From: Kalmusia sp. IMI 367209
Taxonomy: Eukaryota; Ascomycota; Dothideomycetes; Pleosporales; Didymosphaeriaceae
Assembly (NCBI GenBank): GCA_027946365.1
Contig: JAPEUQ010000004.1
Location: 62,001 to 126,000 of the forward strand
Reading direction: 5' to 3'
DNA: 64,000 nt
Of this stretch, positions 1 through 64,000 are shown piece by piece. Position numbers and translations under genes: made by a program. Within the stretch, counting starts at the first letter, position 1, and each line of letters begins with the position of its first letter. The notes under the pieces are model-generated. The model worked only from the letters and a program-made list of their open reading frames with translations. It searched no databases and had not been told where the DNA came from.

Positions 1-1690
1 AGTGCCGTGTCCTCTATTTAAAAATAACCCCTTCTAGGCTACCTCTATAAGGAAAGCGACTTAGCTTTTCTCATTTAATTATTTAAGAAATATGGTCCTT
101 ATTTATAAAGGTAAGATTAAGATCTTTAATTAAATAATATTTATATAGCTGTAAGTATACCTGCAAGCTGGGGGATTTTAAGAATTAAGCTAAACATATT
201 AGAAATGAGTTAGGAATATGTTATAAAGGAAACCTACATCTTATTAAGCCTAGTGTAAGTATAGGCTATAAGATACCCTTAATATCCTAAAGTTGTTTAT
301 CTATAAGGATAGAAGGTAGGGGAGTATATATAAATATGTTCTAAACGTGATTAGAATAAAGTAAGAGATTTATTCTAAATTACTTAGAATAAGAATTTAG
401 AAAGAGGTCTTATATTTATGTTTCTTCATTTCCCCTGGCCCTAAGGATGGTCAAAGCCTATAGAATATATTAATAATATATTTAAAATAACTTAGGCCTT
501 TAACTAACTATACTTCTTTAGTTAGGATGTTTAAGGCTTTACTATGTTACACCCCTCTATCTCACCCTCTATCCCTGGTAAGCCACTTATAAATAGTATT
601 CTTAAATATTTAATACTAGCTATTATCTCTATAGCTTAAATAAAATAGCTTTTAATATTCTTAGTTAACTAATACTAACTTTGGCACCTAATATACTATA
701 GCCGTTCACCTATTAATAGTTAAACACATTATAAATATATTAGAAATATATTCTAGAGTATAAAGACTTATTTAATACCTCTATTATTATAGTATTGGGG
801 TATAGATAGACTTCTAAGATATATAAGCTCTAACTTTAAACCTCTTTAAGACCCTAATATAAATACTATTTATAAAGTTAATATAAATATGTTTAGAAAA
901 GGTATAGAATATATTTTATACTACGTACCTTATAGCCTTCCATTTACTAATATCCTTATTTTTAAGGTTACTATTATAGATTATTTAGAGCTTTATATAG
1001 AGTTTATTATTAATAAAAGTATAGGAACATATTTGAAACTCGTTTTTAAGATATTTATAATATTTAATTCCTAAATATTTATATTTATATCTTATAGCAG
1101 GCCCGTTGAGGAATAGAGAATAAATAGGCTAGTTAAGGTAGACTCTAGACTTTAAGTACTAAAACTATAACTTTGTTAGAATACATTTCAATTACGTTAT
1201 AAATATATTTATCTAGATAGCCTTCTTTAAAACCTCTTTCTTTATTAATAGTTCTCCTATAGATTTCCTCGTTACTTAAATAATATAAGTATAGCCATCT
1301 ATTACGCTCTTTGAATATATAGGAACTATAGTAGTATACATAATCTCCTTAGTATATAGGGGTGAGCCTTAATTATTTCTATTTATGAAAATAATAAGAT
1401 TTAACTGTAAATATATTAAAAATACGCTTAAAATATGTTTACTACTATACTATTAAGCTTATCTTAACACTTTCTACTACGCCCTTATTAGAGCCTATTA
1501 GATCTTTAAAGGATAGGTCACTAAGCTTAAAAGTAGAGTCGTCCTTATCCTCAGCATCTTAAAGCTAAAAAGAAACAAATCTAGAAAAAGAGTTATCCAT
1601 TATTCTAAATAAGTTTATATTATGTTATAGGAAAGTTACATTGATTTATAAAGTTCATCTAACTATGGGAAAATTTTTTATCATGCGCTA
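1..1690. repeat. AT-rich, RIP-like gene-free block
   Basis: The first 1.7 kb is strikingly AT-rich, full of TA dinucleotides and short of CA/TG, and every frame is broken by stops. The longest open frame (889-1074, 61 codons) has the biased composition of AT-rich noncoding DNA and I do not call it a gene. Composition changes sharply near 1690. In ascomycetes this pattern is typical of old transposons mutated by repeat-induced point mutation (C to T at CpA). No element family is recognisable by eye. RIP is inferred from composition only. Confidence 0.75.
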
Positions 1691-2907
1691 ACCATTCTAG
1701 GATAGCACGATGGTTGGCCGAGGTCGGGTCCATAGTCGGATGACCTGCGTCCTGGTATTTGAGGCTCCTCGACGAGTCGAAAATCACGTGGGATTACCCC
1801 CGACGCTAGGAAACTACCGAGGCATTGGCGCCACACCTTTCACCCTGCTCGCACGACTCTGCCGGTGGTCAGGACACGCCAGCAAAACCCATGTTTTACA
1901 GTCCATTCTCGTGTTGCTGTGAGGCGTTGGCTCTGACCACTCATGGTTTTCGTGGTGAGAGAACCGTCCACGCGACGCCTGCAAAGGCCACACCATTGAT
2001 TTGCGCCACTGCACTGCAGTCGGGGACGGCATTTCGCTCCGAATATCCTACGACGTACGCCCCATGCGCAACGGTCGGGCCACATTCGACTTCACATTCA
2101 CTGTGCAAGGCGCGCATGTGGTTTCGGGTACCATTGAGTCTCGCCATGCAGGCTCAATCATACGACCGAAGCACGATCTGTGCGGGAATTCACTCAATCC
2201 TGACACCCAAAATTGCGTTCTTTGTCTGCTCAATATACGGAGTTCCCAACACCACATTTCTGGAAGTAGCTGTGCCTGGGAACATTGTGTGCGATAAACA
2301 TCCATGCGTAGCCAATCTGGAGTTCCCTTGACCCGGAGAGGCGCGCCATACGCGAGATCTTAAAAGTCTGATCTAGCTCGTATCAAAAAAGTCCATCTTC
2401 CAGCCTTGTGCAGAACGCCTCCCGGTTTTGCGAAGCTTGTGTCGCGCGTCTCCCTGTGTCGATCTTAGCCAAGTCTAGCGTATCGACCATTCACGTCTCC
2501 TGCTAGCGCCGCACTCCCAATTCATCCGCTTTTACCCATATCATCCTGCCCGCGTGGAGAAGCGGCTATTGGCCCCGCCCCCGGCCCCCGCTTAGCAGGT
2601 GAAGCTTTGATGCCAACTCCCGTCCAGCTCATCCTAGGAAGCATCAAAGCTTCCAGAAGGACTTGATGATGAGAATTCGTGGCGGGCTAGACGGCACACG
2701 GATAAACTCGATTTGTGCCCATGCCTCCCTTGGAAAGTCTACACGTTCTAGGTACTCGACTCCTGGTCTATATGAAGACTTGAGCTGCCCTCACATCTTG
2801 CTCTCCAGCTTCGTCCAAGCTTCGTTTGCGTTGAACGCCCCTTACACTCTTGCAAGAGAGCTATCAGTTGTCCCTTAAGAGGTCTTCTGTTACAATGTCC
2901 ATCTACG
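1691..2907. other. Intergenic and upstream region of sugar transporter
   Basis: The sequence has normal base composition after the AT-rich block. Open frames between 1710 and 2331 overlap on both strands, have no recognisable motifs, and are not called. From about 2340 the DNA is pyrimidine-rich on the + strand and leads to the transporter start at 2908. Confidence 0.5.
2573..2591 (-). promoter_or_regulatory. Two candidate CreA (carbon catabolite repressor) sites
   Basis: CCCCGC occurs at 2573-2578 and again at 2586-2591. Read on the minus strand each is GCGGGG, which matches the SYGGRG consensus of CreA/Cre1. They lie about 320-335 bp before the start codon of a sugar transporter, a plausible target of glucose repression. 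The motif is short, so chance occurrence is possible. Confidence 0.4.
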
Positions 2908-4631
2908 ATGGAGCTATCACCCCCGGGCCACTTCAGGGTCGCCGGCAAAGAATTCCCCAATATCTCTTGGTGGAAGAAGGCGAATCTGAGGAGTACATAC
3001 CTCCTGCTCACCCTTGCCATCTTGACTAGTGCTACGAACGGATACGATGGGTCCATGGTTAATGGTCTTCTGTCCTTGGATCAGTTCATTGACTGTAAGT
3101 CATTTATTGTTTTCTAGCCAAGCAGTCACTTATACAATGCAGACATGAAACATCCTTCTGGATCTATCAAGGGTCTCTTTTCCGGCATCATGTCCCTCGG
3201 TTCTCTCATCGCCCTGCCTATTACACCTTACATTGCCGACGGATTGGGCCGACGTTGGGGTATCTGCATTGGGTCCATCATCATGATCTTCGCAGTCGTA
3301 CTCCAGAGCGCTTCAGTCAACTTCCAGATGTTTGTTGCCGCTCGCTTCTTCCTTGGTTTTGGCGTCGCCATTGCCCACGGATCAGCTCCTCTTCTCATTA
3401 CCGAGCTTTGCCATCCCCAACACCGTGCTATCTTCACCACCATCTACAACACAACCTGGTATGTCGGGTCTATTGTTGCGGCCTGGCTCACATACGGCAC
3501 CAACAATATCGACAGTCAGTGGTCGTGGCGTATCCCTTCCATCATTCAAGCTGCACCCTCAATCCTCCAGATCACCTGCGTCTGGTTCGTCCCAGAGTCG
3601 CCCCGTTGGTACATTGCCAAGGGACAGCATGAGAAAGCACTGGCTGTCCTAGCTCATGTGCATGCCGAGGGAGACGCTAATGACGAGATCGTACAACTAG
3701 AGTTCGAAGAAGTCAAGGAGACCATCGCCATTGAGAAAGAAGCCGAGCAGACTGGCTGGCTTGAGATTTTCAAGACCAAGGGCAACCGTCATAGGCTTAT
3801 TATCTTGATCTCTGCTGGTCTATTCTCGCAATGGTCTGGCAATGGTCTTGTCTCCTACTATATCTCAGGTGTCCTTGACACGATCGGTATTACAGACTCT
3901 GACATGCAGCTCAAGATCAACGGCGTTCTGAACATCTGGAACTGTATTGTCGCTACTACCATGTGTACGTTCTAAGGAACTTAAACCACGATGTGATGAC
4001 TAAAGCTGACAAAATATAGGCTTTTTTGTTGAGAAGATTGGTCGTCGTCCGCTCTTCCTCATCTCCACCGCTGGCATGTGCATGTCGTTCGTCATATGGA
4101 CCATTCTCTCTGAGCGCTTCGCTGCCACGCACGTCAAGGCGAATGGTAGTGCCGTTGTGTTCATGATCTTCCTCTACTACACTTTCTACAACATCGCCTG
4201 GTCTGGTCTCTTGGTCGGTTACACTGTAGAGATTTTGCCCTTCTCCATCCGTGCTAAAGGCATGTGCTACATGTTCGCTTTCGTCGACGTCGCACTGTTC
4301 TTCAACACCTACATCAACCCTATTGCACTCGAACACATTGCCTGGAAGTACTACATCGTCTACGTAAGTTATTGCCTCCTGTTCATGCTAGATTGCCTTC
4401 TAACATGTTGTCTAGTGCGTCTGGCTTGCTTTCGAACTCGTCGTTGTCTACTTCTTCTACATTGAGACCAAGAATACCCCGCTTGAGGAGATTGCTCGCC
4501 ACTTTGATGGTGATGCCGCTTTGGTCGGTGGTGCTGCCGCTACCGAGAAGGGCCGTATCATCGAGAACGAGATCCATGAGAAGGAAAAAACTGGCGCCAC
4601 TGTTACTGAGGAACATGTTGGCTCGATCTAG
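2908..4631 (+). CDS. MFS sugar transporter (hexose/lactose-permease type)
   Basis: Plasma-membrane sugar/H+ symporter of the MFS sugar porter family, read from four exons: 2908-3094, 3143-3964, 4020-4363, 4416-4631 (522 aa). Introns are 48, 55 and 52 nt with GTAAGT or GTACGT donors. Family signatures are the NGYDGSM motif after the first helix, GLGRRWG in the loop between helices 2 and 3, PESPRW before the central loop, VEKIGRRPLF after helix 6-7, and a C-terminal ETKNTPLEEI. These are the classic sugar-porter landmarks, and the length is normal for the family. The start at 2908 gives the usual short cytosolic N-terminus; an ATG at 2895 is in a frame that stops early. Closest in style to the fungal lactose-permease/hexose-transporter group; the substrate cannot be told from sequence. 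Two CreA-like sites lie upstream. Confidence 0.95.
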
Positions 4632-6002
4632 ACGTAACACTTTTGTTGATAGAGCGAGGTGGACGGAAGCAGTAGTCGTTGTGCTTTGTACGAGGAATAA
4701 TCTTATACCCCTGTTTTTCATGCCATTCCATGTCACGTCTTAATTTTGACGGTGTGCTTCTCGACAACGATCCGCGATTTACTCGGATACTCGCAGAGTA
4801 CCACATAGTGACCAAATATTTCTACACTGCCCACCCTCAATGTGACGGAGGCATACGGTTGTATCAACTTTTTAGTAACAAGGACCTCCTCGATTGCGCG
4901 AACACGAATCAGCACTCGGCCCGCCAACCGCTTTTCCACCGCTCACAAACCCGGGATATCGGACTTGCAAGGATATCAGTCAATGCAAGGCTGCAACCTC
5001 TAAATACCCATGCGCTTAACAGACTCAACAAACGTTGTTCACATTCTACGTTCACATTACATTTATCGAGATCATCTCGCACACTTTACATCCAACGCGC
5101 AGCTCTTGAAATGCGAGGTTTTCTCACGCCTCCCAAAGACTCGTGCCCCGTCTATGCTGTGTCGCACCAAACGGCTCACCGGGCCCAGATGAGCGCCTTT
5201 TCAACCGTCTCAGCCATAAAGGCACACTGACGCAGGCATGCGGCGAAAATCTCACATTAATATCTCATTGCTCCATCCAACTTTACATGTGCACCTGCCC
5301 AAAGTTCTCGAAAGCATGCAATGCGGTAGCATCCGCACCCGCATGCCTCCCAAGCACCAATCCAGTCACAGCCCAATTTCTTATCTAGTACCCACCGGGG
5401 TGTGCATGTGAAGACCAGGTTGCAGCGCGCCACGTGCGGCGGATTGCGCAAACACGGGAAGTTAATATATTGTGCATGAGACAGGGGGGAAGTCGGTGAA
5501 GTATATGAGTGGCTGGATGAATTAGCTGCGTTTACATAGATGCATGTATCTGAGGTTTACGGCGTAGGCTTCGTGTTTGTCGTGGACTCAAAATTGAGGA
5601 TGAGGTAGAGGGTGATGCGTATGGCTCTTTGTCACTTTGATGGCGTTGAAATAGGGAAGAGGTCTAGTGATATATTTTAGTTTGGTTGAGTTACACCATG
5701 CATGTATTAATTACCTGTCAACGCATATATATAGGTTTCTGTACCATAGACACCTTTCTGGAGCATTTTTATTCTAGGTATCGTCTCATTGCTTTACAAA
5801 GTGGTACTTGGCTTTCCATCAAATGCTTAAGTGCAAGTGCAATTTTTGTCCTTAGACGTGGCCCGTCACTGGCGTACCTATATCTCTTTTGTTCTTATGG
5901 TGTACTAGATAGATAAATCAAGATTTAAAGTCTACGCAATACGGGCCATTATAAGAGCAAGATGTTCTCTTACAAAATCCAAGAAATGAAATATTGCAAA
6001 AC
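4632..6002. other. Intergenic region downstream of transporter
   Basis: No intact gene is visible. It holds a possible integrase scrap (4733-4889, listed separately). From about 5460 onward the frames are short and of low coding quality. Confidence 0.5.
4733..4889 (+). pseudogene. Possible retrotransposon integrase fragment
   Basis: Within a 183-codon open frame (4679-5230), about 50 residues read DNDPRFT, then 18 residues later AHPQCDG. This recalls the DD(35)E integrase core of Ty3/gypsy elements, where an Asp-rich ...PxFT motif is followed by YHPQxDG. The spacing is a few residues shorter than usual and nothing else of the element (RT, RNase H, LTRs) can be seen. It lies directly after the transporter stop codon. 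Chance resemblance is a real alternative. Confidence 0.3.
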
Positions 6003-6310
6003 ACAAACAAGTCCACACTGGAGGAAAGCTTCTACGGCACCGAAACCTCTATAAATCCATCACTCTCTTTTACAGCCTGTTCCATCACCATCGAAACCCT
6101 AATCTCCCCTCTTTCAATCCCGGCTTCCCTTTGCTTCCCCTTCCTTACCCCTTCCTTCACCCACCAATCCCTCTGACCCCTCGTCTCCTCCCCTTCACTA
6201 AACTCCCCATAGACTAGCCTAACGAGGGCGTTGAGGACGAAGCCGATGAGAGTGGCGGCGCGCGCAAGGTTTGGAGTTAGGATGTCTTGTGTGACGAGTG
6301 TAGTAGGTTA
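6003..6310 (-). pseudogene. Orphan coding-like segment of unknown origin
   Basis: A stretch of about 100 codons on the minus strand is open from the stop just above 6310 down to a stop at 6003, with good codon texture (for example AATLIGFVLNALVRLVYGEF and an end in DGFIEVSVP). A CTAAC branch-like site and an AG lie just upstream, so it could be the last exon of a gene whose 5' part is lost or unrecognised. There is no family match I can name. Confidence 0.3.
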
Positions 6311-6427
6311 GATGGTCGTTCCAGCCATTGTTTCGGGAATTTCGTTGGAGAACGTAGATGAATATGCGTAGTTATGTACGAGGGGTCAAAGTAGTGAGCG
6401 TTGTAAAAATTGGTACGCGAGGGAGCC

Positions 6428-6461
6428 TGTAGGTGTAGGTGTAGGTGTAGGTGTAGGTGTT
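6428..6461. repeat. Hexanucleotide tandem repeat (TGTAGG)n
   Basis: TGTAGG is repeated about five and a half times without interruption. It lies in gene-free DNA between the orphan coding segment and the Zn2Cys6 regulator. It is not telomeric (that would be TTAGGG). No function is inferred. Confidence 0.85.
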
Positions 6462-6841
6462 TGGTGTTGGTTCGTGTATGTTTTACGAGCTTGGTTTGCT
6501 CAGATAATCGCAAGACAAAGTTTGTGTTTTAGTTTCGTGAGACTAATTTTTCTTTTCGTATGTCTTCGTAATGCTAGAATGAGCCGATAACGGACTAATA
6601 GATAGAAGCTGTCTGGTCAAGGAGGAGAAAATAGTGAAAGAAGATTGTGGAAATGGACACAATGTTTCGAAAGTCGAATAGACAAACTCAAACTCTTTAG
6701 TCATATGCGGATCAACTGGATTACTCAGCTCGCTTGCATCCGGCATTATCCTAAATCACCACCAGGGTATCAATACAATCATACACCTTTTCCAATGCAA
6801 AACGCCGAAACGCCAAGTCCACTCTCTTAGACCCGCGATCC

Positions 6842-9393
6842 TCATATCCACGGAACCCCATACTTACCCTCACCACCCTTGCATACCTCACTCCAAAGAT
6901 CCGTCATCAATATCGTCGATAGTGGATCTTTCTTCGTCGCGACCGCTTCGTTCCCGCTGAATCCAGGACCTCCCTGCCGCGCAAAATCCAAGCTCGTGTA
7001 GGGGAATATGTCTTTGATGTTTGCTGGAATTATGTGCTGGATCTGGAAGACGTCTATATCATCCAAGTTGAGGATAGGTTCTAGCTTGACAAAATCCTTC
7101 CGAATACGGCGAGCAAGCGCGAGCCCGGGAGTAAGATCAGCTAATACGGAGAGCGCGTCGCGATATCCTTGCAAATAGTCTGCCCGATGCTCATTTAAGC
7201 CAACAGCAACGAGATTCCGGGTTAGTAGCGTTGAGAGATTCAGAATAGCGCTACCCAGTGACGTGGCTATGTGGAAGCGGAAAGACGTAGGTAGCTTGGT
7301 GTCGCCAGCATGCAACTCCGCGCGCTGCACGATAGTAAGCGCTATGTCGCCGCATGTGCGGCCTATCTCAGCGTCATATTGTAACGACAGCATAGCTTGG
7401 CGGAAGAGAAGTAGGCGCAGCTGGGAGAGGCTATTGTGTACGATGGTGTGTTGGCGCATTTGTCTGGGTTCAGGGGGATACTCCGGGGAGAGAAGAGGAA
7501 TAGTGGGTAGGATGATATCAGTCCAGTGCTTGATGCGGTTATCTAACATAAGAGCGTTTTCGGAAGTTGTGGAGTCTTGAGAGATGCTGGCGGCGAAATG
7601 AGAGTCCCAGACTTCGGATGCGAGGCGGGCCCAGCATACCATGCAGTTGAGGTACATGTTTGACGATCGTGAGATATCAGGGTCTGGTAAGGGTTGATCG
7701 GGGTGAATTTCCTACATGCTGTATTAGATGGTATGAAGTGAATCCAAACATGTCTCTCACCTTGTCGTAGAGGTATGCGGGTTGTTCAATATCAATGTCG
7801 GATTCGCGGATACCGTACGGTCGCCCGCAGCTGAGTGATATGCGGCGGTCAAGGAAGTACACTGTCCAGAAGATGCGTTGGCGCATGTGAATATCGAACG
7901 GGGTGTACGTTCGCCAGGAGGACTGCTGATGGAGGCCTGCTTGGAAGCATAATCTGCAGGCTATGCCAATGACACCATAGGCGGCATTTGCTTTATCCGC
8001 ATACGTAAGGTAGACAGCCTACGGTTGTTAGTGAATGATGAGTAGAAGGGCAGAGGAACAACGTGCTTCCAAAGTCAAAACTTGCACCAGGCATAGATCG
8101 ACCTGTCCACTGAGTTTCCGCTTGCCGACTATATCATCTGCAGCCCGAAACCATTGCCAGCCAGGGGATTTATTGTACGATGTCAGACCTGCTGTTTCTG
8201 TACGTTTCCTGATATTAGCCCTCGTCTGTGTGGTAGTATACATGGAGGCATACTGACCCATTGCTGTGGCTATATCCGAACAAGCGAAGATAATGTAGTT
8301 GAGAGCCAAAAGAGAGATATCTTCTGCCTGGATTATAGGTGCGGAGAGCAATCTTTCACTCCCGATGCGGAACTCCATCTCGTTGATGCATGGGTAATAA
8401 GGTGCGATATCTTCAAAGAAAGTCTCTAGGTATTTCTGGTACTCGAGTGGGTTGGGAAACGCAAGGGTCTTGTTCCCGACACGAATAATGGCTGCAGCGT
8501 CGGCACTGCTCGCGGGGCTCACTGCCGAGATGGGATGCCGTATTCTGTCCGGACTGTCAAGACGAAAGTCAGCCTGGGTGATGGCTGGAAATGAGGGCAT
8601 GCTAGCCTCGCCCGCTATCTGCATTAAGAAGTCGGCATGAAATTTTTCGCTCGCTGCCGCGTCTCGCTCCATGCTGGTTCGCGGTGTGACCGTCATTGCC
8701 CGCTCCTGCATCAGCGATTCCATCATGCTCTCAATGCGGGCCATGCGGGCTTCCATAGACAGGCCCAGCACGCTGGCATCGCTTGCTCGCCGCGGAATGC
8801 CTGCCTCACGCGGCAAAAGATTCCTCCGCGATGCGCCATTGTTGCTGCTGTTGCCGTTGCCGTTGCTATTTGTTGCGACGGGGACGGCGGGAGCCTGGAC
8901 GGGCGTGGGTCTGCTGAGGTTTTGTAAGGCTTCTGCGGCGGTTTGGTCCTCGGAGTAGAAGCAGCGCTTTCCGTTATCGACGCATCGCTGGCAGGGATTT
9001 TCGCCGGAGCACTACGTGATACGTTAGCCCTAGAGCCAACCGATGTTTGAGCACAAAGAGCAAGAGGCCTTGCTGGGTTCGGTGTGGGTGTCCGTCAAGT
9101 CTACGCGTGCATCGTGTGCCACGGGGCTGTGGACGGACGGAAATCGATGCTCGTATACAGTAAAGGCGGGATTCGGGAGGCGGCGGGCGACATACCTTCA
9201 GCTTGGAGCGGCGACACGACACGCTGTAGCTATCGTTAGGATACGGAACGGTTCGGAATGCAGAGGTCAAACTTCCCAAGCTCTGGACACAGCCATTAAC
9301 ACAAAGCAAACTTAAATTCTGGGCGTCTTACCTTGAAGCATACTTTGCTCGTACTTTCTTTCGCTTCGGCGACGACGGCGCATCGTCAGCCAT
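6842..9393 (-). CDS. Zn2Cys6 fungal transcription factor
   Basis: Nuclear regulator read from five exons, 5' to 3': 9332-9393, 9196-9223, 8067-9011, 7761-8018, 6842-7711 (720 aa). The N-terminus is basic (SPKRKK) and is followed by a binuclear zinc cluster spread over three exons: CRRSKLK, then CSGENPCQRCVDNGKRC. Five of the six cysteines are visible (24, 31, 37, 40, 47 in this model). The first position is Ser21, created at the splice AG|C, so either the cluster is altered or the tiny second exon is mis-spliced here. The middle region is the fungal-specific TF domain (Fungal_trans), with the typical RQRIFWTVYFLDRRIS...GRPYGI segment. The third intron appears to use a GC-AG boundary (GCACGT donor at 8066), needed to keep VQVLTLE-AVYLTYAD in frame. 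Targets are unknown; it is divergent in the region from the HET gene above it. Confidence 0.88.
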
Positions 9394-9782
9394 CGCAGTT
9401 GGAGCGGTGAGGTTGTGAGTGTTCGGGAAGTGTGTGGTTGTAGTTAGGGAGCTGGTCCGAGCTTTCGGAACAAGCGTCGAAAGCCCGAAAACAAGTCACC
9501 CCATCTTGCATCCTTAGTACTAGATGGGGTGGGATTGATGATCTCGCAGGGTTGCTTCGCTGGCGACAGCTCGCATGCGCACGTCAGGGTAGTCGACGGC
9601 TTCGCGACGCGTCGCCAGCCTCGTCTAATAACAAGACGCTCGCAGTAATTTCGAACGGAGTAGAAAGGCCGACCAGAGATGGTGGCGCATACGTTATGAC
9701 ATTATAACGCGTAGCGAGCATATGCATTAATCGCAGTAAAGGCAGATGGGCTACACCCGATGGCAAATTTCCCTCCACATCC
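9394..9782. other. Intergenic spacer
   Basis: This is the region upstream of the Zn2Cys6 gene and downstream of the HET gene at 9783. Only weak frames occur, with no recognisable element. Confidence 0.5.
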
Positions 9783-11770
9783 TCAAAGTCCACGCCAATC
9801 ATCCAGATGATCATCCAGATCTGAAGGCGGCGTCTCAGGTTGCTCAATCGACAACACATATCTTTTGATGCCACACTCTGACGTTGCCACCCGCCGAATA
9901 CTCACCGTAAACTTAAATGACGGTTCTACATTGGCAGCGCTTACAGAATATGGCGGCACTAAAGATATACTCGTTCGATCTGTGTGCAAGACGGCTTCCT
10001 GGGCGTACCTCATCCACATCCTGTGATTCGCCTTGTGTCGCAGCGCGTCTGTCGTGGTAGGTATGACATTGCACATTGTCTTTTCTTCGTACAACCCAAC
10101 TTGTACTCGGAACCCGCAGTGCGGATATGGTGGGCAGCCGAAACCCAGGACGCCTCTGATTCTGTGGCCATGGTGGGAAGGCCACGAGTCCGTGTCAGCG
10201 AACCAGCATTGCTCTGGAGGCTTACCGAAACACTGCGCAGCTAAATTTTCGCGGAAAGCAGAGGTGCTTTCTTCACCCTGCGAGTCTTTCGATTCAAGGA
10301 AACTCCGCAATCTGCGAAGGGGGTTTTCGGCGGGCCTGGTGTCACTGCTGTTCATCGGTCCAAGAGCCAAGTCGTGTTGTAATGGATCGATATCGTCGAG
10401 AGATAACAGATCAGCGATGCTGAGCCATGGGGAGAAGTAACAATGCAATTGATTCCCACGGCGCTCTTTGATATCGACAATAAGGAGTGTAATGGATGTC
10501 GCACTAGAAGCTGGAGCCGTCCTCATACTCATATCCGAGCGCGGTTTTATGACGTAGATCGATTGATACCTAAAGTCGTATCGCTGAGATTTTGGCAGGA
10601 ATGTCAAGTCTGTGCCAGCTTGTCGGACATACTGCGAGGACTGCGAACTTAATCGAAGGAGCACTACGCAGGCCATCATCTCGTTAGCGAAACCTGCGTT
10701 GAGGAGGGTGACGCAGGCTAAAACGGAGCTTTTGCGCGCATCTTGTTGGAAGACGGGGAGAGTAATGCGGAGACCCCTGCTGGTCATGAAAGGGGCCTCG
10801 TGCTCTTTTGGTGTGGGGAAAAGAGAGAAGCAGTTTCGGGATAAATTAGTGAAAGCCCATGACTGTGATGGAGTCGTTGTTGAGGTATACACTGATGGCT
10901 GATAGTCCTTCCAGGACGCAAAATCAGCTGGGTTATCAGCAAGTAACCCTTTCGACGTCCGGTGGTCACCGGGGCTGTAGCCAAGGTGGCTTGTCCTTGG
11001 GCACCTATAGTGCGCTTACAATTAGCTAATCTCTCTGTCATGCCGAATCCCGCGACAACTCACCAAACAAACAACGTATAATCTTCTCGCACCTTCATAA
11101 TCTCCTCTTGAAGCCTCATGAAAGAACGTTCACCCTCACCATACAGCAAAGGCATGTTCACCCCAAATATGCCAAGAAGACAATAAGCTTGGTCCTCCAC
11201 CCGGGTGGTTTTTCGATTGGCGGCCCAGGACATTCTGACCGCAACGTTGCGATCGAACAGATTTCCACCATTCAGTATATCTTTATCGATGCCAGTAGTC
11301 TTTGTGATCTGCTCGTGGAGGCTGAGTTTTGTACCTAGTTCTGTCCAATTCGCATCATAAAATTCCACGGCAACAGGCGCTATGAGTTCCTGTAAAGTCC
11401 ACCCACGGGTCCACCAGCGGCTTTGCATCATTTCCCAGCTACTAAAGCAGTCTTCAAGGTAGGCGTAGCAGATACGTGCTTTCTGGTACCATTGGTACAT
11501 TGAGTTAATGCTTTCACTGAGCTCTGACGATGAGGTCTTGTCGATGCAACATGTGTCGATCCATGCCCAAGCAAAACCATCCTGGGCTGCTTGCTCACAG
11601 CATCTTTTTACCTTAAGGTAGCCGGATTTCTGTGAAGGTACAAGCCTAGAGCGAATATCTTGGAAAGAGACTTCGTCTGAGCCCCATGTGTGTGAAAGGA
11701 TCACATATTCGGGGATGACTGAGTCATGGAATTCGGAAAGCTGGAAGGTCGTGGTATTGAGAAGCCTCAT
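9783..11770 (-). CDS. HET-domain protein (heterokaryon incompatibility family)
   Basis: Two exons, 11064-11770 and 9783-11004, separated by a 59-nt intron with GTGAGT donor (642 aa). The protein opens MRLLNTTTF and runs into the HET domain: PEYVILSHTWG near residue 22-32, then FAWAWIDTCCIDKTSSSELSE, MYQWYQKARICYAYLED, the WTRGWTLQELIAP motif and AYCLLGIFGVNMPLLYGEG. After the splice the sequence continues GLLADNPADF, a conserved start of the C-terminal half of HET-E/HET-6-like proteins. No NACHT or WD40 repeats follow, so this is the short form. Family members trigger cell death on fusion of incompatible strains; the specific role here is not predictable. It is transcribed away from the asparaginase-family gene at 12129 with a 358-bp shared upstream region. 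Confidence 0.92.
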
Positions 11771-12128
11771 GGCTCATGATCCTCTTTACGCTTCGCAATA
11801 GGATGTACAGACTGTGCACTCAACGTTGGTATCTGTATTGGAGAGATCCTAAACTGACATGGAAGACGAGGATGGCTGACCGCCTCTTGTAGAAATAGTC
11901 ATTTGGAGAAGCCCCGGATTTTATGTACTGTGTGATAGACTAGAGTTTTGTCTAGGGCGTAGTATTTGTAGGGAATGGGAAGAAGAAAGGGAGGAAAGCG
12001 AAGTAGCAGCAATAGCTAGGGGCGCTAACCATATTGAAGTCTAGCGCGGGGCTCCATGGCACCTTCGACGCAGCACTCACATCTTATCTCGCACGATTTT
12101 CCCACACGACCATTATCAAACTTCTAAA
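11771..12128. promoter_or_regulatory. Shared upstream region of divergent HET and asparaginase-family genes
   Basis: This 358-bp gap separates two divergently transcribed genes, so it must hold both promoters. No clear TATA box or known operator is seen. Confidence 0.5.
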
Positions 12129-13424
12129 ATGGCTGAGATACATAATGCCACCTTGCAGCAATACATAGCTCCTCGCATCATCATCCATGGCGGCGCAGGC
12201 AATCTCACGAAGCAATCAGTACCACGTGAGAGGTACGACGCCTATCGAGCTTCCCTCGGGCGCATTCTCGCATCTTCAATTGAGCTATTATTAATGCCAG
12301 GGTCCACAGCTCTTGATGTCGCTACCTATGCTGTTTCGTTGTTGGAGGACGATCCCCTCTATAACTCCGGCAAGGGAGCGGTCTTCACCAGGGAAGGAAA
12401 GAACGAACTCGAGTGCAGCATCATGGTATCGAAAGGCTACCGAAAGAGAGGGATCGGCTGTATGATGCTACAATACGTGAAGAATCCCATCAAACTAGCG
12501 CGAGAATTATTGATACGCGGGGAAACGAATGATGGTGGTGGTTCGCAAGATCATTGTCAGTATGCCGGATCATTCGTAGAAGGGTTAGCAGAGGAATGGG
12601 GCCTGGAAATTGTTGAACCGGATTATTTCTTCACCAAGCAAAGGTGGGACGAGCATAAGAGAGGATTGGAAGAGGAGGCAAAACAGAAGAAGGCGGGTAT
12701 CTCGGTGAAAGAGATGAGCGATTGGGAGAGAATGAATTATGTTCCGCTGGGCACTTGTGGGGCCGTGGTGCTGGATAGTTTTGGAACCATTTGTGTTGCA
12801 ACATCGACGGGAGGCCTTACAAATAAAGTGCCTGGTCGGATTGGTGATACTCCGACTATTGGGGCCGGGTTTTGGGCTGAAGAGTGGTTCAATGACGCCA
12901 CGACAGAGGTGGTTCGCAAACATTCCCCTTCAGCTCCTCTCGATCAGCTCTCACGGGGCGACATTGGAGGCATGCTTGCTGATTGTCTTCCCTCGATTTT
13001 CTCACCACCGCCCGAGACCAACGCCTTGAAAGAATCTGTTGCACCTGATGACCAACCCCCGTCTCTTCGCCACGCCGTCGGTATGTCAGGCACTGGTAAC
13101 GGAGACAGCTTCCTCCGCATGGCCGCATGTCACACCACGACCGCGAAATCACGCTTCGCTAAGATCCCCCTTTCCAAAGCTTTAACATGGATGGCTGGAC
13201 GTGGTGGCGAGCTTCAAAAGTCGGCTGGAGACAGATGGAGGCGATCTCACGAAGGCACCGGAGGAATCATCGGCATCGAACTCGTTGGCAACAAAGGTTC
13301 CGTAGTCTGGGACTTTAATTGTGGCGGGATGATTCGAGCATGGGTAGATGACAATGGCGAACACCAGTGTTTGATCTTCCGGAATGGGTATGATAGTGGC
13401 TCTGAAACTTGGCCCTCGAATTGA
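12129..13424 (+). CDS. Isoaspartyl peptidase / L-asparaginase family (Ntn hydrolase)
   Basis: Single-exon gene, 431 aa. It belongs to the plant-type asparaginase (asparaginase_2) family, N-terminal nucleophile hydrolases that cut themselves to free a catalytic threonine and then hydrolyse L-asparagine or beta-aspartyl dipeptides. Family marks: IIIHGGAGN at residues 18-26, YNSGKGAVFT in the first third, and the cleavage site LGTCGAVVLD with Thr209 as predicted nucleophile, followed by ATSTGG, GRIGDTPTIGAG and a late GTGNGDSFLR. A long charged insertion (about residues 165-200) sits just before the cleavage site and a proline-rich insertion lies near residue 300, both usual in fungal members. 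The length is slightly above bacterial homologues. It looks intact and is probably cytosolic, since no signal peptide is seen. Confidence 0.93.
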   Translation: MAEIHNATLQQYIAPRIIIHGGAGNLTKQSVPRERYDAYRASLGRILASSIELLLMPGSTALDVATYAVSLLEDDPLYNSGKGAVFTREGKNELECSIMVSKGYRKRGIGCMMLQYVKNPIKLARELLIRGETNDGGGSQDHCQYAGSFVEGLAEEWGLEIVEPDYFFTKQRWDEHKRGLEEEAKQKKAGISVKEMSDWERMNYVPLGTCGAVVLDSFGTICVATSTGGLTNKVPGRIGDTPTIGAGFWAEEWFNDATTEVVRKHSPSAPLDQLSRGDIGGMLADCLPSIFSPPPETNALKESVAPDDQPPSLRHAVGMSGTGNGDSFLRMAACHTTTAKSRFAKIPLSKALTWMAGRGGELQKSAGDRWRRSHEGTGGIIGIELVGNKGSVVWDFNCGGMIRAWVDDNGEHQCLIFRNGYDSGSETWPSN

Positions 13425-13789
13425 GGGCTCACTAAGACCTAGGGATGAGAATCTGCGTGTTCGAATTAATCAGGCTTACATGGGCGCAAGTAAAATCTTT
13501 ATCTAGCGCGTTGCCATTCCCATGAGTGGAATGTGAAGGCAAGATGGCATATGTCCTAGTGGTCATTATGGCATTAGATGCTCCCATAGATTGTATGCAG
13601 ACCTTTGGCTCGGGATGAAAAAAAGATGAGGAAAACTAGTACTGGATCCGCCATAGGCACTGAGAAGAGTTTTCACACATTGTTCGATAAGAGTCACTAC
13701 ACAAGGAAGACTTGCGAATCTCTCACGTTAACTCGGTTACCAGCCCAAATACTGATTAGCACATACATTTTCAAGACAAATCAGTTTGA
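13425..13789. other. Intergenic spacer
   Basis: Gap between the asparaginase-family gene and the decayed hydrolase below. A 68-codon frame at 13605-13811 has no features of a gene. I see nothing else. Confidence 0.45.
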
Positions 13790-14290
13790 GACTTCGGAAT
13801 GTACCAATTGAGGAAAGAAGTTACGTACCAAACGTATCATGCTACCAATTGTCTCCGCAAAGGGAGCGAAATCGCTTCCGCAACGTGGTGCTCCGGAAAA
13901 GGCAATTCTAATGACTGACTTGTCTACCTAGGACAAATGCCGCTCGGCGCTGAACCCGTATAACTGAAGCGCCCTTCTCACTACGAGACTACCCAGGCTA
14001 TGCCCAACGAAGATGATCTTGCGATCTACACTATTTGTGTCTTCACGCTCCTGCAAGGTCTCCAAACAATTTCTCTGCGTGGTTCGCAGGTCGATTTTGC
14101 GAAGCACTACCCCAGAAACTTGCGATATTCGCATTATAGCCGAAGGTGAAAATATGTGCTTCAGGAGTGCCTGCTTTCAATAACATTTTCGGACAGTGAA
14201 CGTTGTTTTCTGCGTGATACCAGATTTTCAACGCATTACCTGTCGAATTGTTAACGAAGACAATATGTAGTTGCGCTTCATACGGACTTG
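13790..14290 (-). pseudogene. Decayed NLR-type alpha/beta-hydrolase domain
   Basis: Minus-strand remnants line up in order with the lipase-like (alpha/beta-hydrolase) domain found at the N-terminus of many fungal NLR, ankyrin or HET-linked proteins. First LHIVFVNNSTGNALKIW, then HIFTFGYNANIASFWGS, then HAEKLFGDLA; after a frame change near 14045-14060, DRKIIFVGHSLGSLVVRRAL, which holds the GHSLG nucleophile elbow. An in-frame TAG at 13928-13930 is followed, in the same frame, by IRIAFSGAPRCGSDFAPFAETIG, which matches the next conserved block. So there is at least one frameshift and one nonsense mutation. No NACHT/NB-ARC or repeat region is visible nearby, so only a fragment remains. Confidence 0.75.
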
Positions 14291-15217
14291 TATAGGAGTG
14301 TCAATCTAAGATTTTAACTGTTCGTAGATAAGGGTGTTACTTCATCCTGTAGGTCTTCGAACTTCGAACTCGTCATGGGTAGAAGCGCTTGGGTTGGCCT
14401 CCGTAGTAACACACCCGTGATTTTTTTTTCCTTTTGGAACAGCTCCTTGATTCCACGATGCATAATTGCTTTTGATTTTCCGCCACATGAATCTAAGATT
14501 GAGTGGCAGAGTCGTGAAGGAACGGTCGGATTTTCTCACGAGTAGGCTGACGTCTCGGCAGACCTCACGCCTCGGTTGTAGCGATTGGATGTGTGGTAAT
14601 AGAAGGCTGGTCGCTTCTTCACCACAGTGCGAGACGAAAAGCACGAAGCATCTGCAACTGTATTCTGGATCCTGGGGTAACACTGCACAAAACAGTCATC
14701 GGCGATCCTCGAAATGTCCAATTTTCTGGACCATCGATTTCCCAATGGTGTGTCAGCTTATAACATAATCAAGAGCACCAGTTACTGCCTAGAGAAGAGA
14801 AATAAAGATGTCCTAGGTCAGACAACCCATTCTTCGACCCAATCTCTCTCACATGCACAGCATAACATTACACCCACACATCGTTGCATAGTCCGATTCA
14901 TCCACAGACAATGAATTGATATAACTCAACTCCCGACAACAGTCTACCCAGCGCCCAACTATACACTCGGAAGAGAAGAAGCCGAACAGGTGCAAGTCCC
15001 AAAAGAAACATAAAGACGCCATGCAAATGCTTGGCAAAAGCAACCCAAACAAGCCAACAATTTTGGGCAGAGCGAAAGTTTTACGAAGAAAAGCCAATCT
15101 GGTCCCTCGGCGTGAGACTTGGGGAATCTAAGCGAAGCGAAGAAAAGGTATCTTTTGAAAGGAGAGTCACGGTTGTTCGCAGGGGTAAGGATGTGTTATG
15201 GGCAATTGGGTGAGCGC
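14291..15217. other. Intergenic region, no gene recognised
   Basis: Short overlapping frames occur on both strands (for example 14342-14683 minus and 14466-14768 plus) without recognisable motifs or splice context. The part near 15000-15217 is probably the 3' untranslated region of the YSC84-like gene. Confidence 0.45.
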
Positions 15218-16663
15218 CTAATCGACGCATTCGACGTAGTTACTAAGTACATCTGTTAGCATGGATTTCGAACCCTGGACAGCGTCTGACATACCTCGGG
15301 AATATACCCTCCCTATCGCCTATTCTACCCGTCCACCAGTCCGTCTCGCTCTCTGTCTTCTTCACGATGGTAATAATCTCGCCCTTCTTGAAGCCCAAGT
15401 CTCCAGGTTGATCCGCGTCAAATGTAAACTTGGCAATTGCCTGCCCTGGCCCCATGCTCTGCTTCTTGAATGTAGGTTTGGGCGCAGTCGGGCGTCCCGG
15501 CTTGGCCTTATCGCCGTAGAAATCGTCGGCGAAACCTGAGCCGCGCGACGATCGGTTATCGAAACGGTCAAACGTCTCATTCGGGTTCGCGCGTGTCGAA
15601 AAAGAGCGGGTGACGCCGGCGGATGTGGGTTGGCGATCGTACACATCGTCTTGCCATGTGCTGGCACGCGAGGGTCGATCACGGTAAACATAGTCGTCGT
15701 CGGCGGCTCCCATAGAGCCTGTTCGATTTGTGCGAACACCTTCACCCATTGCGGAGCCGCGGCGACCCTGCCAGACGACGTCCTCGTGCGCGTCGTCGTA
15801 TACGGGGATATCGTTGTACATGGAGTCTGGGTTCTGGCTGCCTGCGACGCCCGCGAACACCCTAGAGTTCAGAACGCGCATCAGCGGCTCTGCTGCCGGC
15901 GGTGGGGGCACCTGGCCGCCTAGCAGTTCTCGTGCTGTCCACCGTCGGCCGTATAGCTTCTCATTTGCGTCTCTCCGCTCAATCATGCCGCTGCCTTCCA
16001 GACTGACACCTGCGAAAAGTCCCTTCGTCTTGCTGTAGCTGAAGATGCCTGCGACACTGCGCAAGCTCGCCGCGCCGGCTGCCTCCGCATTTCGTCCAAC
16101 AGGTCCAGCCGCAATCGACACGTTGCCGCCGAACGTTAGCGAGCCCGCCTGTGCAAATGTCTTGACCGCGTTCGCATCGTTGAGGATGAAGACAAAATCC
16201 GTGAGCTCGAAGCCGATCTGCCCGCCGAATCCGCCGCCAAGTGTGCCTATGGCTGAGGGCGCCGACCACGAGCCATCTGCCAGGCGCGCGACGACGACAC
16301 CGGATCCGAAGCGCGCGGTACCGAGGAAGCCGGCTTTGAAGACTGTAAGAATAGCGAGACCCTGTGTTTCAAAACATTAGCATTGCGTTTGGACCCATGT
16401 GCGGAGCACCAGACATGCAGGATTGTTTCTGGCTGGCTGCGGCTCCACACGTGTTTGACGCACCTTTGCATTGGCGAGAATCTGCGGCGGAATGATCTTG
16501 TCGGGCCCAAACGACTGTCGCGGGTCTACAAATGAAGCCAGGATCTTGCCCGCCTTCCTGCACTCGCCTGTCAGGCTGTCAGCGACGTCATCGTCCAAAC
16601 ACGTGTAGATTGGGACTCACTCCTCATGGACGAGGGCAGCGGGTTGTTGATCGAGAACGGCAT
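15218..16663 (-). CDS. YSC84/LSB3-like actin-patch protein (SYLF + SH3)
   Basis: Four exons, 5' to 3': 16621-16663, 16464-16567, 15295-16361, 15218-15242 (412 aa). The N-terminal two hundred residues are a SYLF (Ysc84) domain: ECRKAGKILASFVDP, then LTVFKAGFLGTARFGSG, GTLGGGFGGQIGFELTDFVF, GGNVSIAAGPVGRNAEA and YSKTKGLFAGVSLEGS. A low-complexity Ser/Arg/Asp-rich linker follows, then a C-terminal SH3 domain (AIAKFTFDADQPGDLGFKKG ... WWTGRIGDREGIFPSNYVE). The final NYVECVD is supplied by a 25-nt last exon, so a stop-to-stop reading would miss the SH3 end. Known relatives (yeast Lsb3/Ysc84, human SH3YL1) bind actin, Las17/WASP and phosphoinositides at endocytic sites. Intact. Confidence 0.95.
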
Positions 16664-17185
16664 CTCGACGGCGGATTGCGTGGAGTTTCGGGTGGAGCGA
16701 GGGAAGCTCGGAAGCCCTGGGAGGTTTTATGTGGGCGTGATGGGCGGAGGACGTTGGAGGGGCGGCAGAAAGCACCGGTTGCCGGCGCCGAGCGAGTGGG
16801 TGACGCCGACGTGGCTGAGCTGTCACTCGAACGCGACGCGCCTTGGCCACCCGAGCGAACGTACATTGTGCTTGTACGCCTTGTTTGCCACCCTCTACTT
16901 CATTCCCGTCCGAGTCCGCTGTGGCCGCACACATCAAAGTCGTGGGTCACGGGACTGCGTATGCACCCTGATGTTTTCATCGGGGCTGCCCCACCGCCAT
17001 CTCCATCACCGGATGTGCACACGAGCTCTAAACTATCTACACCCGTTGTCTGAGATGTGGGCTAGTAATTCTCATATAAACTCTAAGCCAAACCGCAACG
17101 AGCCTTGCCGTCCAACGCTCCAATCCATCACAACCAGTCCTCCGTACAAGCACATATCACACCCCTGTTCCGACAAATCGCCATC
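16664..17185. other. Intergenic region upstream of YSC84-like gene
   Basis: GC-rich promoter-proximal DNA. Several open frames overlap here but none shows a family signature; I treat them as noncoding. Confidence 0.45.
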
Positions 17186-17903
17186 CTAGAAACGCACCCT
17201 CTTCCCTTCTTGACCCGAGATCAACTCTTCACCTACACGCTTCCGATCCCAACCCGTTTCACATCCACCGCCCTCGTCCTTGAACACCTCGCCATTGTCA
17301 TCTACAGTCTTGCGTCCCTCGTCCTCGCGACCCCGAAACTTGCCATCATCCTTCTCCTCACTCTTCTTGCCGTCATCACCCCTCATCACGTCAGTCACTT
17401 CCATCCCACGTACGACCCCCTCCATATCCTCCTCGACCCAATACAATAGCTCAAACAGTGCGTCCTCCCTTGTCTCACATACGTTGCTCTTATACAGCAT
17501 CTTCCACTCGCGCGATTCTTTCGACGTATACACCACGAGCGAGGCGCGCCATACCTGGCTGTCGAGCCGGCCAGTCGGCGTCGAGGAACAAGTAAGCACG
17601 TCAAAGTGCGAGGCAGAGGGGTAGTCGCGGCCAAAGAGAGCATGAGCGTTTGCTGGCGTATGTATTAGTACGGAGGAGAGTAGACGTGGATGGGGACGGT
17701 TTTGGAGCACAGAGGATTGCTTTTTTCATTGTGCGGAAGTGGTCGAGTCTGACGTTGTAGAAGTTAGGGCGGGTGGTTCGAGGAAGCTCCGTCCTGTGAG
17801 GTGCGGATGAAGACCGCATGGTGGATGCCGGGCCTGGTCTTGCTGGGAGTGGATGTATTTGCGGCGAGGGGAGCGGTTTGATCCTGAACGGAAGCGAGTT
17901 CAT
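17186..17903 (-). CDS. Conserved-looking hypothetical protein
   Basis: Two exons, 17711-17903 and 17186-17652, joined across a 58-nt intron with a CTAAT branch site; the start is uncertain (in-frame ATGs at 17972, 17903, 17819 and 17730). The most gene-like part is RPNFYNVRLDHFRTMKKAIL, which splices to NAHALFGRDYPSASHFDVLT, then VWRASLVVYTSKESREWKML and ETREDALFELLYWVEEDME. The C-terminal third is highly charged (Asp, Glu, Lys, Gly) and probably disordered. I know of no domain name. The spliced reading is smooth, which favours a real gene over chance. Confidence 0.6.
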
Positions 17904-18084
17904 GGAGGCTGTAGAGTGCGGCTTGATGTAGAAGTGCAAAGTATGAGTTGAAGACGAAGGAAGGGGCAGCATTGGTGGGGTACCCTATTTGGCTGACTGA
18001 TGCGATGCTTCTATCTACGGTATCGAGTGAAAGGGCAGCGGCCCCCGGCCGAAACTCGCACACTGGAGTGAAGATTCCAGATTC

Positions 18085-18585
18085 TCATTCGCTACACTCT
18101 CTTGGGGAAGATTTGCAAAGCCGTGCATCTATGGTCTCGGTGTTCATGATATTCATCTCACAAACCAGCATCATAAAGTCAAGCAACTCCACTTGCACTC
18201 CAGGATCGCGGCTGCCAAAGCCAACCAAGATTGTGTGGCCGCGCTGGGCAACGGGTACACTGATGCCGCGTACCAAGGGAAAAGGGCTCCATTTCAAGAC
18301 CGCAGTTGCGAAACCGCCGGGTGCCATGCGTAGGTCGACCGCGCTTGAGGTTGGGCTAGGAAGGTACTGAGTAGAATTGCTGCTTCCAGCCGGCGTTATC
18401 TGCTTGGGCCCGCTGTGCTCGGAAATGTGCGCTACCATCAGCATTGCTTCATCCCTGTTGATACCATATGTAAGTATCCAATCTACTATCTCTTCTAGAT
18501 CAGGCAGCAGACTTGCCTTGCGCTTGAGGCCCCATAATCCGCTAACTGCATGCCTCGACGGTATGAGTTCGACCCGAAGGAGAAT
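18085..18585 (-). CDS. Hypothetical coding region, 5' end unclear
   Basis: The minus strand is open from just below a TAG at 18586-18588 to a stop at 18085 (about 166 codons). It reads in protein-like fashion, for example LLPDLEEIVDWILTYGINRD and LKWSPFPLVRGISVPVAQRG. There is no ATG near the top of the open stretch (first at 18444), and a separate ATG-started frame (18640 down, beginning MSRSESPSS) lies just above in another phase, so the real start may be in an upstream exon I cannot place. No family is recognised. It may also be a degenerate gene. Confidence 0.4.
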   Translation of the reverse strand: MLLRVELIPSRHAVSGLWGLKRKASLLPDLEEIVDWILTYGINRDEAMLMVAHISEHSGPKQITPAGSSNSTQYLPSPTSSAVDLRMAPGGFATAVLKWSPFPLVRGISVPVAQRGHTILVGFGSRDPGVQVELLDFMMLVCEMNIMNTETIDARLCKSSPRECSE

Positions 18586-18649
18586 CTAGTGGATGACTGC
18601 GAGGCAGCTCCGGAGAAGTAGAGGACGGTGACTCGCTACGAGACATGTT

Positions 18650-19234
18650 TGGTCTCAGTTTCTGAGGATGTGGGGATTGCAGCATTTGGTTGAACGACAC
18701 AACAAACGCAGGCCGGCAACAGCACGCCAATGAGCAAGCAACACAGCAACAAGAGCCCTTCTTGGCGCTTACACTGTGATATCGCGTGATTGCATGCTGT
18801 GATCCCATTGAAGGGAGGCTTCACTCTCACCGTTTTTAGACTGTCAGCAAGCACTTGGGGACCAGGTCAGTGCAACCTGAAGATATATCGAAGATTTTTC
18901 ACTCTACAAACGGCAAAATTGACCTTGTTCAGACAACGCATTGGCTTTCCCATTTATAACGTAGCTGATCCTAATCATAGTAGAGCCATTGCTCTTGCTT
19001 GGATTAATTGATCGTTAGATTGCAACGCCAACATCAATATTTCACACTCCCATACAATAACGACTTTTAAGCAAGAAACCTATGTTATGTGATGGTTGAG
19101 AAGGATCGGCGATGGTACTAAGCATACATTAGTAAATCAATACTCCTGTGGAAAGTTCAATGGCCCACACGAAATACTCTCCATCGCATCCTCTTGCACT
19201 TCTAGGTCCTCAATGAGTTGATTTTGATTATTCC
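18650..19234. other. Intergenic region, no gene recognised
   Basis: No convincing frame or repeat is present. The 73-codon frame at 18790-19011 is not supported by motif or context. Confidence 0.4.
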
Positions 19235-19870
19235 TCATTTTACGTCCACGTATATTTCCAAGACGTCGTCAATTTTAGAGTCCATCATCCCCATCTTCTT
19301 TAATGATTCAAAGGTACGTGCCCTCATCCGAAGACAGTACCCTGGAGCCCTCGAAATCGCCCACTGGTAAAACAGCTGCCGCTTGATACACTTCCTCTGC
19401 GCTCCGAAATTCAATCAAAGATAATCTTCTGTCACGTGATTGAACCCAAATGTGTGCAACGCAATGTCGTACATATACTAGAGGTTCCCGACAAAGACGC
19501 TGAGGCAGTGCACTTCCAGGATATCAGCTTACATTGCTTCAGAATATCAAGTTCGATGACTTGCGGCATAACAGCATGCTCGATATCTTGGCTTCTCGCT
19601 AATGCAGTCTGGTCGAGAAAGTACAAGGGCTTAGACGACGCTCGGCTCGGTGTAGCTTTTCCACGTTTTGCCTGGAGGTAGGCATAATTTCTCCTTTATC
19701 AGTATGTGCTGCTGAACAACTGATTCAGTACTGCGCTTAACCAAAAACGATGAAACTCAAGTGTGACGCAGAGAGCCCTCCCGAACTAGGCACGGTTTCA
19801 TCCTCGTTTCACTCGCTTATATGCCTCAGGTGCTCCCACATCATCATCCTCGCTATGGTAATCATCCCTA
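19235..19870 (-). pseudogene. Degenerate gene of unknown family
   Basis: Successive coding-like pieces lie in order on the minus strand but in different frames. They are DDDVGAPEAYKRVKR (about 19860), DETVPSSGGLSASH, then ASSKPLYFLDQTALARSQDI with VMPQVIELDIL (about 19540-19670). Across a plausible 55-nt intron these lead to HIWVQSRDRRLSLIEFRSAE, and after a one-base slip to SLKKMGMMDSKIDDVLEIYV and a stop at 19235-19237. At least one change of frame has no splice site to explain it. I read this as a broken gene, though an unusual intron pattern cannot be excluded. No domain is identified. Confidence 0.45.
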
Positions 19871-19969
19871 CTACATTAAGGCAGGAATTCAGCCAATCTC
19901 GCCCAATATACCAGTCGACCGCTTCTCATCAACGTCTTTTACCTACTCAAATTAAATCCTTGCTAGAAG

Positions 19970-20218
19970 ATGAGAACCTTTTCGCTCATCGCGGCGTTGA
20001 TCGCCTTTCTTCCTATTGCCATCGCAGCACCCATCGACGCCAAAGATGTCGCTGGAGGTAGATTCGTATTAGATGGGGCTCAATGCACTGAAGTCCAGGG
20101 TAGACAGGTCTGCGATGATGGGCTTGGGAACACTTTGTAAGGTCATGACTACCTAAAAGCCGTGTAAAAGTGCTCATAGATTTTGTATAGTTTTGCGGAT
20201 GATCCGTTCAGTTCTTGA
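19970..20218 (+). CDS. Small secreted protein (effector-like), two-exon model
   Basis: Too short to stand out, but well formed: ATG at 19970 followed by a textbook signal peptide (MRTFSLIAALIAFLPIAIAA, cleavage expected after Ala20) and a short acidic mature part with two cysteines (39 and 48). Unspliced, it ends at TAA 20138-20140 (56 aa). A good GTAAGG donor at 20137 and an AG at 20190 make a 54-nt intron, giving a 64-aa protein ending FFADDPFSS with its stop at 20216-20218. I prefer the spliced form. The two cysteines could form one disulfide. Small secreted proteins of this kind are common candidate effectors in plant-associated Pleosporales; function is unknown. It lies next to a degenerate gene and 1.1 kb from a HET gene. 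Confidence 0.6.
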
Positions 20219-21368
20219 GCGAAGCTCGGCCATTTCAGGCATGGATGGCGTAAGCGTTGTGAAGGTCTAGGCAGTGGAGATTTGGGTGTAAATCATTGCC
20301 GCAGCATTCGAAAATCGAAACCATCCAACGGAACCAAAACAGAATCTGGCTGGATTCACAGCCAGTAGAATGACAGCACCCGCGCAATCAAAGCTAAGAC
20401 TGCCGGGGTTGTACGCTTATGCGAGTTTACCGGAACAAAAGCGACAGTATCGAGTACGCTCGAGACGCATTGTCGCATATCGACCCGGCGTTGGCACCGA
20501 AGACATAAGGTCGATCAGTGAGACTATCTTCCAGCTATACGAAGACAGTTAACTATAAATTCACTACCGCACAATTATCTTACTTGAGAGATGTTCAATA
20601 TTGATTTATCCAATGGCCACGCCTCTCAATCAACCTAACCGTGACAAGTGACAAGAACGAACAATGCCCCTGCGTGTTTACCTTAGTAGCCTTGAAATGA
20701 CACCGTGACATCACAAACCGGAGAGACAAGCTTGACTAGCTTCCAATTCATATGACATTGTTTGATCCAGCTATGCCACACGATTGATCATCTGGCGGTA
20801 GAATGTGGGCTTATAGAGACTATTACTAGGACTTTGCTGCACAAGGATTGACACTTGTTTTCTATGAAACCACCATATGAGACACGTGTTCATTATATAA
20901 TTTCACTTCAATCAATAATTCCGTCGCTTTTGAAGGAACAATGGTATTCATATTTGTTGCTTCGTTCTTATGATTGCCCCGCACAGGCCCCTAGGCTCTA
21001 CATCTTACACGAGACATACAAACTTCCCCTAGTACACTACTATAATCCTCAAAATAATCCGAGTTCTCACTCTTCATAGCGCTAGGCTATATTTGATGTT
21101 GTAATGAAGCCTATCGGTGTGTGCTCATGGTCTGGAGCATTCCAAGTGTCTCGCTATAAGAGATCTTCACACGCTTAGCAACCGCCCTCTCTAACCACTT
21201 GGAAAGCTGTCCCGAATATAAGACCGGAGTGGGAAGGGTATTACCTTGCGTGACTCGGTGGAATAGACTTGGGAGGCGCTAGTGTCCAAACCCGGGCTGC
21301 CAATTTTTACCCTCGTAGACATTATCCAATATCGTACATTGAGTTACCGCTGGTCTCTTTGGCGTGTA
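20219..21368. other. Intergenic region, no gene recognised
   Basis: There are several short frames (20370-20552, 20855-21079) without motifs. The right end is probably the 3' region of the HET gene at 21369. Confidence 0.45.
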
Positions 21369-23861
21369 TCATTTCAGCGCGAATATGTGCGGTTCACGAC
21401 CCTGCTGAATTTGCTCTTCAAAATACTCGCCATTCATGGCTCCCAGGACATAACATTCACCGACGAGCTCAAATTCGGGAGAATTGTTCACGTTTTGAAT
21501 TGGTCGCAGGAGATATGGTACACTCGCACCTTCGAGGATCGTGATGACGTCACCTGTCTGCGCTGTCCAAGGGCAAAGACCATACATGCCATTCTTTGCT
21601 ACGAGCAGGAACGGATCTAGACATTTAGGTATATGATACGTCCGCTGGCGGATGGCAGTTTGGTCAACATTCTGAAGAGATACTGGATGGACCGCGACAA
21701 TAGGATCTGTACGAAACTCTGCGTATCCCCAATGAGCACTCAAATGATCCATGAGCCCATTTATATCCCACTGTATGTCTGATTCCACTCTTGGGATATC
21801 TACCGGTTTGTTGGTTCCCCTGGATTTCCAGAACAAATGCTTATTGCATGGATCGAACAGCCTTTCAAAAGCTGCTAGCAGAGCCTTCGCGATCGGTCGC
21901 ATTTTCTCGGTGTAAGGGATATCTAGAGTGAGGTAAGTGATCTCCTGTATTTCGCTAACCGCGAATCCTTGGAGCCACAGCGTCTCTAGATTGTCGTCAC
22001 GGCTACGTTCTAGAAGACCTAGATTTGGCTTTGTATTTTTTGACGCTGAGAAGCGAAATCGGCAATCGAGAGTTGTTTGCGCTGTCTTTGTGTTGCCTTC
22101 GCTTCCGATGACCCATGTAGGCCACACCAGTGTTTCACGCACGATGTCATCTGTCTGTACCCAGGACCGTCCCGGTAATCCATGGATTGTAGATAATATG
22201 GAGAGAGATTGATATTCACGAATCCACCAGCGAGTGAAATCGGCGAAGACCCTTGCTACCGATTTGTTGTAGGACGGTCGAATTTGTGAGCATGTATATT
22301 TGTTCACATCGACATCTTGACAAAAAGAATATAATGAGAATAGCTTGTCGCGTGGATCTGTTGCTTTCAACTCTAATCCGTTGAGGAACACGTCGAGGAT
22401 TGGAAACTGGCGATATCGGCCAAGTATATGCGCATGCGCTTGCATTGTGTCCGTGATGGGCTCCGATCTGAGATGATTCCAAATAAGAGGCATCATGACC
22501 AGTGGTTCGAGATGAACTTGCTGCTTCTGAAATTCATCAGAACGCAACCAAGAGCTTACGATGACGAGTTCGTCCCAGGGGATAACCTCTTGCCCGGAAT
22601 AGACCCTAGCAGTTCGAGCTCGAAGAGCTTCTTGCAATACCCAAACTCGTCCAAACCACGGATTTGCAAAGACAGTCGACATCAATCTCGAAAGCTGCTC
22701 ATTGTTGATGCCCCCAGCATAATTCGATATTTCGAAAGTGAAGAAGCGTCTTCGGTGCTCGTGAAAGATCTCGTACATGGCTTTGTAAGACGAGCTGTTT
22801 TGTTTCTCGATGATGTCATCGACCGAAGCTAGGGGTAATGTGTGAGGCGTTCCATCGCATTTGCAATCTTCACCTCCAAGGCAGACGCGACTGTTGAAGT
22901 TGTGAATGTCACGCACGATACGTAATGCCTGATGTACACCTCGGTCTCCTTCACCAAGCCAGATGTGGACTATACTTGCTTCGGAATAAATGTCTGCCAT
23001 AAGATTGACCTGTTGTGCCCGCTCGTCTTTATTGCTTTGATTGATGCAGATTTGATCAATCCATAAGGTCAAGGGTTGCTCTTGGTTGCGTATGCGACGA
23101 AGAAAATCTCTCACTGACGGAGAGACATGGAAGGGTGCCTTAGGTCCACCAATGTCAGAAGCATCCATACCTATCTCCACATTACTCGTAAGGTCACCCC
23201 AACAGTAAGACAGTGCATCATAACTGTCTTCAATTCCAAGATTCATCCTCTCGATAGAGCACTCAACAGGGTCGTCAAGATTTCCGGGGTGTAGTTTGAG
23301 GATTCTAATCTCCTTCGTGTCTTTATTTAAAGCATTTGAGTAAAACTCGTCATTGAAAGACTGTAAGGAGTTGGCGGATGGTTCAATCTTGACCGCTTCA
23401 TATTCTATCTTGATGCGCGCCTGGCGCACAAAATTTACCCAGCCTGGGTAATAAGCTCTTGGAATGAGTTGGATAATATCCTTAGCCTGGAGAGCATCGC
23501 GCCACTCTGACTGCTGCCAAACCGTACTATAATCCTTAAACTCCGGCTCACCGCGACGATTGGTAAAAACGGAAAAGGAGCGTAGTTCATTGCGGCCTGC
23601 TGGCCGCTTAACGCTTACATCAATCGTGGTGTACGATGGCCCAGATTTGCTATCGGACCATCCTAGTCCTTATTAGTTCTTTGCACGTAATAAGAATGTG
23701 ACAAAATAACGATGCATACCTTGGTCTCGGCTAATTGCTGAGAATTCGACTTGTGTCACTGATCTCACATCGTCAGGTAGTGTCAGCTGCAAGTAGGGCT
23801 TATCAGGGCAATGCTGATGAACCGAAACCAAAGCCTCACGCTCAACTACATGTTGTTTCAT
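21369..23861 (-). CDS. HET-domain protein with N-terminal extension
   Basis: Two exons, 23720-23861 and 21369-23662, 57-nt intron (811 aa). The first about 125 residues form a separate module: VTQVEFSAISRDQGWSDSKS, then a stretch ending AKDIIQLIPRAYYPGWVNFV, a pattern seen ahead of fungal HET domains. The HET domain follows at about residues 195-350: YDALSYCWGDLTSN, LTLWIDQICINQSNKDERAQQ (quoted in part), IYSEASIVHIWLGEGD, then FANPWFGRVWVLQEALRA. Later ATDPRDKLFSLYSF is another classic HET block. The C-terminal half ends with a small fold-like segment (VGECYVLGAMNGEYFEE) common in this subfamily. It looks intact. It lies 4 kb from the RiPP cluster, without obvious functional link. Confidence 0.92.
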
Positions 23862-24888
23862 CTTTGATCGACGATTTCCAGGTCGCTTACAAACAAAAAA
23901 GAAGCACGAGATGCTGGCTCGTAGAGAGAAAGCGGGCTTATTTGGGGAGGTAAGAAGCCAGACAACAGTTTAAATGTTGAGACGTTGGCCCCCACACCAA
24001 CCGGAGATCCCACATAAGCAGCTTGAAACGATTGGTTGGTTGTGATACTAGAGTCATGTGAAATATTTCGCCCCAGTCTTGTGCAACTGCGGGGTACATA
24101 AGTCGAGGTCGCCTGAGACGCAGAGCTGAAACATTCTGCATTGAATTTGTATGCAAATGAGCTATTCTATCTCATGCAATTACAAACTCATGCCATCTTC
24201 ATTGACAATACATCTTCCCCGTGGCGCCCACGGCCTCTAGCGCCATGACAATCCTCCTTTCTCGGCGCACAGGATGAGCCGCAGCCACGAATCTGGCTAC
24301 AAACTGTAAATTTCCGTTAGTTTTCTGATCCCAATCGATGCTATAATCGCTCGAGACTTATTCGCTGTTAAATGGACCTTACGTCTATGCATTTCATGTT
24401 CCTTAAGCATGGCTTCTCCCTGAACAGCACGTGTCTTATCAGACTTCAACGCATCGCGGGAACTCCAAGACTCAAAATTGTTATACCATTAACCAAGCGG
24501 CTCAACTCCCACCGCGGCGACAAAAGGCAAGGTGTGTCGGTGCGCGTCTTTTAGCCTGACACTTGTGTTATGATATCCCCAGCAAAGGTCTTCTGAGAAT
24601 ACCTCGCTCTGTCTTTGGACATGTAAAACATCAGGGGTTGCTAGATACGGCATGTATAGTGAGAGGGTGCATGCAGAGGGCTGAGCCGCGAGATATGAGA
24701 CATGCTGAGCAACAACAACGATGCTCTCGAGTAGCGAGCTGTAGCTAGTGTGAAGCCATGACGGTTCAAGATTGCACAAGTTCGCAATGACCGTCCCGTA
24801 TCACGATGAGGTTGACCAGTTCTCCCGCACAGATTCTTATTCTACAGGAACTGCAGATCCAACAGCAGATAGGATTAGGCCTAAACCT
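23862..24888. other. Intergenic region, no gene recognised
   Basis: Upstream region of the HET gene. Frames such as 24489-24779 (minus) have no motif support. I see no repeat or RNA gene. Confidence 0.45.
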
Positions 24889-25290
24889 TTAATATTCGGT
24901 CACATTCCAGACAGCAATCTCAGATACGCGAAAGATGGAGGCAATGGCTGAAGGAAAATGGAATGGTTCGTGTGATAGCACCAGTGTCATGGCACCAGTG
25001 TCATGGAGAGGGAAATGCTCAGCAAGCACGGCAAAACGCTCATATCCTTGATTACGATTTGTTCCATGCTCTGCCATATGAGTAACCACGGCTTTACATG
25101 CATTAATGCGCAAGACGAAACTGTACATAAGAAGTTCGTGGGCAAGAAAGTTTCCTGAGGAGTCTGAACCCGGCGATGGTGGAATCCAATGACTCAAGCG
25201 AAGAGGTCGACTAATCTGCTCTTTATCTATAGTGTTTACAACCCCATATGTACCCAATTCCACAGGGTTTGTGCCGTTTTCAGTCCAGCG
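24889..25290 (-). CDS. Hypothetical coding segment, possibly partial
   Basis: Open minus-strand frame of about 130 codons with natural codon texture, ending at a TAA (24889-24891). It reads, for example, ENGTNPVELGTYGVVNTI, NFLAHELLMYSFVLRINACK and FRVSEIAVWNVTEY. There is no in-frame ATG at the top; the frame begins after stops near 25290, where an AG could be a 3' splice site, so it may be the last exon of a gene or a relic. No family is recognised. It contains a local 14-base direct duplication (two copies of CACCAGTGTCATGG at about 24979-25006). Confidence 0.4.
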   Translation of the reverse strand, partial: RWTENGTNPVELGTYGVVNTIDKEQISRPLRLSHWIPPSPGSDSSGNFLAHELLMYSFVLRINACKAVVTHMAEHGTNRNQGYERFAVLAEHFPLHDTGAMTLVLSHEPFHFPSAIASIFRVSEIAVWNVTEY

Positions 25291-25926
25291 ACTTCGATAT
25301 TATCAGCGCTTTAAGGTCAGTCCGGACTTAGACAGTTGCACGAAGTGTCGCTTTCCTAAGAGATGTTTCAGAAATCTCCCGCACCTTCAACTTGCTCTTC
25401 CTTGATTTGTCTAAATGCTCTCGTGAAAGCGTGCTATGATTTAGAGGGCATTCCTGACTGAGATGCATATCTTCGTGAATGGGCAATGAAGCGCGAGCTT
25501 GTAAGTCGCACTTCTCAAACATGAGTCCTCCCTGATTTCGCTATAGCGACCCTTCCTGATTCATCGCCAGTGTTTTATTGACATGGGCTTCTGTAGTTCT
25601 AGAGGCTGTATGCAGGCATCAGCAGATCCAAACGGACTTTCCAACGGACTGCTGGCGGTATGCAGTCTAAATAGCATTCGCAGTACGAAGCTGTGTAGTG
25701 TTTTTATCTCAGATGCATTCTGTAAGGCTAGGATTCTATATAGGTTAGGGAAACCACCAAATCGAGGTTTGAATATAATCGGTTATCTACTAAGTCGTAT
25801 GGCATTACTGTTACGACATAAGAGGTACGACTTTTACTGACCACGATGCTCCCACAAATGATTGCAGAATCGAATTATTGAAAACCGCTATACCACTTGT
25901 GTTATTACTATCTAAGCACTTGTAGC
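25291..25926. other. Intergenic region, no gene recognised
   Basis: It holds a perfect 10-base palindrome AGTCCGGACT at 25319-25328, which has the half-sites seen in the RiPP-cluster promoters. Otherwise only short frames are present. Confidence 0.4.
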
Positions 25927-26712
25927 CTAAGGGAGCCGCTTCATGTATCTGATAACATAATGACCCCATTTTTCTTTCGTCACACCCTCGCCTGTACCTT
26001 CCAGCTTCTTCGCCCATTTCTCCCCAGGGGCTGTGGGGGCATACTCGTCTAATTCAATATCAAGCTCCTTCACTATATCAAATCCAAATTTCGCGTACGC
26101 TTTCCATGCTTGGTCTGATGAGTGTACCCAGGTGAAGATATTGAGGCGGTCAGCTATAGCGTTACCATACTCGATGAGCGCGCTGCCCACGCCATGAGAT
26201 TGATGCGATGGATCAACAATAAGACCGATGAAGAACATGCACGAAGTGCCCGGAGGCATCAGCTCAGCCATCATGTTTTTCATGTCATCATCTTCGATTT
26301 CGTGGAGCCGATCGATTCCTTTTTTCTTTCCATCCTCTTTTCTTTGAATTTCTTCTTTCACCGCATTATCTTCATTCTGATCTTCATGTTCTTCTTCAGT
26401 AGGAGGTGGTTCATCGCTCGGTCCCTTCCGTGGGATCTTTTCCTCGTCGATGCCTCTAAAACCCCAACCTGCATGCCCGACAATATTCCCCGCTTCATCG
26501 ACGGCCTTTACATAGATGTAAGTCTTCCTATGGAGTGTCGCAAGAAAGCCATCTCGAGACACATCAAACATGTCAAATGGTTTCCCACCAAGTTGTTTGA
26601 CAATGGTATGCCGGTCAGTTGAGAAAGCCGCAGCGGTGATGCGAGCGCAAGCATCTATGTCGGCATATTGAAGGGCCTGGATGGTGACTGTGAGTTGTAT
26701 ATCTTCTGACAT
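25927..26712 (-). CDS. GNAT-family N-acetyltransferase
   Basis: Single exon, 261 aa. The acetyl-CoA binding region is clear: FFIGLIVDPSHQSHGVGSAL, where QSHGVG is the Q/RxxGxG/A motif, followed by IEYGNAIADRLNIFTWVHSS and AWKAYAKFGFDIV, the end of the fold. The N-terminal strand/helix (ADIDACARITAAAF) also fits. A charged, Glu/Lys-rich insertion (about residues 95-150) splits the domain, as in many fungal small-molecule GNATs. The substrate cannot be predicted. It is the nearest intact gene to the left edge of the RiPP cluster and could be part of it (peptide or amine acetylation), but that is inference from position only. Confidence 0.88.
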   Translation of the reverse strand: MSEDIQLTVTIQALQYADIDACARITAAAFSTDRHTIVKQLGGKPFDMFDVSRDGFLATLHRKTYIYVKAVDEAGNIVGHAGWGFRGIDEEKIPRKGPSDEPPPTEEEHEDQNEDNAVKEEIQRKEDGKKKGIDRLHEIEDDDMKNMMAELMPPGTSCMFFIGLIVDPSHQSHGVGSALIEYGNAIADRLNIFTWVHSSDQAWKAYAKFGFDIVKELDIELDEYAPTAPGEKWAKKLEGTGEGVTKEKWGHYVIRYMKRLP

Positions 26713-27936
26713 GATTTTGAAGGCTTCAGAGATTCGGACGTTGTCTACCGTTGTACTCTCCGTCGCTCACTGGAAGATAGTTGCGTCGTGTTTGGCAAGG
26801 AGATCAGGTACTCGATATCTCTTTCTGCAATGAATTGCGACACATAACTGGCGCGCAACAGTCAGTCTAGCCAACAGCCAAGGTTTTCCACCTGCGGAGT
26901 TCAATCCGGCTCTACCCAATACACTTTTCGTGAGTGCTTCGGGCTTCGTTTGTTGCACCGCTAACGAAGATGCTGTAGTTTCCGAGAGGGAGGCTCTCAA
27001 TTGAGTGTTGTTCTAGAACTGCTAGAAAGACCCACAGCTTCCATGCGCAAATCTGACGGAACAGCAAATGACGTACTTCCTTTTTGGTAAAGGATTGACC
27101 GGCTGGGCTCATGACATAGATAGACCTGACTTCGGATAGAAAGAAGAGTGCCGATATGCACTATGCAGGGTCCGAAACATGCAAGAAAGACTGCCGGGGC
27201 CGCTGAGGGGCGAAACGATGTGTGATACTCGTCAGGCTTTTGCCTCAAAAGGCTAGAGAAGCGGGATAAGGCATTTTTAAAGCTGAGGATTCACGAGACC
27301 AACTATAGCATCGCTGATTGGTTGATATCAGCGCTAACTACATTGGGCTGGTGATAAGCTTTGACGGGGTATTTATGCTTACCTTGCATATGTTCTCTTA
27401 ACAAGGGTATCACTTTGCTGGTACGTTTTCGACCATTCGCTAATCCGTATTAAACATCCTAGTACCGTGCAGCACGAGGCCCACACTGCCTTTCTGTGAC
27501 CACCACGACCTTCCGCAGAACATACGCCTACACCAACTCTTGGCTGTTCGGAACTCAGAACACCTCCACGGATCCCTTTTTTTTCGGGCTTTTGTGTCAG
27601 ATAGTTGGCAGAGATACCTAAAGGTGCGAGGTGCGGTACCCATGGTGGCTGTACAATCAGGATTGAGGCCTATGGAACTTTAGTCATGTCACACTGTGCA
27701 GATGAACTCCGACGCTTTATGGTGTGTGGAGTTGCAGTTTGGGTGAGAATCAATGGATAGTTTTACACGCCCCAGCATCTTGACTGCCAGCAGTCACCCA
27801 ATTTTCGAACTGGGTCTCCCACATTGTAAGAAAATCATTACAAGTATTGCTTGCTTCTTTTCGCCATATCTCCAGAAACCTATCGTTTGCTTCAACAATA
27901 CACAGTAGCCTGTAAGATATTTTGCAACGCTACGCA
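26713..27936. other. Intergenic region at left edge of RiPP cluster
   Basis: No supported gene; small minus-strand frames between 26767 and 27643 have no motifs. The 3' part is the upstream region of the first UstYa-like gene. Confidence 0.4.
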
Positions 27937-28620
27937 ATGGTAGTCTTGAAAAGCTTTGAAACCGGCTACGACCGTCTCTGCGAAACCGAAACGTCTACAC
28001 ATGACCGCCCCTTTCCTTCGAAGCATCCTTGGACCATTTTTTTCAATATACTCGGAAAGATTTCAATTGCTATTTTCTGTAGCATTGGCGTTCTTGCGGT
28101 TATCCGCCTACTCATTGCTACCCATGCTTCAAAATCAAATGCAATTGTCAGCTGTAACTGCGGATATTCGATTCAGGAAGCTATCGCCAACGGCTGCAAG
28201 TACGATCCTATGGCAACATCATGGCTCCCCGCAGCTTGCCGTGATGACGAGCTCATCGACCAGTTCAACCACGCCGGTCCGGGGCCCAACGGCGAATGGA
28301 GCTATTACAAGACACAGGCTGGCAATGATACATATACTTTAGAGGAGGTAGCAATGTTAGCTGAGAAAACGGGTGACGAGGCTTCATTCTGGACGACTCA
28401 TGAATGGCATATCGGCCATTGCCTGTTCTACTGGAGGAAGGAGTCTAGGGCTAGGGTTAGCGGTAAAGTTGCCATCGAGACGAGTTTTACGGGCGACTAT
28501 CATGTCAGTCATTGTGAGGAAGTGTTGAAGAGTTGTCGGCCACTAGATGAGATCAATACTAGATCTAGTGCCGGGCTAAACTCAGATTTGAACGATGACG
28601 GTACCGTGGCAGAAGGGTAA
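27937..28620 (+). CDS. UstYa/DUF3328-like membrane protein 1
   Basis: Single exon, 227 aa from the ATG at 27937. It has a short cytosolic N-terminus, one TM helix at about residues 33-60, then a lumenal part with a Cys-rich block (CNCGYSIQEAIANGCKYD, residues 73-90; WLPAACRDDEL, 96-106) and two HxxHC motifs: HIGHC (158-162) and HVSHC (189-193). Paired HxxHC motifs after a single TM are the mark of UstYa-like proteins, which in ustiloxin, asperipin and related pathways carry out oxidative cyclisation of Kex2-released core peptides. The CG..EA..GC block puts it in a divergent branch shared with the genes at 28911 and 32848. It opens the cluster and is transcribed toward 28911. Catalysis is inferred from family and context. 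Confidence 0.82.
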   Translation: MVVLKSFETGYDRLCETETSTHDRPFPSKHPWTIFFNILGKISIAIFCSIGVLAVIRLLIATHASKSNAIVSCNCGYSIQEAIANGCKYDPMATSWLPAACRDDELIDQFNHAGPGPNGEWSYYKTQAGNDTYTLEEVAMLAEKTGDEASFWTTHEWHIGHCLFYWRKESRARVSGKVAIETSFTGDYHVSHCEEVLKSCRPLDEINTRSSAGLNSDLNDDGTVAEG

Positions 28621-28910
28621 GGAGACCTCGTTCGAGAAAACATATACTCCAACAGAATACATCAAAGTCGCCGAGTAAAATGGAGGAGTGGCTGATGTCA
28701 AAGTCCATACTTCCGGAATATGCGCAGTTCTTACTATACAGTACAATACAGAATTTTATTGAACGTCTTTGCAAGGGCCATACATCCCATTGTGGCCAAA
28801 AACATAATGTGATGATTCAAGCAAAGCGTTTTGGTTAAAAATTCAGATGTTACTACGGAATTACTAGGGTTTACATTGAAAATTGTCCAAGTGTATTTAA
28901 TCCATTATAT

Positions 28911-29621
28911 CTAACAATTTGGGAACGAAACAGCAATAGCTGTCATAACTTTATTTAACGGGATCTCAGGCGACATAAAAGTCCTGTTCATTGCATCAAC
29001 ACAATGCCAGGTATGATGCCGTTCAATCAATACCTGATCCATCCGTCTCCCTTTCTCCATCTGTTTGTGCATCAACTTCCAAGCATACATGCAGTGAGAA
29101 ACATGGTACCGCCGATCCGCCCAAACAAAATAACTTGTATATTCGCTAATCGCATCCACATCCTTCAGAGGCACGAGTTGATGTGTCTCAGGGTATCCAG
29201 CACAGTCATCGCCGCAGATAAAATCCGAGGTGTTGTGGTAGAAAGGCCAAGGTCCTTGGGCCATGAACTCGGCATTTAACTCATCGTCGTAACACTCTTC
29301 TGGGAGCCAGCATGCGGTGCCGAGGTCGAATTTACAGCCTGCTGCTCGGGCCGCCTCAGGTGTCTGGCCACAAGGATCTTTTCGAAGTTCTAGTGAAGGA
29401 TAGCGGACAGAAGTCTGGAAGTTTTCGAGACGACGTAAGAGCACCAAAAGAGCTGCCAATATTCCAATCCCGACCACAAGTAGTGAAGCTTGTACAGCAA
29501 CCGAAAACCAGTTCTTCTTCACGGGTCTATAGATTGAGGATAAGGATAGTCGAAGCAGACTCTTCTTTTCATCTTGTTCCGAGAGATCCAGATCGTGAAA
29601 CTCGCTACGTGATGGTGCCAT
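28911..29621 (-). CDS. UstYa/DUF3328-like membrane protein 2
   Basis: Single exon, 236 aa. TM helix at about residues 39-63, then CGQTPEAARAAGCKFD (84-99) and WLPEECYDDEL (105-115), as in the neighbours at 27937 and 32848. Two HxxHC motifs: HVSHC (173-177), followed by MYAWKLMHKQ, and HTWHC (203-207). It is convergent with 27937. The sequence differs from its two relatives by an extra pair of cysteines (136 and 140) and lacks the GPGP stretch. Probable lumenal tailoring oxidase or partner for the peptide from 35977. A half-site AGTCCGT lies at 29936-29942, about 315 bp upstream. Confidence 0.82.
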   Translation of the reverse strand: MAPSRSEFHDLDLSEQDEKKSLLRLSLSSIYRPVKKNWFSVAVQASLLVVGIGILAALLVLLRRLENFQTSVRYPSLELRKDPCGQTPEAARAAGCKFDLGTACWLPEECYDDELNAEFMAQGPWPFYHNTSDFICGDDCAGYPETHQLVPLKDVDAISEYTSYFVWADRRYHVSHCMYAWKLMHKQMEKGRRMDQVLIERHHTWHCVDAMNRTFMSPEIPLNKVMTAIAVSFPNC

Positions 29622-30735
29622 GAGTGACTAGTGGTGGAATAGTAAGCCTTTGATTAACTTCAGTAGGCAGAGGGCAAGAATACTGAGCCGAATATCTGAA
29701 GACCGGCGAGCAATATGGGAGAGTGAGCAGTACTGTTTCTTCCCAAATCCAGATTACTGGCTATCCAGTAAACACGATCAGTGCCATGTGTTGCAGTTTA
29801 TGACCTATAGCTAAGCAAGCAAAGATCGCACATGAGTTCAATATCCCCTCATTGTTTGATTGGCTCCGACGGAACGTTCTTACGACACACCCAGCCAAAC
29901 AAAGCTAGCCGACAGCTGTCATAATTCCTTACGAAAGTCCGTGCACTCAAGCTAATTCACTTTGATCTGAAGTGAACCGTTCTAGAGGATCTATATTTGC
30001 TGTCAGGATGGTGACGAACCGGACAATGACTCTCGACCGAAACAGGCAGTTGTTTAACATTTTCAATGCTTATCTTCAACCTACTGTGAACCTGTGTCTT
30101 CATCGGAAAGTGCTCGTGCATGCACAAACTTCCCATCCTAAGAATCTGACTGCATTCCCTGTTCGAGTGGAAGAATTACAGCTGAGGAGAAAAAAACATG
30201 CGTACTGCATGGTGGAAGGATCTCCACGCGTTCGAAGTCCATGATAACATCACGCGAAAAGAGGTCAGTCCTCATCAACACTATCTCAATCTGAATTTTT
30301 GCCTTATTTTGCTTCATTCTAAATTCGTGGTAAGGATGCAACATTCATGCCTGATGCTGGAGGTATAAGCAGCAAGGGGGTCAAGCACATACAGGGATGT
30401 TCCTGTAGAGGATCACCCCACATAAGAGTCTGTACCATGCTAGATCTACTTGGATCCGGGATGCTTTATTTCACGCTAGTCGGGTTTGCTGGCTTAATAA
30501 ACCCCGAATGTAAATTGTTTCCCGGAGGGATGCTCAGTATGACAACTTCGTGGAACGTTCCAGTAGCTGCGCATCAGTCGTCCTTCCAGTATTGTCGCAA
30601 CCCCCACCGCGCGATCGCCAGTGTCGCGAACATTGTTCCTCTGACAAGCTGCAACGTTTTTTTTTCGGCCCTCCTGAGACATATCCACAAAGAAAGCTCA
30701 CACCCTACCCTAAGAACAACTTTGTGCTTGCCAAA
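29622..30735. promoter_or_regulatory. Divergent upstream region of UstYa-like 2 and MFS genes
   Basis: The gap between two divergent cluster genes, so it carries both promoters. It contains CTCCGACGG near 29863 and AGTCCGT at 29936-29942. Frames such as 29972-30244 and 30347-30772 lack motifs and are not called. Confidence 0.45.
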
Positions 30736-32347
30736 ATGCACTCGCGGTTTCCCAAAGGTTCAGGTGATTTAGGAAAGAAGCAGATGCTATATATGACTTG
30801 CAGTTTTGGAGGGTAACGTTCCCAATATCCGGATGCATACATACCAGCTAACAATTTCGCAGGTTGCAGGTTGTTTGGTCAGTAGTATTTTCAAACGGCG
30901 CAGTGCGTATTAAGATCCTCTACAATTTACAATTACTTACGACAATTATAGCCTTTCTTGGTTTCCCTGGGTCTTTCCCAATCATGGACTCCATTAGTAT
31001 GGCTTGCTGCACCTCTTTGTGGTCTGATCGTTCAGCCTATCATTGGCTTTTATAGTGATCATTCCCAAAGCCCATGGGGTCGTCGCCGTCCTTTCACGTT
31101 GATGGGAGCTATCGGTACTGCAATCCTTCTAATAATATTGTCTCGGGTTGAAAATCTCGTCAGGCTATTCTCTGAATGCGCTGGGGCTTGTTCGCCAATC
31201 GGTCCACGATATGTTCAGAACCTCAGTATCGCAGCGGCAATTATTGTCGCATACTGCCTCAATGTCTTTGTGGCGACCTTACAAGTCTCACTGCGTACAC
31301 TCATTGTGGAGTATTTCCCTATCCATCAGCAAGCGCAGGCCAGCGCCTGGGCAAGCTACATGACCGGCTTCGGCAACATCCTAGGCTATGTAGCAGGATC
31401 GTTGTCACTGTCTGATTTCTTCGCAACCCCTTCCATCACTCAATTTCAATGGTTGACTGCGTGGGCATCGGTCGTACTTCTTCTGACAACCGGTTTGACT
31501 TGCTGGGCTATAGATGAGAAGATAGATACTGAACTAGGTCTCACTCGCCTCACCGAAGCACGCCCATCAATTCTCATATCTCTAGTCGCTACTTGGCGAA
31601 ATATGCCAAACAGTATCAAGAAAGTCTGCTATGTACAGTTTTGGTCCTGGATGGCTTGGTTTCCGTTCTTGTTCTACTCCACTACGTACGTTATACTGCC
31701 ATCTTCAAATTGTTCCTAACATATGTAGATACGTCGCCGAGCTTTACACGCAATCTATCTACAAAGCTGCACCTAGCGTGAGTGATGACGCCAGAATCAT
31801 TGTTATCAAGAAAGCAATGCATGTTGGTACTTCGGGAAATCTAGCCTTCGCTATCGTTGCACTGACTACCAATATCCTCCTCCAACACTTCGTGGAAGCA
31901 GCGCAAATGTCGAAAGAAACCTTTCTGAATCGATCTTTAAATATTCAACGATTATGGCTCCTATCGCATATCTTTTTTGCTGGTCTCATGTTAGCAACGC
32001 AATTTGTTACTACCAGCTCGGCCGGTACAATTGTTGTTGCTTGCGCTGGCTTGTCATGGGCATTGACGGGGTGGGCACCATACACTATCATTGGTTCCGA
32101 ACTCGCAGACATTGTAGATAGTACAGAAGAGCTAGAAAAGGTTAATCACCGGGGCACAGCGGTGGCATCTATTATGGGCCTTCACAACGCCTTCATGTCT
32201 GCACCTCAGATCCTGGCTGCCATACTATGCAGTATTATACTAGCTCTGTCAAACGCATTCGAGAGCACGTGGGGTTTACAATGGGTATTCTTGCTAGGTT
32301 TCTTCACGTCATTGGCAGCTGCATATACGGCGAGGGATCTCAAATGA
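30736..32347 (+). CDS. MFS transporter, sucrose/alpha-glucoside (GPH-like) type
   Basis: Four exons: 30736-30812, 30863-30902, 30952-31685, 31729-32347 (489 aa), with introns of 50, 49 and 43 nt. Multiple hydrophobic helices. Signatures: LYMTCSFGGLQVVWS at the N-terminus, LAAPLCGLIVQPIIGFYSDH, then PWGRRRPFTLMG in the helix 2-3 loop, the typical GRRRPF motif of the sucrose-transporter-like branch. TARDLK is the C-terminus. By family it would move a sugar or glucoside by proton symport. Relatives are frequent in fungal secondary-metabolite clusters, and here it sits between four UstYa-like genes, so export or uptake of the cluster peptide or a sugar is a reasonable guess. The start gives MHSRFPKG; upstream frames differ. 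Confidence 0.88.
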
Positions 32348-32847
32348 TTTTAATTGATGTGGATATGTAAATAATGACACATGATAGTAATACATAAGCT
32401 TGTAAATTTTTCTCTGCATGTTACGATAAAAGCTATAATTTTATATTATACAGGCCTCACCTATTAGAAATGAACAATATACAACAATTTCTCTCCGTGC
32501 TTACAGATTCAAAATGTGCAGTTATGATGCCTAAGCCTACACTTACATTCCAAGGACTACCCTTGTACGCATTATGTCTCCTAGAGAAATTCTACCCACA
32601 GCAAATCTGTTGGGTGTTCCCTAGCCTTTTCGGAAGACCATAAGATAGCTCATGAGTCTGGGCTTCAAGTCATAACATCAAGTAGTTGAGGGACACACAA
32701 GTGTCGTTATCATGAACTAAACTGTCATTCTGCACATGCTTAGATAAAACGACTGTAGTCGTAAATTTGACAATCAACCCCTTCCCAAACTCTGACATCC
32801 CAATAAAGCAATCAACATGACCTCATTATCAACATTGAGTTGAATCG
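32348..32847. other. Intergenic spacer between convergent genes
   Basis: Gap between the stop of the transporter and the stop of the minus-strand UstYa-like gene; AT-rich 3' flank, nothing else seen. Confidence 0.5.
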
Positions 32848-33585
32848 TTACCAAGTCAGCTTTGCACGCTTATCGTGGTGATCATCCTCCGGCACAAAGG
32901 AACTTTTGTTCAATCCAACCCCAGACATGACAAGCTCATTCCGATCTCCCTTCATGATAATCTCCTCGCAATGCACAATATGCGTATACATATCACGTTG
33001 ATCCATATAAGCGATGCCACGCTCCTGCTTGCGCCAATAGTACGTGCAATGAGCAACGTGCCAAAGCCACTCGGTGAAGAATGGCTTGCCTGTATCCGCC
33101 GAATGGGCGAGATCGGCAACAGTGATTTCGTGTTTGCGGTGGGGATCAGACCAGTATAGCCATCGCCCACCTGGGCCGGGTCCGATGGTGTCGAATTGGG
33201 CGGCAAGCTCGTCGTCACGGCATTCTGCACGAAGCCAGGCCGCTGCCAAAGTGTCGTACTTGCAACCTAAGGTAAGAGCTTCGGCGATGCTGGCACCGCA
33301 GTCACATGATATCTCCTTGTGGGCTTCAATCGTGTCGTGAGCCTGGAAGCCGAGGCTGATAATACCCCAGATAGCAAAACCGATAAGAATGATGTTTCGG
33401 ACGAAAGGCAGTGCTCGACGCCATTTTGGAGGTTGCGGCTTTAGCAGTGCATTTACCTGATGAAGGAGATTGTCTGAGGAAGCATTCTCCTCATCGTCAT
33501 CAGGACTGTGTGATGTCAGAGAATGAATTGCTTTGTCTGCAGCAATAACCTACACTCTATTGTAAACAGACTTCTCTGTCTTCAT
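32848..33585 (-). CDS. UstYa/DUF3328-like membrane protein 3
   Basis: Two exons, 33554-33585 and 32848-33505 (229 aa). The 48-nt intron (GTAGGT donor at 33553, CTGAC branch, CACAG acceptor) matters: read straight through, an in-frame TAG at 33550-33552 would make the gene look broken. An upstream in-frame ATG at 33609 is an alternative start. TM helix at about 44-66, then CDCGASIAEALTLGCKYD (78-95), WLRAECRDDEL (101-111), HVAHC (160-164) with the following TYYWRK, and HIVHC (186-190). Closest in pattern to the gene at 27937 (shared GPGPxGxW). It is divergent from 34654 across a 1.07-kb region. A role in tailoring the cluster peptide is inferred from motif and position. Confidence 0.8.
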
Positions 33586-34653
33586 GATTTTTCCAAGGGT
33601 TGGTAACATTCTAATGTATTGTTGTGGTCCAATTTGAACAAAACGTTGCGTGTAAATGTAAGATGAAGCGAACGAAATCGAGGGCGAAACTACTTTAACC
33701 CCTTCGCTGGTCAGCCAGATGAGAATAGTTCGGAATCGCTTAGTGAAGCAGAACGATCATATCGGACTTATATGATTCAATGCTACGTCGCTATCTTGAA
33801 AGATAGCTGCAGTCGTGTATAGTACCATCACCGTGCATGGTCTGGCTAAGGGTCTGCCCGGTGGTCATTCAACCATGTCAATTCCAGATCGGTACTTGCC
33901 TTAGATGAGGATTTATGTGCACAAGCTATGATCTAATGGAAGAGAGTCGAGTAAACGGTTCCTGATTAGGAACGTTATCAGCATGAGGGTGCCATCCCTT
34001 CGGAGTAAGGGTGCCACGAGTTCCGGTAGGCCTTTCACTAGAGAAACCTAAGGTAAGCGCTGATCTTCAATGGCCATTCTACTCGAGATAGGAAGTGGCA
34101 ATCATGTATTGTCATAAAACGTCGACCCCATCATATATGGGGTTTTGATGTTTTTTGTCAGGCAGTACCACATACCCCTGTCGATAACTAGCGGGTCGAC
34201 CTAAGTAGCAAGCGAGAATCTACCCATGCTTGTCAGACGAGGGTAACGCATTAGCGTAAGACCCTGCGCTATCGCCCTTGTGGGTATTACTTTGCGACGC
34301 AGTCGTTGCCCGATGATCCTGGTCCATGATCGAGAACAGCATTGTAGTTACCCGCCAGTAGGTCATGGTCACCGAGCCGATAATTGCAAGATAGAGAGGA
34401 AACTCACTTACCGTTCCTTCACATACATGACCCTACGATATTGTGCAAGGATTGCTAGTTAGGTGAATTTGTCCTGCAAGATACTGACAGCCCTGTCATG
34501 CTATTGAAAGCATTCTGCACGAAGGTAAATGTGGTACAACGTAGAGAAGCACCAGGCTTGAAGCTTCATTCTCCAGCACCTTGATGTGTCCACCCTCCGC
34601 ATGCAACGCAGCGATTCTTCAGCTTGTTTTGTGTTTTTTCCCGACAAGGCACA
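33586..34653. promoter_or_regulatory. Divergent upstream region of UstYa-like 3 and 4
   Basis: A 1.07-kb gap between divergent cluster genes. CGGACT occurs at 33763-33768, matching the half-site of the inverted repeat upstream of the precursor gene. No gene is supported. Confidence 0.45.
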
Positions 34654-35508
34654 ATGCACGAGCCACTACCAGAGCACGAAGTACCTTTCATCTCCAAAGA
34701 CCATGAGATCATGTTAGCGTCATACCAAGCTCGCCACAACGAGCGGACCTCAAGACGTTCGATGTTCTTAGTCGCCTTGATCAGTGCGCTTGTCTCGATC
34801 ACTGCAACTATAGGACTACACAGCTTTCTCACTACCGTCACCAGAAGATATAACCATCCAACACGACATGACCTACTCCCAGAATTATCAATCCCGCCCC
34901 TTGGAGATGTTCTTCGAACCTACATACCGGAGCCGGCGTACGTGGATAAGAACATGAGTGACGCCCACGATGCATGGATGGCGTTGTTCCCTCGTAAGAT
35001 TTCTTTATCTATAAAGACTCATCAGTGCTGACACAGTGAAAGAGGGTATGGGATACGTTTCCATGGACAAGATCAAAGCGGCAGGAGAAATACCGAAACT
35101 AATTAACGATATGAGTAACGACGGATCCGGACGGTTTTGTGTTGCTGGTTTCCACCAGCTACATTGCCTGGTAAGTCGAACGAAGATTGGTGCAACAGGG
35201 CAGCTTATCCATGACAGTATTTAATGTATGCCGATTTTCGTCGCGCGCTGAACGGAGAGATCACAAAGCCTGAAATGCATGTTTGGCACTGTTATGACTA
35301 TCTTCGTGAAAGCATCATCTGTTCTGCAGATAGCGCATTGGAGCCTTTTAGGTCGCCATTTGATGGTGGAACTGGCGGTGATGGAATAGATGGATTTGGT
35401 AGCATGCACCAATGTCGCGACTTCAAGCAGCTCTTCGACTGGAGTGAGAAATTTCGGTATAGCGATGGACGCGATGCTGAGAAATTTGAAGGGAAGCTTG
35501 AAAATTAA
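34654..35508 (+). CDS. UstYa (DUF3328) family protein 4, canonical type
   Basis: Three exons: 34654-34993, 35037-35170, 35218-35508 (254 aa). A cytosolic N-terminus is followed by one TM helix at about residues 36-58, then a region with DAHDAWMALFPLKEGMGYVS, and the two diagnostic motifs: FHQLHCL (HQLHC 153-157) and HVWHCYDYLRESIICSAD (HVWHC 179-183). The intron positions next to HQLHCL are common in this family. It ends with FGSMHQCRDF, matching the usual ...HxCRDF end. UstYa proteins are membrane-bound oxidases that form ether or C-C links or macrocycles on RiPP cores. It is convergent with the precursor gene at 35977, 468 bp away, the closest pairing in the cluster. Confidence 0.93.
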
Positions 35509-35976
35509 TGATTAAACAATCAACGTGTTCTTTTCATCAACAATAGAAGATCCCATCCAAATTCACATCTCCATGACCTATAAGAATTGCCAAAAGGACA
35601 CGCATTGTTTTCGGACTAGAAGAAATGAGACAATACTGAGCTACACTATGCTACTCGTAACAAATGTGATTCAATTAGATCATATAATATCACAGTGCCA
35701 TAACGAGGGAACTCTTCAGGGTTTAATGCGTCTTAGGAAGCTAAATAGGCTTTGAATTTCCAGCAATCCAGTGTCACGAGAACAAATATTGATTTTCGTT
35801 AAAATCTTCTCCATTATTACTATCATGAAATTGAGATCATAAGTGACATTCCAGAACCTTATTGCTTCCATCTGTCCAAAGCTCATCCTCATATCATCAA
35901 ATCTGTCCAACTCCATGGTCGTTGGAACCGATATCTATGAGCCCAAAATCAGATCCGACTCTTCATTCCAAGCAGT
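35509..35976. other. 3' spacer between UstYa-like 4 and precursor gene
   Basis: Gap between two convergent stop codons; AT-rich, no gene or repeat recognised. Confidence 0.5.
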
Positions 35977-36620
35977 CTACTGTTCGTCCTCATCGCCAAG
36001 GTATTTGATACCTGGGTAGATGTTGGTGCGCTTCGCGACAGCCTCCTCGTCCTCATCACCAAGGTACTTAATACCAGGGTAGATGTTGGTGCGCTTCTCG
36101 ACCTCACCCTCATCTCCAAGGTATTTGATGCCCGGGTAAATGTTAGTGCGCTTCTCAACAGCATCCTCGTCTCCGAGGTACTTGATTCCCGGATAGATGT
36201 TGGTGCGCTTCTCAACGTCATCGTCATCGCCAAGGTACTTGATGCCAGGGTAGATGTTCGTACGCTTCTCCACGGCATCTTCGTCACCAAGGTACTTGAT
36301 ACCAGGGTATATGTTGGTACGTTTCTCGACTGAATCCTCATCTCCAAGGTACTTGATACCCGGATAGATGTTGGTACGCTTGCTGAGCTCATCCTCATCG
36401 CCGAGGTACTTGATGCCCGGGTAAATGTTCGTGCGCTTCTCAACAGCATCTTCGTCACCAAGATACTTAATACCAGGATAGATGTTCGTACGCTTGCTCA
36501 GTTCCTCGTCCTCGTCACCAAGGTATTTGATGCCAGGGTAGATATTGGTCCTCTTGGCAACGGTGTCGTCCTCATCGCCCAAGTACTTAATACCAGGGTA
36601 GATGTTAGTGGGCTCACGAG
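35977..36620 (-). repeat. Tandem repeat array coding 11 core-peptide units
   Basis: DNA units of about 51-66 nt repeat in frame inside the precursor gene. The units are not identical at DNA level: third positions differ freely between copies (TAC/TAT, CTT/TTG/CTC-type changes, GGC/GGT), while the coded core never changes. Confidence 0.95.
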
Positions 36621-36711
36621 CCTGAACATCGGTGTGGCCGCTATGGGGGAAAGGAGCAGCCGAAGCGAAAGCCACGAAGGCAGAGATGATAAGGGTGTTC
36701 GAGAGAACCAT
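35977..36711 (-). CDS. RiPP precursor: secreted, 11-repeat, Kex2-processed peptide
   Basis: Single exon, 244 aa. Signal peptide MVLSNTLIISAFVAFASA, a short leader (about residues 19-34), then 11 tandem units. Each unit reads TNIYPGIKYLG, then a short acidic linker (DED or DDD or DEG, plus AV, EV, SV, EELS, DTVA or similar) ending in EKR, SKR or AKR. Ten Lys-Arg sites separate the units; the last unit ends DEDEQ. The stretch NIYPGIKYLGD is identical in all 11 copies, whereas the linkers vary in length and sequence. This is the architecture of dikaritin/UstA-type and Epichloe gigA-type precursors: ER entry, Kex2 cutting, then cyclisation by UstYa-like enzymes. The core probably lies in IYPGIKYLG, with two Tyr, one Lys and one Pro available for cross-links. 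Exact ends of the mature peptide are unknown. A TATA-like TATTTAA lies about 160 bp upstream (36869-36875). Confidence 0.95.
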   Translation of the reverse strand: MVLSNTLIISAFVAFASAAPFPHSGHTDVQAREPTNIYPGIKYLGDEDDTVAKRTNIYPGIKYLGDEDEELSKRTNIYPGIKYLGDEDAVEKRTNIYPGIKYLGDEDELSKRTNIYPGIKYLGDEDSVEKRTNIYPGIKYLGDEDAVEKRTNIYPGIKYLGDDDDVEKRTNIYPGIKYLGDEDAVEKRTNIYPGIKYLGDEGEVEKRTNIYPGIKYLGDEDEEAVAKRTNIYPGIKYLGDEDEQ

Positions 36712-36868
36712 TTTAATGGCTTAGAGGCTGTAGGGCTTTGGCGTTTTGAAAAATGTTGCGAACGAAAGGAGCTGGGAGCTGAAGAGCGGAAAGTCTGAAA
36801 GCTGAGATGAGGCTGTTTTGAGGGGTTTTCGATGCTGGTGATGTATGTTTCAGGGACAACCCGTCCAG

Positions 36869-36875
36869 TTAAATA
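36869..36875 (-). promoter_or_regulatory. Candidate TATA box of the precursor gene
   Basis: TATTTAA on the minus strand about 160 bp before the precursor ATG, in a region free of other frames. Suggested by motif and distance only. Confidence 0.35.
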
Positions 36876-36965
36876 CTCTAGAACGTTACACTTCAAGAAA
36901 ATGCCAATGAGCGCGCAAAGAAGCAGAAACCTAGATGTCAGGATCTAAACGGACATCGTGAACAT

Positions 36966-36985
36966 ACGGACTTCCATGAGTCCGT
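36966..36985. promoter_or_regulatory. CGG-type inverted repeat upstream of the precursor
   Basis: ACGGACT and AGTCCGT form a perfect 7-bp inverted repeat with a 6-bp spacer, about 255 bp upstream of the precursor start. Inverted CGG/CCG half-sites are the usual targets of Zn2Cys6 dimers. The same half-site occurs upstream of other cluster genes (AGTCCGT at 29936, CGGACT at 33763), and a related CGGACAT occurs at 36950 and 38390. Confidence 0.45.
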
Positions 36986-37426
36986 TGCACTGTACGCAGT
37001 ACTGGCGGATGGCCCAAAGTGCGAAGCAAGATCACCATAGTGAGTATAGGCCGAATTTCCGGGAAAGAGAATGCCATTCTCGTTGAGGCTCCGCATATTC
37101 TTGCGGTGATTCAGTGCTCTCCACAGGGCACGTAGGCGCTACTCTCGCCACAACCAGTAACATCTACGAGAGAAACGTGGGGTGCTTTCTTTTGAGCGGG
37201 AAGTTGCACTACGGAGGCATTTTCTACACGCTGTCATGATTTCATAATGAACGCATTGATTCAATGATGCACATAATCACTGTTACTATGCGAACCCCCG
37301 CATCATTTCTCTTGACGTTGATTAGTGAATTCATTGAGTTATGCTAGTCTGAACAGGTGAAGCATCACAAGCCTCGACAGCAACGACACGAAAGAAACCA
37401 CTTTATTCGCATACTACTTCTAAAGA

Positions 37427-37469
37427 CACTATCTACATTCAGCATAGGAGTCTATTCCTATAGATAGTG
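37427..37469. terminator. Strong hairpin, possible 3'-end element
   Basis: CACTATCTA at 37427-37435 pairs with TAGATAGTG at 37461-37469, and inside it ATAGGA pairs with TCCTAT, giving a long interrupted hairpin. It lies just 3' of the small minus-strand frame that ends at 37497. It could be a 3' end structure or a remnant of an inverted-repeat element. Confidence 0.3.
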
Positions 37470-37496
37470 GTCCACAAACAAACTCGGTATTCCGTG

Positions 37497-37736
37497 CTAT
37501 TTCCAACATTCACCCCTCAAGGGTTTAATTAATTGCATATGGAAAAGGTGACAGATACCTTCCAAACGAGTTAGATCACTGAAAAAATCAGCCAGTGCCA
37601 TATGAATCACTCGTATAGTATGTCCAAGTGTAGCATCTCTGTGTAGCATACCTTCATCCCGAGAGTTGAACCCAGACCCGCTCACGGTCACGGAACGAGC
37701 AAAAATGACAGACATTATCAATATCGCATAGAGCAT
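37497..37736 (-). CDS. Possible small membrane or secreted protein in the cluster
   Basis: 79-codon frame from an ATG at 37736. The N-terminus is hydrophobic (MLYAILIMSVIFARSVTV), consistent with a signal peptide or TM anchor, followed by a mixed, soluble-looking part (GHTIRVIHMALADFFSDLTR). Codon texture is natural and the frame stays open a little upstream, where CTAG could be a 3' splice site. No family is recognised. It lies between the precursor and UstYa-like 5. It could be a real small cluster gene or a chance frame. Confidence 0.3.
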   Translation of the reverse strand: MLYAILIMSVIFARSVTVSGSGFNSRDEGMLHRDATLGHTIRVIHMALADFFSDLTRLEGICHLFHMQLIKPLRGECWK

Positions 37737-38569
37737 GAAATTATCAGCCACTAGTACCAAATTGTATCATGTCAGACACCTATCAGACTAAACGGAATAG
37801 TCTAAGTAAGGAAAAACCAGCCATTTACCCTTTTCGCCCGCCATCTGTATGCAGTGAAGTTAGGCACTCACGTGCATATCCTGCCTCATATACCCTAGCA
37901 TAATCTCAGTAGTTAAGCGACGCATCGGATCTCGACGGTCTACGATAAGGTGCGGCTGCAGCGCTCCAAGCAAACCCTACAAATGATACGCCTTGCCGGA
38001 CAATAAGGGTTCGGCCGTACCAAGAACCCGCATTTAACCCTTGCCAGATCCTCGCAAACTCCTGCGCATATCTTGTGGGGAAGGAGGCCTTATTCCGAGG
38101 GTATCGAACATCCCTGCATGGAAAGTTTTCTCTCGTACGGAAGCCGATTAAGCGAAAAGATGTACTCCCGGAGGTGCATATGCACGCAATGACCCATAGG
38201 TATTGCTCCACGCGAAAATAGTTGCAGGGAGTGCAATGCACGGACGTGGTATGTTTTACTGTCGCGTGCAGACGTGGGATGCAGAGCAGTGGGGGGGTAT
38301 GCCCGGTTGACACTGCTGATGGTTCTTTAGATGGAGTAGTGTTGGATCAGAATTATGGGTTCACGCGAGAAAACTGACATGATTGACGCCGGACATACTC
38401 GCAAAGTAATGCGTATGCTAGAGCATTCTGCTTTTGCTATACCGACTGACTGCTATTGCGTTTCCTCATAGTCTCCTCGAGCACCTAAAGTTTTCATTTG
38501 ATCGATTGCATACGCTTCATTGCTTTCAAGTTCTTCGACTGCTTGAACTTTTTCAACATTCAGAACAGG
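37737..38569. promoter_or_regulatory. Upstream region of UstYa-like 5
   Basis: No supported gene; the minus-strand frame 37906-38313 has no motif. CGGACAT occurs at 38390-38396, 174 bp before the UstYa-like 5 start and identical to one at 36950-36956 near the precursor. Confidence 0.4.
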
Positions 38570-39559
38570 ATGTTGCCACTCTTTGGTACAGAGTACTCCA
38601 CAGTGGAGACATCAGATGATGCTTCTGTCTCTCCTCGAAGCTCCACTGACGAAGTCAACCCTGAGAAGGGCCTGTTGACCAACGAGATCAAGAGCAAGTG
38701 GTCGCTCAATAGGAGATTACTGGCACGAAGGGCTGCACTCGCCGTAGTCGTCTCCCTTCTTATCGGTAGCCACGCTATATTGTTCGCACTAGGCCGCAAG
38801 ACAGTTGATTTAGACAAGAAGTGTCTGCACCACACTTCTGCATACTGTAAGACCTCACTCTCTATTCCCAACACCATCAAGATCTTGGACTAACAATCTC
38901 CAGCACCCCTCCTTGATGTGATGGAACCGGGCTACAAAATGGTCCAATTCAACGGCACACTCGGCTACCCTTCCGAATATACCGGCGACCCAAGTCCAGA
39001 GCTTGATGCTGTCTGGGACAAATGGGGCTACGTAAAGTATGCTAGCATCCCTGACGAGATTTTCAACAAACTTCCAGGCGACTGGGAGGGTGCTGCAAAA
39101 CTGACGCCCGAGTATGGCGGCGGCTATATTGGGTTCCTCGAGTTCAGTCACCACATGCACTGTCTGAACATGCTGCGACAAGGCATTCACCAGGACTACT
39201 ACAACGACCCCAAGCATCCGGAGCGTATGGCGCCTGTGTTCACTGACAGGCCATTTACGGTCAAGATTCACATGCGTAAGTTCAACGTGATAGTAGATAG
39301 ATTATTCGCTGATTATACTGCAGAACACTGCATTGAAATTCTGAGGCAAAATATTATGTGCAATGCGGACGTAGGCATTATTCCACACCAGTGGATTACG
39401 GCGACGCCGGATCCGTATGCTAACTTTAACACGTGGCATAAGTGCAGAGATTTGGACAGCGTGACGAAGTGGATTCATGAAAATGAGATTCCGGATACGC
39501 CTGATGGTAGCGATCTACCAATTCCGCTAGGCTCGCGGATCTTCGCGCAGCCGCCATGA
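38570..39559 (+). CDS. UstYa (DUF3328) family protein 5, canonical type
   Basis: Three exons: 38570-38846, 38904-39275, 39324-39559 (294 aa). TM helix at about residues 52-74. The lumenal part shows DAVWDKWGYVK and YIGFLEFSHHMHCLNMLRQ, with the first motif HHMHC at 175-179. The second motif, HMQHC (215-219), is completed across the last splice junction, followed by IEILRQNIMCNADVG, typical of the family. The C-terminus has the NFNTWHKCRDLDSV segment that marks canonical UstYa proteins. It is the longest of the six because of extra residues around 185-212 (YYNDPKHPERM and on). It runs in the same direction as 40067. Confidence 0.93.
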
Positions 39560-40066
39560 GAGAATCGGTAGATAGAGTATCATTTCTTTTTAGCTAGATT
39601 TAGGCACCGGAGAGGTAGTGACATTATATGAATTCAATGTCGAACATAATCTGCAAAATTTTGATCTCCAAGCGATCACGAGGTCGATGTTTTGAGGGGC
39701 GTAGTCTGTAGCAGAATCCACGAAAAAATATCAGTAAAATTCAAAACACCACAATGTCCATACTCAAACTTCCCAAAATGCTACCTGTGGTCGGAATCAG
39801 ACTCCTACGGAATTCGATCTCTCAACAGCTGTTTTTCTAGATGTGAAAGATCGTCGCCTCTAGATCGCTCTGTGGCAGAAGCGGTTGCTCAAAGAAGGAA
39901 CCGGCCATTAACCATCGTCGTACGATGTTCCAATTCACGTGCTGTATCAAAATTCGGAGGCCGATGTCGATCCTCCACAAAGAAGCATATAAGGAAGTCT
40001 CCCCCGGATCTCTTGTAGACGCCAAGTATCAGTCGTTCTCCAGAAATTCAACTCCTGGACACGCAC
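39560..40066. other. Spacer between UstYa-like 5 and 6
   Basis: A 507-bp tandem gap with the promoter of the next gene. No clear CGGACT half-site is seen here. Confidence 0.45.
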
Positions 40067-41021
40067 ATGGATTACCCAGAATTCACTATGCCTCAATCAT
40101 CCTACCACGACCTATCCTCCACGGAGACGGTAAACCTGATAGAGAAGCAAAGTCCGGATGTACCCCAGACGGAACCCCGGCGCAGGCGTCTTTGCTTCGA
40201 TTGGCGCTGGCTTGTCCACGCGATCCTCCTCACTATCTCACTTACTTCCTTCCTTGCTGCGCTTTCACTCTCACATTCTGAAAAGCCGAAGTGCGACGAG
40301 TATCCCGCGACGACGTACTTTGATCGACATGTCGATAATTCGTGGGAAATCCGGAGCTTTACGGATAACGGGGACTCGCCGTTCCGAGGACCACCGAGTC
40401 CCAGTGTCGACAGAGCATGGTTGAAGATTCACGACGGCAAGTCCTGGAAGAACTCATAGTAGTTCAAGGATGGCGCTAAGTAAAGCAGTAACGGAGCATT
40501 CAATCCCTCTAGAGTGGGTACGAGGAGTTGGAGCAGAGGACAAGTCAGTCAAAGTGCCGAAGAGACTGGGCGGAGGGTACATGGCGAATCTTGCCGTCTT
40601 CCACCAACTACACTGTGTGGTAAGAAATCCATCTTTCGATAGCAGTTGCCGGATACTAACGAGTGCCGCTAGAATATCTTGTGGCAACATACATACCTAG
40701 ACTACTACAAGCCGCGTGAAAAGATCCTGCAAGAGGGCGACGAGAAGGTCCACCAGCACTTAGGTAAGCATAACAGTCCCTTGATTGTCATCGGGCAAGG
40801 CAATTTATGCAATGTTAGATCACTGCGCCGATATCGTACGCCAGGCCCTCATGTGCCATGCCGATACAAGCACTCTTACCTACGACTGGCCGGAAGACAG
40901 GACCGAAGAATTCCTAAAGGAGAACCACACGCTGCCCAGAACGTGCCGAAAGTGGGACAAGATCATGGATTGGGCTAGGGATCGTGAGTTGGTACAGTAT
41001 AGTGCGGATGCGATGCAATAG
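40067..41021 (+). CDS. UstYa (DUF3328) family protein 6, frame interrupted
   Basis: The 5' part (40067-40459) encodes a short N-terminus, a TM helix at about residues 46-68 and a normal lumenal start (DNGDSPFRGPPSPSVDRAW), but it runs into TAG TAG at 40457-40462. The 3' part continues in another phase: WVRGVGAEDKSVKVP, FHQLHCV, a 53-nt intron (40620-40672), NILWQHTYLDYYKP, a 55-nt intron (40764-40818) that completes HLDHCADIVRQALMCHAD, and the C-terminal CRKWDKIMDWARDRE; stop at 41019-41021. Both HxxHC motifs are therefore present. I find no ordinary GT-AG intron that joins the two parts between about 40400 and 40480. So this is either a recent frameshift pseudogene, a small sequence error, or an unusual intron. 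Confidence 0.8.
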
Positions 41022-42088
41022 ATATACGTGGTTTCTTCGTTTTACCATCTCATATGCTTTTGTATTGTGGCGAAATGTAGCAAAGGAGCGAAATCCTCTT
41101 GATTCAATTATGATGAAATTATAAAGAGATAATAGTCCCTACTGTACTGCTTCGTTGCATTATATTATCATTTGCAGGATGCCTCCGCCAGCCAATATTC
41201 GACCTCTTTTTTCCGTATTACAAAAGCATATGAACACATATTGATTGTATCTGCCAATTACCGTAATCAGAACATTTTTTCAGGCGTACATATATGCAGA
41301 CTCGTCAAAGCCGTGTCCCTCGATTTGATAATTATAGTCTGACATAGCATCGTTCCCATTCCCACAAATGTCTCAAATCTAGCAATATCTCGCTACACTA
41401 TCGACGCCCCTATGACGAACAGACATAAGCCCTAATTCTAGCAAGCACAACCCACCAATCTGGTGTTAACATGAGCTCTGAAATCCCAATTTTACGAATC
41501 TTGACGCTCTTCGAAAGCTGTCGATCGCCATCTGGGCATGACGCCTACTTATAACTGCACAACTAGCCACATGGACGAAGAATTACAGCCAAGCAACTAC
41601 CAAACTTCCTCCACTATTCGATATACACCTTCCGCCCACCTCCATAACAGTCTCGGCATTACCCAGACTTACCAAAGCGCCGGCTAACCCTTATTCCAGA
41701 TTGTTTTCCATCGTTTAGACAAAAAATCCTCAACCTCACTATCGTTACTCAACTTAGTAAAACCCAAGTCTCCTCCCCATGACAGTTTTAACAAGCGCGT
41801 ATCGATCGGCCAGCCGGCCTTGCCATCAACGACGATAAGCGTAGGTATAGAGTCGTCATGTCGAGCAACATTTACGGACGTAGAACTAGTTTACCCTATG
41901 CATCTAAATTATGGTAATGCATATGCTAAGATAAGTTGGACAGAGTATGTATCGTTATTTGTATTTGACTCTCATCATCTGGACCCCACGCTCTCTCAAT
42001 TCAAAGCCAACAAGACCACACCTCTTCCACAAGGGCTGTTCCACGCCATATTCTCAATATGATGTATCACGCTCCGCACGCTTCGCAT
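41022..42088. other. Intergenic region at right edge of RiPP cluster
   Basis: No gene recognised over about 1.07 kb. The gap separates the accessory cluster from the core-gene block that starts with the ArfGAP. Confidence 0.5.
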
Positions 42089-43968
42089 TCACTCCCAAAC
42101 GTTAGAAAACAAATCATCGCCCCCGCCAAAGCCGCCCGAGGGTTTGTTTGAAGAAGCTGGTTGATGCGTCGTCGTGGTGTTCGTTGTCGGTGCTGGTGCA
42201 GCGCTGCTCCACCCACCGAAGTCGTCATCTTGCGTGACGGTAGGAGCACCCCATCCCGGACTCTTAGGTTGGGTATGCGTGGTAGTGGTCGTTGTGTGCG
42301 TCGTCTGTGCTGGGGCTGGGGAAGCCCATGCATCCGTACTACCCCAGGCGTCCATGTTGGAGAATCCAGAGAAGGTGGCTGGGGGAGCGGGCGCTGCTGC
42401 TGCGGGAGCGGGCTTAGGTGCAGTTGGCTGAGATAGATCAAAGGCGGAATTCAGTGGTGGTGATGCCATTGTCTGGACTGGAGGCTGAGGTGCCGGGGCA
42501 GACGGCATTGATAGATCGAGTAGATCGTTCATGCCAGAGGATGAGGCAGCTGGCTGAGCGGGAGCAGACGAGAAAGCAGAGAAGTTACCCAACCCGCCTG
42601 CTGGTTTTTGCGCCTGCGTCTGCCTGACAGGAGGTGATTTCGGACCCGAGTCAAAGAAGTTACCACCACCTCCAAACATACTGGACGACGCAGATGGAGG
42701 TGACTTTGTCCTTGTGAAGCTATCCAGGCCTGAAAAGGGAGACGGCTTAGGGGCAGGCGCTGCAGCTTGACCGAAAGACAGGTCGGTGAACGCATCATTC
42801 AAACCTCCAAAACCCGACTGTTGTGGTTGTGGTGAGTGCTGGGATGGAGAAGCAAGTCCGCCAAAAGAGTCCTGACGGGCATGTTGCTGAGGTGGCGGGG
42901 CAGCGGCGGCGGGCTTCGAAGCGTACAAAGACAAGATAGATTGCTTAAGGTCTGGTCGCGAAGGAGCAGCAGCTGCTGGTCCCGTACTAGAAGGACGAGC
43001 AGGCTGCGCAGGGGTGCTGCCCAGAAAATCAAGGCCTAGCAGCGAGTCCCCAGCCTTAGTCTGCTTCGGCGGGGCGGGCTCTGCCTTTGGAGGAACAGCT
43101 CGTGCCGCTGGCGGCCCTGTGCTAGCCCGCGGGGGCACTGTTGTGGTCTCATCGTCGCCGAATAGATCGATGGCGGGTTGCGGTGCGGGTGCGGCTCGGG
43201 GCGCTGGGGGCGGGCGTGAAGATGGGCTGCCGAGTCGCTGCGATGCGGACCGTTCGATCTGAACTTTCTCCTGGACCTTCTTCAAGGGCTGTGTTCACAT
43301 TAGCTTGATACGCAGACAGCATCTGCAGAATAGACCTACCATGTCATCGTCCGAGACATCTAGCGTAGATGGGTCCGGTATAGGACCGTCCATGACCCAT
43401 CGCTTCGACTCGTACTTTGTTCGAATAAAGTTCTCGATCTTGCTACCGTGTATTAGACCTTCGTAAGTACGTGAATGCGGGGTACGTACGCTTCAGATGG
43501 CACATGCCCAGGAGCTAGTTTTGCTTCCCAGTATCTGCAATTGTCAGTTTCACCTCCATCTCAGGCGATGCTAGACTGACTTGTTCGCGCGTGCGTTGCC
43601 CCACTTCAGCACGCTCTGCAGTTGTTCGTCTGTCCACGAATCGAGGTCCACTGACTTGACTCGGCTGATGTGTGTTCCCATGCCACGGTGGATACCAGAG
43701 CATCTAACGGCTGTCAATGCGAGCGACGGGGAGGGGTTGTAGACAATCGCCATACCGAATGCACACAAAGATGCCTAGATTCCAGCTGGCCCATCGCGGG
43801 TCTGTACTTTGTATGAGCATATGAATTCCTCAGGCGTAGGCTACAATACACACGCTTGTTCCTCTTGCAGTCTGCGCAACTCTTGTTCGCCTCGATTTTC
43901 ACCAAGCTCTTCAGCGTCTGGCGGTTCTGCTCCGCACGATCGGCGGCGGGATTGGGCCGCCGCGACAT
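42089..43968 (-). CDS. ArfGAP, Age2/SMAP type
   Basis: Six exons, 5' to 3': 43854-43968, 43756-43801, 43581-43703, 43490-43534, 43340-43442, 42089-43288 (543 aa). The first about 130 residues are a complete ArfGAP domain with the zinc finger C31-x2-C34-x17-C52-x2-C55 in the context [20 protein letters not shown], the catalytic arginine just after it, and [14 protein letters not shown]. The remaining 400 residues are low-complexity (Pro, Ala, Ser, Gln, Gly), with short motifs such as DLFGDDE and GLDFLG that resemble clathrin/AP-binding linear motifs. This fits fungal Age2-like ArfGAPs and human SMAP1/2, which stimulate GTP hydrolysis on Arf1 in TGN/endosome coat cycling. All splice sites are canonical. 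Confidence 0.93.
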
Positions 43969-44441
43969 TGTGGGCTACTGTTATGTGCGCGAAGCCGTAA
44001 AGATGTTTGCGGAGGATGCGGCGTGAAGGGGCGCTGGGAAGATGGAAGAGGAAGAAGCGATCTGCCGCGTGGGCGTTCGAGATATGTGTACAAGTCCGAG
44101 GGTGGTGAAAGTGCCCAAACGTTTGGTTTGGCCTTGGCAGCCGTCAGAGTCGCACCAGGGATGTCTAGATGCCTGATTGGCCCGTGCAAGCCTATCTGAA
44201 GTGCTTCCAGTTTAGAGCCACTAGGAGAAAGCTGTCACGGCATGAGATGGTTTCTAAGTAAGCAAGCTCATTGTGAGCGTGCTTCTGACAAATTGAATTC
44301 GCTGTGCAATGCTACTGAACTCAAATGCTCAATTGTTGAAAATGGTATCGTCCCAAGCGCCATTCCCATGCCCGTGGTATCAAAATGGGTTATGCTACAT
44401 ATGTGTACAATCTCTCGCCGATCACCGCGTGGCGAGATGTA
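43969..44441. other. Spacer between ArfGAP and ZNF830-like gene
   Basis: Promoter of the ArfGAP and 3' flank of the next gene; small frames only. Confidence 0.5.
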
Positions 44442-45179
44442 TCAAGCTGGTTGAAATCGCCAGTCGTCCCACTCCTCACCATCCGAGTCGCTGTCCTCGG
44501 CATCGAGCCCAGTAGTAGGTAGATCGGTGTCCTCTTCGCGATTTTCGGTACCCGCATGTTTCGCTCGAAGAGCCTCTCTCTGGTCCCGCAGCTTCTTCAC
44601 CCGCTCTTCCAAGCCCTCCATCTCGTCGAACTCGTCCTCGAGCGCACGCGCGGCGTCCTCCTTCTCCCCCTCCATCTCCTCGTCCCGGCGGGCGCGCTGT
44701 GCGCTCTGTTCTTCTCGTGCTTGTGCGGCCAATTGAGCTGCAGTCATCGGTGCAGCTTCGATGACGGCACCGGAGTATGATATCGTGTTCTGCTGGTTGG
44801 TGTTGCGCTCGGTTTCAGCAGCTGCCTGGTCCATCTCGGCCATGAAGGCATCCAGTTCCGCATCGGCGGCGGGCGGTAGTGCTGGCTCGGCGACATCGGG
44901 CAGCTGGAGCGCGTCTCCGGTCTCTGCTGCTGGCGGGCCTGCGACAGGGTCGACTGTGCTTGCTTCCACTTCCGCCTCTGTCTCTGTCTCTCGCGTGGCG
45001 CCTTCGTCGAAGAAACCTGCGGGAACGCCAGCACTCTCCTCGGTCCTCGTCCGCTTCCGCTCTTCGGCATTGTCGTCTGCGGCTTTCCGTTTCCTCGAAG
45101 TCGGCGCGGGCTGCTTGGGCGGCTTGGCCTGCTGGCGGGCAGCGCGCTGCTGGCGGAGCAGAGAGCGGACGTCTGCCAT
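44442..45179 (-). CDS. ZNF830/CCDC16-like nuclear protein, no zinc finger seen
   Basis: Single exon, 245 aa from the ATG at 45179 (MADVRSLLRQQRAARQQ). The opening MADVRSLL, a middle GVPAGFFDEG, a coiled-coil near the end (DEMEGLEERVKKLRDQREAL) and the terminal EEWDDWRF are all features of the ZNF830/CCDC16 family, which acts with the spliceosome and in genome stability. The C2H2 finger normally found soon after MADVRSLLR is absent: the region is Lys/Pro/Arg-rich with a nuclear-localisation-like RKRKAADD, and I find no cysteines. Either this lineage has lost the finger or I am matching a shorter relative. It is divergent from the Bye1-like gene. Confidence 0.7.
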   Translation of the reverse strand: MADVRSLLRQQRAARQQAKPPKQPAPTSRKRKAADDNAEERKRTRTEESAGVPAGFFDEGATRETETEAEVEASTVDPVAGPPAAETGDALQLPDVAEPALPPAADAELDAFMAEMDQAAAETERNTNQQNTISYSGAVIEAAPMTAAQLAAQAREEQSAQRARRDEEMEGEKEDAARALEDEFDEMEGLEERVKKLRDQREALRAKHAGTENREEDTDLPTTGLDAEDSDSDGEEWDDWRFQPA

Positions 45180-45868
45180 GGTGTGCGAGAGTCGCAAGCG
45201 CGAGTATGCAGGCCACAGGAGATGCTGTGCAGTGTGTAATTGGGTTGTGTAATGGTGCAATCTGGGTGTGCGCAGCAGCTGCGCAAGAAATTGGAGCTGG
45301 CTTGCTGCAGCGTATCGCAGCGACGTAAGCGACGGCGACGGCGTCGGCGTGCCAAGCGGCAAGCGGCAATCGGCGCAAGCGGCCTGAGCTCTCCACCTTT
45401 TGCCCGTGCTTTCTGTGCTTCTCCTCACCCCATTCCATCACGCCCACACGACACCGAGCGGAGACATCTTGCGCGCCCACGCCTCGCCCACTCGTCCCAG
45501 CACCTTCGCCGCCTTGCTGCGCGCTCTCCGGACGCGACCCCTCGTGCATTTCTTCCTCGACGCTGCGCACCCGTGGCAGCAGCTCCACGGTGGAAGCTCT
45601 TGAGGGTTCTGTCGCAAGGAAGCTGCAGCCTTGATCTGCCCGTCGCGATTACGCCTCGCAGCACCCACGGTATCGTAGGTGGCAAGGGGAGCCCGCGCGC
45701 TCGTTTCTTTAGTTAGACGCCGCTCTCCTGTGGTCTGTTCTGCCGCCTCTGCGCAGCAGCCCACAGCGGAGGCTCCAGGCTTTTTCGTAGATCGTGAATT
45801 ATCTGCTCTTTGCGTAACTTGACACCTGGTCGCGTCTGTTTTGAGCCCACGTCTGCCCGCTTCACACC
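45180..45868. promoter_or_regulatory. Shared upstream region of ZNF830-like and Bye1-like genes
   Basis: A GC-rich gap of about 690 bp between two divergent housekeeping-type genes. The many long open frames reflect high GC, not genes. Confidence 0.5.
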
Positions 45869-48606
45869 ATGGCCGGTAAGCAGACTCCGTTGCGCACCCG
45901 CTGGAGGCGATTGTCGACACCTCGCACCACGCGTCTCGCGCCATCTCACACTCCCGCCACGATGCTAATCTTCTTGCCGCAGACGAAGTACGCCGCTCCG
46001 GGCGTGCCAACAAGGGACACCATACTAAGAACGCTGACGCCCTCGACGAGCCCCTCATCAAGCCCAAGTCGAAGCCGAAGACGGACAAGAAGGGCAAACC
46101 CACCGCCAACGCGTCGGCAGCGCGCTCCCAGTCCGCCCATTCCGCCGAGCCAGAAGAGGAGGAGGACGAAGAAGAAGAAGACGCTGTCATCCGATGCGTG
46201 TGCGGCGACCAACGCGACATAGAAGGCCTACAGATGATATGCTGCGACAAGTGCGAAGCATGGCAACACAACAAATGCTTGCACCTGCCTCAAGGCAACT
46301 ACTGGGAAGGCAAAGAGTACTACTGCGAACAATGCAAACCAGAGGATCACCAGGAGCTGCTCGCGCTCATGGCGCGTGGCGAAAAGCCATGGATCAAGTG
46401 GAGGAAGGGGAAGCCTCCCAAATCGCGACCGAGTGACGTGAAGCCGAGCGGCAAGCAGGAAAAGACCAAAACTGCCACGCCTCAACCCTCTCAGTCGGCT
46501 GCACCAAGCCCCGCAGCAGCCCAGCCCAATGCGCCAACTCCCGCCCCACCCACAGCTACGCCTACACCTGTCGCTCTCCCTAAAGACACTTCGTCAGATG
46601 GGCCGAACGGGCAAGCTGACGCAAAGGTACGTCCTACTATAAAGGTTCTCTTGGACATTCCTAACACTGTCCAGTCGAGCTCGAGCAAGAAGGAGGCGAC
46701 CAAGAGTCAACCGCAATCCCCGCTTGGCGAGAAGCGACGGCACGACTCTACATCAGAAAAGGACACCTCGAGCAAGAAGCGTAGAAAGTCTAGTGGACCG
46801 AAGTCCGAGAACGTTGCATCCCAATCGGGGATCACCAATGAGATCGAGGGCTTGCCTCCCAAACAGAAGCCCTTGGTAGAAAAGCTACGGGATACGCTGA
46901 TACCGCTCATAAGCACAGCATCAGAGTCACGTGGATACCAGATTCCGGGAGGTCAGACTGCGCAGTCTATTGCTACTCGAGTAGCTCTAGACGTCGACCG
47001 CGCCGCTGTGCTGCGTCATGGAGAACCGGCCGGTCCCGAAGCGCCTTTTACCCTCCAGCTACGCAGCATCATCTTCAACGTGAAGAAGAACTCAAGCTTA
47101 GTAGATCAATTATTATCCGGCAGCCTAAAGGCCGAGGACTTCGCGTCCATGTCTTCCGAAGAAATGGCAAGCGACGAGAAGCAACGGGAATACGCTGCTA
47201 TCAGAGAGGCAAACGAGAAGCAGATGGTGCTCACCGAGGAAGTCGGCCCCAGGTTTCGCAAGACCCACAAGGGCGAAGAGCTTGTGGATAACGAAGCTGC
47301 ACACCAACATGATGAATTCAAACCGCCACCCCCGCCACGAGAAAGAGATGACGAAAAGCCATCTGTCCCGCAGTCTCCTGTTCAGGAAGGCCATGCAACT
47401 GTGGAATTGCCTGAGGATGTCGATCGACGGGAACCAATCGCAGTAGATACAACCGGAGCAGCAGATAACGCGCGGCGACCCTCAACAAACTTTGACATCA
47501 ACTCCGTCTTTGCCCAAGTTCGCTCGCCACAGAACGAGCAGCAATCATTTCTTCACCGCCGTCAAAGCTCTATCAAACCGCCCGAGAAGAACACACAAGG
47601 CCCCGGAATCGATGCGGACGTCGATCGCTTGTTGAAAGACGAAGATGGCGATGTCGATATGACCACCTTCTCTGATGAGACTATAGTATGGCATGGACAC
47701 ATCAAGATGCAGCACATGGAGTCATTTGAAAGTGTTGCCCGTTTTGTCGCAGGTGGCGATTTCGGAAAGGCCATCCCTTGGAATAAGTTATTGTCAAACA
47801 ACTTGCCAATTGAAGGGCGTATCGAAGAAGGCAAAGGCGACGAGTATATTAGGGGCTTGGCGCTAACAGGCAGTCATGATGTTGCTGTGCTGGCTCTGAG
47901 CCCGGTTGATACAGACGGACGCGCGTTTATGGACAGCCTCTACCAATACTTCCAGCCACGTCAACGGTGGGGAGTGGTTCCGGTCGACAGACTTGACAAC
48001 GAGGCCATGCGCGACTTATACGTCATTCCTATCCCGCCTGGTGGCAGCAATCTGCCTCAGTTCATGGATTTGCTGGAATACTGCACGATCGAAACCCCCC
48101 GGAAAGAGGCGATGCTGCTGCTTGCACTCGTCGCTAAGCTCCCCGATATACAACCGCAGTCGCAACTTTTCCCACACCCACCACACGCGAACGTAGCAGA
48201 GCAAACTCCTGCGGCAGTGCAACCACCAAATGGAGCGAACGGCCCCAGTCCCTCACCGCTGACCAACCCCCACGGCCCTGCATATTCTCCAGTCGGATCT
48301 TCATTTCCTACCAGCCAGCCATTTGGCAGCAACTACCCACCTCAGCCAAACAACGGCTACGCTCAACAAGGCCTTTCACAAGCGCCATCGCCACCTGTCG
48401 ACCCGGCCGCTATTCTTGGGCCATACATGGGTGCCCCTGTCGTGCAGACATTCCTCCAGAACCAGATGTCGTACGACCAGTTACATAATTTGAAGGCTAT
48501 CCTAGACAAGGTACCTGCGGCGCGAGACAGCATGGAAGTGCTTGGCCAGTATCTCGCGCAGCAGAACGCCTTGGTAGATGCGAATGGCAATGCAAATGGA
48601 ACATAA
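45869..48606 (+). CDS. Bye1-like PHD / TFIIS-M / SPOC protein
   Basis: Three exons: 45869-45875, 45983-46626, 46675-48606 (860 aa). The first exon is only 7 nt (ATGGCCG) and joins to give MADEVRRSGRANKG. The second intron is 48 nt with GTACGT, CTAAC and CAG; because its length is a multiple of three it stays open and could be mistaken for coding. Domains in order: acidic stretch; PHD finger at about 73-120 (RCVCGDQRDIEG ... CCDKCEAWQHNKC ... YYCEQC); basic low-complexity region; TFIIS middle domain at about 273-420; SPOC domain at about 550-705 (ETIVWHGHIKMQH ... RWGVVPVDRL); Pro/Gln-rich tail. This order is that of yeast Bye1, which binds H3K4me3 and RNA polymerase II. Nuclear. Confidence 0.92.
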
Positions 48607-49152
48607 GTTGGTCCCCGTCCAGATGCGAGTTCAAGAGCGGGAACAGGTGCTTTAGATGCGGGCACGAGATTTCTTAGTTGCTGTTATCGGATTGTTGTAT
48701 TATTTGCGGGAGATGGCTTCAGTTTCGGTTCCGCGGCGCACGGGAGTGTCGAGGTTGCGTGTCTGTTCATGCGCTTACTTCTGCTTCTTTGTATACCCCA
48801 CGAGACACGATGGGGTTATGGTCGCATGTGCTTTTTTTCCTGAGATGATTGGGTTCTCCTCGGCTTGGATCAGGGGCCGGAATAAGTCTTCTATCCGCTT
48901 TGAGCAGCGATATCCTTCGCCAAAAATCACATCCTATCTTTTGTTGAAACAAGAACGTCTGATGTCCAAGTGATGCGATTTCGACTTATAATCCAGTGTC
49001 TAACGCCCCGACGCCAAACGCTCGAACAGCCGTGCCGTATGATAGATACAAAACTCCAAATATGCATGTCGCGCCCGTATTGAACATACTCCCTCCGCAT
49101 TCCGCACCTATGAATACACACACGCTCCACGCCCCTCATCCACTTCTTTCCA
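48607..49152. other. Spacer between convergent genes
   Basis: 3' flanks of the Bye1-like and SNARE genes; no gene recognised. Confidence 0.5.
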
Positions 49153-49525
49153 TTAGAAAATGATCCTCCACACCCAATACAGTACCAAGCACGCCCCTAC
49201 AATGATGCCCGCCAGCTTGAACACGGCAACCTTGTTCCCGCTCTGCGCCATGCGCGCCAGGCGCCCCGCGCTACCCTTGAGCGTTGTGCCTAGCGAGCTG
49301 AACGTGTCCGACGTGTTGTCGATGAGCGTATGGTCGCGCGCGTTGTCGTAGATGTCGATGGTGACGCCGCGGAGGGCGGAGACCTTGGCGCTGAGCTCGT
49401 CGAGGCGGGAGTTGTTTTGTCTGGCGGAGAGGTGTTAGTGAAGAGCGACAGCATAGAACGGATAAGGTAGGGGATTTGGGGGGAGGTGAGGCATACTGTT
49501 CGCGTTCGTAGGCTTGGGAGGACAT
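49153..49525 (-). CDS. Bet1/Sft1-type SNARE
   Basis: Two exons, 49497-49525 and 49153-49420 (98 aa), intron 76 nt. Short tail-anchored protein: a 9-residue start, then a Qc-SNARE coiled coil (NNSRLDELSAKVSALRGVTI ... DIYDNARDHTLIDNTSDTFS ... LGTTLKGSAGRLARMAQSG) and a C-terminal membrane anchor (KLAGIIVGACLVLYWVWRII). The SALRGVTIDIY and GSAGRL segments are typical of Bet1/Sft1, which act in ER-Golgi and intra-Golgi fusion. I cannot safely separate Bet1 from Sft1 by eye. The 29-nt first exon means an unspliced reading loses the N-terminus. Confidence 0.9.
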
Positions 49526-51058
49526 CGTGAGGATTGGGGGTGTGGACCAAGGAGAGGGTTTGGGAGCGGCTTGTTCGATTTCGCAGAGAATAGAGGGTGC
49601 GACGTTTCGCGGTGTAAGTATGCAATGTTTTCTTCGTGTGAGTTCGGGGTTTGTTATGGTGCTGGGAGGGCGTATGCAGGTATCATTCTAGATGGCGCGG
49701 TAGGTGTGGCTTAAGAGGTTATGACGGAGGTCCTGGTGCCAAGGTAGGGGGAGGTTTGATTGGCTAGCTGCAGGGTAGTGGGCTTGTGGGGAAAGGGTCT
49801 CCGTTTTCGTATCTTTCCCCAGTCTACATGCAGACGTTCGTTGTAGATGCTGATCTCACGATCCCATCTATTGTGTACGATACCGTATCGGAGGATTTTT
49901 ACCACTTCATTACGCACGAATTAGATCATCATCGGGACAGAGCCCTCACCAATCACGATGGAACCGTATGGGTATACGATTGTTCTCTTGATTCTATGCT
50001 CGTGGCGAACTGTCATTTTCAACGTTTTTTACTATCGCGTTGTCAGTGATCATTGTTTCATTCCGTAAATTGTGAAATCGTTACCCAGCCCAAAAGAGTA
50101 GTACACGATGAAGGGAGCGCTTCCTCTTTTTCTATACATAACCTCGAAGGCCGTGACTAGTGACAATAAACCAACATTATATCTGTTGAAGAAACGAGGC
50201 TCTAAAAAGCTCTATAGACCTACAGCGTCTAGTGTACGAGCTTACGATCCCTTACACGAAGAGCTTAGCTAGTTTCATCCTATGATCACGTATAAATACC
50301 TGCCAATCCGGCGAATATTTCATTCCTATGTAGCAATCTGGTCGATTCGCTCATTGAGTCCTTGGTTTCCGTCTCGAATTCTCTTTCACGATACCTGATC
50401 TTGACAAAGGTCAATCGTTCATGGCTATGGATAGTGGATACGCGAGAGGATGTCTGAACGCAATAATGCATGTCTGATCTAGTACGGACTTCATCAGAAA
50501 ATTAGGCTAGGATTTGCGGGCCAGGATCATCCCTTGAGTTTCCTAATTGATGCATGCTGTTGTTTTATACCTCTAGGAATTGCTTCTCAGATAAGAATAG
50601 TTCGAATGTTAGACGGGATTTTAGGTGATGTCGAAGTATCTGAGATCTCCTTGGTAAAGGCGTCGTCGTTTCAACACCAGTGCGGCCATCGGCAACCCAG
50701 CTCCCATCCCCGCTAGTCGCGATGAAAAAAACCTCACGCAACACTCAAACCACACATCAACATAAACGGGCACTTCTTCATTAATCTCGCATTGCGAACG
50801 AACATGCTCTCGCGTCATGGCCCAATGCGCTAGATGACCAAAGAGATGCGCTCCTTAATGTCCCGTACCAATCCAATCCATCAAAAGCGCCAGTCCAAGA
50901 TATCCGTTCCTTCGTTCAAAAATGCGCCGCGAACGCCATGTCAGCCCAAAGATGCCATGGCTGTGTGTGAAATAGGTATAGAAAAAGCAGCAGATATACA
51001 AGTCCCCACATTTCGAGTCATTATCATCTTTCTCCTCTTCTTCTCGTCTGCGTGTGGT
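49526..51058. other. Intergenic region, no gene recognised
   Basis: About 1.5 kb with small frames only. The frame 50834-51250 (plus) overlaps the last exon and intron of the carrier gene on the other strand and is not supported. Confidence 0.45.
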
Positions 51059-52154
51059 TTACTTGGTGATGAAGCCAAGGTAATCCGCAACGAGAAGCGT
51101 CACCATCCTATTCAAGTCAGTCCTAATCATCTTTTGGTCCCCATTTTGGGCGAGGGGGAGGAACTCACGCATGCGGCGCAATGCGCACATAATACGTCCC
51201 AAATCCTCTATAAAACCTCAACAAACCCTCATCCCTCGCAACCTGCTTGAAGCAGTCAAACATGCCTTTATACGGCAATGAGCCATCCGCGGCCCTTGTC
51301 TGCTTCTGCAACCTCGTCTTCACGAAATCAAACGGCAAGCTGAAAAAACTCGCGAAGAAGCCCGCGACCGCCGACGCCGTCAACGTCTGCGTCTTCGGCG
51401 ACAGACTCGACCCCTTGAGCTGATTCTTCGCCTCGGAGAAGAAGGCCAGCTGTCCGAAGTTCAGCGCCATGGCGCGCACGACGGTCGGATAGCACCCGGC
51501 CCATAACCTTGTCACGCCTTCTGCTTTGGAGATGCGGACGAGGGCGTCGATGACGGACGTGTAATTTGCGCGCTGGGCGAGGGGCTTGAGCCCGTCAGAT
51601 TGCATGCGGATGAGGGCCAAGTCCGCGGGGTTGCCGACCATGGCTGCAAGCCCACCTGCGGCGAGGCCCGCGCCTGCGCGTTCCTTGAATCCGATCTTCT
51701 GGCCCTTGGATTCGGCGGAGGCCTGTAGCGACTTCATGAAGGTGTCGAAGAAGCCGAGACGCGCGGTCGTGTACACGGCTTGGCGCAGCAGACCGGCGCT
51801 AAGACCTGTGTAAAGGTCGAGAACTTTCCCGCTGGCGACTATCTCCCTAAATACGGACACCGGGGTAGGCTTCGGGCCTGTCTTGACGCCTTCACCCGCG
51901 AGCTGTAACCTCACTTTTACCATGTCCACGGGCTGGATGACTGTAGTGGCCGTCATGCCTGCAATGCCGCCGTTGATGAAAGGTAGTGCTGCTCGTACGA
52001 AGGGCGTGTGGAGGAAGTTGGACGTCGCCTGCTTGGGGTTCTCTGCTGCGTTCTTCATGGCGGCGGAGGCGTCTGCGAGGGCTGATTCTGAAGTCTGCTT
52101 CGCGCTGTCGATGGCACGGGAGGCGGGCATCTTAAGGGTTGCTACTGTTGACAT
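51059..52154 (-). CDS. Mitochondrial 2-oxoglutarate/malate-type carrier
   Basis: Two exons, 51169-52154 and 51059-51107, 61-nt intron (344 aa). Three mitochondrial-carrier repeats are visible, each with a P-x-D motif: QPVDMVKVRLQ, NPADLALIRMQSDG and LPFDFVKTRLQ. The second-repeat NPADLALIRMQ and the ending YYVRIAPHAMVTLLVADYLG are characteristic of the oxoglutarate/dicarboxylate carrier branch. The last 16 codons, including the end of helix 6, come from the small second exon. An N-terminal extension of about 45 residues precedes the first repeat. It should exchange dicarboxylates across the mitochondrial inner membrane; exact substrate is inferred from family. Confidence 0.92.
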
Positions 52155-54088
52155 GACGGTCAATTGAAGCTCTATATGTGAATTGATGACTCGGAAAGGT
52201 CAGAATGTGATGGTGGCTTCAGCCAGACCAGCAAACAGAACAATCGACTTGAAGTAGAGAAAACACCACCTCAATTGAACAGGACGAAGGCCGGTCTATG
52301 AATGCCATCGCACAGTGCGAGCAATGCTAAGCTCTGGCACCATGTCCGCAGCTTTGCTGGTGCAAAATACAGCCGCGGCCGTAACGACATAGTGTAGACA
52401 GGCAGCTCGGGGACCAGGGTCGTGAAAGCGGTGGAGGCCCGAGTCCCGCGGGGTGTGGATTTCCTCTCCGAAAAACTCCGCATGTGCGAATCAAGAGCAC
52501 TGTGGTCCGTTCTGAGCTCCAAAAGGAGAGTGTACGTACCTCGCTGGAGTGGTATTTGCCCGCGCCAAGTCGCTCTGGCTTCGCGGGTGGGTCGCGCGTC
52601 GATATCGGTTAGACTGCCTCAACGAGCAATTCGCAGTGGAGCACGTCTGCCCTACAGTGTACCAGGGTCTTCCAAAGTGCGGTCGGAAAGGTGGGCGGCG
52701 GTTGGTACCACTCGCAAACAGGTGAATTGATAGAGAAACGGAGGGCAAGAGATGGGACGACAAGAGAGCGGAGGTTGTCCCCTCGCCCGCGATCTTCCCC
52801 TCACTGTGGTTGGCCTGCACCCCGCACTCCAAAGAGGAGCGCGAGACCAGCCTGCTGCGACGCACGGCTTCCGTGACGTGAGCAACTGTGCAACGGCAGA
52901 CGCAACCAATGGCCATGGCCCAAATTGGAGAAACCCTTTATGCGGCACTCGAGGGCCCCTTTGGGAGTTTCGGGACGAGGCGTCCATGCATGGAGCGCGC
53001 TGTCGCGTGTCCAGTGTCGTCAACCGGCTCAACAAGCAGGTTTGTCTCCCATGTACCTCGAATATCACAGCCGCAATGCGATCGTCAGGTACGGTAACAT
53101 GGCTGCCTCGAGCTTCGACGCCAGTTGACCGCTTGCCGTTCCATGCCTGTGGAATGCTGACGCTTGCGCTGGACAGACAATGACGTAGATCCCTCCGAAA
53201 GGAATGTCGGAGGAGGATTCGACACCACATCGGCTAATCCACCTGCAGCTCGATCAAGCATCCTAATACCCTGCGAAATGGCTGCAAGTGCGTAGTAAGG
53301 TGACATTTGTCCATACATGCGAACACCAATCCAGCTGCGGGAATAAAATCAGCACCCAAGCAGCCTCGAACAAGCGACGCAGGTGCTCCCGTCCCAACAT
53401 GTCCCAAGCCAAAGCCCAAGCTTGAATGGGATCCCTCATATGCAAAGTGACCTCAGCGCACACGCTCTTTTCAACGACCTTGATCACAAGCCGCTAGCAC
53501 CAAGCGGAGACCCAGCATGTTCGCAACGCGACCGCTTATTTGTCGAGCCGTCCACGGGCTCTCTCAACTCATGTAGTCTTTTAAACCGCATAGCATATGG
53601 CCTGCGAGGCTGCGGCGCTTGAATCGCTGCTATCCTAAGCGCTCCGCGCCCGCGGCCGAGAGGTACCCGCGACGACAGCGTGAGGCGCGTACGGCAAAAC
53701 CGCATCAATGTGAACGACTTGGACAGGCGGAGATTTTCCGTCGAAGACGAGAGCCGGACCTCGGAGGGGAGATAACCTACCCGACAGAGAGGAAGCGACG
53801 GGACGAGGAGAGTTGGGCTTTCAGCTAGAGAGTGAGATATTCGTGCAGGGTGCGCTCATTGACTGAGCATATAACGCACCGCTGGGTCCAACAGACGATT
53901 AGCTTCTGGTGGTGTTAATTGAACAGCAGCATGTGACCGATGGCATGCCTTTCGTTGTTTCGGAAGGTATACTGTACATCAATAGTTGCCCCTTCTTCAT
54001 TTGATCTCAATGAAGATACTGGTCAACGTACCCGATGGTCACCTGACCTTACCTCTACTGACGCCCCGAATTCCACAAGGGGAAGACT
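52155..54088. other. Long intergenic region, no gene recognised
   Basis: Nearly 2 kb of GC-rich DNA between the carrier promoter and the 3' end of the Nse2 gene. Long frames (52491-52916, 52652-53230 minus; 52752-53183 plus) overlap on opposite strands and show no motifs. No RNA gene or repeat seen. Confidence 0.45.
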
Positions 54089-55447
54089 TTACCCATCGTC
54101 GTCTTCCTCGCTGGGTGAAGCTATATCATCGACAATCAAGCTTCGAGGCGGTTCCTGAGAGGCGAGAACCTGAAGTCTGGACGAAGGTGAGACTTTAATC
54201 CGAGGCCGTGTAGACCTTCTCGATAGCTGAGAAACATAAACCTCCCTCTCATCCTCAGCCTCACTCTCTTCTGCTGCTCGTGCTTCCGCTTGCTGCATAC
54301 GTTTGATTTTTCGCACAAGGATAGGATCGTGTTGAAGGTCGTTGGCTGTAAGCATCTGACTACAGCCAGCCACCGGGCACCCCACGGCCTTCTCTCCACC
54401 TCTCGGTACACCACCCACCCTGACATTGCTCTTCCTAATCATCTCTAATATCGCATTTCGCTCAAACGTATGTGGACACTTGACACTCGTATATGGCTCC
54501 TTGAATTGCTGAAAAGTCAGCGGGCAACGGATGCTGACGGTTGCGCGATCCATGACGATATCGTCATCGTCATCGTTGTCTTCACCATGACCGGTGATGC
54601 CGGGAGCAGGCGAACCCGTTGCAGTGAACCACGTGTTTGGGTCGGGAAGCGGACGCTCCTCGTCTCTATATCTTGCGTCATGGAGCATGCGCTTGAAGCC
54701 AATGTATGCATTATTCCGTGAGTAGCGGCCGCCGAGTGATATGGACGTGTACTCGTCTTTTTGGCGCTGCATGCGATCAGCGAACATCTCGCTCGCACCC
54801 GTAAGAGCAGGCCGCGAGCCATCGAGCGGTGTAGGGCCGGGTGTAGGACCTTGGGACACCTCGTGCTCCTCTTCCTCTTCCTCGTCCTGCGTGCGATGCT
54901 GCTGTGATTGTGACGCCCGCTGCGACTCCCGCCGACTCCTCTGTGTAGCGAACTCCTGCTCCAGCCGCCCGGGTGCGTTTTGCCGTAACCAATCTAGCGA
55001 ATCCTCAAGACGTTGTGCAGCTATACCGCTATCGATGACTGCTCGCATGCTCTCCTCGAGCCGTTTCGTGGACTCCTCAACTTTCTGTTGTAGTTCTGCA
55101 AATCGTGCCTCTTCTTGCTCTTGCTCCTCCGTGTCGATACCCTTCTCCCAATTCTTACGCGCCCTCTCTATAAAGTCTTCCCGCTCTTTCAGAATATCTT
55201 GGACGAGGCCAACGGTGTCTGTAATGCGAATTCCAGCTTTCTGGCTATGTTCTTTGAGGTGTACAATTGAGCGGCCGTTGAGAGTACGGAGCTGATCCTG
55301 AGCACGCTGATTCAAAGGATGCGCTGGTTTCTTGTAAGGTGGGAGCTCGTCGTCAACTGCGGGGCGGCGTGCAGGCGTTGGCATGGGTGCGACGGAGGGC
55401 CGGCTAGGTGTTGGCCTGGCAGCCGATGAACGGTGACGATATGACAT
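54089..55447 (-). CDS. nse2: Nse2/Mms21 SUMO E3 ligase (SMC5/6 complex)
   Basis: Single exon, 452 aa from the ATG at 55447 (MSYRHRSSA). A disordered Pro-rich start, then a long coiled-coil region (about residues 60-200, rich in Glu, Arg, Gln) that in this family docks onto Smc5. The SP-RING follows at about residues 303-375: RCPLTFQQFKEPYTSVKCPH, then the AVGCPVAGCSQML block, giving the C-x-H-C set of an SP/MIZ-type RING (zf-Nse). The acidic tail (ASPSEEDDDG) is typical of fungal members and may bind SUMO. The enzyme transfers SUMO to SMC5/6 subunits and other DNA-repair proteins. An alternative upstream in-frame start is not ATG. Longer than yeast Mms21 because of the disordered parts. Confidence 0.92.
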   Translation of the reverse strand: MSYRHRSSAARPTPSRPSVAPMPTPARRPAVDDELPPYKKPAHPLNQRAQDQLRTLNGRSIVHLKEHSQKAGIRITDTVGLVQDILKEREDFIERARKNWEKGIDTEEQEQEEARFAELQQKVEESTKRLEESMRAVIDSGIAAQRLEDSLDWLRQNAPGRLEQEFATQRSRRESQRASQSQQHRTQDEEEEEEHEVSQGPTPGPTPLDGSRPALTGASEMFADRMQRQKDEYTSISLGGRYSRNNAYIGFKRMLHDARYRDEERPLPDPNTWFTATGSPAPGITGHGEDNDDDDDIVMDRATVSIRCPLTFQQFKEPYTSVKCPHTFERNAILEMIRKSNVRVGGVPRGGEKAVGCPVAGCSQMLTANDLQHDPILVRKIKRMQQAEARAAEESEAEDEREVYVSQLSRRSTRPRIKVSPSSRLQVLASQEPPRSLIVDDIASPSEEDDDG

Positions 55448-56115
55448 GCTAGCGAGCTTGAAGATGCTGAGCGAAAGAAAGAGGTCCGTGAATGGCAAGA
55501 GAAGTGAACAGTATTAAGATCAGCTACGGTAGATGGAAAACGCGAACGCGACGGGGTCCGTGCACTCGGCGCGTTGCTCATGTGACTGCTACAACTCCTA
55601 TTTACTAAAGTTAGATACACAGTTTGCAGTTCCTAAACTCAATTTTAAGAACCCTTTGTGGCGGGGTCACTCCAGAATACCTCATCCACGTAAGAACGAC
55701 CTACGACCTACGACCTATTGTCCGATATGTATACTATCTAAGATTACTCCACAAACTGTTTTGGGTTGTTCTTATGTCCCACTGCGACATCACATTCTTA
55801 AGCGCGAATATCCTCGCTTTCTCCGCCGATATCCCCGCAACTCCCGAAGATTTCCCTCTACGTGCTCGATCGACAGCAATGCCTTATTCATGCAACCCTC
55901 TCGGATTTTCTAGTATTGATTCGGAATCGTCTGGTTCCAGAGCCGGTACCCGAGCGCTAACATGTAGCTTTGCTTTCTCCTCTGCGCGAGAATAGGTTTG
56001 TACCGCTCCTGGCTCCTCTCATGGCACTCTTGGAAGATGTCTATCTCATACAGTTTGCAAAAATAGTAGAGGCTTAACCCGAGAATGGGAACCATTGTCG
56101 GTCGGGTAGCAAGGG
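55448..56115. other. Intergenic region, no gene recognised
   Basis: Promoter of Nse2 and unassigned DNA; small frames only. Confidence 0.45.
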
Positions 56116-57125
56116 CTACGCATGGTCTTCACTATCGATTCTGTAAAGCGCCACTTGACCCATAATATAGAGCTCCCTGAGGGAGGTAGCAAAGTGGGGG
56201 CCGCCTTCTTCGAGGAGCTGAAGCCGTTAGATCGAACGCATAATTCGATTCAGGAGTTTCATTATGCTATGGTAGATATTGACGGCTATAGTAGGATGAA
56301 TAGTGAACGCAGCATTTACTGAATCTATGGTCACTTGTAACTTGAAAGAAGGTTATTATGCGTTGTCTAGCGGCGACTTACCACTGCCTGTACAATCTGC
56401 AGAGCAAGCTGGGTATCAATTCAGCCAGGAAGAGACACGCATGGAAAGCAGTGGAGTTCAATCCGAAGCTGCCCAGTATTATCCGCTGACGTTCTTTCGT
56501 GAACCATTTTCGTGAATCATTTCGTGATGGTGCCTTACAGTCAAGGAGTACCTCTAGACACTCGGTCATCTTGAGCTAGATTCCTATTTGAATATCGAAA
56601 CTTCTTGATAGGTCAAACCTATGGCCAACCGCCTCGCAGAATGCGTTTCAATCTCGCTCGAGGACGAGAATATTGGACGGAATCTGTTTCGCTCCGCGCA
56701 GTTGGGAACGAGGACCGGCAAAATCGGATCGAAGGTTCTCTCCATCATCCTAACAAGACCCGGGCACTCTGCTCAAGTCGACACTCATCACACAGGCCTG
56801 GAACCCCACTGCTAGCGCTTGATCCATGGTCACAACCGGCAACCCTGATTCTGGGATTGACTTCTGAATCGTTATACCGACGCATGAGATTTTTTTCAAC
56901 GAACTGAATGGTCTTGGCCATGACGTCGTAGGCCTCACGGTGAACTTCACGGCAGGTTTGCAGTATCGCCGTATTAATGAAATGAGTCGCTCATCTAACA
57001 TGTATTGATACTTCTTAAACCGTCACCTGAATGGAGAGGAGAAGTGGGGTTAGGATCTCTTTGTAGATGTTTAGCCGGATTTCGCTAGGAAGGTCCAGCA
57101 GACGAAAGCATTGATTTCCATCATA
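56116..57125 (-). pseudogene. Decayed LPxEIR (2EXR/F-box-like) protein gene
   Basis: In order on the minus strand: FRLLDLPSEIRLNIYKEIL (near 57115), the hallmark of the fungal 2EXR/F-box-like family, then INTAILQTCREVHREAYDVM and FVEKNLMRRYNDSEVN. After a frame change at about 56750 come VRMMERTFDPILPVLVPNC, then LKMTECLEVLLDCKAPS, and finally LLEEGGPHFATSLRELYIMG with a stop at 56116-56118. At least two frame changes and several in-frame stops separate the pieces, so no full protein can be made. The conserved aiLqtCReVhrEAy block supports the assignment. Confidence 0.6.
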
Positions 57126-57381
57126 TGAATTCGCTGTAATAAGTTGACCAATCATTGATCCAGCTTACAATACGACTTGGGGGTATTCTAAATCACAACC
57201 CACTGGAACAAGCATCACATACCTTATCTTCAAAATACAGATCGACAGTATCTAAAAGGTCTCACCAACTATCTCAACATCCTCCCCAAGCTCATGCCAC
57301 CCTCCTATCCAATTTGGAAAAAAATTCCTTTCAGTCTCCCACTCCAACCAAAAAGAATCACCTATCGTGAAGAACTCAGTT

Positions 57382-57466
57382 CTCCGCTCCCAGAATCGAA
57401 CTAGGGACCTTTCGGTTACAACAGATATTACAGCCGAACGTGATAAACCAACTACACCAAGCGGAG
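57382..57466 (-). tRNA. tRNA-Tyr (GTA) with an 11-nt intron
   Basis: Read on the minus strand from 57466. The acceptor stem CTCCGCT pairs perfectly with AGCGGAG at the 3' end; the D arm is GTGTAGTTGGTTTATCAC; the anticodon stem is TTCGG/CCGAA; and the T arm is CCTAG-TTCGATT-CTGGG. The anticodon loop starts CTGTAA, giving anticodon GTA, and is 18 nt long, so 11 nt follow position 37, the normal place for a nuclear tRNA intron. All known eukaryotic nuclear tRNA-Tyr genes have such an intron. A-box (TGGTGTAGTTGG) and B-box (AGTTCGATTCT) promoter elements are in place. Confidence 0.85.
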
Positions 57467-58165
57467 GTGATATTGTACCAGTTTTTCAGTCTGCAGATAC
57501 TATATCCATCCCAATAATTCCCCGCCGAAATCAAGCGTGCGCAAATTCGTATGCGCAACGCCAAAGTCAAGCAAGGGGCATGATGAGATTTTCCAGTGGG
57601 GTGGCACCAGAACTGTACGAGCCTAGGGCGGGGTCCGGTGGGCGGCTAGTGTGTGGCGACCGGGGGCTGCGATTAGATGACTTGTGGATCGGCGGGGTTG
57701 CGTGCTTGCATGGGCCGAGGCACCATGGCGTGCGAGGAAACGTTTGTAGATTTTCAGGCGCTGAAATTTTTTTTACTTGATGCGTCACGATGGAATCTAT
57801 GGATGTCTACCTTGTGCATCATGCAAAGTCCGATCTCGCAGAGGAAACATCCGCTATGAGGGGTCTATTTGCGACAAGGAAGAAGGAACGAGACACAACC
57901 GTAGTTGACTTCATCTCAAGATTGAAAGACCTACGAGAGCTGCGTTTCATGGAACGGCTAGCACTATGCACAGGTCAGGCATTGTTTTCATACTATTCCA
58001 TCGAGGAACCTTGGTGTCATCTTCTTCTTGCTATATTCCTAGCGCCACAGCTCGCCACATCTCGCCAACACGCCTAATTACCTTCGAAGCCCTCCGAGAC
58101 TTTGATCTGGCCTGAGAGACACAGAATGTATAATGAAACACCATGAATGCTCTGCGGTCGTCCTC
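57467..58165. other. Intergenic region, no gene recognised
   Basis: Contains only short frames (57567-57788 minus, 57790-58077 plus) without motifs. Confidence 0.4.
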
Positions 58166-58372
58166 TCACAATGCAAAATCCAGAATCGCGCCCAACCTCA
58201 CCAGGAAGCCCACCAAGAGCCAAGTGTAGACGAGAGTGCACTCGAAATGCTCGCTTGATCAGCCAAATAACCCCATTGAAGTAACGATCCCAATGTATCC
58301 CGCAGCAGACCAAACTACCAACCCGTATGCGGACTCCGACGCTACCAGCAACGATATGCTCTCATTAATGAA
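58166..58372 (-). pseudogene. Membrane-protein relic with in-frame stop
   Basis: Minus strand, one frame: SAYGLVVWSAAGYIGIVTSM then GLFG, a TGA at 58259-58261, and after it FECTLVYTWLLVGFLVRLGA ILDFAL with a stop at 58166-58168. Both halves look like transmembrane helices of one protein. The TGA sits where CGA (Arg) would be natural, a single C to T change. The rest of the gene is not found. No family is named. Confidence 0.4.
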
Positions 58373-58546
58373 ACATGCGTGATGCCATCAATACGTATAC
58401 AAGTCTGCCAAGTTTGGCAACGGTCAGAAATAGTCCAACACTAGGTATGCTAAATCGAAAGGTCGAAATCTAGAGCGAACGATCGGTATCTTAAGAATCA
58501 AAACTCCAGAGCGCCGGTGCTATGCAACATCGAAAGGATCGGAACG
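58373..58546. other. 3' flank of the phytochrome gene
   Basis: Short gap before the stop codon of the phytochrome gene; nothing recognised. Confidence 0.4.
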
Positions 58547-61500
58547 TCATGAGCCCTCGCTATGTTCTGTTGCTTCGTTTATCTCGTAGTGAACCTGCTT
58601 CCCCTCTTTCTTGTCTCCTGCTGTGGGATCATCCAATCCTTGTGCTACTTCATCTATACCCTCTGAGGCCGCCATGGATACCTCAGCTGATGTCATCTGG
58701 CCCATGTGGAACCAGCCTCCCCTTTCCCACTCGCCGGGTTGATATAGACAGGATTCCCGAATCTTCGAATCTACAATGGCGGCCATGATTTCTGTCAGGC
58801 GTGGAAAAGAGATTGGCTTAAGAATCCATGCATCGAACCCAGCGTCAATGTACTCTTGCCTGCTTTTCTCGATAAGGGAGGCGGACACAGCGATAATAGA
58901 CACCCGGCCATTGAGCGCAGCGCGTGGCGAGTAAATGTCTTTGTGGGTCTTCTCAAAAGACCGAATCATCTTTGTAGAGGCGAGACCATCTACGATGGGC
59001 ATCTATAGCGGTGAGTGCAAGGTAGGATTAAGATAAGGGTGTAACACAAACCTGCATGTCCATCAGGACGACGTCGAAGTCCTGAGGTTGATCGCCAAAT
59101 GCCCCGGCACATTCTTCACCATTGACTGTAAGGTACACCTGGTGTCCTAGTTTTTCTAAGCGCTTCTGCAAAATCCTACTGTTGACAGGATCATCCTCGG
59201 CTACCAGCACGCGCATATGTTCCGCGGATAGCGCATCGGAGCCTGTTGCAGCCTGTTCCGGCTCATCAGTCAGCTCTCCCAATATCGACCCGGGTTTAGG
59301 TTGAGTATCCATGGGGGAGCCCATGTCGTCGGGAACTTTGATTGCCTTGAGGGATGTTCTAGAAAAGCTGATTGCCTCTTCACCAGGCGACTTAACATCC
59401 AATGATCTTTGATGAGGTGGAACTACAATCTGTTGATCATGTTCCAAACTTCTTGAACGGATCCTTTGAGATGCGGAAGACACAGTGCTTTCCAAACTAT
59501 TTCGCTTTGAAAGTGTGGGCCGCATAGATTTCGAACTTGAACTTCGTTCGCCCTTATGCCGCCTTTCTACCATATGTGGCTCCTGAATGGCTTCGATAAG
59601 GCGGTCAACATCACTGCGTTGGGTCCTGTTGCTAGAGGCACTCTGGAGGCTTCGAAGACTCCTGGCGCTGTTCATGCTCTCAACACTCGGCTTCCTGACT
59701 ATAGCATCGGTGCCACCGGAGTCAGTCCGAGATAGACTTGGTGCAACAAGGGTGCGCTCGCCGGCCTCGGTACCTGCTGGCGGGTTATCAGGCAAAGGGG
59801 TCATGCTTCCTTCTGAGGAGTCGGCAGCTGGTGGATCTTGCGTCTCAGAGTCAGGCAACTCGAAAGGAAATTGTATTACGAATCGCGAGCCTTTCCCTTC
59901 TTCCGACTTGAGTCGTAGCTGCCCTTCCATGTTTTTAGTGATGCGTGCAACGACAGCGAGCCCAAGACCGAGTGTCTTCTTTTCGCTCTGCTCGAGTAGT
60001 TGCTCGGTACTCGGAACAATAGCGTCTTCGAGCATGGCCGTGGGTTCAGATTGTACCTGCTCTAGGTCGTTAAATAGTTGATCAAGCTTCTTTGAGCTCA
60101 TGCCAGCTCCGGAATCGGTCACCGCGACTTCCACGTCGATATGGTCCTTGTCACGTCTCGCAGCAACGTACATCTCGACCTTGACCCCCCCTTGCATTGT
60201 ATTCTGTATGGCGTTTGCGGTGATATTCGAAATGGCCTGGCGCACTCGTCGCTGATCTCCTATGCAGTACTGAGGCAACCCTGGGTGTTCTACAACATCG
60301 TATGAAATATTCTTGCGCTTTGCATCCCCCCATAAACATAGCCGTGGCTTCTTTGAGGGTGGCCTTGACATCGAACGACTCGCCTTTAATCAGCGGGCCG
60401 CCTTCTTCTGTCTTGGTCAGATCCAGGAGATCATTGATAACATAAATCAACGACTTCGAAGCGGAGTGCGATCGACTAAGGTTTTCCCTAGTTTCTTGAT
60501 CAAGCGAGCCTTCCAGAGCAATCTCGAGGTAGTTAATGATGGCGTTCAACGGCGTTCGAACTTCGTGCGCCGAATTCGCCAACAATAACCTCGTGAGTTG
60601 ACTGCTCTGCAATGCGGCCTCTTTCTGTCTCCAGACCTCGATGAATTTACCATACACAAGGCAGAGTACTGCAGCTGTCTCTACTTCTTCTTCTGTCCAT
60701 TCCCGAGACTTGCCGACGACTGTTTCGGACCACATCTTGAAGCTTTTGCGAGGTTCCAAATACCCTTCGGTGCCTTCTTTGATGAATTTTTCGTAGGGGT
60801 TTCCGGCCCATTTGACCTCCTTGAGTTGACCTCTTCTGAAGAAGACGATGAAATCGTCTCCGCCAACAGAAAGCGGTACTATTAACATCCCCGCAATTAT
60901 CTGGAACCCGGGGGGGTAGCGAAGGTCGGGAAAATCCTCGGTAATGTCTGTTGAAGTCAAGACAGAAGTGATTTTTCTCATGCGCAGATACTCTAGCAAT
61001 GCTAATGATTCCTGCGAATTTTCCAACCGACCTAAGATCTTGGTCTCATCTCTGATGGACAACAGTCCAAAATCGGCATCGAAAAGCTTCAAAAGGTCGT
61101 CGGACGAGGCGATTATGTAACCGGAAGGATTATGCTGGCTAGGTACAGTGTTGATGAGTTTTCTGGCTTGCAGCCGTGATGCGTAAGAAAGTCGCTCGAT
61201 ATTTCTTGATGCTGAATCGCCCACAAGACGGCACATCTTTCGAATAGGAAATGAGACTCGCATGCCGCGCGCCCCCGTAGGAATGACAAGCAATAAGACC
61301 CCAAAGTTCGCCGAAAGCATTGATTGATATAGACATGGACGACCGAACGGCCATGTTAGCGAGATACTTGAGGTGGATGGGTGACATGGCGCGTAGATAG
61401 GAATGCGTCAGGTCTAGGGGAGTCTCAAGATCTTCCGCGCTGCGGCAGACAAGACGGGCCGTTTCGAGATTGCGATCGTAAAGCATGCGTACTTTGTTGA

Positions 61501-63163
61501 TCTTATATAGCTCTCTGGCCTGCTTGGGAATGTCGGATGCTGGAAAACTCAGTCCCTTGTAAAGATCCTTAGTGGCACGTGGGTCCACAAGCTCTGTCAC
61601 AACACGACCGTTGAAGGACTGATCAAACTGATAGATCATTACACGATGAAAGCCTGTCAACTCCTTGACCACACCGACTAACACCTTGAGAAATTTATCG
61701 AGATTGGGCGCAGCTGCGAGCTGCTCTTGGACTTGCGACATGATGTTGAAAACCTCCATGGCTGCGGCTTCACCCTTGCGTTTCCGAGCACTCCTCAGTA
61801 CTCTGAGGGGCCGGCTTCCGATCTCGGTACTCTCCAAGAACTCTTGTACGGTGGGATTACTGTTAAGCGTATCCTCTGGGAGTTCTGGAGTCATCTCGTT
61901 GCTTGGAACCAGGGGGTAGAGTGGATCGTCCTCCAATTCGAACTCGCAGATGATAAGCCTAGGGTTGCTGTCGTTGATGTGCATCGCACACCATAATTTG
62001 CGCGAACGCTTATCGTTGGGGATTCTGATGGACAAGGTGAAAACCTCAGGTCCATTGGTTTGGACGTCCGCATCCTCCTCTTTTATGAAATCGATGTGGT
62101 CTAGGAGGTTATCTGCTTGTTCTTCTGACAATATGTCGGTAAAACTTTCTAGCGCAAAAAGCTCTCGCGGGGAGCGTCCAAGAGTTCGCCTGGAATTCTC
62201 GCTGACTATACGCACAGGCAGGCTTCCGCTTCCTCCTGGGTCTTCCTGAAGCGCGAGCAAGAGGCCGAAGCCCTGGACGGCACCGGGAATGTGTATCGGC
62301 TCATCTTCACAGCGCTGTAACATGTCTCCGCCTCGTCCAGTTATAACGGCATGACCTCCTTCTGTGACTACATGTTTGAAGCGGTGGGTTACTAAGTTAC
62401 CCATGTCTCCAATGCTGCTTCCAACGCTCTTGATCGAAGCTGCATCGGCCGAGGGAATGTGCTCAGGCTTCACGGATGGCGAGCGACTTGCGTTCCCCTG
62501 CCCACTATCGCTGTAGTTACTAGAGCCAACGTCCTTGAATAATTGGGTCGATAGCGAAAGTGGCACATGCCGCGAGGTCTCGCTCTGATTCAGACCCCTG
62601 GCACCCCTCGTTGATGCCGGCGCCGACTCGGATATAGATTGTCGATGGGCAGGACCACGTTGCGACTGCTGTGAAGCTGCCGAAGCGGTTGAGCCCTGCG
62701 ATTGTCGACGCGACTCGGACGGTATGCGCGCATCGTTGGCTCGGGTATATGGGTGGAAATAGTCGCCCTGACCGCGCTGGGTCGGGGTGGGCGTAGGGTC
62801 GACCGAGACTACACTGTGTTGAAGTCAGCACGAGATGTGAAGCAAGGGTAGACAAGAGCTTGGTGCGGGAGGGAGCAACGGCATCCAAAGTGCATACCTT
62901 CGAATTGGGAACACACGATCGGTTGTTGTAGGGCTGAGCGGACCCATGCCTTCGAAGGGTGAGGCGACGCCAGAGCTGGGGGGTTGTGGTGAAGACCCCG
63001 CTGCTCTTGAGGGGATCTCGAGTGGCAACGTCCATGGCTTTTCATCCCCGCCTTGCGGAGGGGCAGCGAAGTCGGTGGCTTCTACATCTGGCGCGGTAGC
63101 GGCAGCGGCAGCGGCAGCGGCAGCGGGCTCCAGGAGCGGGTGCTGTGCTGGTGATTGAGACAT
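58547..63163 (-). CDS. fphA: Fungal phytochrome, hybrid histidine kinase; two apparent frameshifts
   Basis: Three exons, 5' to 3': 62898-63163, 59052-62813, 58547-59002; about 1,493 aa if two single-base slips are ignored. Order: poly-Ala/Ser/Gln-rich N-terminus; PAS with the bilin-binding Cys (RCEDEPIHIPGAVQGFG, about residue 254); GAF (FPASDIPKQARELY, SYLRAMSPIHLKYLANMAV); PHY (NIERLSYASRLQARKLINTV); histidine kinase H-box (SAHEVRTPLNAI, about 836) and ATPase (DSGAGMSS, GLGLAVV); long Ser-rich linker; receiver with phospho-acceptor Asp in VVLMDMQMPIVDG and the Lys in LKPISF. This is the FphA layout of red-light sensing fungi. The frame slips by +1 in a run of five G (coding strand) near 61273-61277 and again in a run of six G near 60328-60333; dropping one base at each point restores continuity across conserved sequence. 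The start at 63163 (MSQSPAQH) is the first ATG in frame. Confidence 0.9.
63097..63130. repeat. GGCAGC-type hexamer repeat coding poly-alanine
   Basis: GGCAGC is repeated about five times on the plus strand. In the phytochrome gene it codes an alanine run near residue 13-22, a likely length-variable site. Confidence 0.8.
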
Positions 63164-64000
63164 GGACGCGGCGCCTGCTTCTCGAGGGAGAAAGGGTGAT
63201 GAATAGTGGAAAGAGCTCGCAGGTGGGGTGCCAGTTGGTGGGTTGACGAAAATCGGCTCTGGCAATGTCTTTCGTTCGCTCTTCCCCCGTACAAAGGAAT
63301 GCTGTGTGCTCAGGTGCCCATGGATGGCAGTAGCGAAATGCGTATGGCGTTGATGCAGACGCTGCGGATCTGTCTCTCCGCATCCACCGAAACGGCGGCC
63401 CTCCCGAAATCTGGCTTATGCAGGGCGTGTGAGGAGCTGGGGACTGGGAACTGGACCCTTGGGGCTGGGGCCGGCTCGTCGTTGGTGAGACCGGATGGCA
63501 CGAGTGCACGCAGGCGGCGATGGGTGGCGTGGTTGGGGGGGAAGTCAGGTCAAAGGTAAGTGTAAGACATATTCCAGCTCAGCAGGCGGTCGTGTGGACG
63601 GAGGCGACAGGCACAGTGCAGGTTGGCCGATGTGTGGTTAGCCTAGAGGCTCAGGGCACGACCGACGCGGAGGCAGCACCGACAGAGCAGAGGGAAGTGG
63701 GTGAGGGACAGTGCACCGACGGAGGTGGAGAGAGCCACAGTGGGCGGGACGTAGCGTCCAGGTGTCCCAGTTGCTGGTACGGTTTGGTGGAGGGACACCA
63801 GCGTGGATCATCGCAGGCGACAGGAGATCGGCGCCAATCCGGCGTGAACCCAGCGTAGCAGCGGGTCGTTTCATGGCAAAGGGCGATTTCTGCGTGCAGG
63901 CCGATGGGCGGCGCCGTGTTGCGCAGCGCTAGGCTCAGGATGCGCAATTCACAGCACGCAGCCAGCATCACTCGACGCATGGAAAGGTGGGCATGGTTAA
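63164..64000. other. Upstream region of the phytochrome gene
   Basis: GC-rich DNA with many overlapping frames on both strands and no recognisable gene to the window end. Upstream exons of the phytochrome gene cannot be excluded. Confidence 0.45.

Follow-up and report, generated by a model that had tools for sequence, protein, structure and literature searches.

The locus and its precursor gene

Eight genes were resolved at 27.9-41.0 kb of the window, by which we mean the whole stretch of 64,000 nucleotides analysed here (C25:62001-126000). They span about 13 kb and include a repeat precursor, three UstYa genes (E, G and H), three genes of a second family (A, B and D) and a transporter-like gene (C).

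The precursor gene (35977..36711, minus strand) is a single exon with one open frame of 244 codons plus a stop, the stop being inside these coordinates. Frame 1 of the plus strand is interrupted by an internal stop in this region, and the minus strand is a correction to the earlier sequence-only reading. The N-terminus of the 244-residue protein is hydrophobic, with a peak 9-residue Kyte-Doolittle mean of 2.82 at residues 7-15. ASA|AP stands at the end of this stretch, which resembles a signal peptide in its hydropathy and by eye, as was proposed before, and the probable signal peptide was placed on the same basis at residues 1-18 (36658..36711, minus strand). A short pro-region, APFPHSGHTDVQAREP (36610..36657, minus strand), stands ahead of unit 1, and a single Arg followed by Glu-Pro was found upstream of the first core.

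The remainder of the protein is composed of 11 repeat units (35980..36609, minus strand), each starting with TNIYPGIKYLG and continuing into a variable acidic spacer. Lys-Arg closes ten of the 11 units, and the last one finishes with DEDEQ and the stop. The minus-strand translation thus bears out the 11 tandem units, ten with a closing Lys-Arg, of the sequence-only reading. The shared IYPGIKYLG that it had named is present in all units, but the invariant block has 11 residues and not nine. Tyr4 and Tyr9 of the core are kept in 11 of 11 copies. The spacers differ both in letters and in length: they are DEDDTVAKR, DEDEELSKR, DEDAVEKR, DEDELSKR, DEDSVEKR and DEDAVEKR in units 1 to 6, and DDDDVEKR, DEDAVEKR, DEGEVEKR, DEDEEAVAKR and DEDEQ in units 7 to 11. 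Tandem Repeats Finder reported the array at 35987-36614 with periods of 57 and 171 (scores 572 and 649). The protein therefore has the features of a Kex2-processed repeat protein (KEP), with the signal peptide judged by hydropathy and eye.

At the DNA level, no two of the 11 core copies are alike, with pairwise identities that average 0.836 and go down to 0.727. Counted against the core consensus they show 40 differences, 39 of them at third codon positions and all 40 silent. Under a simple single-substitution null, the chance that the 18 distinct changes are all silent is about 7e-11. Because all copies are distinct and every change is silent, the core is under strong selection. It means that the array has had time to diverge while the peptide was kept constant.

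Alternatively, the protein might have a structural or effector role after secretion, as a repetitive protein that works without cleavage or in the form of plain fragments. Many secreted proteins are built of tandem repeats. Besides, dikaritin precursors were often taken for ordinary secreted proteins (PMC9632046), so the reverse mistake can be made as well. (Here and below, PMC9632046, PMC7329392, PMC6514808, PMC6339444 and PMC12048977 are cited from the available parts of their texts.) A plain structural repeat is hard to match with invariant cores set between spacers which vary in length and sequence, or with Lys-Arg at the end of ten of 11 units, and we regard this explanation as very improbable.

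We compared the precursor with about 5.8 billion proteins, and no relative at E <= 0.001 was found among the 7998 best word-sharing candidates that were scored. A search of the 42.8 Mb genome with the precursor gave one match, the precursor itself. Being missing among the proteins searched, it is probably without annotation. TNIYPGIKYLG and the sub-strings tried had no occurrence in the literature texts searched. The sequence-only reading did not recognise the core as a published one, and these protein and literature searches, without match to the core, agree with it.

Genes around the precursor

Three UstYa genes, all on the plus strand, score above the PF11807 cut-off of 25 bits and lie less than 5 kb from the precursor, and each carries two HxxHC motifs. 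Gene E (34654..35508; exons 34654-34993, 35037-35170 and 35218-35508) has HQLHC and HVWHC, with a PF11807 score of 88.7 bits. Gene G (38570..39559; exons 38570-38846, 38904-39275 and 39324-39559) has HHMHC and HMQHC; its score of 153.4 bits was obtained on a model retaining the second intron (39276-39323), which was removed afterwards, and both motifs are in the intron-corrected form. Gene H (40067..41021; exons 40067-40436, 40489-40619, 40673-40763 and 40819-41021), whose first intron was taken as GC-AG, has HQLHC and HLDHC and scored 160.6 bits. The plan shared with UstA, phomopsin and Epichloe gigA precursors, suggested earlier from the precursor alone, can be seen in the sequence and is strengthened by these three adjoining genes.

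The second family is located to the left of gene E. Gene A (27937..28620, plus strand) encodes a protein with one membrane helix in its structural model, a Cys-rich block, and the motifs HIGHC and HVSHC. Gene B (28911..29621, minus strand; HVSHC and HTWHC) and gene D (32848..33549, minus strand; HVAHC and HIVHC) belong to the same family, the 5' end or first exon of D being uncertain. Between B and D lies gene C (30870..32347, plus strand), an MFS sugar-transporter-like gene with exons seen at 30870-30902, 30952-31685 and 31729-32347 and further 5' exons unplaced. It reached 28.4 bits with MFS_2 (cut-off 27) and 32.6 bits with MFS_1, below the cut-off of 33.4. Neither the second, poorly recognised oxidase-like family nor the neighbour genes were mentioned in the sequence-only reading.

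Other genes of the window were also noticed. A GNAT acetyltransferase gene (25927-26766, minus strand; 33.5 bits, cut-off 20.7) adjoins gene A. GNAT genes flank a DUF3328 gene in the Clan R2 clusters of lichens (PMC12048977), and on this ground the GNAT gene of the window could belong to the precursor cluster. To the left of the cluster is a HET-domain (heterokaryon incompatibility) gene (21372-23669, minus strand; 104.8 bits). At 58.5-63.4 kb on the minus strand, the ORFs, read by eye, resemble a fungal phytochrome that includes histidine kinase and response regulator parts.

Another explanation is that the precursor yields a linear, pheromone-like signalling peptide processed by Kex2, and that the adjoining oxidase genes act on something else. 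Precursors of alpha-pheromones share the same plan, and only a minority of KEPs adjoin a DUF3328 gene (1758 of 7878; PMC7329392). The Glu-Pro before unit 1 also resembles the Ste13 signature, XA or XP after a Kex2 site, and Ste13 was not predicted, in the available text, to process precursors of the ustiloxin/phomopsin type (PMC6339444). However, six double-HxxHC genes surround the precursor here, and DUF3328 neighbours were counted for 0 of 227 putative yeast alpha-factor KEPs and only 3 of 216 putative fungal pheromones (PMC7329392). The Pleosporales pheromone motif PYG[L/M]P[I/V]G (PMC6339444) is, by eye, absent from the precursor. So we consider a pheromone-like peptide improbable.

As judged from the sequence, with a probability of about 85%, the precursor gene belongs to a dikaritin-type (UstYa/DUF3328-dependent) fungal RiPP cluster. 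That the peptide would be modified, and in which manner, is suggested by analogy.

A second double-HxxHC family

Proteins A, B and D had no Pfam family at cut-off and no PF11807 match at E <= 1. Protein A shares 34% identity with D and 26% with B. Common to the three are a hydrophobic stretch, conserved Cys and His residues, and two HxxHC motifs. They show the HxxHC(x)nHxxHC pattern together with one membrane helix, which the structural model shows for A and which in B and D is a hydrophobic stretch judged by eye. The Cys-rich block of the A family has the consensus CxCG, GCKYD and WLPxxCRDDEL.

The protein collection contains 49 relatives of A (E <= 0.001). Some come from metagenomes and others from named ascomycetes, which include Periconia, Aspergillus, Colletotrichum, Cladobotryum and Annulohypoxylon. 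Both HxxHC motifs were present in 44 of the 49; one protein had a single motif, and the four with none were short. No description of the family was found in the literature searched by motif and family names.

The relationship with UstYa was analysed by comparison of profiles. With hhalign, A against three UstYa profiles gave single-comparison E-values of 8.8e-4 (probability 23%), 3.4e-4 (38%) and 1.3e-5 (81%), and both HxxHC motifs were in register in all three alignments. Column-shuffled decoys were made for the first and the third profile, 100 for each, of which five gave no result each time; none of the remaining 95 reached the real score in either case. PF11807 was weakly matched by five of 46 A-family members (best E 9.2e-4), and the HMM of the A family found one of 21 UstYa proteins. 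For A, AlphaFold2 produced a model (pLDDT 87.3) in which residues 31-67 form a helix and the lumenal domain is confident; there, the motifs lie in helices 155-175 and 187-198, after a strand. The order of elements was similar in the UstYa model, whose quality was poor (pLDDT 59.5). Taken at the level of sequence, the A family is likely a remote homologue of UstYa, which is short of proof. For A, B and D, the most probable origin is a diverged lineage within the HxxHC(x)nHxxHC copper-enzyme superfamily, with a role as additional oxidases or as partner subunits.

Even in a genuine RiPP cluster, A, B and D might be accessory proteins for copper delivery, electron transfer or chaperoning, which converged on pairs of HxxHC and are neither UstYa relatives nor oxidases. 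A hypothetical accessory protein supplying electrons or Cu(I) was proposed in PMC12435403. The extra conserved Cys-rich block, and the lack of PF11807 matches noted above, would fit such a role. On the other side, the register of both motifs and the failure of shuffled decoys to reach the score speak for homology, and the distance between the motifs is similar (25-32 residues in the 44 A-type proteins and 34-40 in the 13 of 21 UstYa matches with both motifs). We consider convergence less likely than a divergent branch.

Association with repeat precursors in the genome

Genome searches with A (11 matches, E <= 1) and with B (nine matches, E <= 0.01) led to the same six places only. At all six, the window included, the nearest A-family member is 1.2-2.9 kb away from a repeat precursor and other members are at distances of up to 7.4 kb; UstYa matches adjoin every one of these places. 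The precursors outside the window are at C29:250727-251257, C4:1096311-1096697, C6:1156122-1156667, C26:1826171-1826488 and C27:539189-539989. Each has a signal-peptide-like start by eye. Their cores are unrelated, and are listed as AVLYVSSVLPK, PIGQFISIWYG, AVAVGPIIEEAGEGY, APTVDEGFSKIIY and VDQAFVNVAYFGLK. The C4 precursor has three repeats only, and the C27 precursor has mixed cleavage sites. An A-type gene within 3 kb of a repeat precursor at six of six places means that the family can help to find RiPP clusters.

For comparison, four further UstYa regions were inspected, in none of which an A-family member was found. Two of the four had a repeat ORF. One (C23:3917479-3918330) is of the DEDAAKYSKR type, with its commonest 5-mer present 20 times and 19 Lys/Arg-Arg sites; the other (C1:2995964-2996260) is of the ADDEVRNSWSAR type, repeated five times with no Lys-Arg. 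Such clusters thus do not need the A family. Genome-wide, PF11807 had 102 matches, 100 of them over the cut-off and many being single exons. It means that many further candidate peptide clusters may be present in this genome.

Other species gave signs of similar pairings. A-type and G-type proteins were on equal-sized contigs in four of the four species common to both match lists, namely Kalmusia sp. IMI 367209, Periconia macrospinosa, Aspergillus tanneri and Cladobotryum mycophilum, the last with the pair PT974_07855 (A-type) and PT974_07853 (G-type). For Aspergillus tanneri, another assembly yielded a further A-type protein, a closer one, on a short contig. Among the 49 relatives of A, gene model P0037 of Annulohypoxylon stygium was the sole one with such repeats: it runs from a KRTNSYIGYGSEGEYEAVN repeat precursor into an A-type protein, and is most likely two adjoining genes merged.

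In the public annotation of Kalmusia sp. IMI 367209, gene A corresponds to N0V90_004077 (identical at 197 of 197 aligned residues, with a 30-residue gap which is an intron of the public model). Model N0V90_004081 covers the first 70% of gene G with 100% identity and then continues into H, so that the two UstYa genes are merged (38570-41021). By these two protein matches, the DNA very probably comes from this isolate or a nearly identical one (Pleosporales, Didymosphaeriaceae). From N0V90_004081 and P0037, automatic annotation seems to mishandle such clusters.

Comparison with known systems

Ustiloxin (UstA with UstYa/UstYb) and phomopsin (PhomA) resemble the window in the signal peptide, the many cores between Lys-Arg sites, the acidic flanks and the Tyr in the core. 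Their core tetrapeptide is YxIx, whereas that of the window is YPGI within TNIYPGIKYLG. DUF3328 genes number two for ustiloxin and five for phomopsin (PMC7329392) and three in the window; with the three A-type proteins, which are extra relative to both systems, the window has six double-HxxHC proteins against the five DUF3328 genes of phomopsin. The ustiloxin and phomopsin clusters contain a tyrosinase and an S41 peptidase, whereas none of the 37 tyrosinase (PF00264) and eight S41 peptidase matches of the genome falls inside the window.

Asperipin-2a (AprA, AprY) is similar in having a UstYa enzyme and a transporter, no tyrosinase, and Tyr in the core FYYTGY (PMC6514808). It has a four-gene cluster with one UstYa and a reductase, whereas the window has three UstYa and three A-type genes, and no reductase was noticed among the window ORFs read. 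The epichloecyclins of Epichloe (GigA) share the signal peptide and Lys-Arg repeats, and their product has modified Tyr and Lys; GigA has four repeats against 11 here, and the likeness seen is one of plan (PMC6514808). By description, the nine dikaritin clusters of Venturia inaequalis also have a repeat precursor adjoining DUF3328 genes, and victorin of Cochliobolus victoriae is another dikaritin from the Dothideomycetes. No mention of an A-type family for the Venturia and victorin clusters was found in the available text (PMC9632046).

CctR, a copper-dependent hydroxylase of the DUF3328 family, is a membrane-anchored and lumen-facing dimer, in which HxxHC(x)nHxxHC binds two coppers per chain (PMC12435403). 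A, B and D are like it in the single membrane helix, the lumenal domain and the motif pair, but differ in sequence and have the Cys-rich block before the motifs, and CctR acts on a non-ribosomal peptide.

Proposed biosynthesis and significance

By analogy with these systems, the precursor would enter the secretory pathway, and Kex2 would cleave after each Lys-Arg and free the units in the Golgi. A Kex1-type carboxypeptidase would then remove the basic pair, so that as many as eleven acid-tailed TNIYPGIKYLG peptides could arise. The single Arg and Glu-Pro before unit 1 suggest trimming by a dipeptidyl aminopeptidase, which could expose the same Thr at this unit. Cyclic Tyr-linked peptides are the products of known Kex2-type precursors that adjoin DUF3328 genes, namely those of ustiloxin, phomopsin and asperipin-2a (PMC7329392, PMC6514808), and the DUF3328 enzymes ApnU and AprY were reported to be copper- and oxygen-dependent (PMC12435403). 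Likewise, E, G and H, as putative copper oxidases of the lumen, may act on the cores here, probably together with A, B and D, and join Tyr4, Tyr9 or both to a side chain nearby; the peptide TNIYPGIKYLGDEDAVE is a candidate oxidation substrate for A. The acidic tail would finally be cut off and the product exported.

We tentatively speculate further, at somewhat less than even odds, that A, B and D represent a second branch of HxxHC copper enzymes that is hardly seen by PF11807 mining and works specifically for Kex2-type RiPPs in several orders of ascomycetes, the orders being judged from the species names. The three proteins and the three UstYa enzymes would act on one core and might produce a multiply cross-linked peptide with a new ring type.

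The plan of the precursor itself is already familiar, since thousands of such precursors are known (7878 KEPs in 1461 genomes; PMC7329392). What is less expected is that UstYa genes are paired with a second double-HxxHC family, hardly recognised by Pfam, which tracks repeat precursors in one genome. TNIYPGIKYLG is a concrete new peptide target with predicted masses. The computed [M+H]+ is 1238.678 for the linear peptide, 1236.662 for minus 2 H and 1234.647 for minus 4 H, and for IYPGIKYLG it is 1021.572 (minus 2 H) and 1019.556 (minus 4 H). The results suggest that the double-HxxHC copper enzymes reach beyond DUF3328, and the A family could be relevant to the partner for electrons or copper that was postulated in the work on CctR.
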